Under the pieces are notes generated by a model that had not been told where the DNA came from, did no database searches, and worked only from the letters and a program-made list of their open reading frames with translations. A stretch of 64,000 bases of DNA from Glandiceps talaboti (lineage: Eukaryota; Hemichordata; Enteropneusta; Spengelidae), in contig NC_135563.1 in the NCBI RefSeq assembly GCF_964340395.1, positions 12,385,651 to 12,449,650 on the forward strand, read 5' to 3'. Positions 1-64,000 of the stretch are shown here, piece by piece. Position 1 is the first letter of the stretch. Each line of letters starts with the position of its first letter. A program made the position numbers and the translations under genes.

Positions 1-185
1 AGTCATTTTAAAACTAATGTACAGAATTATTTTTATACTTGACGCACTCTTTATTGTTGCTTTTTAATGTATATATTGTTCTGTAAGGTTTGTACGTATT
101 TGTTTGTATTTTGTATGTTCTGCGGAGCCTGTAATTGGGATTTCATTCCTGTTGGTTTTCCGAATAAATAAATAAATACATAAAT
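1..185 (+). mobile_element. LINE 3' end (UTR and tail)
   Basis: This looks like the 3' untranslated end of a non-LTR retrotransposon on the + strand. A T-rich stretch leads into a 'CTGCGGAGCCTG...TTCCTGTTGG' type segment (about 119-155), followed by an AATA-type tail at about 163-190. That arrangement is familiar from CR1/Jockey-like LINE 3' ends in marine invertebrates. No coding part is visible, so the element is either 5' truncated or begins outside the window. The family is inferred from pattern only. Confidence 0.45.
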
Positions 186-2290
186 AAATATATCTGGATA
201 TTATACCAATAGAAACAAGGATTGTAACTAGAGCAATAGGAAAGAACATGTACAGGTAATACCCTTGCCTAGACCTCCATCAAGTAAAATAGGACTTACC
301 CGAGAAGCTTGGTTATTAGGACTATTGATAATGCATTGGTGTATGGGAAATTCTAATCCAGATTCAATTTCCCATGACCAAATTAAATCTTACTAAAAGT
401 GTATCAGTAAATGTAATTCCCTTACATATTGCCATCCCTTAGCAGATTACCAAGTTTTAATATGGTATATGGCGATTACAAATAGCATTCACTAAGATGT
501 ACTTGAGTCCCGCAAATAGAGTATGCCTGGAATAAGTGACAGTGGCCTGCACAAATCAATGCTACTTACCTGATGTAATGAACGAGAAATACAACAACAT
601 GTACTCGGGAATTCAAGAACGTGTACTCGGGAATTCAATACTTCTAAAAAACACAAAAACACTCTTGTCTAAAAAATGTAGGAACTGTTGTAAAACATCG
701 ATAAAAAAGGATTTGAAAGTGTACGAGAAAAATGCTCTCATAGGAATGAACTCAACTCCTGCTGTCGACTACTTATCGAATAGAAAGCATAAAGCAGTTT
801 ACAGGATGCGGCTTATTTGTTTAACAATCTATATTGAAAGGCATGCGATGATGAAAAGGTGTAATTTTACACTTTTTTATATTTTCACCTGAAATGTGAT
901 ACTAATGATGTTTATAAACTAATAATAAGATTCTACAGTATATACCTATCGGAGACATAACTCAAGTTACTTCCGCAGTGGAACAATGATAACTATGTGT
1001 GTTTTCCCGTTCCCTGTCTATATGCATGGACACACACGCTTCCATTAAACATCGACAAACTACTGTACATCCGCCTTTTATTTCAGGATACTTTATCAAT
1101 CATTTGGATGGTTCGATTTTGTTTCATGCTTTGTAATATTTACCGTAATAGCTTATTAAAATCAAAGCATTTGCGTCATTTTGAGGAAATTGCTTCTCTT
1201 CGTTGTTCAGTAACGAGGTTAATAGAAATACATTACATTGCATGTAGGGTACTTCATCCTTATTTGAACGAAGTGTGTGATATAAAAACCCGTCTATCTG
1301 CTGTACATACATGGAAAAAGACAAAAATAGCAGTAATAACCTGTCAAAGATGTAATAGATGAATTTTCATGCTTTGTGTGATGACATAGGCACGATGTTG
1401 TGAGACCGCGATGGATCCCACTGCGAACGCCACACTTGTCGAAATCTTGTTTATCGATATTTAACCGAGGACACCGCATACTTATAAACATATTGCAACT
1501 ACGAAATGCATTAACAGTAAAGTACATCGTATTGCTGAAATGCTGATGGGAAAGGTCAAAACCTCTCAGGGGAAAGAGTGTGTCTTATCTGGCATAATAG
1601 AGTAACAAATGAATAATCCATTTGTTTGATATGTTCTGCATATACAGATGTAATAGTTACATTACAAAGTACTCCCCCTGTACAGAACAAATTGTATTTG
1701 TGGAAGAGTAATATTTGACAAACATTCAAATAATTCAAAAAAAATATACAAGCTTGTTATACACAATAGGCGTAACTGATTAAATGTATGTTTTAAAAGA
1801 AAAATATGATCCTACACGATATCTGGAAATAAAATTTGCTTGTCTGAAGAATAAAACATAAACAAAATTAGCTTTACATGGGACGTCGCTTAATGTCAGG
1901 CTATCATGATTACAGAACATTTTATATTCATCAAAGTGTGTTTATACATTCAATAAATTATTAAATGGATACATTTTTCTTAAATTCCTGTAATGATTTT
2001 CAACACACTGTCGATGACTGGTTACTTCTGACGACGTATATCATGACCAAATGCGCGTATTAAATAAAGTCATATAAAATGTCATCTGCACCTGATTGTA
2101 CTTTTTTCCTTTCTGCAAAAACGAGTCTGTTGAGTTAATAAACAATAATTATACAGTACATGTGACGCCTGTCTCTTCTATGGTGATAATAAATGAAAAC
2201 AGTAAACATTCGACAAGAGCAACATTGCATTATGGACTGAAAAGAAAACGGACTGTTATTTCACAATGTGAACAGTGACATCTAACAACT
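186..2290. other. Intergenic, no gene recognised
   Basis: No splice-supported or conserved coding sequence was found. Open frames at 536-892 and 997-1362 show no domain, signal peptide or compositional bias I recognise. A 16-bp direct repeat (601-616 and 623-638, period 22) is the only local structure noted. Confidence 0.5.
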
Positions 2291-2299
2291 AAATATCAA

Positions 2300-2800
2300 A
2301 TCATCATTCTTTTGAGTCTTTCATGAAATCAACGATCTGTTATGGCAAAGTTTCGATCAGTGGTTTTACCACCACGCTTAAAAACGGGAAGCTTCGAAGA
2401 TATAGAAACGAATCTGTGGGCGATAGACTTTGTTTACTTTGTGACCAAAATGATATAGAAAACGAGATTCACTTTATTTTACATCGCACTCTTTATGAAG
2501 ACATGCATAATAGTTATACAATAACACTGAATACATCACACTTTCAGACAATGAGAAATTTAAGTACTAGGTGACAAATCAAGTTAGGAATACAGCAAAT
2601 TCAAAGCGGCTTTTTTCAAGACGAAATGAAACTTTGTATCAGAGTAATTGTTTTGTTATCGCACTGTATGTACAATTACTTTTTTCACTGTGACCGCTCT
2701 ATATATCTTTTGTTCAAGGTGACTTCTAAGCCCGTTGGGCTGGGAGATATCATATTACCTCATTTTTTGCTGACCGACTTCTCATTTATTATTTACCACA
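2300..2800 (+). mobile_element. LINE fragment: C-terminal ORF2 region and 3' UTR
   Basis: The frame at 2323-2574 reads as the extreme C-terminus of a non-LTR retrotransposon ORF2. It has an R-L-C-x2-C pair followed by E-N-E-I-H-F-I-L-H and a tyrosine, which is the CCHC-like cysteine/histidine module that closes many CR1/Jockey-type proteins. The expected last cysteine of the module (after H-F-I-L-H) is arginine here. Downstream, a short hairpin AGCCCGTTGGGCT (about 2728-2740) matches the style of LINE 3' UTRs. No reverse-transcriptase core is present, so the copy is 5' truncated and dead. Confidence 0.6.
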
Positions 2801-3643
2801 AATAAAATAACCATTACAGACTGGACGGGAGAGGTGTTCATTGCATATAGTGATTCTCAAATAATATTTCTTCTTTTCTACGATGGAGATGCCTGTAGAG
2901 TGTCATATCGATCACGAAATAGTGCTTAATATTCGAAAAATATATTATCGAACAGTAATGTTTATCTTTTTATATATAGTAATGAAGCTTGGATATTATT
3001 GAAAGGGACTCTTGGACAATAATAACAGAGAAAACAACCTACGAGTTATTGTCTTTGATGCATTTGAGATTTGAAATAAATGTCTCAAATGATGGTTTCA
3101 GGTCCCATGTTTGAAATATATATCCTATAACCATAAACTCGACAAATCTATTACAAAACGTGTGAAGCTGAGTTATTAACTTGAAATGTAATTTTACCTT
3201 CAAAGTGAAAATACAATCAGCTAAATGTAATAGGGGTCTAGTCAGTCAACCTTTCAAGTCATGTATCTAGTACTGTAAAGATGTAATGGGTAAGGAGATA
3301 ATCTTTGTAAATGATGTAGAAGCCAAGGTTCAGTGACTGCTTTCAGGGGTCCCTCTTCGTCAGTAAGAATTACACTGAAGTGTACTTTTGAATTATATAG
3401 AGTTCCTTTGACCGCTTCCTATGTTTATTTAAGCAAGGGCAGCGCCAAACGTAGATATTATCCTATTGAGATATCGGCACTGGGCTAGAGCATCAAAGTA
3501 ATATTGAAAATGTATATTAACTTTGCAGTACATCTATCTTTATATTGGAATTTGTTTGGCATACTTCATGTGTGTAGGAATGCTATATTTTGACATACGT
3601 AACTATTCTTCCAATGACTGTGATATATAACGATTTGGAAACG

Positions 3644-3719
<76 letters not shown>

Positions 3720-6700
3720 TATATATATCTGTATGTGTGTATGTGTGTAAACGTTTTTTGAACTTAACATTGTCATGTATTAATACAGTGTATTGGATGG
3801 AACAAACCCAAAGGTTCCTCGATCTTTTGAAATCAGTCATTTGGGACATCGTTTTCTGGCTTGATAATTGAATCTTATCCGTGCCTAAGGATAATAAGTA
3901 AGCGTAAAGATAAGAACTCATCGTTTCAGAATCCATGCAAATTAATGCCATAGATATGACAACACATCTATCCCTGAATCTTAATAGATACGTTATAGCA
4001 CGCACACATGCAGAGATATTATATTTACTCAGGTGTTGTAAATGCCAGTATTACCGTTTGCAGTTATAGCTGGAAAGACAATTAATATTTGTATGAACGT
4101 GATTGTTGTCGTTGGTGTACACACAAGACCACATCATCGATTATATGTACAATTACTTGGGCGCTGAACAGACACTGTATCACAATCGGTGTATCACGTT
4201 TAAACATTTATTATGGTGTCCACACCATTTTGAAGCACTGTCGACCATCTTAATGTTCAATTTACCACAATTAAAAAATGATCCATTTATTCCTGAGCAC
4301 GCGCTTGTCCGATATAAACTATAATTGCCTCAATATGACGGTTAAGCTTTGTGAGGTTTTGTTCGTGAAGAGCATGAATAACTCATTTTAGGTGTGTCAT
4401 CAATGTTAATGTTTCGCAGTAACTCTTGCAGCTAAGACGGGGATGATCATCTTCACGGCACGATACCGATTATGGCAAACTCGCCAGACAGTTTAAGTGG
4501 ACAGGTATAAACATTGATTAATACACACTATTACATTGATACTTGTTAGATGTTATCCGGAATCTATTCAGTCATATAAGCACATGTATACCAGTAAATG
4601 TATATACGAACTGGTGTTATTTCATCATCGCCATTTACAGTGATTTTAAGTACACAAGTTATAACAACAATAAAACGTGCTATATTCGAATATACATTCT
4701 TGCATGATACATATCGGTGGGAAGGAATTCTTTAGAATTCGCAAAATATGTGCCAAAATCATGAAAGGAAAAATCTGCCTTTAGCTATAAAATTTCCCAT
4801 TATTTTATCTGTGTGAGTTGAATGTAATATTACGTTATATTGTCACCTACCGTTTGGTTAGTCTCCAAAATACTCCCAATGCGATGGCACCAGTACAAGA
4901 CGTTGAATCTAAGCAGATAATATACCTGTATGCAGTAGAATGCAATCTCCCCGAGTTTTATATTACTGTCTTGATCAATTATGCATAATGTTTTGAAATA
5001 AATTATCATTTTTCATGAAACCCAGTTATATACCACCGTGACAATATATCAAGAATGTTCATTACATTGAGTGTTTATGACTTTGTCGTGTGAATAAAGC
5101 ACCTGTAGATTTGCGAAACAAGCTTTGACATTTTAATTTTTGGCCTCGCTTTCCACTGAATCAGATTTACAACCTTGTATGTCATGTGACATTATTCGAC
5201 AAACGAGTAGTGTTTCGAAAACATATATCAACGTGCCTGTCTGCCGGACTTGCGAAAATATCAATTCGTTTTAACAAGTCTTGAAAATGAAAACAATTTT
5301 CAATTTGTTCTTTTTAGAAGCATAATGTCACTTTTGATTAATGGATTTCCAGATTCTACGATAAACCAATAGGCAGCAGCTACATGTGAGATATAGATAT
5401 GTCATATTACGGGGTTATCCTGCAGTGAAACTAGTTTCGTCTAAAACAGGATTTGCTTTATCCCCAGTGGAAGTCGTATTTCACTGAGCACAGCGGTTCT
5501 TAGGTTGATTAATTTCTTTTAAGCTGTCATGAAATAGCAGACAATATGAAATATGTGTACTGTTTAAGGCAGTGCATTAACTCACATACGAGTAGTTGAA
5601 GTCTAAGAAGGGAATATGTTCTTGGAGAGATCTGTTACTTTTGGTCAAGTATACGAAGTCGAGGCAATTCCACATCTTTCCGATAATGCTTAAACACAGC
5701 CCAAGTAATTCATATCGAGAATGTATCAGATAACCATACCTTTTTTGATGATATGCGAGTCTTGAATATTTGTTCACTTTGAAGTGCCGATTACATATAT
5801 ACAGTGGGCAAGTATTGCTAGCCACATCACCATTGTATGCTTTGAAATGGTATAACGTGAATGATTCTTACACGCCTCTGGAAGAGGACATTTCATGATC
5901 AGCGCATACCAATTGAATCATTACACTTCTTAAGCTGTAAGCAAATTTAACCAAACTTGCAAACTCGTTGTACTCGACATATTTCATGTACCGCAAATAA
6001 CGTTAGCTAGGTAAAACTTAGGTTGTCAATATCGCTAGTGCCGGTAAGGCTGACAATTTGAATAATTGTTTCTCTTATGTTTTACGCCATAGTGTGCTAG
6101 ATAAATGTGCTGTAAAATAATCAACGCCACAGGAAAATGTGTGGATTTAGTTATAATTCCTTGATTTATGTACTCTCACTAATTTTATCGGAGTAGAGTT
6201 AGTTAAAGTAAAATGAAAAGTGTAATGATACGGCATGTAGGATATGTTTTATGTTGTAATATCTGTAAATATCGCAGTTTTACTCTTACATGGTGACATC
6301 ATTTTATTTTATTGAAAAACTGTTTCAATTAGTATCCTAGAAAATGCCGTTAAGTAACATTAAAAGCAAGTCGCATTGAATATACTCTAATGATGATGTT
6401 ACTTTCGAACGATGTCACGAAACGAAAAACTTACATTTACGAATCAAATTCAATTGTATCCATGTAGTAAAACCCTGTAAACGCTTGGCCTCTTAACGAG
6501 ATGTTATAATTCATGTACGATTGCCACAGTTTGTAAATCACTGTAAGTGTGATTGTCCAGCGTTATTATCACTTTTGTCTTTTAGTGTACCGGTGTCCGC
6601 CAACTTAGGACCAGGCTATTTTTAAAACCAATGGGTTGAATAACAATTACAAACACATGTCCTACATATTAATATAGCAGGAGTGTAGAAAATTACTGTC

Positions 6701-9700
6701 CCTTTCATATCTTTAGGAAGGCACATTATTTGTTATATGTATGTAATTTGTTAGCCATCTGTTAAATTAATGTTTCCAATCATGAATTTCGTATCGGTCT
6801 TTAACATGTTAATGTTATGTGATTCATTGCCTTTTCTATGTGGTGATTGTTTGGAGATTTTGATTGCTGGTATACTAGCTGTGATGGTGAACAAACAAGC
6901 ACGTAAAAATGGTAAATAGAAAAAGTCTAGAATCATAAATTTTGTGAGATACCTGTGTGTTATCTTCAATATTTTTCTTCGTTCTGCCAAGAAAAATTAC
7001 CCAAGGGGCCTTTGTCACTACTAATAATCAGACGAGTATTTTCTGGCAGAATGAAGGAGAATATTGGAGAATAACATAAGTATACCAGCGCCAGTAATAT
7101 CAAACAGAAATCGGAGAAAGTAATGGCAATTTTGAATATTTTGACTCATATTTCGAAAACAGCAGAACCAGAGACATAGCCACGCGTTGTCGTGACATAG
7201 ACGCTCATTGTCGTGACGTAAAATGACCAGAGTATATATTCCATATTGTTGTTCATCTTGGCTCGTGCATGGTTTAACCCATCATCATGCTGTAGAAAAA
7301 TCATGAGAATAAAGCTGTTGACATTTTTTTACCATTATTCGATTATTTGTTATGAGCTCTGTGTATTCACCGAGATGGATAGGTTCTTGTCTTGTAACAG
7401 TCCTTAAAAAAACTACTTACAAAGCTAACAATGATTTTCGTGCTAAAGTACAAAACGTGTATATGAATACTATTACATTTGCATGAACTAAATGTCGAGT
7501 ATATGAGACAGCTTAATATTCTCAGCATGAAACCTCTCCCCTTGTTACCACCATTTTATTGATAATTTGATTATTCCTGCGATCTGAAATGGAAGGTACA
7601 AATTCATACATCATAGGTTTTCTTGCATACATTCTTTAATGAGTTACACATGCGCCAATTACTGCAGTACACCCATTGAAGATTTCATTGGTAACTCAGA
7701 ACGACAAGTGTGCTCATAAATGTCATCTTACTACACAAAATCCGTTTGAAGACAAATGTGCCGTGACGAAGAATTATGTCAAACACGTCGGTTTTGCAGA
7801 CAGATGAACAATTGTTATTTAATTCTTTTCCTGTAGATCGATTTACCTGTCGGAAGTATGATGCTTGTCAAGATTGTGTTGCCATTTAAGCTAACAGTCC
7901 TGGTAATTAACTGTACTTACTGCACTCCCATACACAATGTTACATTGATAATGTTCACAGGTCTGCTATCTGCGTACTTACTCTTATTTAATTACAAAAT
8001 GCATATTTCATTCTCAAGTACTGTCTGTGCCATTTCGCTTATTTCGCTCGACAATACATTGTATGGGGGGGGGGCATATCAAGAAACTTTGCTAGCGTTG
8101 AGTGTAAAATAACATGGTTGAACATTATTTTACAAACCATATTGTCATATCAATATTACCTTGAAAATGTATACAGTTCTGCCCTTGAGTATTACTATTA
8201 TTGAAAACAAGTGATTCCATACAATTATCAAATTCTCAAGAACTGCAGGCGTTGTTTCGCTGAGCCCTACAACTATACATTGTATCGGGAGCATTTCGTA
8301 TACTAATCTCAATATATAACATCGAAATGTATCACAAATATTATATCAGGTAAACAAGCTATTTCTAAGATTTCCATAGAATACTGTGATAATCACTCTA
8401 GGTTATCGCATTACCAACAGGACACTAGCAAGAGCGCATATCTCCATCAACGTTAAGCAGCTCTTCGAGTAATCTAGTAACAATTAATTCGAATAAGATA
8501 TTTAGGTACAAACATACATATAAGCGAACACATAAACGAACAGGGAAGGGGAGGAAACATAATTTCTGTCCTACCCCGTTAGTGGAAGTTAATATTTAAT
8601 CTAAGCAATATAATTGTATGATAGACATTACGTGATTTATTAAAAAGCGAATAAAATCATATTTTGCAATGATATAACAACGGTTCCTTCTTATGAACGT
8701 TTTCATCTACAAATTAAAATTACTAGTGTACACCCCGGGGAGTCATTTCAGGCAACGTTCCTAATAAAGACTGTGATTGATTAAATACAAGGCGTCGTAC
8801 CATATTCCTAGTATTCTATATCTGTTTATTTGGAGTGTTGTTTTTTTCAATATTACGGCTTTTTTTATAAATAAAGAACGTTACCGCTAATTTCCGTTAG
8901 TAGCATTGTTATTATGATATATATACCCGAGTGTGATCTTTAAATCCATCGTAACAGCAATATACTGTATTTTTACCAAATGAAATGCCTTATCGTTGGT
9001 GTTGGGGTCAATAAGTCCCAAGATCTGTGAATTTGTACGTGACCGGTGATTCATGAAGTGCCTGTTTTGTTATTTGACATGTTCCGGAGGGTGTTATGTC
9101 ATTGCATAAATCAATATCTCGCTCAAATTACAGTACATTGCCACAGGTTTATCAAAATTACAAGTCAATCAATCACCTAATATCGTAAAACTTGCTCCAT
9201 TTCATTTTCAAGGTGAGCTGTCACTAATAATATTAATACCAATACTATTAATAACTTGGATATAGTTAATTCATAGCCTAACTTTAAAGGCAAATACAAA
9301 CTAAAGACGTTTTTTATCAAGAATTGTTTCTAATCTCCTGGTTTCCGTTATAATCATATTCCACAAAAATGCAGAGTTCACGAAGATGTATAAAGAAGTT
9401 GCTGTTTGGGATAGCTTTATGATGATATTTCAATTTGAAGAAAACATACGTGAACACCTGTGCAACATAATATAGATTTCTGCAGATTACTGATTACAGA
9501 TAACTAATCTGATGTTCTATTAGATGTAATTTGTGAGAAACTTTTCCAACAACCTATATGTTGAATTAATGCATGCCTCTAAAGTGTTCCTGTAGATGGT
9601 AGAACTAAGTATTGACAAAGCTGACGATGGAGAAAGTTTAAGTTATAGATATCTATGAGGTGATGATGAACACGAAGTTGTCATGTCATACCATACACGC

Positions 9701-12480
9701 TTTGCCTTCCAAAGTTGTTAGCTTTTTTCTGTTAATGACAGGTTGTAAATATAAATGGATTGACAATTGTTAATTTTAGAAATACACATTAGCCTTAATC
9801 AGCCTGTTGAGAAAAGAAATAAAAGGGAGTGGTTTAATTTTATTCCACAAATTATCTTTTGGAAACTAATCGTGTATGATTTCCGCTTGCAATGAAATCA
9901 TCCATTACAACAAAGTTTGCAATTACCATTTGTTTACTTTTCGTCCATGAATCTCTCATGACGATAAACCAGTCCAAAATCAGCTTCAAAATATCCTCCC
10001 AATTCTGATGTTTACGTCCTTACCTTTGAATAATTGTAAAGAGGCTTTATATTTCAAGCACTACTTTCATTTTAAACTTTACAAAAATCTACGTTGCGAT
10101 ATCTATCTATTTTCCAAAACATTATATTCAAAAAAGTATACTTAGTATACTAAGTGTGGAATTCACAAACTTGAAATAAAAACACTTCATGGATATTTCA
10201 CGGTGACAATTATAATCATTGAGCATGTTTTCTTGTATCTAACTTCACGTGACATCATAAGTCAATGCCCTGTGTGTTTATGAATATATGATACTTCAAA
10301 ATAAAATGATGAAGTTTCACTATATATTAGAATCTCTTAAACATGCTGTAATGTTTGTATTATTCCTTTCTACTTTATTACATTGTAACATTTGACCCTT
10401 ATCACAAACTACTGTAGGTTATTCACTTCAGACAAACAGACACTCTTCGGAGAATGAAAATTTCCCAAATTCTCGCATCGGTTGAAATCTTAATTAGAAA
10501 AATTAGATAAATAGGTCTTATCGTTGGATTAATCTTGGTATATCTCTAGCTCGTATCAAAGTAATTGATTTGTCAGTTGGAAGTGATCTCCTTGGATTAC
10601 CATCCGTTAATGAAATTATAAAGTTGTTAAGGTTCCGAAACCAATATCGATATTTTTAATCTGGCTAATGGGTATCTGTGTGCTGATAAATGATAACAAG
10701 ACTTTGTTGTGATTTTGTATTAACCTCTATATATTTTTTGTAGACTTTATAGAAAGTATTAATATCGTTACGATCTAAACGAACTTAGGATTAGGTTCAA
10801 GGAAAGTAAATATTTTCGGAATTCCATTGATTGTATTCTAGTATAAACAGTCGATCATTTGGGTATATGCAATACCATAACTGTTAGATCTTAGAAACTC
10901 TTGCGAGACAGCGTTTGCCAATAAGAAACCATTACGAGGATTGTAATCTTTCAATTATATCTGACTTTCGTCATACGTAAGATCCGAGAAGATGATGTTT
11001 ACCCGGATGGTCATTAAAGTTATCAGGGAAGCGTTATCTCTGAATTGCAAATGACAAATGATAATGAACACAATTCTGTAATCAGATAATGTCTTCATAT
11101 GATTGGGAACCAAATTATTCAATTCGCATTTCAAAAGCCAGATTAATGCAAAATTCACAATCACATCAACACCATATATCGCTGATGATCAACCGGGGGA
11201 GAAGATAAGGTAACGGGTAGCCAAGGAAGACACAGTAAATCACTAAATAAAATCTTCCTTTTTAACATAAGAAAAGATTATTTTTCGAAAGGATTCAAAT
11301 TGATACTTTAAAGCACTTAGGAATGTATGATCAAATATGTTCGAAGCCCGTACATCAAATGGTAATCACTAGAACACACTAAGTTTTAGATCGCGTCATT
11401 CTTTCGCAAGTGCCATCCATGTCTTTCCGTCATCCCGAATTATCTCTTCTCTTATCTCAACTCTAGCAGAAATAGATTAAATGATCGAGAATCCCTTTTC
11501 ATCCATTACTGATGTGAACATGAAAGTTTCAGACTTCGTGAAGGACATTTTCTATATAATCTTCCCCAGAATAAAATGATAGACCGTTTGTGTTGTCACT
11601 GTGACTTCTGAAACAAGTCATTAAAAACGTCTTACATTTCTTTCCGTCCTATTTGTAAGGCGGTTTGGAAATATTCCACCATCCTTTTGTTAGCAAAACA
11701 TTGTGTCACCTTTAATAGGATGTTTTGGCAGGAACTGTGGGAATACAAGCTCAGGTCTACAACTTGTCAGGAAACATATTGAAAGAACTAAGATCAAAAT
11801 GCACCTGCTTCCCGTTGCGAATTTTTTTAATTTTTTAAAGCCACTTATCGTTTAAATCTTCTCCATGTCTTCAATTTGTGATATGGAAAGCCGTAGAAGT
11901 AGGTCTAGATAACCCTTTTCTTAAATATATATACTTTTAAACTTCTCACATTGTAAGTTATGTTGAGTATCACTACTAATATAGTGTTCCTATTTCGTCG
12001 CATGATATGGTTTGCTCAGCAACATTAGCACTAACAGAGTCATAGTATTTATGCATCGTTTGATGATCTAAATTAATCAAACTGTCTCCAATATGTCCTA
12101 CATTTATTACAAATAGGATGTCGTTGTGGTGAATGTAATATTCAAACAATATTTAGCTTTTTGATCTTAAGTTAAATTACACATATGTACTCACCAATTT
12201 ATATTTGTATATACGGTCTACTTTAATGCTTTCATGCTATATCTGTTCATAATACATTTTGTTAAGCCAGGGAGTTAATTCAGCTTAACTTGTTAAGGGT
12301 TATACGATTAGTCGACGAGTTGTCGACTTGTAAATAGTAAATTATATTGATCTATCGTTTTCCCACATTGACGATATGCTCCTAAAATATTCTCGCTCCC
12401 CCCCCCCTTACGCTCAAAGACTGACGTTAACGTTGTGGAGCGTTCGTAAAATAAGGAAGTCAAATGTCTGTTAAACATTT
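2801..12480. other. Long intergenic stretch
   Basis: About 9.7 kb without a gene I can support. It contains the (TA)n tract at 3645-3716 and a diverged local duplication: 'TTCTCAAG...ACATTGTAT' at about 8012-8072 and again near 8232-8284. Short poly-C and poly-G runs occur at 8066-8075 and 12401-12410. Open frames here (for example 7858-8112, 10955-11164) lack recognisable domains or splice context. I see no RNA gene. Confidence 0.5.
3645..3716. repeat. (TA)n microsatellite
   Basis: About 36 uninterrupted TA units. The left flank 'TTGGAAACGTTATA' resembles the right flank of the (TA)n tract at 35.5-35.6 kb when that is read on the other strand ('TTCGAAACGATTATA'). The tract may therefore be part of the same dispersed repeat family rather than a random microsatellite. 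Confidence 0.9.
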
Positions 12481-12639
12481 AAATTTCACATTTCAAATAA
12501 TACGATAATATTATTGCTGTATAAATTCAAAGAGCTTCAAGTTGAGAAGTTTCTTAATATAAATGAAATTCAAATATGACACAAGTAGCATATTGCTGAT
12601 AATTAGGGTGGGACTTATCGAGATCATGTCATCCCCAAA

Positions 12640-13680
12640 ACAAATAGGAGCATGTAACAATACAGACACAATTTTAACAGAAAATCGTGATATTGCTGAA
12701 ACTTTTAATAATTTTTTCCACCAACATTGGGCCAAGTCTTAATACAGACAAAACAAACTATATGCTTATAAAAACGCCCCGGAAAATTCTCAACGTTGAA
12801 GGTCGCCTTTATATTGGACACAAACCTATTGAAACAGTATCATCAGCAACATATCTAGGTGTCTCAATTGATTCCTTCCTAAATTGGAAGTCTCATATCG
12901 AAAAAGTGTGTAACATAATCAATCCTAAGGTTGGAATAATTTCTCGTATTCGTCACTATGTGCCAAGGATCTATCTGTTCTCATACTCCTTTACAACACT
13001 TTAATTCTACCTCATCTTAGCTATTGTGTGGAAGTGTGGGGAAACATCTTCCGAACAGCACTACACCCCCTTCTTCGTCTACAAAAAAAGCCTGTCCGTT
13101 TCATAACTTTCTCAGATTACCATGCCCATTCTAGTCCTCTCTTTCATCAACTTAAAATTCTTGATATTTACAAACTCTGTAGTCTTCAAACTTGCATTTT
13201 CATCTTCGATCGCTTCACAGTCGGGAAAAATTTAAGTCTGAATTAAAAGTTTTTATTCAGTTAGTGACACTCCGTATACATGTATATTAGCCCATTTATT
13301 TATTTGTGACAGCAGTGATTTGTAAAATTTGTACAACTTCAGTTTATGAATATTTAGTGTGTGTATGAATGTATGATTGGTTTGTTTTGTTTTTTCTATG
13401 AGTGAGTGGGATGCGTGTGTATATAAAGAACATTTGTTATGTATATATTTATTTCTTATAACAGTGTAACCAGCAATACATTATACTAAGCATGTCAGTC
13501 AGGGCCTTGGACCTCGATTAGTTCAGAAAGAACTACTGTCCTTGTCCTCACCAGAATTTTATATTGTCCCTAGACGTTGTATTTTTTCTCTCTCTTTCAT
13601 TCATTTATATGTATTCAATATCTGTATAATCTGTATAAGTTCTGGTGAAATAAATTTCAATTCAATTCAATTCAATGGTA
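12640..13680 (+). mobile_element. LINE copy with internal deletion of the RT core
   Basis: A non-LTR retrotransposon remnant. Around 12688-12717 one frame encodes the linker between endonuclease and reverse transcriptase (D-I-A-E-T-F-N-N-F-F). A frame switch then leads directly to L-N-T-D-K-T-N-Y-M, the segment that follows the RT palm in Jockey/CR1-like ORF2 proteins. The catalytic RT region between them is missing. The copy continues through Y-L-G-V-S-I-D and W-K-S-H-I (about 12855-12900), then after another frame change through S-Y-C-V-E-V-W-G-N and a thumb/C-terminal region to about 13246. The 3' UTR ends in a (TTCAA)n tail at 13656-13675, the kind of short tandem tail left by target-primed integration. 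It is non-autonomous and decayed. Confidence 0.8.
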
Positions 13681-13835
13681 CCATTGTTCATTTAATATAA
13701 GTCAATGAGCATTGCTCAAATACACGCAGATTTGACCAAGCAACCATGACAATACAATGCTAAACGCATATTGAGTTTCGCTAACGGCTGTGGAGGCACT
13801 CCATTGTGTGCCTTTGAATGGAGAACTTTTCATAA

Positions 13836-14780
13836 GAGGGCGCCCTCTAAGGAATTAATTACGCAAGCTAAGGAGTCCACTTTCAAACTTTCAACCTATA
13901 GTACGACTAAGAGGGGGTGAATTGAACTCTGGAATTTTAACCCACTAGGTTGGTTTTTCACAAACTCTAACCAGTACAGTGTTAGTATATCTACATAAGT
14001 CGACCATGCCGTATTTTTGGAGCTGATGTTGTCCGTCATGGCTTCTAAGACCAGAGGAAAGAGCGGCGCCAAAAGTAGCAGGAGGACTGGTAGAAAACAG
14101 CGATCAACCGCGCCCCAGTCAGATTCTGAAGAACCTGCCAACGAATTCCCGCGAGAATTTCAAGGCTTCAGATGGGAATTCCAAACCCTTAGAGAACAGC
14201 TTGATCAGCTAGCAGAATGACGGAGAATTTCGGTATCGCCAAATACGGGACGCCCGGATTGGATGGTATGGCCAATTCAGCGATGTCACAGCAAAGAGGC
14301 CATGCTAAGGTGCTACACCGGACCGTCAGTATGGCTCCCGCTCAGGCCGTAGACGAAATTGGACAAATGATGTCAGCTGATCGTCAACTACATTAAGAAT
14401 TAAGGGAACAACAAAGTCAGTATAAACCAAACTTCTTCAAGTCAGATTAAATCGAAACCTGGTAAGTCTCAGCGTTTCCAAACTCGTAAAGATAACACTA
14501 TACTACCCAGGTCGCTCGCATGGCTCAATATGGCCGCCAACCTCACCTTGGTCCCACGGTATGGGAAAGAAATCACGTACGACACCATGGTCCTATGTCG
14601 TCGAAGGGTTCACTGTTATAAGTAATATAACAGGTAATATCGATAGTGAAGAAAAACTTCGCCTGCAACATTTAAATCAATTGATGAATGTAGGCTGCCC
14701 ATCGCTAACGGCTAAGGAGGGTAGAAGATGTGTAGAAACATCGAAGCGTAAATAATCCACAGCTAGTTCGTGCAATGCAG
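13836..14780 (+). mobile_element. Possible retroelement relic (gag-like basic ORF)
   Basis: A 67-residue frame at 14017-14220 encodes a strongly basic Ser/Arg/Lys/Gly N-terminus followed by an acidic, Glu/Gln/Leu-rich segment likely to be helical or coiled-coil. This resembles N-terminal gag-like regions of DIRS-type or other retroelements, but I cannot name a family with confidence. GC content is locally higher than in neighbouring DNA. The block looks like a broken old copy with several breaks and no intact enzyme domain. A 12-bp palindrome GAGGGCGCCCTC lies at 13838-13849. It could equally be a decayed host sequence. Confidence 0.3.
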
Positions 14781-15404
14781 CAAATTGAAAAAATACACAC
14801 TAAAATTTTACCCTCTGGTTAAAAACTTTGAAAATATGATAAATGTCATATCTAACATAATTCTACGTGTAGTACTACTCAAGTCATTTAAGCGATTCAA
14901 GTCGTTTACTTGTCATCTTTCATCTGTCTCGAGCTCTCTCTCTAGAAAATCATAAAGGAGAATAATTGAAATAGTTATATCATTTGTCAAAAAATCCCGC
15001 GCCTACAAAAATTGAAAAAAAAAATTGTTGACATGCACATATGTAACACCATAAAGTTCGTTTACCACATTCATGTCTTGCAACCAAAAGAGTCAGGTAT
15101 GACAATAGGAAAGCGCCCTCTATATTTATTATTTTTACTCAAAAAACATCATCGGTGCATTTCAATTTATATACTTGGCAGTTTTAAAGAATATACCAAC
15201 AGCTTTCGGTAAACCTTGGCAGCCATGAAGATTATATAAGGACGTAATCGGGTTGTTCTTTGCTCAGAAGTTCGCCCTTTATTGGTATATTCGAAGCCCG
15301 TCATACATTGAGGCAAACGTTGTCTGGCACAACAAGAAGCTTACTTATAGCTACATTTCGACGTCTGACTTCAAAAAATCTCATTAAGCCCCCCCCCCCC
15401 CAAG

Positions 15405-15575
15405 AATTGTTTGTGATCAGGAGAGTTTGTCTAAAATGGTGCGACGACACGATTTTTTTATTTCTCAACAAATCTTTCACTCAGTCTACTATTTATGGCA
15501 GTTACTGTTCTTTTTATTTAGTACAAGTGTGTACATGTATGTGGGGCAGATGTCTTTTCCTTGTTAATGACATTG
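15405..15575 (+). repeat. Partial copy of the 869-bp inverted-repeat element
   Basis: The segment with 'TTGTCTAAAATGGTGCGACGA', then 'GCAGTTACTGTTCTTTTTATT', then 'AAGTGTGTACATGTATGTGGG' aligns in the same order and strand with 58168-58295, inside the larger element at 57789-58657. Neither terminal inverted repeat is evident here, so this is an internal or degraded fragment. It shows that the element is dispersed. Confidence 0.7.
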
Positions 15576-16149
15576 TTAATGTTAATGTATTTACATACAT
15601 ACAGCAATTGTCATTTAAATGATACCCTTGTCTTGGAATGGTAGAATATTAAGTTCGGCCAGCTATTCAATATATTAGCGAATGGTTGGATTCTTGATAC
15701 TCTGTTACTGTTTTCTGTTTATAAACGTGTATCTAGATTTATCGACATGGACTCTCTTCGTTGGCGATGCAATTAGGTGTCTAGAGTTTTGAATTCATGA
15801 CTTGTAAATATATGTAATAACATTCACAATTCAATTCAGTCAATTCCTGTTGTACCTTTCTATGTATTATGCCAAAACCACGACAACACATGCAGTCAGT
15901 GGTCAGATTTCCAAATTTGAACTTTGAACCTTTCATCAAGCTTTTACGATTCACACAATAGAAAGAGACCTGCGAAAAAAATTAGGATTGACAGTGGTCA
16001 CAGTATATTATTATTAATGATCAAAAGATTAAATTGAGGATATTTTCTTTTGTAGAGATTCTGTCCAAACGGGCAATTCCATAGTAGATGAAAACCAAGG
16101 TTATATATCACTGCATGCCAAATGTCTTCCAGTATTATTTTTCAGTAAC

Positions 16150-16250
16150 ATATATCATCATCATCATGACCACAACCACCGCCATCATCACCACCACCAC
16201 CACCACCACCACCACCATCATCATGATCATCATCTCCATCTCCTTCTATA
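16150..16250. repeat. (CAC)n/(ATC)n trinucleotide repeats
   Basis: Runs of ATC, CAC and ATC triplets. Open frames over it (poly-Thr on +) are by-products of the repeat. Confidence 0.9.
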
Positions 16251-16532
16251 ATTTACATGTTTTAACCCATGTGAAAAGACAAAGTCTGTGCACAGAGTGC
16301 AATGACCTACGTCACACCCTTTTCTCGCCACTCTCGTTACAAGAGTTCACGTAGGCCATGTTCCCACTTGCAGTGCAGTGTATGTTGGAGGCGTAGGTAT
16401 ATACCAGTTCTAAATATAGCGAAGTGAGGTAGCTCGTCTTTTGTAATTTTTAACGTGGTTATTCACCCGGACTACAATTCGGCCGCCTCAAAGTTCCGCC
16501 GGACGAACGACGCTTACGAAATCGACACATAG

Positions 16533-16540
16533 TGACGTCG
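16533..16540 (+). promoter_or_regulatory. CRE-like site upstream of cytokine-like gene
   Basis: TGACGTCG matches 7 of 8 bases of the CREB/ATF element, about 315 bp upstream of the start codon. It sits in a locally CpG-rich segment (about 16460-16560) that differs from the AT-rich surroundings. It was identified by motif only. Its interest comes from sharing a short promoter with the kappaB and STAT-type sites. Confidence 0.4.
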
Positions 16541-16638
16541 ATTGGCAACAGTATACACTTAAATAAACCACACGGGCGAGGGGTCACCATAATTATATGG
16601 AAAACTAGTATGCAAATTAACCGTTCCGAGAGCCGTGG

Positions 16639-16647
16639 TTCTAAGAA
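16639..16647. promoter_or_regulatory. STAT-type (GAS) palindrome
   Basis: TTCTAAGAA is a perfect TTCNNNGAA palindrome, about 205 bp upstream of the start codon of the cytokine-like gene. IL-6-family cytokines signal through JAK-STAT, so an autoregulatory role is conceivable. That role is inference from a short motif that also occurs by chance. Confidence 0.4.
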
Positions 16648-16690
16648 CTGTGTCCTGTGCTGTTTTACAGCTGCTATTTTCGTTGCCAGT

Positions 16691-16700
16691 GGGGAATCCC
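16691..16700. promoter_or_regulatory. NF-kappaB consensus site
   Basis: GGGGAATCCC is a full 10-bp palindromic kappaB site (GGGRNNYYCC), about 150 bp upstream of the start codon of the cytokine-like gene. Vertebrate IL6 and CSF3 promoters depend on a proximal kappaB element, so the placement is suggestive. Function is inferred. Confidence 0.55.
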
Positions 16701-16734
16701 TCTGCCCTGCATAGTGACCGGACATACAGTTTCG

Positions 16735-16744
16735 CATAAAAAGG
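16735..16744 (+). promoter_or_regulatory. TATA-like element
   Basis: CATAAAAAGG lies about 110 bp upstream of the start codon and about 35 bp downstream of the kappaB site. A transcription start near 16765-16775 would give a 5' UTR of roughly 80 bp. An inverted CCAAT-box-like CCAAT lies at 16783-16787, probably downstream of the start site. Confidence 0.35.
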
Positions 16745-16851
16745 AACGGAAAGCTATCGATGGGGCAGAAAGTGATCGTTGACCAATAAGTGAACAAGCA
16801 GTAAAACTTCGATTCAAATTTACTAACAACTTCAAGAATCATCTACAAGCA

Positions 16852-19221
16852 ATGGCAACTCCAGGAAGAACTTCTAGAAAGTTTTTAATGACATACGAAA
16901 CTGGTAAGCATGTGTGATTTAATACATTTTCTCAAATTAAACAAAAAAAAATCACTTTTCGAACTCTATCCGACCATCATCAGACAGAATTATTCTTTCG
17001 GACACATTTATGATAATTGTCTGCATTTTTCCCCCAGCAGCAGTTGTACTGTTGGCGGTTTTAGTAGCATTTACTCAGGGAGCACCTGTCGCAACACTAT
17101 CACTAGAAGTCACCCAAGCGATCAGGAACGAATACCAACAGCTATTCAAAGCGACGGAAGCTTTGCAAGGCACCCACAAAGGCATATACGATAACTTTGT
17201 AAGTATTGATTGTCAGTTATTAAAGTTTTGTACATCTTTCATATATCCATGTAGAGTGAATGATTTAACGTCGTTTCCGCTTATATAGATGTAAGCACCG
17301 TGGCTACCTCAGTTACATTAACGACAACAGCGACAATTCGTTCAGCAATCATACATATATTTTCTTTAAAATAGCAAGTTTAAAAATGGGTAACGCGATG
17401 AACAACCCCATTAAATAATATATTTTCGTTGTCTTGTCGTGTCATGGTTTTTAAAGTAGACTTGCCAGCGAACTGGAAAAGCAAGGCCGAGGTCGAGAGT
17501 TGAATACCCCTTTCCTATTCCAACAGGCTACCACAACCAATAATGATGGTGTAGCCTACAGTTCACACATATATAGACACGTCAAATTAACCCAAATGAA
17601 TGACAAATCATTTCTTAAGAAAGAAAAAAAGCAGTAACAAATTTCATAAGGGCTACAATTTGTACGTCATCGGTAAATATTACGTGTATAATAATCAAAC
17701 GATAAACTACGTGTGGCTTTGCTGGCCTTGGAGTGGTATATATGGCACATTAATACAAGATATCAACGTGTCACTTCCGGTCTTCTTGTATGAGGCTTGG
17801 CGAAGCTGGCTTGAATTCCATATAATTTGTCATCTCACCGCCAATCAAATACAAGATCACTGCATCATGCAACCGGGACTGTTGGGGAAACTCCACTCTA
17901 TTTTGACTAATTTCTCCCTCGTTGTTTTCATTCAGAAACAAGTTCGCTTGAACGACATCGATATCAGCGACGACTTGGCAAGTTTCACAATTAGAGGTCT
18001 ACCGGTACCACTTTCTAGACATGTTTTAGACAATAGAGAGGTAAGACATTTTTTACATTTATTGAGAATAGTTACGTATACCATACTGCATGTATAAAGC
18101 GCACATACACACACACACACACATACACACACACACACATATATATACATGTACGCACGCACGGACAAACATGCATACATACATGCATACGTACATACGT
18201 ACGTGCATACATACACACACATACATACATACATACATACATACATACATACATACATACATACATACATACATACATACATACATAAATACATACATAC
18301 ATACATACATACATACACACATACATACATACATACATACATACATACACACAGTAGGTACAAGCAAGCAAGCAAACAAACAAATAACCCTGATCAGAAC
18401 GTATAATAGGATGTGTGATGTATCTCAGCTACCCATCAGTCATGTCAATAAACAGATATCCGGATGGCACACTTTGCTAAGCTACGCCATCAAACAAATA
18501 TACAGGGTTTACTTTGTTTTAAATTTATGATAAGCCCTTTCCAACCAACGTGGTATAAAATACAATCAATGTGTAACTTCTAGTTCTTCCTTTTTTCACC
18601 AGGAAAGAGATGTATTAGTTATATACAGAGACAACTTCAAAGTATTCCAATCATTCCTTTGTGCCATGCATATGGAAGAATTAGGACTAGAGGCAGCCGG
18701 TCTTCCTAATCCATTCCATGAAGACTTTGCAAGAATCCACATAGATCTCAGAAACCTCGTCGCCAAAGTAAATTCACTGGTGAGTAATATTGATATCCTC
18801 CTGACATTTGCATGCAGTTTCTTATTCAAAACACAACCGAAAGCCTTCCACAATTTTCTGAATTACAGGATTTTTGAATACAATAGATTAGTAAAAACTG
18901 TGGGGGTGTCTATAACATGTTTGTTAAATACATTGTTTAACTATATAAAAACACTTCACCTCACGCCAAGACACATTCCATAGCCTATTTTGTATAAATG
19001 TCGTTTCGTTTCTAATATTTTTTTTATCTTTTGAAATGTTTCAGCTCGATCTCTTGGGTCATGCAGATAGTATTGATACCTCAGAGGACATAACTGGTGT
19101 TGACTTCATGAGAAACGCACAAGTACGTGACTTCCGACACGTTAAAGTTTTGGAACAACTCTACGACTACTTACCAAGTGCAAGATTAACCATCGAAAAT
19201 CTTGGTCGCCTGCGTAGATGA
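16852..19221 (+). CDS. IL-6-family-like four-helix cytokine (five exons)
   Basis: Exons 16852-16903, 17038-17198, 17936-18040, 18603-18779 and 19045-19221 (TGA at 19219-19221) join in frame to 223 residues. All junctions are GT-AG, with intron phases 1, 0, 0, 0. The start is the first ATG after an in-frame stop (16780-16782), with G at -3 and +4. Residues 1-33 form a signal peptide (hydrophobic A-A-V-V-L-L-A-V-L-V-A, likely cleavage before P-V-A-T). The mature chain of about 190 residues has long amphipathic segments at about 36-68 (A), 107-133 (B), 143-172 (C) and 189-221 (D), joined by a long A-B loop (69-106). It has one cysteine (C126) and no N-glycosylation sequon. Helix D reads D-F-x3-K-V-L-E-Q-L...S-A-R...L, close to CNTF/CLCF1 helix D as I remember them. 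Exon number, phases and size match IL6/CSF3. Family assignment is inference from structure and motif; similarity to any one paralogue is weak. If correct, it would be a ligand for a gp130/LIFR-like receptor and the JAK-STAT pathway. Confidence 0.75.
18100..18385. repeat. (CA)n and (CATA)n microsatellite in intron 3
   Basis: CA repeats (18104-18140), a CATG/CGTA mixed stretch, and a long (CATA)n array (about 18195-18352) sit between exons 3 and 4 of the cytokine-like gene. All three frames on both strands stay open here only because of the repeat. Confidence 0.95.
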
Positions 19222-19895
19222 AAAACATTTAAAAGTGTAAGTTAAAGTTTGTGTTGACAAAGTCACCACAGACCACACTAATCAGGTGTTGTATACCGTT
19301 TTCTTTTCGTACTCGCCGGTAATGGTCAAAGCTTTTTTCACAGTATAAAAATCAGACCTCACCATGTTGTATTTATAATGGTGCTGATTGGTTAATTATG
19401 TCATATGACTGTCATGTGATGGTCATGTGTCCTATGATTTGGCAAGGCAATGTTTGCTGAGCTGTCATAATGAAATTAAATGTAGGGTTATGAATCCGAA
19501 TTAGATAAAGAAACAGTCCGATATTTTATAGAATTATATTGTTCAGATATGTTGTACAATATAATAACAAAATTAACTTTAAATTGAGTTGATTAGAATT
19601 AAATATATAATATAGATAGATAGATGGAGAGAGGGATGGATGGATGGATCGTTCGATCGATCGATCGATCAGGGTGGGGTTGTAGGCAAAGAACAGTGTT
19701 TGACATACCAGCTCAGAGTCTAGTGACATACATTTACATTTCATGCAACTTTTCTTTGTTGAGCAAAGAAACTTGTAAGAGTACATTTCCGGCTACTTTT
19801 ATTACAATAACGTGTGTGCCAAATGAACAGTATTATAGTTAGTTATTTCAATTGAGTAAATCTATTTATAAATAAAAGTGTACAATTTCGTATGT
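19222..19895 (+). promoter_or_regulatory. AU-rich 3' UTR and polyadenylation signal
   Basis: Downstream of the cytokine-like stop codon the sequence is AT-rich, with ATTTA pentamers at 19227-19231, 19371-19375, 19732-19736 and 19864-19868. AATAAA follows at 19871-19876. AUUUA elements destabilise many cytokine mRNAs. In AT-rich DNA some pentamers are expected by chance, so the regulatory reading is tentative. A GATA/GGAT/GATC simple repeat (19612-19671) lies within it. Confidence 0.4.
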
Positions 19896-20137
19896 GAAAT
19901 ATATGGATATCTCTGTACAGTAACTTATTTTTCTATTCGAAATGAAATGAACTTATCAATTTAGAATTACTTTATTTATTGTTAGGCATGTGTTTGAAAA
20001 AAACCTATTTATAAATAAGTGTACAATTACAAATTTGAAATATGATGGTTTTATTGTTTCATTTGGATTTATCATTGCTTTATTGTTGCTTAAACGTAAT
20101 ATAATTTTATAAATATGGCCTAATAAAAAAAATTGTG

Positions 20138-20449
20138 TGGTACCGATTACGCTCGATTTTTTCATGCGTGAGTGTCTAGTTCATTTAGTTATGTTTTCTG
20201 TTGTTTTCCATATGGTCTCTGTGTTATTGGTTTCTTCTCATCAGATGTACAGCCATGACAGATTGAAAGAACCTGTCAGTTTTGTATTGTCTCTTTAAGT
20301 TGCTTCGATGCCAGTTTCCACATCCTCTATTTCTGGCGTGACTTCACAATTTCCTCGATTTTGTATTTTTTTATCACGAATATGTAAAAATAAGTTGTAA
20401 GGTCGGCAGTGAATACTAGGTGGGTGACCGTGGGTCGTAACCGAAACCA
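20138..20449 (+). mobile_element. MITE-like element, copy 1
   Basis: About 310 bp related along its length, same strand, to 43471-43786. Shared blocks include 'GTTTTCCATATG', 'GTGTTATTGGT', 'CATCAGATGTACAGCCAT' and 'TTGTATTGTCTCTTT' (copy 2: 'TTGTATATTGTCTTTTT'). The ends are imperfect inverted repeats: CCGATTACGC (20143-20152) against a 3' end reading TCGGTTACGACC on the other strand. Non-coding; probably a small non-autonomous DNA transposon. Confidence 0.65.
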
Positions 20450-20507
20450 AATAATTGTTTGTAATTTTAAGTTTGAAATACACGAAGGTATATTTATAGT
20501 AATTAAG

Positions 20508-20573
20508 TTATATTTTTATCTTATCAGTTGAGAATTGCTTTTATATTTTTATCTTATCAGTTGAGAATTGCTT
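20508..20573. repeat. Perfect 33-bp tandem duplication
   Basis: 20508-20540 is repeated without change at 20541-20573. Each unit begins TTATATTTTTATC and ends GAGAATTGCTT. The lack of divergence implies a recent duplication. Confidence 0.95.
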
Positions 20574-21369
20574 TAAGTGAACTTCATATTTATAAGCAAC
20601 TTTTTGAAAGTGTTTGTTTTATTGTGCTCTTGTTATTTGCCAAAAAAGGTTCTGGTTACTTGTTTATTTGTGAATATTTATTACCCTTACAGGTATAATT
20701 ATGATGACAATTTCCATATTTATTTATTTACCTAATTATATATATATTTTTAATGTTATGTCGATTCTGAAATGTTTTAATAAAACTGCTTGAGAATGAT
20801 ATTGCATTGTTTAATTTTATCTGACTTTCCTTGTACAACAATTGCAAGTGAAGTATTTGTTCACGTCTAAAAAAGAGTTCGTCAATCAGCCCAAAGTGGA
20901 AAACTTTACAGTCACTTAAAGGGGAACAAAAATGACCCTTGACCAAACAATGCTATTAAGGATACACCTATTTTCAGATATCAACTTCTCCACCCCCCAC
21001 CCCACCCGTTTCAAGATGTTACAATTTCGTGAAGTGGTTGAGACCATACAGACGTCTTCTTTGTAGAGCCACGTTGACGCATCCTTTGATGTGATCTGAT
21101 ATAGAGTAAAGTATGCTCTAAAAAAACTCTCAGATGCTATGCCCTTTTGAGCAGATATGGAATGTTCGAGACCCATCAAATCTTGGTCGTAAAGGCTGCA
21201 AGCATTTTGTTGTTTTCTGCAACAATTTACTCTAAAACAGAATACACAAAGAGCAGCCTCTGAGTGGATCGAGTAGAGCATATAAACAGTCCGTCAGACT
21301 ATGTGGCAGATGTTGTCTGTGACTAACATCCTATACAATTTTCGATTTGCTTATATTGTCGATAGAGAG

Positions 21370-21370
<1 letters not shown>

Positions 21371-21415
<45 letters not shown>

Positions 21416-21419
21416 CTGT

Positions 21420-21456
<37 letters not shown>
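21371..21456. repeat. (GA)n(TG)n compound microsatellite
   Basis: About 22 GA units followed by about 14 TG units. The open frame over it is an artefact. Confidence 0.95.
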
Positions 21457-21457
<1 letters not shown>

Positions 21458-24400
21458 CTGTGTAAAGTTCGTAGTCTAAAAGAATGGTGTGTCCCAAAAA
21501 TAACACCGATGCATTTGCGCATTTAATTGTATGTCATAGTAAAGGAACGATCCAAAAGGCGTATTCCCGCCATCACTGAGTAAGAATAACATCAAATAAC
21601 CACCGCGCCGTGTTCTTATACCGAGTGATAAGCACCATTTTACACTCACTTATATAAATTGCCTGTTTTCACATTGGAATTGTTTGAGTTATCGTCATGA
21701 AATACATACAGTTTCAAAACGCGAATTCACAGTCCACTCGACTCCCCCTAGACTAAATTATCGGTGAAGACAGACGCTTGTTTACAAATTGTCTGAAAAC
21801 GCTTGAACATTATTAAAAGTAGAAGTTATTTCTTCAGAAACTACGAGTATGAGTACGAAAAACGCATTACTAGATGATATAAAAATATATAGAAAACATG
21901 ATATTCGTAATGATGCCATCGGTGGTTGTAACTGGTGTACTGTGGAAATGATTGACTAGATATCTACAGAAGTTAATCTTGACACCAATGTCTGAAATGG
22001 AGGATTCTTTCGTTTGCGGTTGCACATGTCTTGCTTTTTCATTCCGTATCCTCCTCGATTGTAAACAGCGCCCCAATAGTTTGAAAACATTTGAAATTCA
22101 AATTACTCGTTTTTGGGGCTTTGTTTTAAGGTTCTTATATGTTGTACACTTAAACATCCGTACAGAAAAATCGACTAAATGTAAACATTAAATTACTTGA
22201 ATGTAATGTTAATGAATTGTTTATTGATATTCAGAGTGTTGCTTGGTTTCACGTGATTTTCTTCTTGTTGTTTGCTACCTTTACTTAATTTATGATTATC
22301 AGATTAACCCAATCAAACGGTGTTTGATAATTTCAAGTGAAACCATTATATTCATCCTTTGTAATTCTGATACAAACAAAATTGTGTCTGAATTTGCTAG
22401 AAGACAATATATTGACAATTCCTTTTTCCCAGATTATAACAGGATATTTCTTTATAATTGTGATGATGAAAATAAAATAACAACCATAAATTGTTGCAGT
22501 CTGATATTATATATACTGTCTGTAAATAGCAATGAATTATCAGTAGAGCAAATGCATGTACTAGACTTTGCTCAATGTTTAATTTACTGTTTTAATCAAA
22601 ATGCTTCTCGATAACATTTTTTGAAAAGCAAGTATTGGTATTAAGGATTGGCATCAATGCGTGGTCATGGAAAATGACTTCGTTCATCCATTCAAAGAAA
22701 ACGCCAGCTATGCAAATATAAATATAATGCAATTTCAGACTACAATATTTAAAATGTAAGATTGTAAATTTATAGAGGTCAACACAGAATGAACGTAACA
22801 AAACGTTATAATTAGTATTATCAAAATACGACCCAAATGTAGGCTTTAATAAAATCAGTGTCATAGTTCAGGACCATTTGTAATGCTCCGGATGCCTGGA
22901 ATAAGTGCAAGTAAAATGCATTCTACATGTGTCATCTTGTACTTTGATCTTTGACACCAATGATATAAAATTAGAGTTTTAGTGAGCATCTTGACATCTG
23001 TCTTCACATGAAACTTCTGTTATGACATGCCTCAACTTGCTACTTGACATCCTGTGGACATGGTTGTGACATTTCGTAAATTGAATTCCACAGTTAACAA
23101 TACAGTGTTGGACAACTTGACATTGAATATTACGGAGATACAACGTGTATAAAGTACCCGTATCGCTTTCTGAACTAAAAAAGTCTTGTATCTATAATCT
23201 CGTAAAAAGCGGTCGGTCTTCCCCCCGAGTGATTAGCTTGAAGCTACTCGGAGCGAGAATTTGGCGTGGCATTATGTGAAATATCTATTACCAAACAATA
23301 TGCATTGGCGAGTCATTCATGTATCGATGAACGAGGTTTGAAATGAAGACGTTTTTTATAATTAATATTAAGGTCCCATTTCTTATTTGGCAAACAACCT
23401 GACTTTACATTATTTTCAAATGCTAAACACAAAACCATGAGTTTACTAAACTAGTGACATGTTAATAACGATACACGTCTTTCGTTAAATTGTCTTCATT
23501 TGTACAAAGCAAAAATCTATTTTGAGAAGGTTGTACTTTTTATGAATGTGTTCCACGTCTGAATTCTGTCAACCGACAAGTGACGGTCAAAATCGCTTCA
23601 GTAAGGTGAATACGCCACAAGTGCCTTTTTAACATGCAGCAAAGGTATCTCCGAAAACCTATAAACTTAGCTGATGTCATTCCAATATTAAAATAAACAT
23701 GACAGTGTATATAAGTGAACACGTGTTGCAATAGCTGGGTCCAGTTGAAATGGAAAATAGTATACATTTGACACCTGGTGACAGATGACCCCCAAACATT
23801 TCTTGTGTGGTCGAAATCCATCATTTCGAGAAAGACATGTAATTGATTCTTTTAATAATTTCCAACAATATAAACTTTAATTAGGGTATGAGGTATTGAC
23901 TGAACATTCTTTCACAGACATCGTATACAGTACTTACTGAAACATGTCTAATCATCACTAGTAAGCTTGGGATCTATAATTGTCAGGCAACCCAAATAAA
24001 ACATTCAACGAGGTACGTTTTGTGTGCATCCAAAAGTACTACTCACCTGAAGATCATTATAGAATGAATGCACATGTACAAATCTACTTATATTAATATT
24101 TCATGCTTTTCTAGGGACAAAAATCCTCAAGCATATGACGCAACTCGGGTTTTATGTAGGTAGTTAAAATATAGAAAATACAGCGTCTGAAATGGGTCCA
24201 TGTCCACTTAATGTAAAAATATTCACTCTTTATTGCAATAAAGATATATTATACACATAAAAAATAATATCCGTCTTCTAGATTCCATAATTTGATTTTA
24301 TCGCTTCCATACAATCGAAGGAATGATATTTCTCACAACTCAATCCCCTATGTATTATATTAATTAGTTTTTTTTCGAATTCTCTTTTAAAAGATAAAAA

Positions 24401-27002
24401 GATATATTACTCTTGGGTTCGGTAAGTGATAGTACATATTGTAGCGTACTGATACTTACAAGTGTAACATTAATAACTTGGATTTAAACGATAAAATTTC
24501 AAAAGATCATGACTTGACGATAATCTGTTTTACGTGTCAGACCCTGACGAACTGTCACATACTAACCTAGGTAGCTAATATTCGCGACAAGTTTCAATGG
24601 AAGCCATGAAATGATTGGTATGTATATGATAAAACATAGATACACTATATAGCTGTACAAGTTTGATACTGCAATACACAAGTGTAACTAAATCACTTAA
24701 TTTAAGTATGTAAGAAATATTTTATAACTTTATTTGTTGTTCCTTTTTATCCAATTACTTTTTACGATGTCTAAGATTGTTGAATTCTCTCGACGTGCCG
24801 TCAATATGAGAGGATACGCTGCGAAGGTTAAAGTTTTTTCCCCAGCTGGGACATATTGAAACGGTCTCCGTGTATATATGCTGTACATAAAATCCATACA
24901 CAGCAAGCGACAGATCCGATGCTATCGGGATATAAATTACGTGAAGGCCGAAAAGGCAAGTTTTACAAAGGCGTTTGTTCTCTCCTGATCATGAACTATC
25001 CGACCATTGACGTTTCAAAATTACTACATTGCTCTGCCGTATCCAAAGATAAGCTTTTCCTTCATTCTGTGTTTACTTGTTCGTTCGCACTTGGTCTTCA
25101 ATTATTAATCATTCAAAAGTTAGAAGTATAGACGAGGACATAACATTTCACAAAATTCAATTTTTAGAGTTTGGTGGACAAGATATTCTATCAAATATTT
25201 GATTCCGAAATGCGTTGTCACCAACGTATGATATATCTGTGTCTCATAATTGTAACTTTCTTGAGCAATAGTGGATTTCCCAATATTTCTTTCCTTTGAT
25301 GTCCTTCAGCAGAATATAATCATAGGTCTGTGTACATTGTAACTACTTCAAATACACGTAAAACACTGGTATACATTTGTATTATATAGACAGCCAAGCA
25401 GCAGGTCACATCGGTTCAGCGTTCTACATTTAATTGAACATGTACATGAAATGAAGGGCGAGAGGATTTCTTAGCAAGACATTGACCCTTCCAATAACTC
25501 GTGTCTGAATTCTGTGCAATTTTTTCCAACAGACCTCACAACCACACGTTAAATATTTAAACTGTGTACAGATTTTTCTTGGGTGGCCATGCAACATTGA
25601 ACAGATCTTATATTTGATAAAATTTCAAAGTCTGATCTACTCATTACACGTCATTGAGAACAACATCTGAAATCAGCAATTGAAAAAAAAGTTGACGAAC
25701 AAAAATCGTTTCACTCCTTTAAAAAATCAGTTTTGGCATAATACTTGCAGTTACAAATGAAATGTTTCGCAAGTACTTTAAGTACTCTGCATAAAGTAAC
25801 CTAAGACAGGGTCCTATCGACACGCGGATGTAAGAGAGCATTCGGCATATAAAATCGCTGTGAACTTGCGGAGAAATATCGGGAATGGAATACTAGTATA
25901 CAATGACCTTGAGTCAAATTTAGGATCCTGACTGCGATCTTCAGAACCAAGCAAGTTATGTCAAATTAGTTAATCTCAAGTTCAAACAATCATTACTGCC
26001 AATCCTATCTCTTCATAATTGACCAATCATGTGAAGGTCAATACCAAATTCGCGCCAATATGTATGGAATGTAGGAAATGAGCCGGTGGAATGACTGTCT
26101 AATTGTGAATGTCACAAAAATTCTACCGCATAGCTAATAAATGCGTCTCATCGCTTATGACGGAAGTACTTGTTTTATAAATAAAATCTTAGCTCTGTCA
26201 GACGGAAACAAACAAAATGTCATTTATATCAGGTAGCTCGGCAAATTCAAATGATCGCAAACCTTGACAATTGAGTCAAATATCAACAGAGCTAATCTAA
26301 ATATCTACTAACGGAAACAGGCAGAAATGAAAGACTTGCATTTGATCCGTTTGAAGCCATGATGTCAAGCAGGTCGCAGATTATATTAGTACGTGCATTC
26401 CACGGTGGAGTATATATGAATCGGCTGAATTGTCTTTACTATATCAGTGATCTTATTTTATTGAAGCATCCCTTTATCGGATTCATAACAATTTTGAAAG
26501 TCAAGAAAATATGTCTCTAGCTCTGGGTCATTTCGGTTCAACACACCGTTAAATGTATATCGATCTTAGTTATTATTAAAACTGAAGTACCACAAATGTA
26601 CGATTTGTCTGCTTCGTTGCATGCATATACATTGAGTAATGTCTGTATAAGACTACTTATGAAGTCATCCGAATATTGCCGTCTGTGTAATGTCATGTCG
26701 TCGACACGACTCACCACAAAGCAGTTTAATATACAATGTTAACCTTGAATATCAAAAGTTACAAGAGGGGTGAACGGTTAGACAAATCTGTGAGGTTGAA
26801 CTGGCCATGGAATATGATGTGCATTTGTGATAATTGCATACAATTTAACGTCAATAGTACATTAACCCACCTCTCGTTCGCGTGTACGTGACATGGTTTA
26901 ATATCAGACAAACCTCGGAGACTTTGAGCCCATTTTCGCTGTAATACGAACTGTATCAATTACGTCATTTGGAGAGCCCAGTTAGCAAATGCTACTGTAA
27001 CA

Positions 27003-27247
<245 letters not shown>

Positions 27248-29450
27248 TCCTTCTATTTGGATATACGTCCTCTGTTACAGTTCTTGATTATCTTGGCATA
27301 ATTTGAGTCTGCTCCATAACATTTCCCGTCTTGTTGTATAATGATCAAGGGACAATATTGGTGGCGACAGTAATAATTACTACATTTGCCTTGACCGTCT
27401 ATGAACGTTTGCCGCCATCTACCATCTCACAAGCGCTGGTCATGAGAGTAGGACTTTGATTAAATCTAGTTTATTCTTTTGATAGATTTTGATATAAATT
27501 GAGACGAAAACGAATTCTACCCCACTTGAGGATTTCATCTTGTTCGCAGCTTTTGTATTTCAATTCAATATTATAGCAAATTTTCAATGCATCCTTTGCT
27601 TTCAGCACCGACAGTTTTTATGACTCCACTACTCAACAGCTTACGCCACAAGCATGTAATCAACATCAAAGTATGCGCCATGCACGGACTTTTCTTGATT
27701 ATATCCTGTTCTTTATTGACAATTACCCTCGCGATAGATCAGATTAAATCTTACTTTCTGTCTTTGAAGAAAGAGCAAGACTGCTCATGTTACATGTATT
27801 TTCATAGACAGCATAATGATACGAATCAAAATTAATCTCTCGTTGCTTTTCGCATTGTGAAGGCAGTCGAGTAACCCTTCCACATAAATATATATTATGC
27901 ATGGGAAAATAATGTCAACGACAAAGACTCTGTAGTTGGTAGTTTACATGTTTAGTATTGCCAACAACGAGTTTATATCGATGGCTGTAATTCTATATAA
28001 TCAGTTTGACTAAAATACATTTGATATTTGCATTAGCGTCTGACATCTTTATTTGTTAATGAGGTTACTAAGTGTCTGCAATAGAGATGATTAACCCCTT
28101 TACACAGAAAAAAGTGCCTACATAGACTGTCTTTCTCTAAACATTCAAAGTACACATGCTGAACCAGTAGCAGGAATTATGTCATTCAAAGCAGACATAC
28201 CTTATACATTGGGACTGGGTATCACTACCCATCAGTGGTAATCAGAACCTGTTTTCATTCATCACATTCTTTTCATTTTTACTACTGAAAGCTGTGAAAC
28301 TGTTAACTATCTACAAATAAAGGAAACAGGATAAATGATGATAAATATTCAACATATTGTTTGTTCTTATAATATGAGTACCCCATGGCAGAGCAAATAA
28401 CAATCATGTTTGTGTAAAATATATTGAACGATCGTATTATCAAACAATGTGTATAGCTATGTGTTTGTAATTGTGTAAAGTACAGTCGTTTGGGCTGACT
28501 AGAACTGCAACAAACTGTTTAGTCCTGAGATGACTTATACATCTTAGGAGACGATGGTTGAGGATGTCAAAGGTCCAGGCAGACCAATACGTTATCAGAA
28601 ATATGAGATCCAATGCGTTGTTTATCTCACTGACAATTTGTAACGTGCACGAACAATATATTTTGTAACATCATAGTGAACCTTGACATTGCTAAACACA
28701 CTGTTCATGCCTATTCGCCTTTATACACCTTTATTTATTTACGAACTGTTTATATGTTATAGATACAAACATTTGCAGACGTATTGATGGTTGTTTGTTG
28801 ATACTACATTGATGCGTTTGGTTAACTGTTTTTTTCTTAAACGTTATTGTTAGTTGATGACTCAATTGTATATCTACTAGTATGAATGAGTGAATGAAAC
28901 AATGTAAACAATGTCAGCTCTGAGATATGTATTATTTGACTCCGTAGCCCTTTGATACCAGAGCTTTGATTTAAACTCGTCAACTGGCATTGATCATCAG
29001 CTGCTGACCGTACTCTAGTATTTGTATAAGTAGGCTGTAAACAAGAATGTAAATCAACGCCACACACACGGAAAGAAACTTGTTAAGCATACATGGCAAA
29101 ACACATTTTACCACTTGGTCCTGTTCTGACGACGATAAATGATTAGTTATTTTATTGTAATTAAATTCGATCGGCTCACTCTAATTATGATTCATTTGAA
29201 ATTTGCGAGCCTGTCAGATCCGCGTGTGGCTAAGAAAACTTTGTATAATTGATAGTTGTTTTTCTGTACAATAGACGACTTATAGTCCCGGTTATATTTG
29301 ACAGCTCTCGTTGAAACAGTCTTACGTATGTGTTCTCATACGACGGTTTTCTAGTATACACGACTCTAACAACAGCAAATGAAAACAGAGTCAATTATGT
29401 CTAGACATTTATTTCAGCGTTCCCTCTAAACGCACGTACTGCTGCCTGTC

Positions 29451-29618
<168 letters not shown>

Positions 29619-31357
29619 GTTGGGATTTATATGTAGATTTATGTTCTCGTCCTGTTTCATGTCAACTAGCATCCATTCTACACTGAGAAAGATGACGATA
29701 TGGAATACATAAGACTGGCATACTAATGTCTACCATATATAAACGTTTATTTCAACACTTGAGTATGGTCTGATGTATGGTCTCCATAACGTCCATCGTC
29801 AGTAACATCATGTACTCTGGTTGTCGAGAAATCTAATATGGGAGGTTACAGTTAGGAGATGAACGTAATCTAATTCGTTGCTGTCATATACTTTGATTAG
29901 ACATCATATAACTGAAACTTGATGAAACAGGCTGCGATTATTTACATTCATTACTGTCTAGGCAAAGGCAATAGTTTTGCCTGGTGGCATATTGCTTGCA
30001 ATATTGTTGCGATTACCTGCGCCGCCGGATAACTTCAACAAACAGCCTCATCAAAAAGAAAGAGGTCTCATTTGTAGGGATTCGTAACAATCGACCATGC
30101 AAATATTACCTGAAGCATAATAGTTTTACACATATTTTCCATATGTACCATTTTGACGGCGAAATTCTTGTTAGTATTTTCTATTTCCTTTTACAGTATC
30201 AATATCGTAATGTTATGAAAATAACTCGTCTGTGATACATTTACCACAAACTACACATCAGATAGACGCGATGATCGAGTGCCGAATACCAATTGAGTAC
30301 TTTAACAGGTCATAATAGTTCAATGCTTATTCGTAAAATTATACGTCAAGAAGTCGTAATAGTAATAAATAAAAATTCAAGGTCGCATGACTTCCAGGAA
30401 TACGGTTGTAACCGGTGGTCATGACCTTGTCATCCCGACTGTTAACAGTAAACAAAACGTAATGTATTTTGGAAACAGCTTTCTCTCCGGTATTTGTATC
30501 AGCATGATCCCTTGTATAAAATGGGTCATACGTGGAACATTTCTTCGATCATAAATTAAGAATGGTTTCAGTGTGATATTATCAAGAAACTATGTCTATA
30601 TCTTTCTTACAAACCAATTTGCACCAGTCTGTCTGACAATTAGCGTTCAATATACTATAGTACCAAATTTAAAACAACTGATTTGATGTCTTTCACGCCA
30701 AAGGTGGTGACTAAAATACGTCGCTAAGTGTTAGAATATCCTGAAGGTACGAAAGCTAATCGCGTACAGTTTTATCCTTTCGAGATTAGTTTCAAAGTGC
30801 AACTAGTATTTCAATGTTCGGGATGAATAACTAATATAACTAATAAATGAAGATGGTCTTGGGTGGTCATTATCGGTTTATAGCTGAAATTGAATATTTA
30901 ATAAACGGATATCAATGTCTTTTCTGTGAATAATTGACCGGTTTATTATTAATTAACATTGCTAAAATCACCAGAACCTGTCTTGATGCCGACAAGATCA
31001 CTGATCATCAGTTAACCAACTAGAGACTTGACAGCCATTTGCAATCCTTGTTTGTATATAGCGTATAGCATTAATGTTATTGTGTTATCTATTTTGAGGT
31101 GGCACTTCCGCATTCTCAGTGACATCACACTCTACTGTGATCCACACACCTATTAAAGGATGACGAAGCCTTCTTATGACAGGCAAGGTATAACGTTATT
31201 TTACAAAATCTTCGTACTATAAAAGGAGGACCAAGAAATACAAGAAATTCTGTTGAGTTCTACTAGAAACAAATGATAGTCTTGATGACAATACAGTATC
31301 TTTTCTTCAGAATCTGACAATAATCCAAAGGTTTATACCTTCCGGAAGGAAAAGTTA

Positions 31358-31424
31358 TTGTATGTATGTATGTATGTATGTATGTATGTATGTATGTATG
31401 TATGTATGTATGTATGTGTGTGTG

Positions 31425-31456
<32 letters not shown>

Positions 31457-31522
31457 TGCGTATGTATGTATGTATGTATGTAAGTATGTATGTATGTATG
31501 TATGTATGTATGTATGTATGTA
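31358..31522. repeat. (TATG)n(TG)n(TGCG)n compound microsatellite
   Basis: TATG units, then TG, then TGCG, then TATG again. It generates spurious His-Thr-Tyr-Ile frames. Confidence 0.95.
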
Positions 31523-34257
31523 TATGTATGCATGGTGAAGAATGAAAGAATGAAGAATGGAAATATGAAGAATGGAAACTTTCATATAATATATAACATC
31601 CATTTACAACAAAAATAATTTGTCCTTATAGCCTATTTTAAAAAATTGTTACAATTGTTAAAAATGGCGAATCTCTCACACAGCTATGGCATTTCTCTCA
31701 TGATTGTTACAAGCAATCAGTTAACTTCCCTTTTCAGTTCAGTTTTTGCTTTTCAAATCTGTACAGTTAGCAGTAAAATGCAGACCACAAACGTGCAAAA
31801 AATACAACTTACTTTTTTTTTCGACCAGGAGACGTAATTAGAGAATGAGACACGTTCATCTCGTATTTTACAAAATAAGTTACATCAATTATTGTGGAAA
31901 TGAAAGAAATTCCGGTGTTTTATCAACGAATGCTGAGGTCAAACTATTCAATGAACTGTGAAGGTTACGTTAGAACAGTTGTAAATATGGAATGCGTATT
32001 CGGTATTAGCGTTAGGTTCAACAGTCGTACATTTTATTGACGCAAGCAACACTAGTCAAAATAGTAGACCACACATCGCAGCGTTAAATTAAGACTAAAA
32101 GCAAAGCAGACATGCTTATTACATATTTACATGCCAAAACACTTAAAAACTAAAAAGTATGTTATGCTCGTAGAAATCATTGATAATGTCTTTACTTTAC
32201 TTTTTGAAACATGTTTAGTGCCGTCAATGAAAAGTCCCTCGGTTTCTAACAACCATCATACATGATTAATTTGCATAGGTGTATTACACATTCCACAATC
32301 ACGTTCCTTGATAGAGTGTTTTTCTATCAAGCCATGACGTCATTGAACAAGAGTGACATAACTTCACAACTGTTTCAACACACGGGTAGATATACCAATA
32401 GATTGGAAAACACGGCACCACGGGTTATGTTACAATATGATCGGTGTTAGGGACCAATTACATGCACCAGCATGACGTACAATCGTGGGTAATTTATTTT
32501 ATAATTAGCCGTGTTCAGATGACATTTATGAAGCCCCAGACACGACTGCAAATGCACCCTTACAAATACGACAACCAATTAATATATCACGAAGAGAATG
32601 CCATGTATTGACAGTGTTAAATGACCACATGAAGGTGTCATAATTTGAAATCATTAGTTTTCAGAGAGACGTGTTGAAAGTCATTTTGATTAATAGGGTT
32701 ACGTTCTCGTATAACAGTTTGCAAATAACTGTCATTGCCAGTGAAGTACTAGAATAATGCCTTACAGTGGAATAGATAGCATTGTTACCTCGAGCTATAA
32801 AACCTAATATCGGGGAATTAATCACAAGCATTGTGTAAAGGTCGAAGAACAACACCTTTAAAGTGGCCATAGTGATACAACAATTATTCCTACTTGATAA
32901 ATAAGGTGAAATAACAGCTCAAATCTGTGTTTGTAACGTAACAATTGCATAGACAGTTTAATTTGTCTTCACACATTTCTAAATAAACTGGATAAATACA
33001 CCTGTGCATACTATCACTACGTCACGTCCAGTCTGTGCGTGCGCCTGCCGCTTCCCTATATAATAACAATTTTGATTAATTTGCGTACTTGTGCTAAATG
33101 ATTACGTGTGATTATTCACTTTGTTCATAAATCACTTAATGTACATACAATAACAGACTTGTACACATTTATTTTTGAATTTTTAGCAATTTCTGCTGTA
33201 TGTTTTGTTTATATTGTTTCTCGTCCATATGTGGTTTGTATGGCGCATATAGTAAAGTGTTGTTATTCATCGCCTTATTTGATTATGTGCTGGTTAAATG
33301 CGACAAAGAACTCGTAATCGTAAACCTAGCGCCATAAAGGTCAATAAGTTGCAATCCCTGAGTAGTCCTACGAGGCCGATTAACAGTAGACATATTACAT
33401 ATATTTATAGTTTCTAAATTTCAGTCATTGAAGTTCAATTTGGCTGATGGACAGTGAATATTGATTTATTCACGCCGGAATAACGTCAATTAACCACCCG
33501 ATCTAGAAATATAGTTCTTGATTCGTTACCTCATATGCTGAAAATTAAGTGTTTCAAATGAGAGCATTCTCTGGTCAAGAAGCTTTCGCATGTTAATAAA
33601 TATGTGTATGTGCCACCTTTATCAAGACGCTGTTCACGTTGCCTGAATAACAGGTGTCTTAAATGAATGTATAACTGATTTTAAATGCAACCGCTGTGTT
33701 CATTTGGTAAGATGTAAACCTTCTTTGACTGGGGACGTAGCATGCGGCATATAGTATTATGAGCGTAACAATGTTCATGCTGTAGGTTGCAATGTCAGTA
33801 CGTGTATATTCATGTAGTTATTTTCACTTACAGACAAATACAGGTGGAATATTATACTTAAAATCAAATCGTTATTGTTTGCAGAATGTACCAACAACTT
33901 CAAAGCGTAACCTTTCAAGAGTAAAATTACAGAAAGTAAAATACCAAACAAAATACCATGAAGTAAAATTTATTTCATGAACATCGCTCCTACCCATACT
34001 TTATTATTTTACATAAATGTTAAAAGAGAAAACCAAATTGTAACATTTAAACATGAATTAATTATTAATTACTCGGCACGATAAATCATTTAGTTTTATG
34101 AATAGCAACCAGGGTAACACCTTCCAACAACTGTCATAATCTAAGGTTATTTAAAAACTCTATAAAAACTCTATAGCTATCAAATTAACTGTATTTTAGT
34201 AATTACATCAAATCATGCGAAAAATTACTATCATAACAAATCCCTTCTAAATGACTA

Positions 34258-34625
34258 TTCATTAAATTTGCATAAGTTATTAATGATGGCGTTATTGTGA
34301 CAAGCGCAAGAAGGGATGTATGTCTAGTCTATTCCAGTCTTTTCTTTACACAATTAGTTTCATGAAAACTGCCACTGGAACGTTTGTGTAAATACTGTAC
34401 ATCATGAACAGTATTGCGTCAGTTCTTTGGGTTATGCAACTGTAATATAATACCGTACAGCACATCAAATCAAATTGATTTTGTGGGTCCACACATAAAA
34501 ATCAACGCCCCAAATGCGATCACGATTACAATACGTGGCCTTTACTACTTGTGGACACAATCGCCCCTAAGAAACAGTATATTGCCTACTTATTGGTATG
34601 CTAACGATTTTTAGTGAATATGTTG
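34258..34625 (+). repeat. Dispersed repeat, copy 1 of a 34/42-kb pair
   Basis: Blocks 'TGAACAGTATTGC', 'ATTGATTTTGTGGGTCCACAC', and a 3' end with 'ATTGGTATGCTAA...AGTGAATAT' recur in order and on the same strand at 42056-42432 with clear divergence. Both copies begin near 'TTCATTAAA'. No ORF of note; probably an old non-autonomous transposable element. Confidence 0.5.
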
Positions 34626-35189
34626 TTGGTCATCTGGTCGAGAAAAAATAATAAACCAGTTTAACGTTACCGTTAGTGCATCTTTAACATTTGTGATTAT
34701 AAATAACGTGTACATGTATTTCTGGTATGAGCATGTGTAGAGCATTGTTTGGGGAAAGGGTACCAGATTGACAAAAAAGAAAACGTTAATAATTATGAAA
34801 AATTGCATTTACTTAGACCGTACGATTGTATCAGGAACAAATATCCTAGGACGAAGTCACTTTTACGCATGATTTACTTTCAGACTTCAGTTTGTTGTAC
34901 AAACATTTGGTTATAAAATGTCAATTTACTACCATTTAAATTATACAAAGTGTCATTAATAAAGATCAGTGCGAGTCCCATTGCTAATAATTAACCTCTA
35001 TAAGCTCGACAATACATGCATTGACTTAATTAAGGTGTGCGGGAAAATAACAGAATAGATCCTAATTTCCTGCAGAAGAAAATTAAGATTAACTGTAATT
35101 AAACGTTATTTTGGATAAATATCGTATTTTACGGTGCCAATATAAACAATGTAATTGTTAGATTTATGGACCTCATGAGTATGCGGTTA

Positions 35190-35196
35190 TATACAT

Positions 35197-35286
<90 letters not shown>

Positions 35287-35295
35287 CCGCATATT
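35190..35295. repeat. (CA)n(TA)n tract within a 12-bp inverted repeat
   Basis: A (CA)n tract followed by about 37 TA units. The flanks are an inverted repeat, TATGCGGTTATA (about 35179-35190) and TATAACCGCATA (about 35281-35292), so the whole block can form a long hairpin. Confidence 0.85.
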
Positions 35296-35361
35296 GCGGA
35301 CCCGATATCTCACACAATAACAACCAACACCTTCACACACACAGTACCAACCTACCAACAC

Positions 35362-35400
35362 ATAGACAATAGTGCAGTGATGATATATCTATTGTCTGTA
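35362..35400 (+). repeat. Hairpin next to the hammerhead-like repeat
   Basis: TAGACAATAG and CTATTGTCTG pair over 9 bases around a loop of about 16 nt. It lies about 40 bp upstream of the hammerhead-like motif, which suggests a structured RNA element, but chance cannot be excluded. Confidence 0.4.
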
Positions 35401-35409
35401 CTCTATATA

Positions 35410-35629
<220 letters not shown>

Positions 35630-35690
35630 CGTTTCGAACCAAGTAACTGTGCTGAGGAAGTCAGTGATTCAGTGATGTCATACTAACAGC

Positions 35691-36955
35691 AGTCGCTATG
35701 TACTGAAACAGAATGTGTTTGACCCTTGTAACCTTGGAAACTATGGGTTGTTATTTCTAGTTGGGTTAATCGGTTCGGCCATCCTTCTCACTAATGAGAG
35801 GGTGATTATGAACGCCAAATGTTGTAAGGTGTAATTGTATTCAAAACATTAATTAAAAGAGTTGCACGTTGCTGTGTTGGATTACTAAATATCATACAAC
35901 TGTAACGCCTTTTACATTGACTTTAGCCATTTTGCTTTGAATTACAAATCTCCTTGTGTCGGGCTCCGAATCTGTATTGTTGTCGAATATTTGCCCCTAC
36001 CTCGGTATTTCTTTCTTTCCTTTCTCTGTGTTATTCCTTCGGTTGTTCTCTCCTCCTCATCTTCTTCATTTCAAAATTTTTTAATACTTCGGGTGGATTT
36101 CAGGCACTTGGTTCATTAATTATTTAACTTTAATCAGGATAGGTAAAGTGTTGTAATGTTGCATAAAACTCGAATAGAACACATGATGAACTAGCTGATC
36201 AAATACAATGAAAGTCAGGTGGCTTGAAATAGAACGCCGTCTGGCTCCACACGTATATTATAACATTGCAAAATTTTATCATCTGTCGCGACAGAAATAT
36301 TCATATTACATCATAGTCTGAAAAAAAATTAATGGCGCCAAAATACTAACGATATTTAACTTTAAAGAGTAAAATGTTATTGGGTTTTCACTACCGCACG
36401 GCCAGTATAGTTTGTGTTGCTAAAATTGCAACATTGTTTTTTTTTTCGGCTTCATGAAAATATCAATTATTACATACAACTGACTTGACTTTCATAGACT
36501 ATATAATTATCGCTTTGGTCTTGGTAGAAATTATAAGGAAATAAAAAATCAATAATCTAAAGTACAAATGTAATAAATCAAACAAGTAATTTAAATATGT
36601 TAATCGTTCCATTGTTTCGTTTCAAATGTACAGGATATGTACATAGATATAAAGTGAAGATTGTGGACAGTGAGTAAGTATCGAAATAACCTCTGCTGAT
36701 CTATTTTAGATTTTCATTTTCTTAAAAAGTGGATCAGGTGTTGAAGATTATTTTGTAAATCAATTTCTGAATAATCAAGGGTATGTATTTAAAAAAGGAG
36801 GTAAATATTCTAAAATGATAGAGTAATAAGATATCGGAATTAAAAATATAAAGTATTTGTTTTTCGTGCAAAGATTATTCAGTTCAGTATTGCAGCACAT
36901 TTTTCACTAAGAACAATGAAAATTGAAAACAGGCTACATTTAAAAATATCGTTCT
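35691..36955. other. Intergenic, nothing recognised
   Basis: AT-rich DNA without repeats or coding signals I can support. It forms the 3' flank of the monoamine receptor gene. Confidence 0.5.
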
Positions 36956-36959
36956 TGAA

Positions 36960-36965
36960 TTTATT
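36960..36965 (-). promoter_or_regulatory. Polyadenylation signal of the receptor gene
   Basis: AATAAA on the - strand, about 80 bp past the receptor stop codon. It implies a short 3' UTR. Confidence 0.5.
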
Positions 36966-37046
36966 AACTTATAAATTGAGACGTTAATTAATGTTTGTGC
37001 GCTACGGGCGACAGTGATATGTTTGTGCATTCCAATCAAGTTCTCC

Positions 37047-38117
37047 TCAGCGGTCGGGTACAATTAGGTTGCCTCGACCCCCGGTCAGAATCTTCCGAAA
37101 CGCGTTTCTAAATTCTTTGTTGAACACGGTATAAATGACTGGATTTAACGCCGAATTGCACCATCCCAACCACGTGACAAATGAGAACAAAGTGTCTGAT
37201 AAAATACAATCCCTACACACGCCTAAGATAATGTTCACAGTAAAGAACGGTAGCCAGCAAAGAATGAAAACTCCCATCACTATAGCTAGTGTCCTAGCTG
37301 CCTTACGTTCTTTCGCTATTGATATTTGGGATCGTTCATTACGTCGTGTGTCCTTGGCCGGTATATGACGACGAGATGTTGTAGGACTTGAGTGTTCCTC
37401 GACATTTTCCACATTGACGTCTCCAGGTTGCACTTGAAGAACTGAGGCAACGGTGGCGATAGGACCAATTGTCCGAGCTCGTCGCTGTGCAGTACGGAAT
37501 ATCTTGTAATACAGAATAACCATCAAAAAACATGGGAAATAGAAGGACACACAAGATGAAATGACAATGTAAAATGGGTCGTCCGATAATACACAACCGC
37601 GGGTAGGAAGCCGATTGTTGGCTTTCAAGGCGATGGCGGCAGGGAACGATAAAACAGCTGAGACGGTCCAAACTATGGCGATGTTAACTTTGGCCATCCA
37701 AGGAGTACGCTTCAAAGAGTACTTTAACGGTGAGGTCACTGCACGGAAGCGATCCACCGAGATGGCACAAAGGTTAAGGATTGACGCTGTACACAAAAAG
37801 ATGTCGAGTGAAACCCACAAACCGCAGAATATTTCACCGAAATGCCACGTGCCTTGACTCACTTCTAGAGATGTTGCAAACGGTAATATTACCGATGAAA
37901 GTAAAAGGTCTGATATTGCTAAGGATACGATGTAATAGTTGCCAACGACTCTCAAAGTTCGAGTTTTCAACACTGCAACACAAACTAGAATATTTCCGAA
38001 TAAACCAAGTGACATAATACATACCAAAATTATCACTATTGTCACAGTGCGTGCGACATATTGTTCTGAGTTATTCAAATCCAATGTCACATTTGTTGTG
38101 TTTGATTTTGTCTCCAT
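37047..38117 (-). CDS. D2-like dopamine/monoamine G-protein-coupled receptor
   Basis: An intact intronless rhodopsin-class receptor of 356 residues. The start is fixed by an in-frame stop 12 bp upstream (38130-38132). The N-terminus has three N-glycosylation sequons (N6, N9, N15). Seven membrane segments are evident. Diagnostic residues include D70 (2.50), the C98-C175 disulfide pair, amine-binding D105 (3.32), three helix-5 serines S187/S188/S191 that contact catechol hydroxyls, C-W-L-P with F291/F292 in helix 6, and N-P-V-I-Y (325-329). The helix-3 run C-T-A-S-I-L-N-L-C-A-I-S-V-D-R is nearly that of vertebrate D2 receptors. A short tail after helix 8 and C301-x2-C304 in the third outer loop also fit the D2/D3/D4 class, which couples to Gi/o. 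The third inner loop (about 207-272) is shorter than in D2. The DRY motif is D-R-F. An alpha2- or octopamine-type ligand is an alternative, though less likely. Confidence 0.88.
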   Translation of the reverse strand: METKSNTTNVTLDLNNSEQYVARTVTIVIILVCIMSLGLFGNILVCVAVLKTRTLRVVGNYYIVSLAISDLLLSSVILPFATSLEVSQGTWHFGEIFCGLWVSLDIFLCTASILNLCAISVDRFRAVTSPLKYSLKRTPWMAKVNIAIVWTVSAVLSFPAAIALKANNRLPTRGCVLSDDPFYIVISSCVSFYFPCFLMVILYYKIFRTAQRRARTIGPIATVASVLQVQPGDVNVENVEEHSSPTTSRRHIPAKDTRRNERSQISIAKERKAARTLAIVMGVFILCWLPFFTVNIILGVCRDCILSDTLFSFVTWLGWCNSALNPVIYTVFNKEFRNAFRKILTGGRGNLIVPDR

Positions 38118-39187
38118 ATTTCGAACGAGTTAATCCGGGTAATGCTAAGGGCTTGGTTGCTAACACCAATATCCGAATAGCTCAGCTATGGTTGAAGCAT
38201 AGGCCAACATATCAAAGGCTCGCCAACACTGTGACCAGGAACATTGGCTATACATAGCAATGAGTTCAATTCACCCGGGGTACAGCGACCTAGCTCTCTC
38301 GCTGATGAAAAGAATACTTTCTTTACATACATCCGTGCTTGACACAATCTTCAAGTTCGATTTTCGTTTTCGCGTGTAGTTCGTCGCGGGGAACACGCTG
38401 CTGGGTAGCCTCCATATGCAGGTTTCTCCTAGCACGACCACTGAACGCTCGATCTATTCTGACGCATGATTTGGCGTTCTGGCGTTCACAGCAGTCGGCT
38501 CATGCGTACTCGACTAATTTACCATGCGTGTGAAAGCAAATATTGCGATACGCGGGGAGTCCTGAATATGAAAAAAACAGCCAGTCAGTAATAGACATTC
38601 ACTCAAGTATGTACTTGTGATCGCCATTCGCCCAACATGTAACCTGACATAGCATCACATTATCTTAATTCGGCAGTTCTTGCTGTAAAATGTAAAAATT
38701 GCCCTACAAAGGAAATACACGAGAATTACGACCATGATATGGCGAGCAGCTGCAATTAAAGTTACGGTCAATGTAGTACGAATGACGTCAACTCATTGTG
38801 CCTTAAATGTGCATTTGCAATGTCTCGGAATCAAAATAATCAAACAACATTAAGAACCCAAAAAACCTTGATAGACGATCCGACATTCATTGACTTAACA
38901 TTTCGATATTGCTATTTAATTACATACATACATAAACGGGATTTAGTTTAGTTAGTGTTGCGATACTCAAGAGACGAGAAACCAGAGCTTTGAAAGCCAT
39001 CTCTTGTAGGTGATGAATGAAATGCATGGATATTTCTGGTAATATCAGACAGAAATATTCCTTAGGTTAATGCTTTTGTAAACAATCGATAAATATACAT
39101 GTACAGTTGAACAGTATGGATGTTACAAGCACCTTTACTTGTATCACTAAAGTACTAATGTACGTATTGTATTGCATGCCACATATG

Positions 39188-39188
39188 T

Positions 39189-39271
<83 letters not shown>

Positions 39272-39302
39272 CGTGCGTGTGTGTGTGTGTGTGTGTGTGT
39301 AC
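39188..39302. repeat. (TA)n(TG)n compound microsatellite
   Basis: About 39 TA units followed by GTGCG/TG repeats. Confidence 0.95.
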
Positions 39303-42055
39303 GCAATGAATACATTTACGCATGAATATAGACTATCGTCTTTTATAGGCGATCACTTGAATTGTGGAAACCTCCGTCTTAGACAAATAAAATCGGAACT
39401 ATCCCGTATCTGTGAACTTCATCTAACGATCACAGTGTACTAGATACGTCTATTTTAGGTGTTTGCAAGGTTTCTGTTAATGAAGATCAGGTGACGTTGA
39501 AGGAGGAGGGATTATTTTCCGCCTGGGTACCTTAAAACTCTTAGGAGTGAACAAATTCTTTATGTCATTTTCTGCCATCTAATTACGTCCATTCTATCTA
39601 TCAGGGTGCGTTTTACGGTTCTTTATGGTACTCGTGATTTTAAGATCAGATTCTGTCTATGCGTACCTTACCGTTTATTAGAATTTGCGGTGTATCATTC
39701 TTTTCCGGTTACTACACAGATACAAGTCAGGCTTTATACGTACTTATGTCTTGTCTTTATCCTTATCCTTGTTGAGGAATATTTATTCGAAATGTCGGAT
39801 TGTGTTTATTGATTGGGACAGTTTTACTCGTTACAATTACAGAATTATATTGGCTTGTATTTTGAAGTATTTAATACTGTTATGCCTGCATGACAACAAG
39901 ATTAAAGTAATTGTGCTGTAAATACAGTCTCTAATATAGAGTACCAAAAAAATACATTTAGTGTGGCCTTAACTACCAGGTATGTATCTTAAAATTTGAC
40001 TTAAAATGCTAACACTCTAATGCAATTACTCGTTTATTTCAATATTTGCTGCATTAGATTTTAAGTATAATTATTGCTATATCTTGAAATAATTATGCTG
40101 CTAAGCTATGAACAGACGCATAAGATCTCAGACCTTATATTTGTGTCCGTCAGAGCGAGTTCTGTACGTCTGCTGGAGTTACAATGGTAAAATTAATAAT
40201 CTGATCAATGGTATGGTATATGCAGAGCAGGTTATTTAAAAACAATTAACGTTTCAAATTCACCAATGTATAGGGATAATAGACCATGTAACGAAACAAA
40301 AAAAAACGTCGTTGCCTTTATTATTCACCATATTTTGACTCTCAGACAAGGCAACATAATCATTACTCAGTCATGCAAATAATTAGCGATGAATGGAGAC
40401 AGATTGTTGACCAGCAGGCATATAATTATAAGAATGTATCGGTTAGGCAGATCTTAAACTCATTAATCAAATGTGATGTAATTACCGATAATACCCAGGC
40501 CTAAAGGTGATGTCGATGATCATATTCAAAACCCTTCTGGTAGTAAAGTAGCTGTCGATTTCATGATGTTTATTTCCTTCTTTTACTTGACAAGTACATT
40601 TCGCATGGTAGTCTTTCAGGGGTGGGGAAGATTATTAGACAATGATAATGACCCGGATTGGCCAGGGTGGTGGTACCCAGTACAATTTACAGAGAAAATA
40701 AGTGTTAAAATATAAATTATGAAATTTATTCAATTTTTTCATTATCCTGATAGTAAACAGTTTGCGAATTAAATCGAAGATAATTAAAGTTTACACTTTG
40801 CAATTATAACTTTAAGTTGATGGAGGAGCATTCCAATATCACCAATAATAGTACCAGTATGGGTGATCACTGATACTATAGAATATACCACTCCTTGTAC
40901 CTATGCCAAACATAAATCTTAAGATGACAAATTTGGCAGTAGATTGGTTTGCATCTACACCAGAATCGCGGACTATAATATTCAAAGGAGTACCCTATGG
41001 GATGTCATTATGTCTGTGCTTTATTGGTATGTTTGACTGATCATCTGTTGAATGTGGATTTAGGGTGTAGCCAATATCATGTAATACAATAAAAGTATGC
41101 CGAGAATACTACAACGGGGGGGGGGATACCATGGCGGGAGGGGAACATTGTGAGATTTTGGGACCAATTCATAATAATCTCTTGTGCTATAATGTAAGGT
41201 TGAGTAAAACTACATATTCCTGATCACAATGCATACTGGTGGTTGACAACAAGAGAAAAATACTAGTGTGTTACATAGTATAAAGCTGTATGCCATGCTA
41301 CTTAGTATTGAAAATATGTAATAGTGCAGGCATATATTTGGAAAAGGCTATACGCCGAGTTTGGTTTTATTTCAGTAATCTCTCCCACCCTATACCATCG
41401 TGTACCTTTGAAAACAAAGGAAACCCTATTTTTAGTTATTTAATTACTGTTCTAGTCTGATAATTATCTAAGTACTTATTTAAAACCGCGTATCACAGCT
41501 GCAGCTGACTGAGCACTAGTTACAGCCCACTAGCTTGTCAAAGTCATTATGATTGTGACGTTCTCGTTCGTGCTTGAAAATCCAAAAGGAAAACAAGGAG
41601 AATAGTGAATTGAAAATGGTCTCATTCGGGAATATCCTAACGCCTAAGGTAACATTCGTCGTTGGTCTCGTTCACCGAAGAGAATTTCATTACGCTCCCA
41701 TTGTATTGCGAGATATTATTTGAAAAATCACTTGGAAATTTTGCATGCCCAATGAAAACAAAATTGCAAACCCAGCATGAGTAGATTTGATGTTACGCAA
41801 TTCAACTCTGTGTTCAAACATATTTCGTTTTGTCCAACTTAATTACATAGCCACAACTTACACCTAAGCCAGATACAGAACAGATGGCGAAACTGCCACA
41901 CAACGGAAATGTCGTAGTTATTGACAACGATTGATATGGCAGCTATGGATTCGTGCTGACATTTGCACATACCACATTTAAATAGCATATAGTTTTCGCT
42001 CTTAAACTGCGAGACTTGGAATGTCTGAAAACTCGTACATTAGCACCAATAGTTC

Positions 42056-42432
42056 TTCATTAAAGGGGTATGCTTAACTGATACCTTTCCAAATACGATT
42101 AAGAAAGAGTGGCGAGTATGTCTGAAACACCGACCGTTAGGCTACACTGGCTACAACTAGAACATTTGTTTGAAAATGAGTTATGTACAATAATTTAGTT
42201 GTCGTACACCCTGAACAGTATTGCATCACATGTGGGTAAACGTATTTTGTAGCTATGTATATACATTATGATAAATAACTAAATAAATGATTGATTTTTG
42301 GGTCCGCACCTAAAATAAGCGCCATCATAGAGCGGTCACAATTTCAACCTATTTCTGTACTTCTTATCATTATGGATAATATCGGCCACTGTAATATCTA
42401 ATTGTTGGTATTCTAAGTGTTCAGTGAATATA
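42056..42432 (+). repeat. Dispersed repeat, copy 2 of the 34/42-kb pair
   Basis: Same strand and order of shared blocks as 34258-34625: 'CTGAACAGTATTGCATCAC', 'TTGATTTTTGGGTCCGCACC', 'AGCGCC', 'TTGGTATTCTAAG' and 'CAGTGAATAT'. Confidence 0.5.
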
Positions 42433-43470
42433 TCAATACGACAGAGCAAGATTTAAATTTTCCACTGCACAACCTACAGATAATAATGACCACTAAATAA
42501 CCATTAAAGTGGCATTTTTAAGTAAATGAAAAAAATAGTGAATATATCTTTCGGTTATTTGATGGAAAAAAATGTCCCATTTGCAGCTAGAGCAGGTGTA
42601 ACGGACACTGAGTGTAAATACATGTACATAGTTAGCAATTCCTGTGTTTAGCATATTATATTGATCAAGCCATAATACTTGAAAAAAAGAATGGAATTTA
42701 TCCAAATAAAAAGCAAGAGGTTTTGTCGACTTTGATTATGAGATACATGAACCAACAAACAGATGAACATAATTCTTGATCAATGATTACAAAGAGTTAC
42801 AATTGAATTTCGCACAATATTCGCCCTAGCGTAATGCTTTAGATAAAGTATTCGTCAATATTCGAAACTTATTTTTTTTACTTGAGTGAATTATAAGCCA
42901 GCGAAATGATAAGGTTTTTTTTTTGTTTTTTTTAAAATAATATTAATTTTGCAGAACATATTATGGTTGCAATTTAAAGAAGTTACTGTTATTTCCATAT
43001 TTAAAAATTCATAAGATCCCGTCATACAATTAATGATAAAGTTGGCAACACATTTTATCACCCCGTGGGGACACTGTGCAAACGACATCCGGGAATTGAA
43101 ATTAACATTACGTACAGATAGCCAACAACATTTCATTACTGCGCTGTATGTCGGTAAATTGAGCCCTTGGAAAGACGACAATGGCAGTTATTTATTTGAA
43201 ATAACCCAAACGGGCCCCGAGTTCGTTGAATCCCTCTGCCAAAGAAAAATTTTTATGTGAAAATATTAAACTTTCCTATAGTTGGACAAAGCTTAGGTCA
43301 GATATTGTATTTTACAAGTTATATGTTTACTTTATGTAAGCGATACACTTACATTTATTTGTTAAAGATTTGATGTGTGTATTTAAGACGTGTGGATATT
43401 GCTTGGAGAATCCCTATTTTTATCTCAAAATATACCAGAATGGCCATTGGGCCTAACTAAATAAATTATG

Positions 43471-43786
43471 TGGATCCGATTACGCTCAATTTTAGAATAG
43501 GTGGGGATAGGTAGATTTTTTATATTTCTTTTTTTTCGTATGTGAGTTTTCCTTTGTTTTCCATATGTCTTTGTGTTATTGGTATCTTCCCATCAGATGT
43601 ACAGCCATACGATATTTGAAGAATAGTACATTGTATATTGTCTTTTTAAATTTGATGTCAATCATCCACCATTTCTTGCCAGACATCACAGTTTTCGCAA
43701 ATTTATAAAAAAAATTCTCGAATACGTAAAAAATGGATCGGCATGATAAACGGGGGTGGGGGGGGGGTCGGGTAATCGGAACCAGA
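43471..43786 (+). mobile_element. MITE-like element, copy 2
   Basis: Related to 20138-20449 over its whole length. The termini are CCGATTACGC (43476-43485) and, at the other end, GTAATCGG (43772-43779), which reads CCGATTAC on the - strand. These are matched inverted repeats of about 8-10 bp. A G-run (43755-43768) sits just inside the 3' end. Confidence 0.7.
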
Positions 43787-44799
43787 CATTTTTTTCTAGG
43801 CCTTAGACATGGTATCATTTTCCATTTCCATACAACAGGTGTCGCTAATTAATATTCCTTCGTGTAGTTGATACTTCCGGGTCCAGTCACAACTCCCAAT
43901 GCCAAGAAGATAGCTTGATACAGCTACTGTCTACTTAACGTACCAAACGCAATGTCTCATTGAAAGAATCTCAATGAAACGGTATGACGTCACCAAGAAT
44001 TGTCTCGAAAATCGTACATATCAATTTTACCATCACCATACCATAAGTTATGATCTTTGGTTCTATTATAGCATACAACTCGATGTAGTGTGTCTGATAA
44101 AGAATCTATCGAGCCCGATAGGTTGATTTGTAGTTGCTTCTGAGAAGTAAACCTTCCACGGGAGAAGCACGCGTAGATATCGTGTTTCATTATGTGCTTG
44201 ACAGTTTCTTAAACATACTGATCATACTAACTGACATTTAAGAGTGAAAGTATAAAGTGTTCAACACGAGATCACAGTGTGTGGTTCGTACATTCATCTT
44301 TACAGTATGACATGGAAAACTTCTGAAAGCCTACGTTAATAGTATCAATTAATTCATTGGATAAACACCCCCCCCCCCCCACATTCCTAAATATTCTTTG
44401 ATGTATGATACTGGAAATATGTTGATGTAACCACCCCACAGTATGCATAGTTGTCATTACTATAGTTTTGGTGGGGTGGGGTGTTGAAATGGGGCGGGGG
44501 AACATGAATAATCAATCAATGAATAATGTTTGACGCACTATTTACAATCGTTGTTACGCTCGCCGACCCTTTTGCGATATGAGCAGAAGATAACCACGAC
44601 TTTAGGAAGTTTCCATTGCGTACATTTTATTTTTTGCATTTTTCTTTTTTCTCAATTATAAAATTTGTATCACTTGGATACTTTTCAATGTCTTAATGAT
44701 ATTGGTCTCAGGATATGTACGTCTGTTCGTTGTTATACTGTAAACATTCAACAAGATGCAATCCAGTCTCTTTTTGTTACGTTCGACTTGTATTCTAAT

Positions 44800-44870
44800 G
44801 ATGGTGGTGGTGATTATGGTGGTGGTGGTGGTGGTGGTGGTGGTGGTGGTGGTGGTGGTGGTGGTGGTGG

Positions 44871-44907
<37 letters not shown>

Positions 44908-44910
44908 AAT
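44800..44910. repeat. (GGT)n(GAT)n trinucleotide repeat
   Basis: GGT units followed by GAT units. Poly-Gly/poly-Asp (+) and poly-His (-) frames over it are artefacts. Confidence 0.95.
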
Positions 44911-46144
44911 GGGGTGGTGGTGATGGTGGTAAGGAGGAGGAGGAGAGGGGTGGCGGTGGTAACGACAACGAGGATGGCGACAATGTGTTTTTATACTTTG
45001 AACAAAACATACATGTACTACCTCTGCAATTCAATTCACCATACTACAGAACATACCATGGATAAATAGATAGACTTGAAGAAGTATCTTACTATTAAAC
45101 TCGAGGCTATTGATATTATGTAGTTGTGAATACATGCTGACAAGACACGTGCCATTTTCAAACAAGATATAGTTACTCTGTATGAGACTTGGCATGCTCA
45201 TAAGCTATAAATTTACCCCCACAGAAACCAAATACGTAAGGAATGTCCAAATTCATTACTGACATCCCTCGTTAATACAGTTATCTATATTCCGTATCAC
45301 CACAAGCGGAGTAATCTTGAAATATTTAGCTTTTACTCAGTAAAACTCTTTAACATCGCTAAATTTACTTTGAGGCGATCATAAGATACATCATTCTGCA
45401 TTCTTGCCACGATTGTGGTGAAATACATTGCAGAACAAATATGAAAAATGAAAAATTGTAATGTTTGACCCAGGATGACATATTTGTTATTTGCACACTT
45501 CAGCAATAGTTTATCACACCGACGCCAATTTCTTAGCATTGCTATAGATAACGACGCTGAAAACCATGATCGATTTTTCAATTTTGCCTCGAACTAAATA
45601 GTGTAGAAAAGGTCATTACGTTCTAATAGCGATGTAACTTGTTAGCCGCAATCATATGTAGGCTACTGCTGTATTACCACCAAATGTATTTTATTTCCAT
45701 TAACTGATATCGTGTAGTGTTGAATACATGCTGATCTGTGCCTGTTACACTTTGAATAAATTATTGTCTATCTATTTGCAACGAATAGAGTTAGGAAAGA
45801 ATGTCCTCCGGTACCATTTTGTTCCAAATTGGGGTAGTTTGTCACGAATCCCTCAAGACTCTGCTGTGTGAAAGTTCTTTGGGGTTAACAATCTTATTTT
45901 CAAGGACATTGACAATCTGTTATTTATATACCATAAAGTTTACGCTGTGTTCGCTGGACGTGTGAATTCTAAAATGGATTCATTTTCATATCAGTTCAAC
46001 CTTTACGTAGACAATTGTATGGTGCCTCCGGATTTATCTCATTTTTTTAGGTTTTAACATTAGATTTTGTTCAATAAAGTAAGAACCCAAGTTGAAGACT
46101 TTTTTAAATGCGTATGTTACGGTAATCGTTGAAATTGATATGAT

Positions 46145-46262
46145 TGGTTGTTTGGTTGGTTGGTTGGTTGGTTGGTCGGTCGGTCGGTTGGTTGGTCGGT
46201 TGGTCGGTTGGTTGGTTGGTTGGTTGGTTGGCTGGTTGATTAATTGGTTGGTTGAGTGGTTG
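46145..46262. repeat. (TTGG)n tetranucleotide repeat
   Basis: TTGG units with TCGG variants. Confidence 0.9.
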
Positions 46263-49200
46263 TAAATAAGGAGTTTTATCTTAAAGTGTAAGACTGTAAA
46301 TCATATACGTTGATTTTGTTCACAATTTTTAATTTGCAGAATTAGAAGTCATTTACAACAAATATCCTTTCCTGCTAACATATGAATCCATAGGTAACTT
46401 GCTCTGGTCATCGTTATATAATGTAATCGTCGTGGTATAATTGAGTCAAGAAATCGACATTAATGTAATGTGTGTTGAAGATAAAACGACATACCTATGC
46501 CCGACTTGTTGTAATAGCATTTAGATACACTTTAAGTTATTTACAGCAAATCGGGAATAGATTTCTTGTTTTAGTTCAAACTCAACTAGATTTCAACACA
46601 GAAAATAAAGCCTCTATAACACATGAAACTTGTACCGTGATACTAATACGGCACATTAATCTGAAACGATACCTTACCATTTTACCACCTGTTGTTTACA
46701 AATTATCGATACATCGACATATAGATGCATTTGATGACTTGAGTTTTGTAATTTTTCAAAGAAAGAAAAATTGACGTTCCTACACGCATTGACGGAATAC
46801 AGTATTCACTAAATTTGTTCAACAAATGATGCAAATTATTATGCAGGTATGCAAGTTATGCAAATTACATTACAACTTAAAGCTAGAATGGTGATAAGCA
46901 TAATATGTGAATTACATGTCATGTTTCGTCGCGTATGCAGAAGAAATGATTTCAAATTTAAAAATCTTGTATGGTTACATTATAATACTATCATATCATA
47001 TTTGTGTCATCTGCAAGGAATAAATTAATTGATGAGTGCTCCCAGACTCAAGGTTGACACCATAGAGCGCGCGTAAATCAATCAGAATGCATCGTAATTA
47101 ATGTTGAATCTGTCCTGTGACAACACAGTTATGTGTTTGCTATACATTCTTTCTTTAATGGATTCGTAATGGAAAAAATGCTCAAGTTACATATGCCTAT
47201 CGTCTCGCACAGAGCAACAATATTTGGTAGAAAATTAGTTCCTGTTGGTGTAAGCAGGGTTCCATAACTGCATGGGATCAATTATTGGTACGAAATATGA
47301 ACAGTTCCGTGGTTGCATGGAGAAAAGTATGGAATTCCAATAGTCGCTAAACGTTTTTGTAAATGTAATCGATAAAGAGATCAGTAAGGGAATAGTTCCT
47401 TAGGGTTTGATGTCGGTAAATGAAACTAGGCAAAAATGTAATTTGACTGTATTGCATGCCAACCTTACTTATTATCCCCTCGTTTCAGTTATAATACCTT
47501 GAATGGTGTATCCATGCATTATCTGCTACGTAGATGGTTCATAAACCTAAACTCAGAATGAACATTTCTTATTTCCATGGATACCGAACAACTCCGACAA
47601 TTCACAAAACAACCATTAACAAATTGTATAAAGCATGACAATTTTGTAAAAAAATTCTCAAAGAACTATCCTGAGTAAGCTAAAAGTACATTTTGTTGGA
47701 TTTAGCCATCTTATACGCTGTGACTTACAACTAAGTACGAGGAACAAATTAGGAATGTTTGCCCTATCGAAATAATCCGTTCTGTAGCAAGGGTTTGGAA
47801 TTCGATGAATCCTTCCTTCGAGCTTCCTGCCACGTACTTGCGCATATAGTATCTGTAGGATCTGTACCTTTTCAACAACTATGTTGTATTCTTATCAATC
47901 CTATAATGCAGACACTAAATATACAATCCGGCACAAACATTGTAGACACAGTCTATAATCATAGACGTTAGAGAGTCTCTTTCTGGCATCTCTTCATTTA
48001 CTTAAAATAAGGCCGTAAGACTCAAGCAATATGATGATTCAAATCTGTGGTACCTCTGTTCTAATGTGTTTAAATTCCTAAGTCTATTACCACAACATAC
48101 ACATGTATTGGAGCTTCAGCATCTTTCGACAAGGTGCATTGGACCAGAGAATAAATGTCTCCGTCATTGTTCATTATTGAATGATTGCAATTAGCTTTTA
48201 ACCGTAAGTAGTGAATGATTAAAGTGAGTAGCTCTTATGTACAGATGAGATTGTGGCAATAATCGCTCAATATAATCGGTATATGTGAGTTATTGAAGTT
48301 CATGTATGGGATATGGAACCGTGTGCGTGTTTTCTGGTACACCTTGTAGATATTTGAACTTCAATGGTACACTAACTTATTTATATCGGGGGATCCCGTT
48401 ACGACTAGAGAATGTCGAGATATTCCCGGCAGAGAAGGGGCTGATTTTACTAAATCTAACTAAGAACTCAGCATATGCACCTCTACGTTGCTACTTTTCA
48501 TAAAAGTTGAATTCAAATACAGACGTACGGACAAATCACAGTGAGAAGGCAAAGTAAAACAATACTTCTACAAGGTATTCTTATCACGATCTGTTTGGCA
48601 CACAGCTTAATAACTGTACAAAACACTGTTACAAGGTTTCATCAAAACTACATATATAACACATATTGGAAATGAGGGAGCACAACTTACTGTTTACGCA
48701 CTGTTACTTGTAACTGAAGCTGCGCTAAGAAATTCTCCAGAACAGATTAATTGTAAAATTATATTTCAACTAAATATAATTTCCCTATATCTGGATATCT
48801 AATAATGATAAATGAACAATTCAATCTGATAATATTGAAAACTACTCCTTATCCATTATATATCTCAATGTATTTTTGGTTTTCACAAAGATTAAAGGAC
48901 AGTCATACGTGTGATTGAAATCTGATATTGCTGTTCGCTTCCCTCCTTGAGTGTTCTAGGCTAAACTTAAACGTAATCGTCGCAGGCATTCTCGTGATAA
49001 CACGGATCCACTGACTATAGTGATTATTTATACGCTTGTTGCCTGGCTATGAAGGCTCTAGTAAACATCTATAACCACAACGAGGGATGGTATATATGCA
49101 GTAGCTACTGCGTAGTGTAACGCAAACGTGTCGTTCATTGACAATGATACAATGGCACTGTTCTGTTTTCACAGTTTATAGTTGAAGTAAACTTGTTGCT

Positions 49201-49322
49201 TTGGTTAAACCATAATAGGATTTTCAAACCGTAGCTATGTCTGTGCTTCTATTTGACAAACATTAAGTTATAATTACATATGCTATACGAAAATATCCCC
49301 GTACTTTATGAAGACCCTGTGA

Positions 49323-49394
49323 TATACATACATACATACATACATACATACATACATACATACATACATACATACATACATACATACATACATA
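49323..49394. repeat. (CATA)n microsatellite
   Basis: About 18 uninterrupted CATA units. Confidence 0.95.
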
Positions 49395-50204
49395 ATTTGA
49401 AGCAACAGAGCGTACGATATACCCCGTGTAAGTGAAGAAACAGTAAATTCCGTCATTAAGTAGCAAAGAAATTTCATTTAATATGCATATAGAAGTTGCA
49501 TTAAAACTATATGTACAACAATGTATCTTGCAATACAACCATTTATCAAGAACTTAATTCAATGAAAGTCGAAGTTACTCATTTAGCTGATAATACATTC
49601 GATTTAAGGTCTTTATTTACAATGTATACAGAATGCAAAAGTTAAAACATAATGTCCACTTCAACTAGCTGTAAATGACACTCAAACTTAATGGTCTATG
49701 GTTTATTATGTAGAAACTATTTTACAGGTCAATAAATAGCATAAAGACTTCCCTTGCTAGCTACATTTCGTATAACATTATACGGTCGATGAACTGAGAC
49801 TTTCGGGAACTACCTTGAGGAAACTCATCACAGGCATTTTAAGAGATTTATTTAAGAGATCCAACTTTTACGGAAAGGTATTCCAAAAGTCCGAATTAGT
49901 TGTGGATTTGTTTTGCTTGATAAGTATAGATTCTGATCATACTATAGTTTTCACACAATTCGATGATTTTAGATTAGGTGTCTGAGATACCTCACCGTAG
50001 TCTATAAATGTACAAACTGCATGAAGAATTACAATGAACCACCAACTGCAAAAAAAATGGAAGTCACTAAAAAGGGAATCTACCAAGCATCATGCATACC
50101 GAATAAACTTGAATACAAAAAGTTGTCATTGCTAAGATGCATTTTCATTTTATAACAAACTATTACTAGATTACTTTGTGTTATTATTTATACAAACAAA
50201 TCCG

Positions 50205-50210
50205 TTTATT
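50205..50210 (-). promoter_or_regulatory. Polyadenylation signal of the lectin mosaic gene
   Basis: AATAAA on the - strand, about 145 bp past the stop codon at 50355-50357. It is consistent with the terminal exon proposed here. Confidence 0.45.
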
Positions 50211-50354
50211 TAAAAACATACGTTATTGGCGATTCTCTGTTTTGTTTTATGTTGATATTGATTATCTAGTTACATCAATTGAAGCAAGTGCGTTAAACGG
50301 ACTGTTGTAAGTTATAAAGTCTTTACGTGTAAAGTCATTGGTCCAACTCCCTGA

Positions 50355-50617
50355 TCACAAACCAGCATAGGTATAACTGTTGTGATTAGTTACGTCATTA
50401 GAATGACTCTCTTTCGTTCCGCTGTTTATCACGCATGTCTTCTTAGATGTTGCGGCTCCCACATGAAAGTTCACTGATTGGCAGGCTTCTATTTGAGTGC
50501 ATATATTAGTGCAATGTTGTAGAGTGAAGGCCTCGGTGGTGAGAATAGCGTGATTTTGTAGATATTTGCCACTTGATATGCGGTAGACGCTAGTGACGTA
50601 ATTTTCAGTACGTATTC
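50355..50617 (-). CDS. Terminal exon: PAN/apple domain 2 and stop
   Basis: Acceptor ..CTTCTGCAG at 50618-50619. Entering in phase 1 gives 86 residues ending in TGA. It has a PAN-like core: K-Y-L-x-N-H-A-I, then C-x3-C-x5-C-x-S-V-N-F, a later lone Cys before I-N-S, and a final Y-T-Y. The preceding FN3 exon ends in phase 1, so the join is in frame. It lacks an ATG, so a simple start-codon-based ORF search misses it. Confidence 0.75.
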
Positions 50618-50744
50618 CTGCAGAAGGGAATTCGAAAGTAGAGGGCGATTGTTCATTAAAGAAATTTATAATGAAAGGGCATTTAAAAGGTATTTATTAT
50701 TCAGTCAATTCATTAATTTGTCTGTCTGTCTGTCTGTCTGTCTA

Positions 50745-50786
<42 letters not shown>

Positions 50787-53700
50787 CGTCCGCCCGCCCG
50801 TCCGTCTGTCTGTCTATTTATTAATTTATCTGTCTCTTTATTTGTGTTTATTTGTGTATTTTGTTCAGTTGCTCATGAACTACTCGACCTATACAGATCT
50901 CTGTCTGTCTGTATCTCTTCATGCTCGTCTGTCTAAATTTGTTATAAATGGATAATGACCATGGATTGTTGAATGGATAGGTGGATGGATGGGCTGGTTT
51001 GGTTGATGGATAACTAGATAATTAGATCGACCCACACATTATGCAGACCCACACAATTATCTACATGTCATCACACTACTATACAGCTAAGTAGTGAATA
51101 GAGACACAATAAAATAATTGCTTACTTGCTTCCTTCATAGTGAAGTTTAGGGGTGGATCCGACGCTGGCCCTTCACCGTAACTATTGTACGCTGTCATAT
51201 GAAACTCATATTCTGTTCCAGGAGTTAGTGACGCCATTTCCAAAGTATGTATTGATGTTGAATTAACGGTTACTGACTTAGTAGTTCCACTCTGTTGATT
51301 CCGCTTCCAGTAGTATAACTACGGGTTATGAAACAAAGAAGTTTATGGCAGTATACCAATGTTTGTCAGTGATAGTAATAATTTGTAAATCCAATATTAT
51401 ATGTCTGGACCACAAGTTTTAAAATTCTTCTGATGAAAATAATGTAGTATGTGTTGTTCTGATATTCTTCAAGAAAAGTGAAAATGTTTTGTGTTAACGT
51501 CGTAATGTCAGATATCAATTTCAAGCTATATATTTGTGGTTTCTTATATAATTATATCATCTAATTAAGCTTCACTTTTTTGTCTTACCTTGAAGCCGAT
51601 TATATCGGAATTTTCCGAATCCATTTGAGCCGGATCGCTCCAGGAAAACAAAGCAGCAGACGGGCTTTGTACAGACACTTCTATGTCATTCGGTGAATCA
51701 GTCGGATCTGTGTTGGAATTTTGAGAACAAAATAGGGATGTTGTAAAAAAAAACCCTGCTGTTGATGATGTACTTTGTGTGAATATAACTTCACTACTTA
51801 CAATTTGCAATATCTAAAAGTCATTACTTATTACGTGAAATTTAAATTGTGCCAACTTAATATAATCAATTTAAGCGAACAACTAAAGACGTTCGCTCAA
51901 AAAAAATCCAACAGTGACAATTATAGTTTGAAAACCCCAAGAACTGATTAACATTTTCAAAATGTACTCTAACGGTAACGTCTATTATAGCTCATTCCAA
52001 AGCACAGGATATATTATATCTCTTTGGAACAGGACAGAAAATAGAGGGCGTCCTTTAATCATGTTCACTTACTATGATTGTCTTCACATATATAGTAATT
52101 AGAATCGGCACAGCTTTTATCATCGTAGCCATTGTATTGATCAAATCTTGCACAGTTCTCACTGCCTCCTGAATTGTCTGGTGTACCTGACAACCAGTTA
52201 GAACTAAGGTCGTTTTCGTGTCCATTTGCCCATAACCATGTACCTTTAATAGATATTCCAGAATATATGCACTAGTTTACTAAAATGTTCATTAAAATGA
52301 TTAGTATTATAGGAAAAGGCAAGATAATATTCTGAATGCATTTTACGTGATGTATTCGACGAAAAGTACAAATCGGATGGTGTTTAAAAAAGGAAGATAT
52401 CACCACCTAATTTTTGTTCACGTGCTCGTTTTGTGGCTTTTGCGTTGCCCATCTTACGTGTTTCCAACACTACATATCATCAAAGAATTAGATATTCGTA
52501 TTTCAACGAGTCACTGACAGGAACTTAATATATTGTAGAGTAGTTTGGGATCATAATGTAAGGATGTGCCATGGGCCAGTTTCTTATTTCTTCTTACAAT
52601 TTATACTGCAAGACAGATTTATATGACATTTAATTTATATTATCTCAGTAAATTGTATTGGTAACCCTCTAACTATAGCCAGTCTATCAGCAAGAAAGCG
52701 TATAGTTCTTGTAGTGTAGGATATATCGACAACAGAGTATGAAAGTGTTGAAATGACTTAGGCATAACGTGCGACGGTTTCGGACACGTTTAGTGGTGCA
52801 TGCGGTAGTTGGCCATCTGTTGAGATGTAAAGTTAAAAAGGTTACCAACTATGTATTTACCTTCCGTCGATGTATCAGTAAGTCCAATCCAATAACTCCT
52901 GGAGTAGTATCGATATCGCATGTAATGACTAATGAACGTCCATTCCTCGTTATTTTCAATTATTACGAGATCACTGTCCATCGATTTACAGTCACTTTGA
53001 GCATTGGCATATGAGGCTGCAGATGAACTAAAATAGTAGCAACTGTCTCCGAGTGACACCCAACTACTGCTACAGCTCGGATCAACCGTCGGTTGAGGTA
53101 TTGCGGATGCTCCTATGAAGTAGAGCAAACATTGAGCAATGGAATTAAAACATTTGGTCATTTTGATTGTCAACAGTATTATGATTCGCGTCCTCTATTG
53201 ACGCCTGACAGTACTGAAATTAGGTTGTGGCCCTCCATTTATGCCCCTCGTATCTGTTTGATAGTTACATGATGCGTGTACCTGGGCCAAGTATCTAAAT
53301 GCGTGATTATGTCACATTGTGATTTTGGTGTGTTACGTCAAGATAGTTGATGGGAAGTAATTAAGCAACATAAAGCAAATAATTTATGAAACCTTGTAGA
53401 GACATGGGGATTCCATAAACACTATAAGTACCTATAGCAGCTTTGCATATAAACTGTCGTGACGTTTCTACGTTAGCGTCAATCCAATCGTCATCATCTC
53501 GTGCATACATTAGTACGGCGTTTTCTAACTCGTCGCCATTTGGTTCAGAACTGCGCCAATTCGAATAAGAATGGTCAGAGCCATCTGCTTCCACCCATTG
53601 ACCTACAAGAAAGAGAAAGACAACTGGGATTATTGGAATCACCTTTTAGATGGATATTTACCTACACCATGTTACCTTAAGTATTGTGTTTGACGTTTCT

Positions 53701-56604
53701 GCTGTCAAATTTGCGAAATAACTATTAATAAAAACAATTACTGTTAATTATCTAATTAAGACACAAATAATAGCTTCCTTTGTCAATGGATTTATCACCC
53801 AGTAATACACCATGTCACTCAGGAAAATAATTATGTGTGCCCTACCACCTTTTGTGATCGGATGGGGCATGGGGTTCTGTTATACCCGCAATGTAGTAAG
53901 AGTGTTAATGCTATCATAACTAAAACTGCCCTAATCCATTTTCCCTACTGTACAGTATGTAGTAATTTGTATTTCCAGAGTCTTAATCACCGTTTTGACA
54001 GTAAAGGTTCACAAAAATCAATCAAAACTTGTTTGCCAAATTATATTTACAACTTATATAGTATATTTTCGACTTGAAAGAGTAAATTATCAAAATCATT
54101 TGTTGGCAACTTTGTCTTTCCTTCATTCGAGAATACTACCGTGCATTGAAAAAATGTAATACTCAATGTAGGAAAAATTGCAGAGATACACATTATGCAC
54201 ACCTTCATTCTCAATATCATTGTAACCAATAAGGAAAGTAAACGTAGTTGCAACTGTCCAACGTAACATCCTCCTCAAGAAATTATACTCGTTCTCGTCA
54301 TTGGTGCTTGTTAAGTGACCTGAAATTTAAAAACAAATTCATAATGCATGCCGTGTCAAACTGGTCATTAAACAAAATAACACGTGGTTGTCTGAGGTTC
54401 GCCTTTATATCAAACATTCGATTGGAGCCACTCAGTAGAGTTTTTTCTAAAGATTTCATTCCAACATGCAAAGATAATCTTGTTTATAAATAGTTGAAAA
54501 TACATGTTAAGTCGACTAGCATAATCCGTATCCTTGCATAAACATATGCTATTGATTGTCTGTAAACGTGTCACCATGCAATAAAATATTATTGTATATA
54601 GGTATGCAAATAAGGCTATCTACGATATAATTCAATGGGGCGTGTGTGCCTATGTATGTACTTATGCTTCTAGTGTTTTCTGAAGGACTTTCACTCGCTT
54701 TGATCAGCCACAAAAAAAAACCCGCGAGCACTCGTTTAAATACCAGGCTATGCCACACGTACACTCGTGCGGATCAGTTTATAACATTGCGGCTGAAGTA
54801 GCAAGATGTACGATGTCACGACCGCAGATATAAAAGGGAATTCACATGCATGACGTATACGTACCTCCGTAACCTTGACACCATGTTTCTGCCTCCAGCC
54901 AGGTTTTGGTTGATGTACCAGGATAGTAGCAATGACTGTCATATTCAACCCACCCTGAATCACAATTTTCTTGTTCTGAATGAAAAATGAAATAACAATC
55001 GCTTAAAATGACTTTGTTTTCTAGATACAGATATTTTCAAGTTTAAAATATGCACTCACTCAAAAAGAGCCCTGGTTTCTAAATACACTGATACCAGTGC
55101 ATGTCTAAAACTGCTTACAAGTTACATTGGTAGTTCTGCATACGAGGCCGTGACTAATTGCGGCCAAATATTTTGAATGAATTCAGTGTTTATCAGTTTA
55201 TTCGATTGCCAATGAGCTGTATGTACAGATTTTGCGGGGACAAGCTGGTCCGTGACCAGTCGTGGCCAACGACTCTGAATTATTTCAGTGCATATTAGTA
55301 TATTCGACTTGCACGATTAAATTATGTTGCAGATGAAGTTACTTTGAAGATGAGCCACCCTACAACTTGTTACTAAAATCTAATAACAATGCATTACTTT
55401 AGTGCTATAACAACCCAAAAAAATTCAGTTCGTTGTGAAAAATGAGACTTTAAGAAGTAAACTTACCATTGAAAAGATTTTCTCCTTCATCAACAACTGT
55501 ACAAAAGGAAAATTACAACAAATCATTATTAATCTCCAAAATGCTTCAATATTCTTTTTAAATGGTTAGCTTACATGATATTTTATGATATCAATTCCTT
55601 CTTGACCACGTCTGAAAAAATCAACCAATTATCATTTACAATTTATATTTACATAGCAAAATTTGTCATTTTCAAAATGAAGGAGAAGTTTGAACATGAT
55701 AGTAATTAACTGGTACATCTCTTTGTTCACAGGCAAACCTTTTGAATACGAATTCCAAATAGTTTTGTGCAACATGTAATGCATCATGTCCCACTAAAAG
55801 AGACTGTGAATGGTATAAAAATATCATATTTTGTGTAAGCTCGAGAATACACTGGAAGCTAGTTAAGGTGACACGAATCTTCGTCTGGCTGCACAAAATA
55901 TTTACTAAATTGCAACCCTTAATTTTCTATTATTGTATTTAATATCTAATATTGCTAAATCATCGTATTGTTTGACACGAAAAAAATATCATCAACATTG
56001 CTACTTCCTATATAGTCTGATAGACAAAAATTCCACGTCATTTACACTTTACTCCATTTCTATGCTTGCACAAAATATACGTTGTTAAAGTGTATATGAC
56101 TTTGCGAAAATGTAAACATGAAGGTAAGATTTTTGATGAGCCAGATGACGTTTTGTGTTGAGTCAATTAACTTATAATTATGTAGTGTGCTACATCATAC
56201 TGTATACATATCATGACCTACCTAGTGAAATCATGAAAACATGGCATGCTAAACATAAATGTATGTAACTAATTATATACCAATTATAGCAAGATGTGAT
56301 GTTTCAAATCAGTTTTATACATACATTTCCTGATATAGATACGATTATTTGATGTCCCGGTGGTGAGACCACCATTCATTATGTGATTGTATTCACTCAG
56401 GTAACACTTTCCGTCGTAGTCAAACGAGCGACACGTATAGCTAGTACGAGATGCGCATTCCGCGGCACATTCTTCAGCAGTTTGGTCGGATATTTCTTCA
56501 TTGTTATTGTTACTAATATACTTGTATGGTATTAGATGGAAGTCTAATCTTGACGTTAATACGTCTGCAAAGAAAACAGAATAAAATGTTTAATATTCCA
56601 ATTA

Positions 56605-56653
<49 letters not shown>

Positions 56654-58986
56654 AATACATATATATATCTTATTATATATTAGTATTATCTTTTCTTTAT
56701 TTCTCCAAATAATTGATTTTTGCCAAAATTTATAGTATATCATTATTGAAACAAAACATGAATTATATATGTTATTAAAATCCCCAAGGAGACTATCTGT
56801 GATTAACATCACTGCAACGAGTTCAATAGTGTGAATGCTACATACAAAACTCCAGAAATTCACATTATGTTACGTTTAATCCAGAATTTGAAGGTTTATC
56901 TTTATACATAGATTAAGATATCAAAAATGAGCACAATTATATCCCCCTTCCCACCATCAACCCTACACGTCTTTATCTTTGCCCTTTTCTTATCATGTCT
57001 GATTAGTAGTTCCAATCAAACAAAAGTTTTCCATTTGTCGTTTGAAAGCTTGTTTTCGGTCACTTTGAAAGCATTTCAGAAATTATGTTGTAAAGAAATT
57101 GTCAATCTATTATTTTTCAATAAAGTATTAAACACATTGGCATTATTCAAAAAAGTATGGATGCCACATTAGATCATTGTCATCTCATAATACTGTTAGA
57201 CCACTATAAAAAATAACTACAGTGTCAGTGGTCTTGGTTGGAACTGAGAAGCGGCTGGAGTTGAGACCACCATTTCGTGGCTGAAAAAGACAACACTGCT
57301 AAGTCTTAACTGTGGGATTTTTTATTTCATAGGTTTACTACTACTTTATATATCACCAACCTGTACTCTCTCCTTTACAGTAAAATGCACCCAATGTGAA
57401 ATATCCTTCTTCACCAGTGCTACTATCGCCAAATCCTAGTTTGGATACCGGTAAGTAGTCTTTATCAGTAATCGTTCCATCGTCATAGCGCCATGTTCCG
57501 TCGTTGTTATCACAGTTGCATGTGGAAACACCGTTAGCACACGTTCCTATTGAACGAGAGGAATTAATGTGTGACATGGTTATGCTATGATTTCCCAAAG
57601 GATCGCTCTGTGAAAGAGATGTTTTGACAACTCGTTTTATGTTAGTGTTCACTGGCTCTGTTTGATACATTTACGATGAAATCAATTAATTGCCTGCATA
57701 TGATGTCTTTATTCGTTGACTCCATCAGATTCAAATCAATGTAACCCAAAGGAATATAATTATAATAATTAATAGTGATATTATTTTACCTTCCGTAAGG
57801 AAGGTTATATATTAGGGATGAAGTCTGTGTGTCTGTGTGTGTCTGTGTTTGTGTGTATATCACCATTTCCGAAATAACGGCTGCATCAATTCGAACGAAA
57901 TTTAGTAGACATGTTTCGTAGGGTAACGGCAAGAGCTGATTAGGTTTATGAATATTAATGAGCAATTTACTTAATTAATGGTTTTCGGTAATTAGGCGAT
58001 ATCTCAAGACTGTAGGCTTCAAATTTATTATAACTTAGTTCATACATTTGTGATACCAAAGCGCACTTGTCCTGAAAATATCACTAATGCAGCTTTTAGT
58101 TTTAATAAGTTATTGGCATATATTGGTAGGCCACCAAATCGGGGAAACATAGTTTCTCATCGGGAAAGGTTGTCTAAAGTGGTGCGACGATTTTTTGTTA
58201 CATTTCAACGAATGCTAATCAATCTACTTATCATTGCAGCTACTGTTCTTTTATTTATTACTTTACAGCAAGTGTGTATGTGGGCCACATGTCATAGGCT
58301 AGTTCGTGATTAGTTTTGCAGTTGTCTTCACTGGTGGCAATTAATGTAGGGAGAGTTACTTTTGTTTTCCCTTTCTTCTGCAGACTGAATTGGCATGGGA
58401 ATTGACACGGGAAGGGGGTACTTAAGTGATGGGTGATGTCCAGAATCAATTTTGGCCTTTAAAACTCTTTCCACGGTGAGTGCGATACTACAACGTTCTG
58501 TAAAGCATTACATTACATGTTGTGGTTGGCCAGGAAATCACTAACAGCAATGGACAAATAGCAGTCAATGAGCAAAGATAACTTATTGCATTGTTCTGCT
58601 GTATTCCAACACTAGTCTGTAGGCACGACAATCTCAAATCTTTACCCTTACGGAAGGCATTCAGTTTAAATCTGGCAATTACTTAAAATATAGTTACTCG
58701 CCTTCGTTGCCACAAGCGCAAAGTGTTTGACCGCTCGGTGCCCCTGCCCAGTTGTTCATTATATTACCATCTCTGTCGTACCAGGCAGCATAGTTTGTCC
58801 CGCCATATTTCATTATAGATCCGTAACATTCATACTATCAGTTAAAAGAAAAGAATACACAGTTCTGTAATTTCGATCATTCACGGTTACAGGTTTGTAT
58901 CTGCTAGGATGCTTGGTCCTCTATATTCGTTTGTTTCCCACTATTTGTTTATGAATGCATTGTTCTTTACCGAACACAGTCTGCTT

Positions 58987-59069
<83 letters not shown>

Positions 59070-61532
59070 CTTAAGTTTCAATGTGAACTTTTAACGAGTG
59101 TTTAAATTCTTCGACTATTCACCCATTCAAACCAATGTCTTCTCTATATGAGACACACTCACCTTCAGGTATTGGTAGCAAGTATCTGAAATATCCATTA
59201 CGGCTTTCATTTGGTCCATTGTAACGCCATTATCATAAGTTATCTCAAAGTTGTACGATAGAGCTGCTTCAAAATCTGTAATGTGACCACGTTGTTCCTG
59301 TGCATGGTGGAACACGTGGATGGCTGTAGGTGGAAAATATTTACACATCATAGAAAACAATATGAAATATTCGAGTTTAAAATCAATGAGAAATGGGTGA
59401 ATATCTGTTCTTTAGAATGCAAGTACATGCTATAGTATCGGGGACATTACTGAATGAGCCTAATGTATATGGGTGTTTTTTTACCCTAGAATTATTTTTG
59501 AAGCCTAAAGTTTTTTGATATGTCAAAGATTTTCATGTTCAAAATAACGCCCTCTACAGCGAGATAAAAATACCACAACGTTAGTGATGGTTGCCAAACA
59601 TTACCGTTTAATTTTCATAGGGTGTGATGGCTCACTGTATCAATGAATTATTCTGAGGCATTGGGACTAATCAAGTATCACCAACATGTTCAAATGCCCC
59701 CCTATTTATCAACTATTCCCCATTTACTGCCCATTACTGTTAGGTGCTGTGGTCAGAAACAAATATCAAACAGTCTTTGCAGAAGATACATGCACAGTCC
59801 TTCAAATAGTTAATTCTGTATCAGGTTTAAGTAACAGCTGGAACTGATTTTGTTGTTAGATATCGACTTAAAGGGTAACGGGCAGGTTCAAATATAAATA
59901 TAGTAACAGGTCATGCATGTTAGCATAACAACAAAAACATCTGCATCAGAACACCCTCACCCCTACTCCCAGAAAACCTCAACAAAATACTTACCATTGC
60001 TTTCACTCGAAAAATCACAGTAAACTCGGAATGGGTCTACCCCATTGTAAGGACCGTCTGGATCTATAGTGTAGTAGCCATCGTTGGTGTATCCTTTACG
60101 TTTCCATTCACCACATGACGCTGTAATAGTAAGCAGAATTTCGGAAATTTATCATTTATTTTAAACGTAAAAATATACATAGTACAGTCAATGCAACGTT
60201 TTTAGGATAGAATAGTTTTCCCGCAAATTAATGGCTACAGGGACGGTTTAGGTATAAATCCGAGTTTAACACAACGCCAAATATGTACATACAATGTCTA
60301 TATATATATGAGCAGGCTACATGACCTGGTACAGAACTTTCAGGGAAATTAGTCTTTACATATACAGGAGATCTGAAGCAACTAAGCGGAATGCTGTTAA
60401 AGATGGCCTTACGGTCTACACCTTGGCAAGGGTAAAACATTTGTAAAATATATAAAACAGCTACTGCTAGCACCCCATATGGCAAACCCTGATATGACTG
60501 CGCCATTAACACCCCTAGTAGAGGCATTACCAACAACCCTGCAGCAGCCCCGTCAATGTTACAGGGTTGTGACTGTTTAGCTGCGTAGTGCTTCTCTCAC
60601 AGCATGCAGTAATATGTAGAATGATTACCACTGCTCACTCGTGCTAATTGTATAGAAATGTTGGAATTTGTTTTGTTTTGTCGTCATAATTCCTTGTTTT
60701 TTTTTTAATTTTCTCAATGAAAGTAGTGATTTCTTATCAGAATAAATGACGAGAATTATCTAAACAGCACCTACCTACGTCTAGAGGATATTTGCATATA
60801 TAGCCTTTACTTCCACTACAACTTGCATCGTTCCATGTACCATCAGTTGACCATCGTAATGCTGCACAGTCCTCGACACCATTACCTGGAATTGATAGGG
60901 TTGATTGTAGAATATCTCATAAGTAAATCAGCGGCTACAGTATTGCTTACAGGTGTGCATGTGTCTATAGGTGCCCATATATGTGGACAAAGTCTCAACA
61001 CTCGTAGGTTTAAAATACACACGTAATACATCCGTACACTATAATGTTTGTGTATTATGTTCCCTATCTCGTGATGTCTAAAGATTTGCAGTTTGTTTAT
61101 CAAATCTAATGTTGGAAACTAGATTGTCGGACGACGTACCGTTGCTTGGTTCACCGGAATACCATCTTGTATAATCGAAAGGGCTTCCGTCGATCCATTC
61201 CCACTCGTCCTCCTCGTTCAGGTCATGTGCTCCAATCCAATAGTCCGTATTTGCAAACGTCCACCTAGAAAATATTAATACATGATGATCCACTGACCGC
61301 GGTGTCTACAGCCAGACACATATAACGTAATCGGGTCAATGTAATTAAAACTTTCCTTCAAAATTACCCACGTTCAGGGAATAAAACAACATAGTACTGT
61401 ACATGGTAGAACTTTTAGGATTACCCCTGTTCTGTATGTGACCTTCTTTGTTACAAAATATTAAAAGAAAGTGATATGTCGGGAAAAACCTTCATCATGG
61501 GTCCAAAGTTACGAAAAACCACCAAATATTCA

Positions 61533-61599
<67 letters not shown>

Positions 61600-63628
61600 A
61601 TACAATAATATTAAACACTGTACATGGCAATGTTTTCACTTATTTCATGACATTCAGAGTCTCTTGTGTAGGGATACGAAACATACCTAACTTTGATGGT
61701 GGATTTTTATCTACATTACATAAACTTGCGAGAAATAGTTTTAAATATTAACACCAAAAAAAGGGGCAATTTACAAAATACACTCCACCCCGTTATATAT
61801 TAAATAATTGCGGCCTGGAGGCTTTTGGTTGGGAAATCAGCCTATCATGTCATTTAGTAAATCTGTATTCTTTTATAATAATTTCGGAAAATGTAGAGAT
61901 AGTTGATACCTGGACATTGAAAGAGCGTGCATTGTTTCATCGTAGCTATGGATGCTAATTAGGTCCGCATCATCATCGAGAGCACGACATGCAGCCACTG
62001 CTTCAAACCAAGTTTTTGTATCTTCATAAATCTGATAACAACCATTGCCATAATGAGTCCACCCAGAATCGCACAAGTCTTCGTCAGATGTATCAACTGA
62101 AGCATGCAAAATACCATCAATAGTCACTAGGTATAATGTTAATATAGTAATGAAAAAGCCATTCCTAGTGGTATTTCAATGTGTTGCTTGTCAGGCATAC
62201 ACATCCTCAAATATTGTGACTTCATTTTTATGCTACTCTTGTCATTATCATAATCAAAACAACCAAACTAAGATCCAGGAGACTTGTGGGAAAGTACACG
62301 TATATTTTCCCCCTGGGGCGCCATTACAGTTCTTGTTTCAGGGGCAATATATTGGGGGAAATTAAATGATACCCCGTCTGAATTGGCCTAAAGTGACTTG
62401 GACATTCGCATAATAACGTTTACACGGGGCACAGTATATCATGCCTTGCAGATCATCCTGACGACGTTGGGCTTTCCGATTGGGATGCCATCTACCATAC
62501 TCACGTTGGGCAGAATACGCCATGCGCATATCACATACGCTCATAATTGGGCAGTAACATTTATACAATTTTACAATGTTACTTCGTTTCTGAAATTATT
62601 AATATATATTTCCTTACAGTTGCAAACGAGTTTGAATACTTCCTACAGTTATGAGCATAAAGGATGGTGGTTTCGGTACATACTAAACGTACAAAGTCAA
62701 ACTTGCTTTCTAGAAGTCATGAGTCGTACTTTTGATATTTTATCGAAATAGAATCATACGAAATATGGTTATGTTGCGTGTGTTACCCTTATAGTTATTG
62801 TATATCATCTCATCATTGCCCGTCGCCACAATGCCTTCTGTTTCCGACCATAACACAATACATTAGTTTGTGTTTCAGTGGTTCACCTACCTGTTTCTTT
62901 AAAGAACATAGCGAACACATCAGCACGTGCGGTGTTTCCTGGTTGGATGAAAGAATAATTTACTCAGTTATTTTTTTTTTACATTTATTATGTGCATAAG
63001 ATCGACCACTCCTGCAAATCTAACACTGCCCACTTACAGTCTGTTATGCTCAAGTCACCAGTAACAGTATCTACCAGTCTGTTTATTGCTTTTATGTATC
63101 GGCTAAGACCACAATAAAGTACAGTGGTCTGGTCAAGGTATCGGTGTGGATAACATTATCGGTGACTTAAATATATGTCAATAGCATTCTCTCTATGGTG
63201 AAAGTCACGAGAAAAATCTCGTGATGCAGAGGTGGTAAAAGTCATGTTGCTAGCAAATGCGAAGCACGGGTCACTCGTGCTTCGCACACACGAGGCAACT
63301 TCGGGTCGCCCTCTAGTGCTGAACTTAGCAACAACGCCAGCCAGTGTGGTGAAAGTGGCTTATTGGACATCAACTGAAACAGCTATAGGACGATATCAGT
63401 CAAAGTCAGTGTCAGTGTGCATGTTCTGTATTATATTTACCAGAGGCCCAGGCCTGACGTGTGGTAGATGTACTGTATATGAAATTAGGCCTTGTTTCCA
63501 TGTTCTCCCAATCACATCCTCCACTGCTAGATGTTGGATCAGATACACATACCCAACCTGCGTCGCCATTACATCCACTGTAGTAACTGCTTATGAACCA
63601 ATGTCTCCCAAGAGTAGAAGTACTGTGT
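50355..63628 (-). CDS. Secreted C-type lectin mosaic protein (3' 19 coding exons)
   Basis: Nineteen exons on the - strand join without a frame conflict into about 976 residues. From 5' to 3': 63628-63441, 62938-62891, 62096-61910, 61264-61140, 60885-60775, 60120-59995, 59323-59163, 58834-58702, 57546-57361, 56564-56325, 55496-55467, 54975-54865, 54319-54203, 53602-53432, 53112-52861, 52243-52073, 51707-51589, 51318-51126, 50617-50355 (TGA). Domain order: unassigned module, CTLD1, CNTNAP-type fibrinogen-like domain, PAN1, linker, CTLD2, CTLD3, FN3, PAN2. Most domain borders are phase-1 introns, typical of exon-shuffled extracellular proteins. No membrane segment or anchor follows PAN2, so the product should be secreted. 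The first visible exon starts in phase 2, so the signal peptide and any further modules lie beyond the window. One donor is GC (58701-58700). A carbohydrate- or matrix-binding role is inferred from the domains; the true function is unknown. Two adjacent genes instead of one remain possible (see the CTLD3 entry). Confidence 0.8.
50713..50816. repeat. (TGTC)n microsatellite
   Basis: CTGT/CCGT tetranucleotide repeats in the last intron of the lectin mosaic gene. The Cys-Leu-Ser-Val frames over it are artefacts. Confidence 0.95.
51126..51707 (-). CDS. FN3 domain (two exons)
   Basis: Exons 51707-51589 and 51318-51126 are joined by a phase-0 intron. The domain has the FN3 pattern: an N-terminal P-x2-P-N-D start, the core W (F-S-W-S-D-P) in strand B, Y-Y-W in strand C, L-T-P-G-T-E-Y in the E-F region, and A-Y-N-S-Y-G-E-G in strands F-G. 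About 100 residues, a complete single repeat. An intron inside FN3 near strand C is common in animal genes. Confidence 0.88.
52073..53112 (-). CDS. C-type lectin-like domain 3 (two exons)
   Basis: Exons 53112-52861 and 52243-52073. A Pro/Thr/Ser linker precedes C-x3-W-V-x-L-G-D-S-C-Y-Y-F, then W-T-F and Y-W-I-G-L-T-D, then the second half with S-E-N-C and Y-Y-I-C. All fold cysteines are present. The Ca2+-site triplet that is EPN or QPD in sugar-binding lectins reads T-P-D, and there is no W-N-D, so calcium-dependent sugar binding is doubtful. An in-frame ATG at 53161 would put a hydrophobic, signal-peptide-like leader directly in front of this exon. An alternative first exon or separate gene start here is therefore possible. 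Confidence 0.85.
53432..54975 (-). CDS. C-type lectin-like domain 2 (three exons)
   Basis: Exons 54975-54865, 54319-54203 and 53602-53432, all phase 1. It reads C-D-S-G-W-V-E-Y...C-Y-Y, W-L-E-A-E-T-W-C, then G-H-L-T-S-x-N-D-E-N-E, F-L-I-G-Y-N-D-I-E-N-E-G, then E-P-N-G-D-E-L-E-N and a final I-C. The EPN triplet typical of mannose-type sites is intact. The cysteine normally after E-N is alanine, and the cysteine expected after W-I-D-A-N is valine. The second conserved disulfide is therefore missing both partners, while the outer one is kept. Confidence 0.85.
55467..55496 (-). CDS. 30-bp linker microexon
   Basis: A phase 1-1 exon of 30 bp with a good acceptor (TTTTGTACAG) and donor (GTAAGT). 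It encodes an acidic linker between PAN1 and CTLD2. Being symmetric, it could be skipped without changing frame. Confidence 0.55.
56325..56564 (-). CDS. PAN/apple domain 1
   Basis: A single phase 1-1 exon of 240 bp. It reads L-D-F-H-L-I-P near the start, then E-E-C-A-A-E-C, C-R-S-F-D-Y and C-Y-L-S, the spacing of a PAN/apple domain. These domains mediate protein or carbohydrate contacts in secreted proteins. Confidence 0.85.
56608..56652. repeat. (TA)n microsatellite
   Basis: TA repeat in an intron of the lectin mosaic gene. Confidence 0.95.
57361..60120 (-). CDS. CNTNAP-type fibrinogen-like domain (four exons)
   Basis: Exons 60120-59995, 59323-59163, 58834-58702 and 57546-57361 encode about 200 residues. 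It starts S-C-G-E-W-K-R-K-G and has I-D-P-D-G followed by F-R-V-Y-C-D, then M-D-Q-M-K, C-Y-Q-Y-L-K-Y-E-C, A-W-Y-D-R-D-G, C-A-C-G, C-N-C-D and L-T-D-like K-D-Y-L-P-V-x-K-L-x-F-G-D. This follows the order of motifs in the fibrinogen-like region of contactin-associated proteins and similar invertebrate secreted proteins. The assignment is by remembered pattern. One intron (58701-57547) uses a GC donor and holds an inverted-repeat element. Confidence 0.8.
57789..58657. mobile_element. 869-bp inverted-repeat (MITE-like) element in an intron
   Basis: Bounded by the 12-bp perfect inverted repeats CCTTCCGTAAGG (57789-57800) and CCTTACGGAAGG (58646-58657). The 5' end also contains a small palindrome, CCTTCC-GTAA-GGAAGG. 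Inside is a GT-rich stretch, then a segment (58168-58295) shared with 15405-15575. The frame at 58050-58313 has no known transposase motif. Probably a non-autonomous DNA transposon inserted in the intron between two exons of the fibrinogen-like domain. No clear target-site duplication was seen. Confidence 0.65.
58988..59067. repeat. (GA)n microsatellite
   Basis: About 40 GA units in an intron of the lectin mosaic gene. Confidence 0.95.
60775..62096 (-). CDS. C-type lectin-like domain 1 (three exons)
   Basis: Exons 62096-61910, 61264-61140 and 60885-60775. It reads C-D-S-G-W-T-H-Y-G-N-G-C-Y, W-F-E-A-V-A-A-C, Y-W-I-G-A-H-D-L, W-E-W-I-D-G, E-P-S-N-G, E-D-C-A-A-L, W-N-D-A-S-C and Y-I-C. All four fold cysteines of a long-form CTLD are present. 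Calcium-site 2 is E-P-S plus W-N-D, so coordination may persist with altered sugar choice. A second in-frame acceptor at 62127-62128 would add ten residues upstream. Confidence 0.88.
61529..61602. repeat. (AAAT)n microsatellite
   Basis: About 18 AAAT units in an intron of the lectin mosaic gene. Confidence 0.95.
62891..63628 (-). CDS. Unassigned Cys/Trp-rich extracellular module (two exons)
   Basis: Exons 63628-63441 (188 bp, entering in phase 2) and 62938-62891 (48 bp, phase 1-1). The module reads G-R-H-W-F-I-S-S-Y-Y-S-G-C, D-A-G-W-V-C-V-S-D, G-G-C-D-W-E, P-N-F-I-Y-S, W-A-S-G-N-T-A-R-A-D-V-F-A-M-F-F. I recognise the style as one seen in secreted invertebrate mosaic proteins, but I cannot name a family. 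Good splice sites and phase agreement with CTLD1 support it. It may begin in an exon beyond the window. Confidence 0.65.
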
Positions 63629-63630
63629 CT

Positions 63631-64000
63631 GAAATTGAAAAAAAAATTCTTCGTAGAACACACGCCTTCCTCCTCAAAAGAATTACTTCTATAAACTTTT
63701 TGGAAGCTTTAGACTGCGTGACTTGAAAGAAAGTAGTGGAAAGAAATGAATACTACTATGTCTGTGATATGCAAAAAATATCTTGATTTTGATCATTGAT
63801 CCTGGACTTCAAAGTCGTGGTCAAAATCCAAGTTCACTGTTCAAGGTCTTAAAAGAAAGTTTATACTTGATAATGTGGGGATAGACACTCGAAATGAGCG
63901 GGTTTGTTAAAAGATTTCAGTTATGTGGCAAAAAATATTTGTTCAGTACAAATAAGGGTATGTTGCGAAATAAGGTGACATCCATATGTCCTATATGATA
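63631..64000. other. Intron, 5' portion of the lectin gene lies beyond
   Basis: The acceptor at 63630-63629 has a good pyrimidine tract on the - strand. No further exon could be identified up to the window edge. Confidence 0.4.

Follow-up and report, generated by a model that had tools for sequence, protein, structure and literature searches.

Whether hemichordates possess a cytokine of the IL-6/CNTF type is the question raised by a five-exon gene of the enteropneust Glandiceps talaboti. Ligands of gp130-like receptors are largely absent from the record outside vertebrates and insects, and a 2026 survey that included a hemichordate places IL-6 family cytokines, in its accessible text, in vertebrates only, tracing IL6R back as far as molluscs, with JAK and STAT reaching sponges (PMC13203501). 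The premise of the preliminary description of the locus was that vertebrate-type IL-6/CNTF ligands are not generally described in invertebrates though gp130-like receptors are, and our literature search found no report of an IL-6-type ligand from a hemichordate. The gene lies in a window of 64,000 nucleotides (C16:12385651-12449650), the whole stretch of DNA that was analysed, and the G. talaboti genome (590 Mb, 47 contigs) was searched in addition. Elsewhere in the window the minus strand carries a single-frame rhodopsin-family GPCR (37050-38129; 7tm_1, E 1e-68) and PAN-domain and C-type-lectin-like frames (50358-50693, 52793-53194, 56287-56589 and 61876-62175), the last of which has no match other than the UL45 lectin-like model, at a score under the cut-off. 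Tandem arrays of the (ACAT)n type, both long, occupy 18165-18353, inside intron 3 of the candidate gene, and 31359-31534.

The window gene is real and encodes a predicted secreted protein. Exactly the model first proposed, a secreted protein of 223 residues from five exons, was obtained when the gene was rebuilt (Table 1), with exons of 52, 161, 105, 177 and 177 nt and introns of 134, 737, 562 and 265 nt, all of them GT-AG and in phases 1,0,0,0. The gene is more than a chance assembly of reading frames, because its spliced product can be aligned over the entire length with three complete proteins predicted by NCBI, the N-terminal region absent from the NCBI model of this locus included. Hydrophobicity peaks in the 11-residue stretch at residues 19-29, and the mature protein is about 190 residues long. 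This signal core, the mature length and the helix spans of low-confidence models (see below) are those of a secreted long-chain class I cytokine (160-200 residues, with extended loops between A and B and between C and D and a short turn between B and C). The single mature cysteine that had been claimed is C126, the only one in the protein, and no N-glycosylation sequon occurs in the 223 residues.

Table 1. Positions of the gene, its flanking motifs, its paralogues and the receptor reading frames in G. talaboti. Plain numbers are window positions; C-numbers denote contigs.
Feature	Position	Strand	Remark
CRE-like site TGACGTCG	16533..16540	+	motif match, upstream region
STAT/GAS-like site TTCTAAGAA	16639..16647	+	motif match
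Palindromic NF-kB-like site GGGGAATCCC	16691..16700	+	motif match
TATA-like box CATAAAA	16735..16741	+	motif match
Coding exon 1	16852..16903	+	start codon and N-terminal region ahead of the signal core; ends in phase 1; matched in three paralogues
Coding exon 2	17038..17198	+	hydrophobic signal core and predicted helix A
Coding exon 3	17936..18040	+	A-B loop with invariant GLP.P motif
Coding exon 4	18603..18779	+	short turn separating predicted helices B and C
Coding exon 5	19045..19221	+	C-D loop, predicted helix D, stop codon
AATAAA polyadenylation signal candidate	19871..19876	+	motif match
Paralogue	C16:4.43M		LOC144446674
Paralogue	C22:14.87M		LOC144450721
Paralogue	C16:12.49M	-	about 37 kb past the window end
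Paralogue	C16:1.75M		member that matches Pfam CNTF
Intronless receptor ORF, L030	C6:20015502		copy
Intronless receptor ORF, L031	C10:3201579		copy
Intronless receptor ORF, L032	C10:3371794		copy
Intronless receptor ORF, L034	C23:13371756		copy
Intronless receptor ORF, L035	C31:53176		copy
Further receptor ORF place, L033	C10:13643390		left out of comparison
Further receptor ORF place, L036	C10:13667030		left out of comparison

NCBI annotates the locus as LOC144446222 (P0001, 175 aa), which is identical to our model over exons 3-5 and lacks exons 1-2. Its first 23 residues are read from intron 2 (window 17867-17935), and because it starts there it is without the signal peptide and helix A. The full-length NCBI matches to the window protein are LOC144446674 (72% identity), LOC144450721 (69%) and a protein of Ptychodera flava (41%), each with a similar N-terminus, and all four entries are labelled uncharacterized. 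Protein database searches (3, 4 and 4 hits) returned no relatives other than these four hemichordate proteins; because the method depends on shared 5-residue words, absence from other taxa is weakly informative. With LOC144446674 as query the genome yielded 25 exon-level matches at E ≤ 10, some of them not real, and intact genes of the family number at least five in G. talaboti and at least one in P. flava. Pairwise identity among the five modelled genes ranges from 77% to 36%. Synonymous divergence was computable for seven of the ten paralogue pairs, with dN/dS of 0.39-0.60 among three close copies and, as rough values near saturation, 0.21-0.29 in four distant pairs. Highly diverged copies of exon 4 form a further cluster, spaced at about 10 kb, at C16:6728717-6759879 (L026-L029), with degenerate copies containing stop codons in between and an upstream frame with a signal-like stretch that may belong to it.

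Standard searches gave little for the window protein itself. Pfam returned no family at E ≤ 10 and phmmer against the PDB found only an NRPS fragment (E 0.74), while PDB sequence searches with both of our profiles and with the CNTF-matching paralogue yielded noise or nothing. The P. flava protein likewise had no Pfam match, and the consensus of the six-sequence family matched no Pfam family at E ≤ 1, which counts against the cytokine reading. Failure with the window protein is expected, because helical cytokine families are mutually below BLAST detection and have been placed by exon-intron structure, as stated in the accessible text of PMC2654155. The exception within the family is the paralogue at C16:1.75M, residues 105-233 of which match positions 46-174 of the Pfam CNTF profile (PF01110) colinearly along 129 residues; the E value of 6e-4 refers to a single protein, out of six members scanned. 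At 19.7 bits the match lies just under the cut-off of 22.7 and is the sole such match among the six; for calibration, human CLCF1 scores 23.5 bits on the same profile and human CT-1 is unmatched at E ≤ 1. The profile check against the LIF, CNTF and IL-6 families that had been proposed at the outset thus gave a CNTF match below the cut-off in one paralogue and no match in the window protein. No unrelated family was a better match above any cut-off. The one nominally lower E value, that of NCBIfam cas_Cpf1 (two of four members; E 3.6e-5 in protein P0003), was rejected as noise because its scores of 21.7 and 10.1 bits are far below the cut-off of 300 and concern a helical segment of a 1288-position model.

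Alignments to 28 reference helical proteins, 26 of them with provisional sequences, point in the same direction as the CNTF match. In plain global alignment the C16:1.75M protein stands 5.7 SD over shuffles against human CNTF and 5.4 SD over shuffles that keep the hydrophobic pattern; CT-1 is next of the 28 at 3.6, and CLCF1 (1.0) and IL-6 (0.9) are unremarkable. With the six-sequence profile, ranks 1-5 are CNTF (z 7.1), G-CSF (6.0), IL-6 (5.8), PRL (4.6) and OSM (4.4), followed by CLCF1 (4.3), CT-1 (3.8), LIF (3.1), GH (2.7) and leptin (2.6), so that the first ten of 28 are all long-chain class I cytokines, with cytochrome b562 (2.2) coming after them. Removing the CNTF-matching paralogue leaves long-chain class I proteins in ranks 1-8, headed by IL-6 (4.8), G-CSF (4.4), PRL (4.1) and CNTF (3.9), and removing P. 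flava leaves them in ranks 1-7. A rank test of nine IL-6-type targets against the rest gave P values of 2e-4 to 4e-4 in four parameter settings and 9e-5 to 7e-4 in further settings, values that overstate independence because the targets are related to each other. IL-11 and IL-23A had no stand-out score in the profile alignments. Single sequences carry less: the window protein gives weak z scores of 2.0-2.7 against CNTF, CLCF1, CT-1, LIF and OSM, with apoA-I equal to OSM (z 2.6), and the P. flava protein has no clear preference, EPO being highest at 3.1. A hidden Markov model (HMM) of human CNTF, CLCF1 and CT-1 ranked all six members of the hemichordate family among the first 11 of 31, alongside LIF, IL-11, OSM, G-CSF and apoE and above human IL-6; three of eight non-cytokine controls (haemoglobin alpha, calmodulin and apoE) also fell below 0.05 against pattern-keeping shuffles with this model.

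The fold would run from helix A through a long A-B loop to helices B and C, which a short turn connects, and from there through a long C-D loop to helix D. Two AlphaFold models are of low confidence (mean pLDDT 40.2 and 38.4; pTM 0.33 and 0.30), and both have helices at the four expected places, with helix D in two pieces, in addition to a signal helix and short helices in the A-B loop. Their helix order suits a four-helix bundle, although topology is unreliable at that confidence. PDB structure look-ups with these weak models returned ferritin-like and unrelated rows, to which we give no weight because model confidence was low. Of the four long amphipathic segments in the preliminary description, the positions agree with these low-confidence models, but a simple moment test set helix A alone apart from shuffles (P 0.017, against 0.41 for B, 0.12 for C and 0.18 for D). 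The Tyr-Leu-Pro at residues 207-209, invariant in all six aligned members, sets a proline midway along the final predicted helix; this counts against the cytokine reading and is left unexplained by the CNTF template.

The arrangement of exons is closely similar to that of vertebrate genes. Human IL-6 and G-CSF have introns in phases 1,0,0,0 and exons that hold, in order, the start, the signal and helix A, the A-B loop, helices B and C, and the C-D loop with helix D. The same five coding exons and phases are found in four of the five modelled genes (the window gene and three paralogues, two of which are the NCBI proteins), exons 1 and 2 being fused in the fifth. MAFFT alignments that were blind to the introns put the three phase-0 introns no more than 10 residues from their counterparts in IL-6 and G-CSF in three of three settings; the human exon lengths were checked only by their sums against the protein lengths used. 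The GH and EPO genes also have phases 1-0-0-0, with the third phase-0 intron of GH displaced by 12 to 25 residues, the first of EPO by 12 and the third of EPO by 7-10. For the IL-6 gene the accessible text of PMC5165036 gives five exons and four introns.

Three other readings of the family have to be weighed against this evidence. That the gene encodes a non-cytokine secreted alpha-helical protein, apolipoprotein-like or specific to hemichordates, and resembles CNTF by its amphipathic pattern only, would suit the low AlphaFold confidence, the ferritin-like look-ups, the moderate scores of apoA-I, apoE and haemoglobins in the same tests, and the sub-cut-off matches to unrelated helical families (DUF6887 0.0029, DivIVA 0.0073, DUF489 0.017 and KinB_sensor 0.019). 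A pattern alone is hard to reconcile with the z of 7.6 that CNTF reaches against pattern-keeping shuffles with the six-sequence profile, with the colinear CNTF match or with the five-exon architecture, and no apolipoprotein model appears among the Pfam matches; we consider this reading unlikely. Class II helical cytokines of the interferon/IL-10 type are likewise secreted helical proteins with multi-exon genes, and the nearest parallel to the first exon seen here is the short one ending in phase 1 that IFNL2/3 add (PMC2654155, accessible text). Four phase-0 introns are described for the IL-10 family and IFN-lambda genes in the same text and for fish type I interferon genes in that of PMC4929537, against one phase-1 and three phase-0 introns in the window gene, which has helices B and C in one exon. 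IFNA2, IFNB1 and IL-10 are, with calmodulin and GM-CSF, the lowest five of the 28 targets with the six-sequence profile, and the mean over the four targets of class II is 0.2-0.6, making membership of class II very improbable.

A long-chain class I cytokine on another branch, nearer to leptin or to prolactin/growth hormone, would share the 1-0-0-0 phases of GH and EPO and would account for the z of 3.3-4.6 that PRL attains with the six-sequence profile. Leptin also heads the reciprocal search of the 28 with a hemichordate HMM (leptin 9.2, CNTF 6.2 and PRL 4.3 bits) and exceeds CNTF in hhalign, where probabilities are low throughout: 12.6% for leptin, 6.5% for CNTF and 2.8% for the CNTF, CLCF1 and CT-1 group with the six-sequence alignment, and noise save for leptin (9.5%) with a four-sequence alignment. 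The leptin match, however, extends over no more than 34 and 32 columns, where CNTF and its group reach 113-166, and the alignment to the group covers 166 columns with helix A to helix D in register, at that 2.8% probability. Pfam over the six members gave CNTF (0.0006) and IL11 (0.26), with models of leptin and of the hormones absent at E ≤ 10, and an IL-6-type target ranked first in all eleven alignment settings, so that placement on this other branch appears distinctly improbable.

Our data suggest, then, that the product of the window gene is probably a secreted class I helical cytokine of the long-chain group and of IL-6/CNTF type, belonging to that branch or to its nearest stem lineage, within a small enteropneust family of paralogues. 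The IL-6-superfamily candidacy put forward in the preliminary description is upheld by the sub-cut-off CNTF match of a paralogue, by the profile alignments and by the gene architecture, that is, by the gene family rather than by the window protein alone. The cytokine reading is well supported, short of proof, whereas whether the family belongs to the gp130 cytokines as a genuine branch we regard as about evenly balanced; the best name is IL-6/CNTF-like class I cytokine.

Upstream motifs shared by the family, which we take to be CRE, STAT and NF-kB sites, bear on how such a ligand might be regulated. Within 900 bp upstream of the ATG all five modelled genes have the CRE core TGACGTC, a TATA-like box and the STAT motif TTCNNNGAA, one copy of the last lying 211 to 253 bp ahead of the start codon in every gene, while the NF-kB-like GGGGAATCCC is present in the three close copies and missing from the two diverged genes. 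The sharing represents at most three independent lineages, because three of the genes are close copies, and the motifs were picked after the sequence had been seen; 4.3% of 900-bp stretches of the window contain both the CRE and the STAT motif and 5.7% the NF-kB motif, the gene's own promoter counted. An AU-rich element as a 3' mark of cytokine genes was dropped as a candidate: the single TTATTTATT at 19972 is discounted because it lies past the first AATAAA and the motif occurs 24 times in the window against 4.4 expected. We envisage that transcription would be switched on through the CRE-type sites, and in the three close copies through the NF-kB-type site too, and that the secreted ligand would bridge type I cytokine receptors of the gp130/CRLF1 kind and so activate JAK/STAT signalling, with the STAT site in its own promoter providing feedback.

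Candidate partners for such a pathway are present in the same genome. STAT_alpha exons lie at C17:172-174 kb, and a search for the IL-6 receptor binding domain (IL6Ra-bind) gave seven places, with equal matches just under the cut-off. The one examined in detail encodes a receptor: in its ORF a signal peptide and an Ig domain are combined with a cytokine-receptor module (C-x-W, WSDYG box) and FN3 domains. Its best solved relatives are gp130 (E 4.6e-12) and CRLF1 (5e-12), the latter being the vertebrate partner of CLCF1, and no membrane anchor is evident in this gp130/CRLF1/IL-6R-alpha-like ORF. The five of seven copies that were compared, on one strand, share 99.3% identity or more along 3.2 kb. 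Two larger stretches, with 98.3% identity along 9.1 kb, carry other intronless host-like genes, from which we conclude that the receptor rides on a multi-copy element; a putative mobile element, its repeated unit longer than 9 kb in the two copies compared, seems to have captured a cytokine receptor.

We would venture, with some doubt, that the hemichordate ligands are orthologous to the gp130 cytokines, that the ligand-receptor-JAK-STAT module was complete in the deuterostome ancestor with NF-kB/CRE induction and STAT feedback in place, and that the captured soluble gp130/CRLF1-like receptor may act on the ligand. If the cytokine reading is true, a hemichordate ligand with vertebrate-type gene architecture dates the family to before the chordates, and the defined hemichordate sequences make a direct binding test possible.

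Among invertebrates the family may be compared with Drosophila Unpaired (Upd), described in the accessible text of PMC7378365 as a mostly helical ligand that acts through JAK/STAT via Domeless, a distant relative of gp130. The likeness is that of one invertebrate helical ligand to another, by description, and no fly protein was among the database matches to the family in a search that needs shared short words. Vertebrate ligands contact their receptors at site 3 through FXXK (CNTF, CLCF1, LIF, OSM) or a tryptophan (IL-6, IL-11, p28) and at site 1 through a tryptophan at the end of the A-B loop, according to the accessible text of PMC10022904. Neither FXXK nor a tryptophan stands at the start of helix D in any of the six aligned sequences, which differ in this from IL-6 with its site 3 tryptophan, and the site 1 tryptophan is absent from the same alignment; binding to a gp130-like receptor, if any, would therefore involve other residues. 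IL-6 and G-CSF (z 5.8 and 6.0) are alike in their five coding exons, phases and allotment of helices to exons. Both carry disulfides, which are impossible in the window protein because it has one cysteine. The CLCF1 and CT-1 genes have three coding exons against five in the hemichordate gene. CNTF, CLCF1 and CT-1 nevertheless provide the best sequence and profile relation to the hemichordate family, with similar length and helix layout, and CNTF itself has GMP in the A-B loop where the hemichordate proteins have GLP and shares with them K-V-L-x-x-L in helix D.
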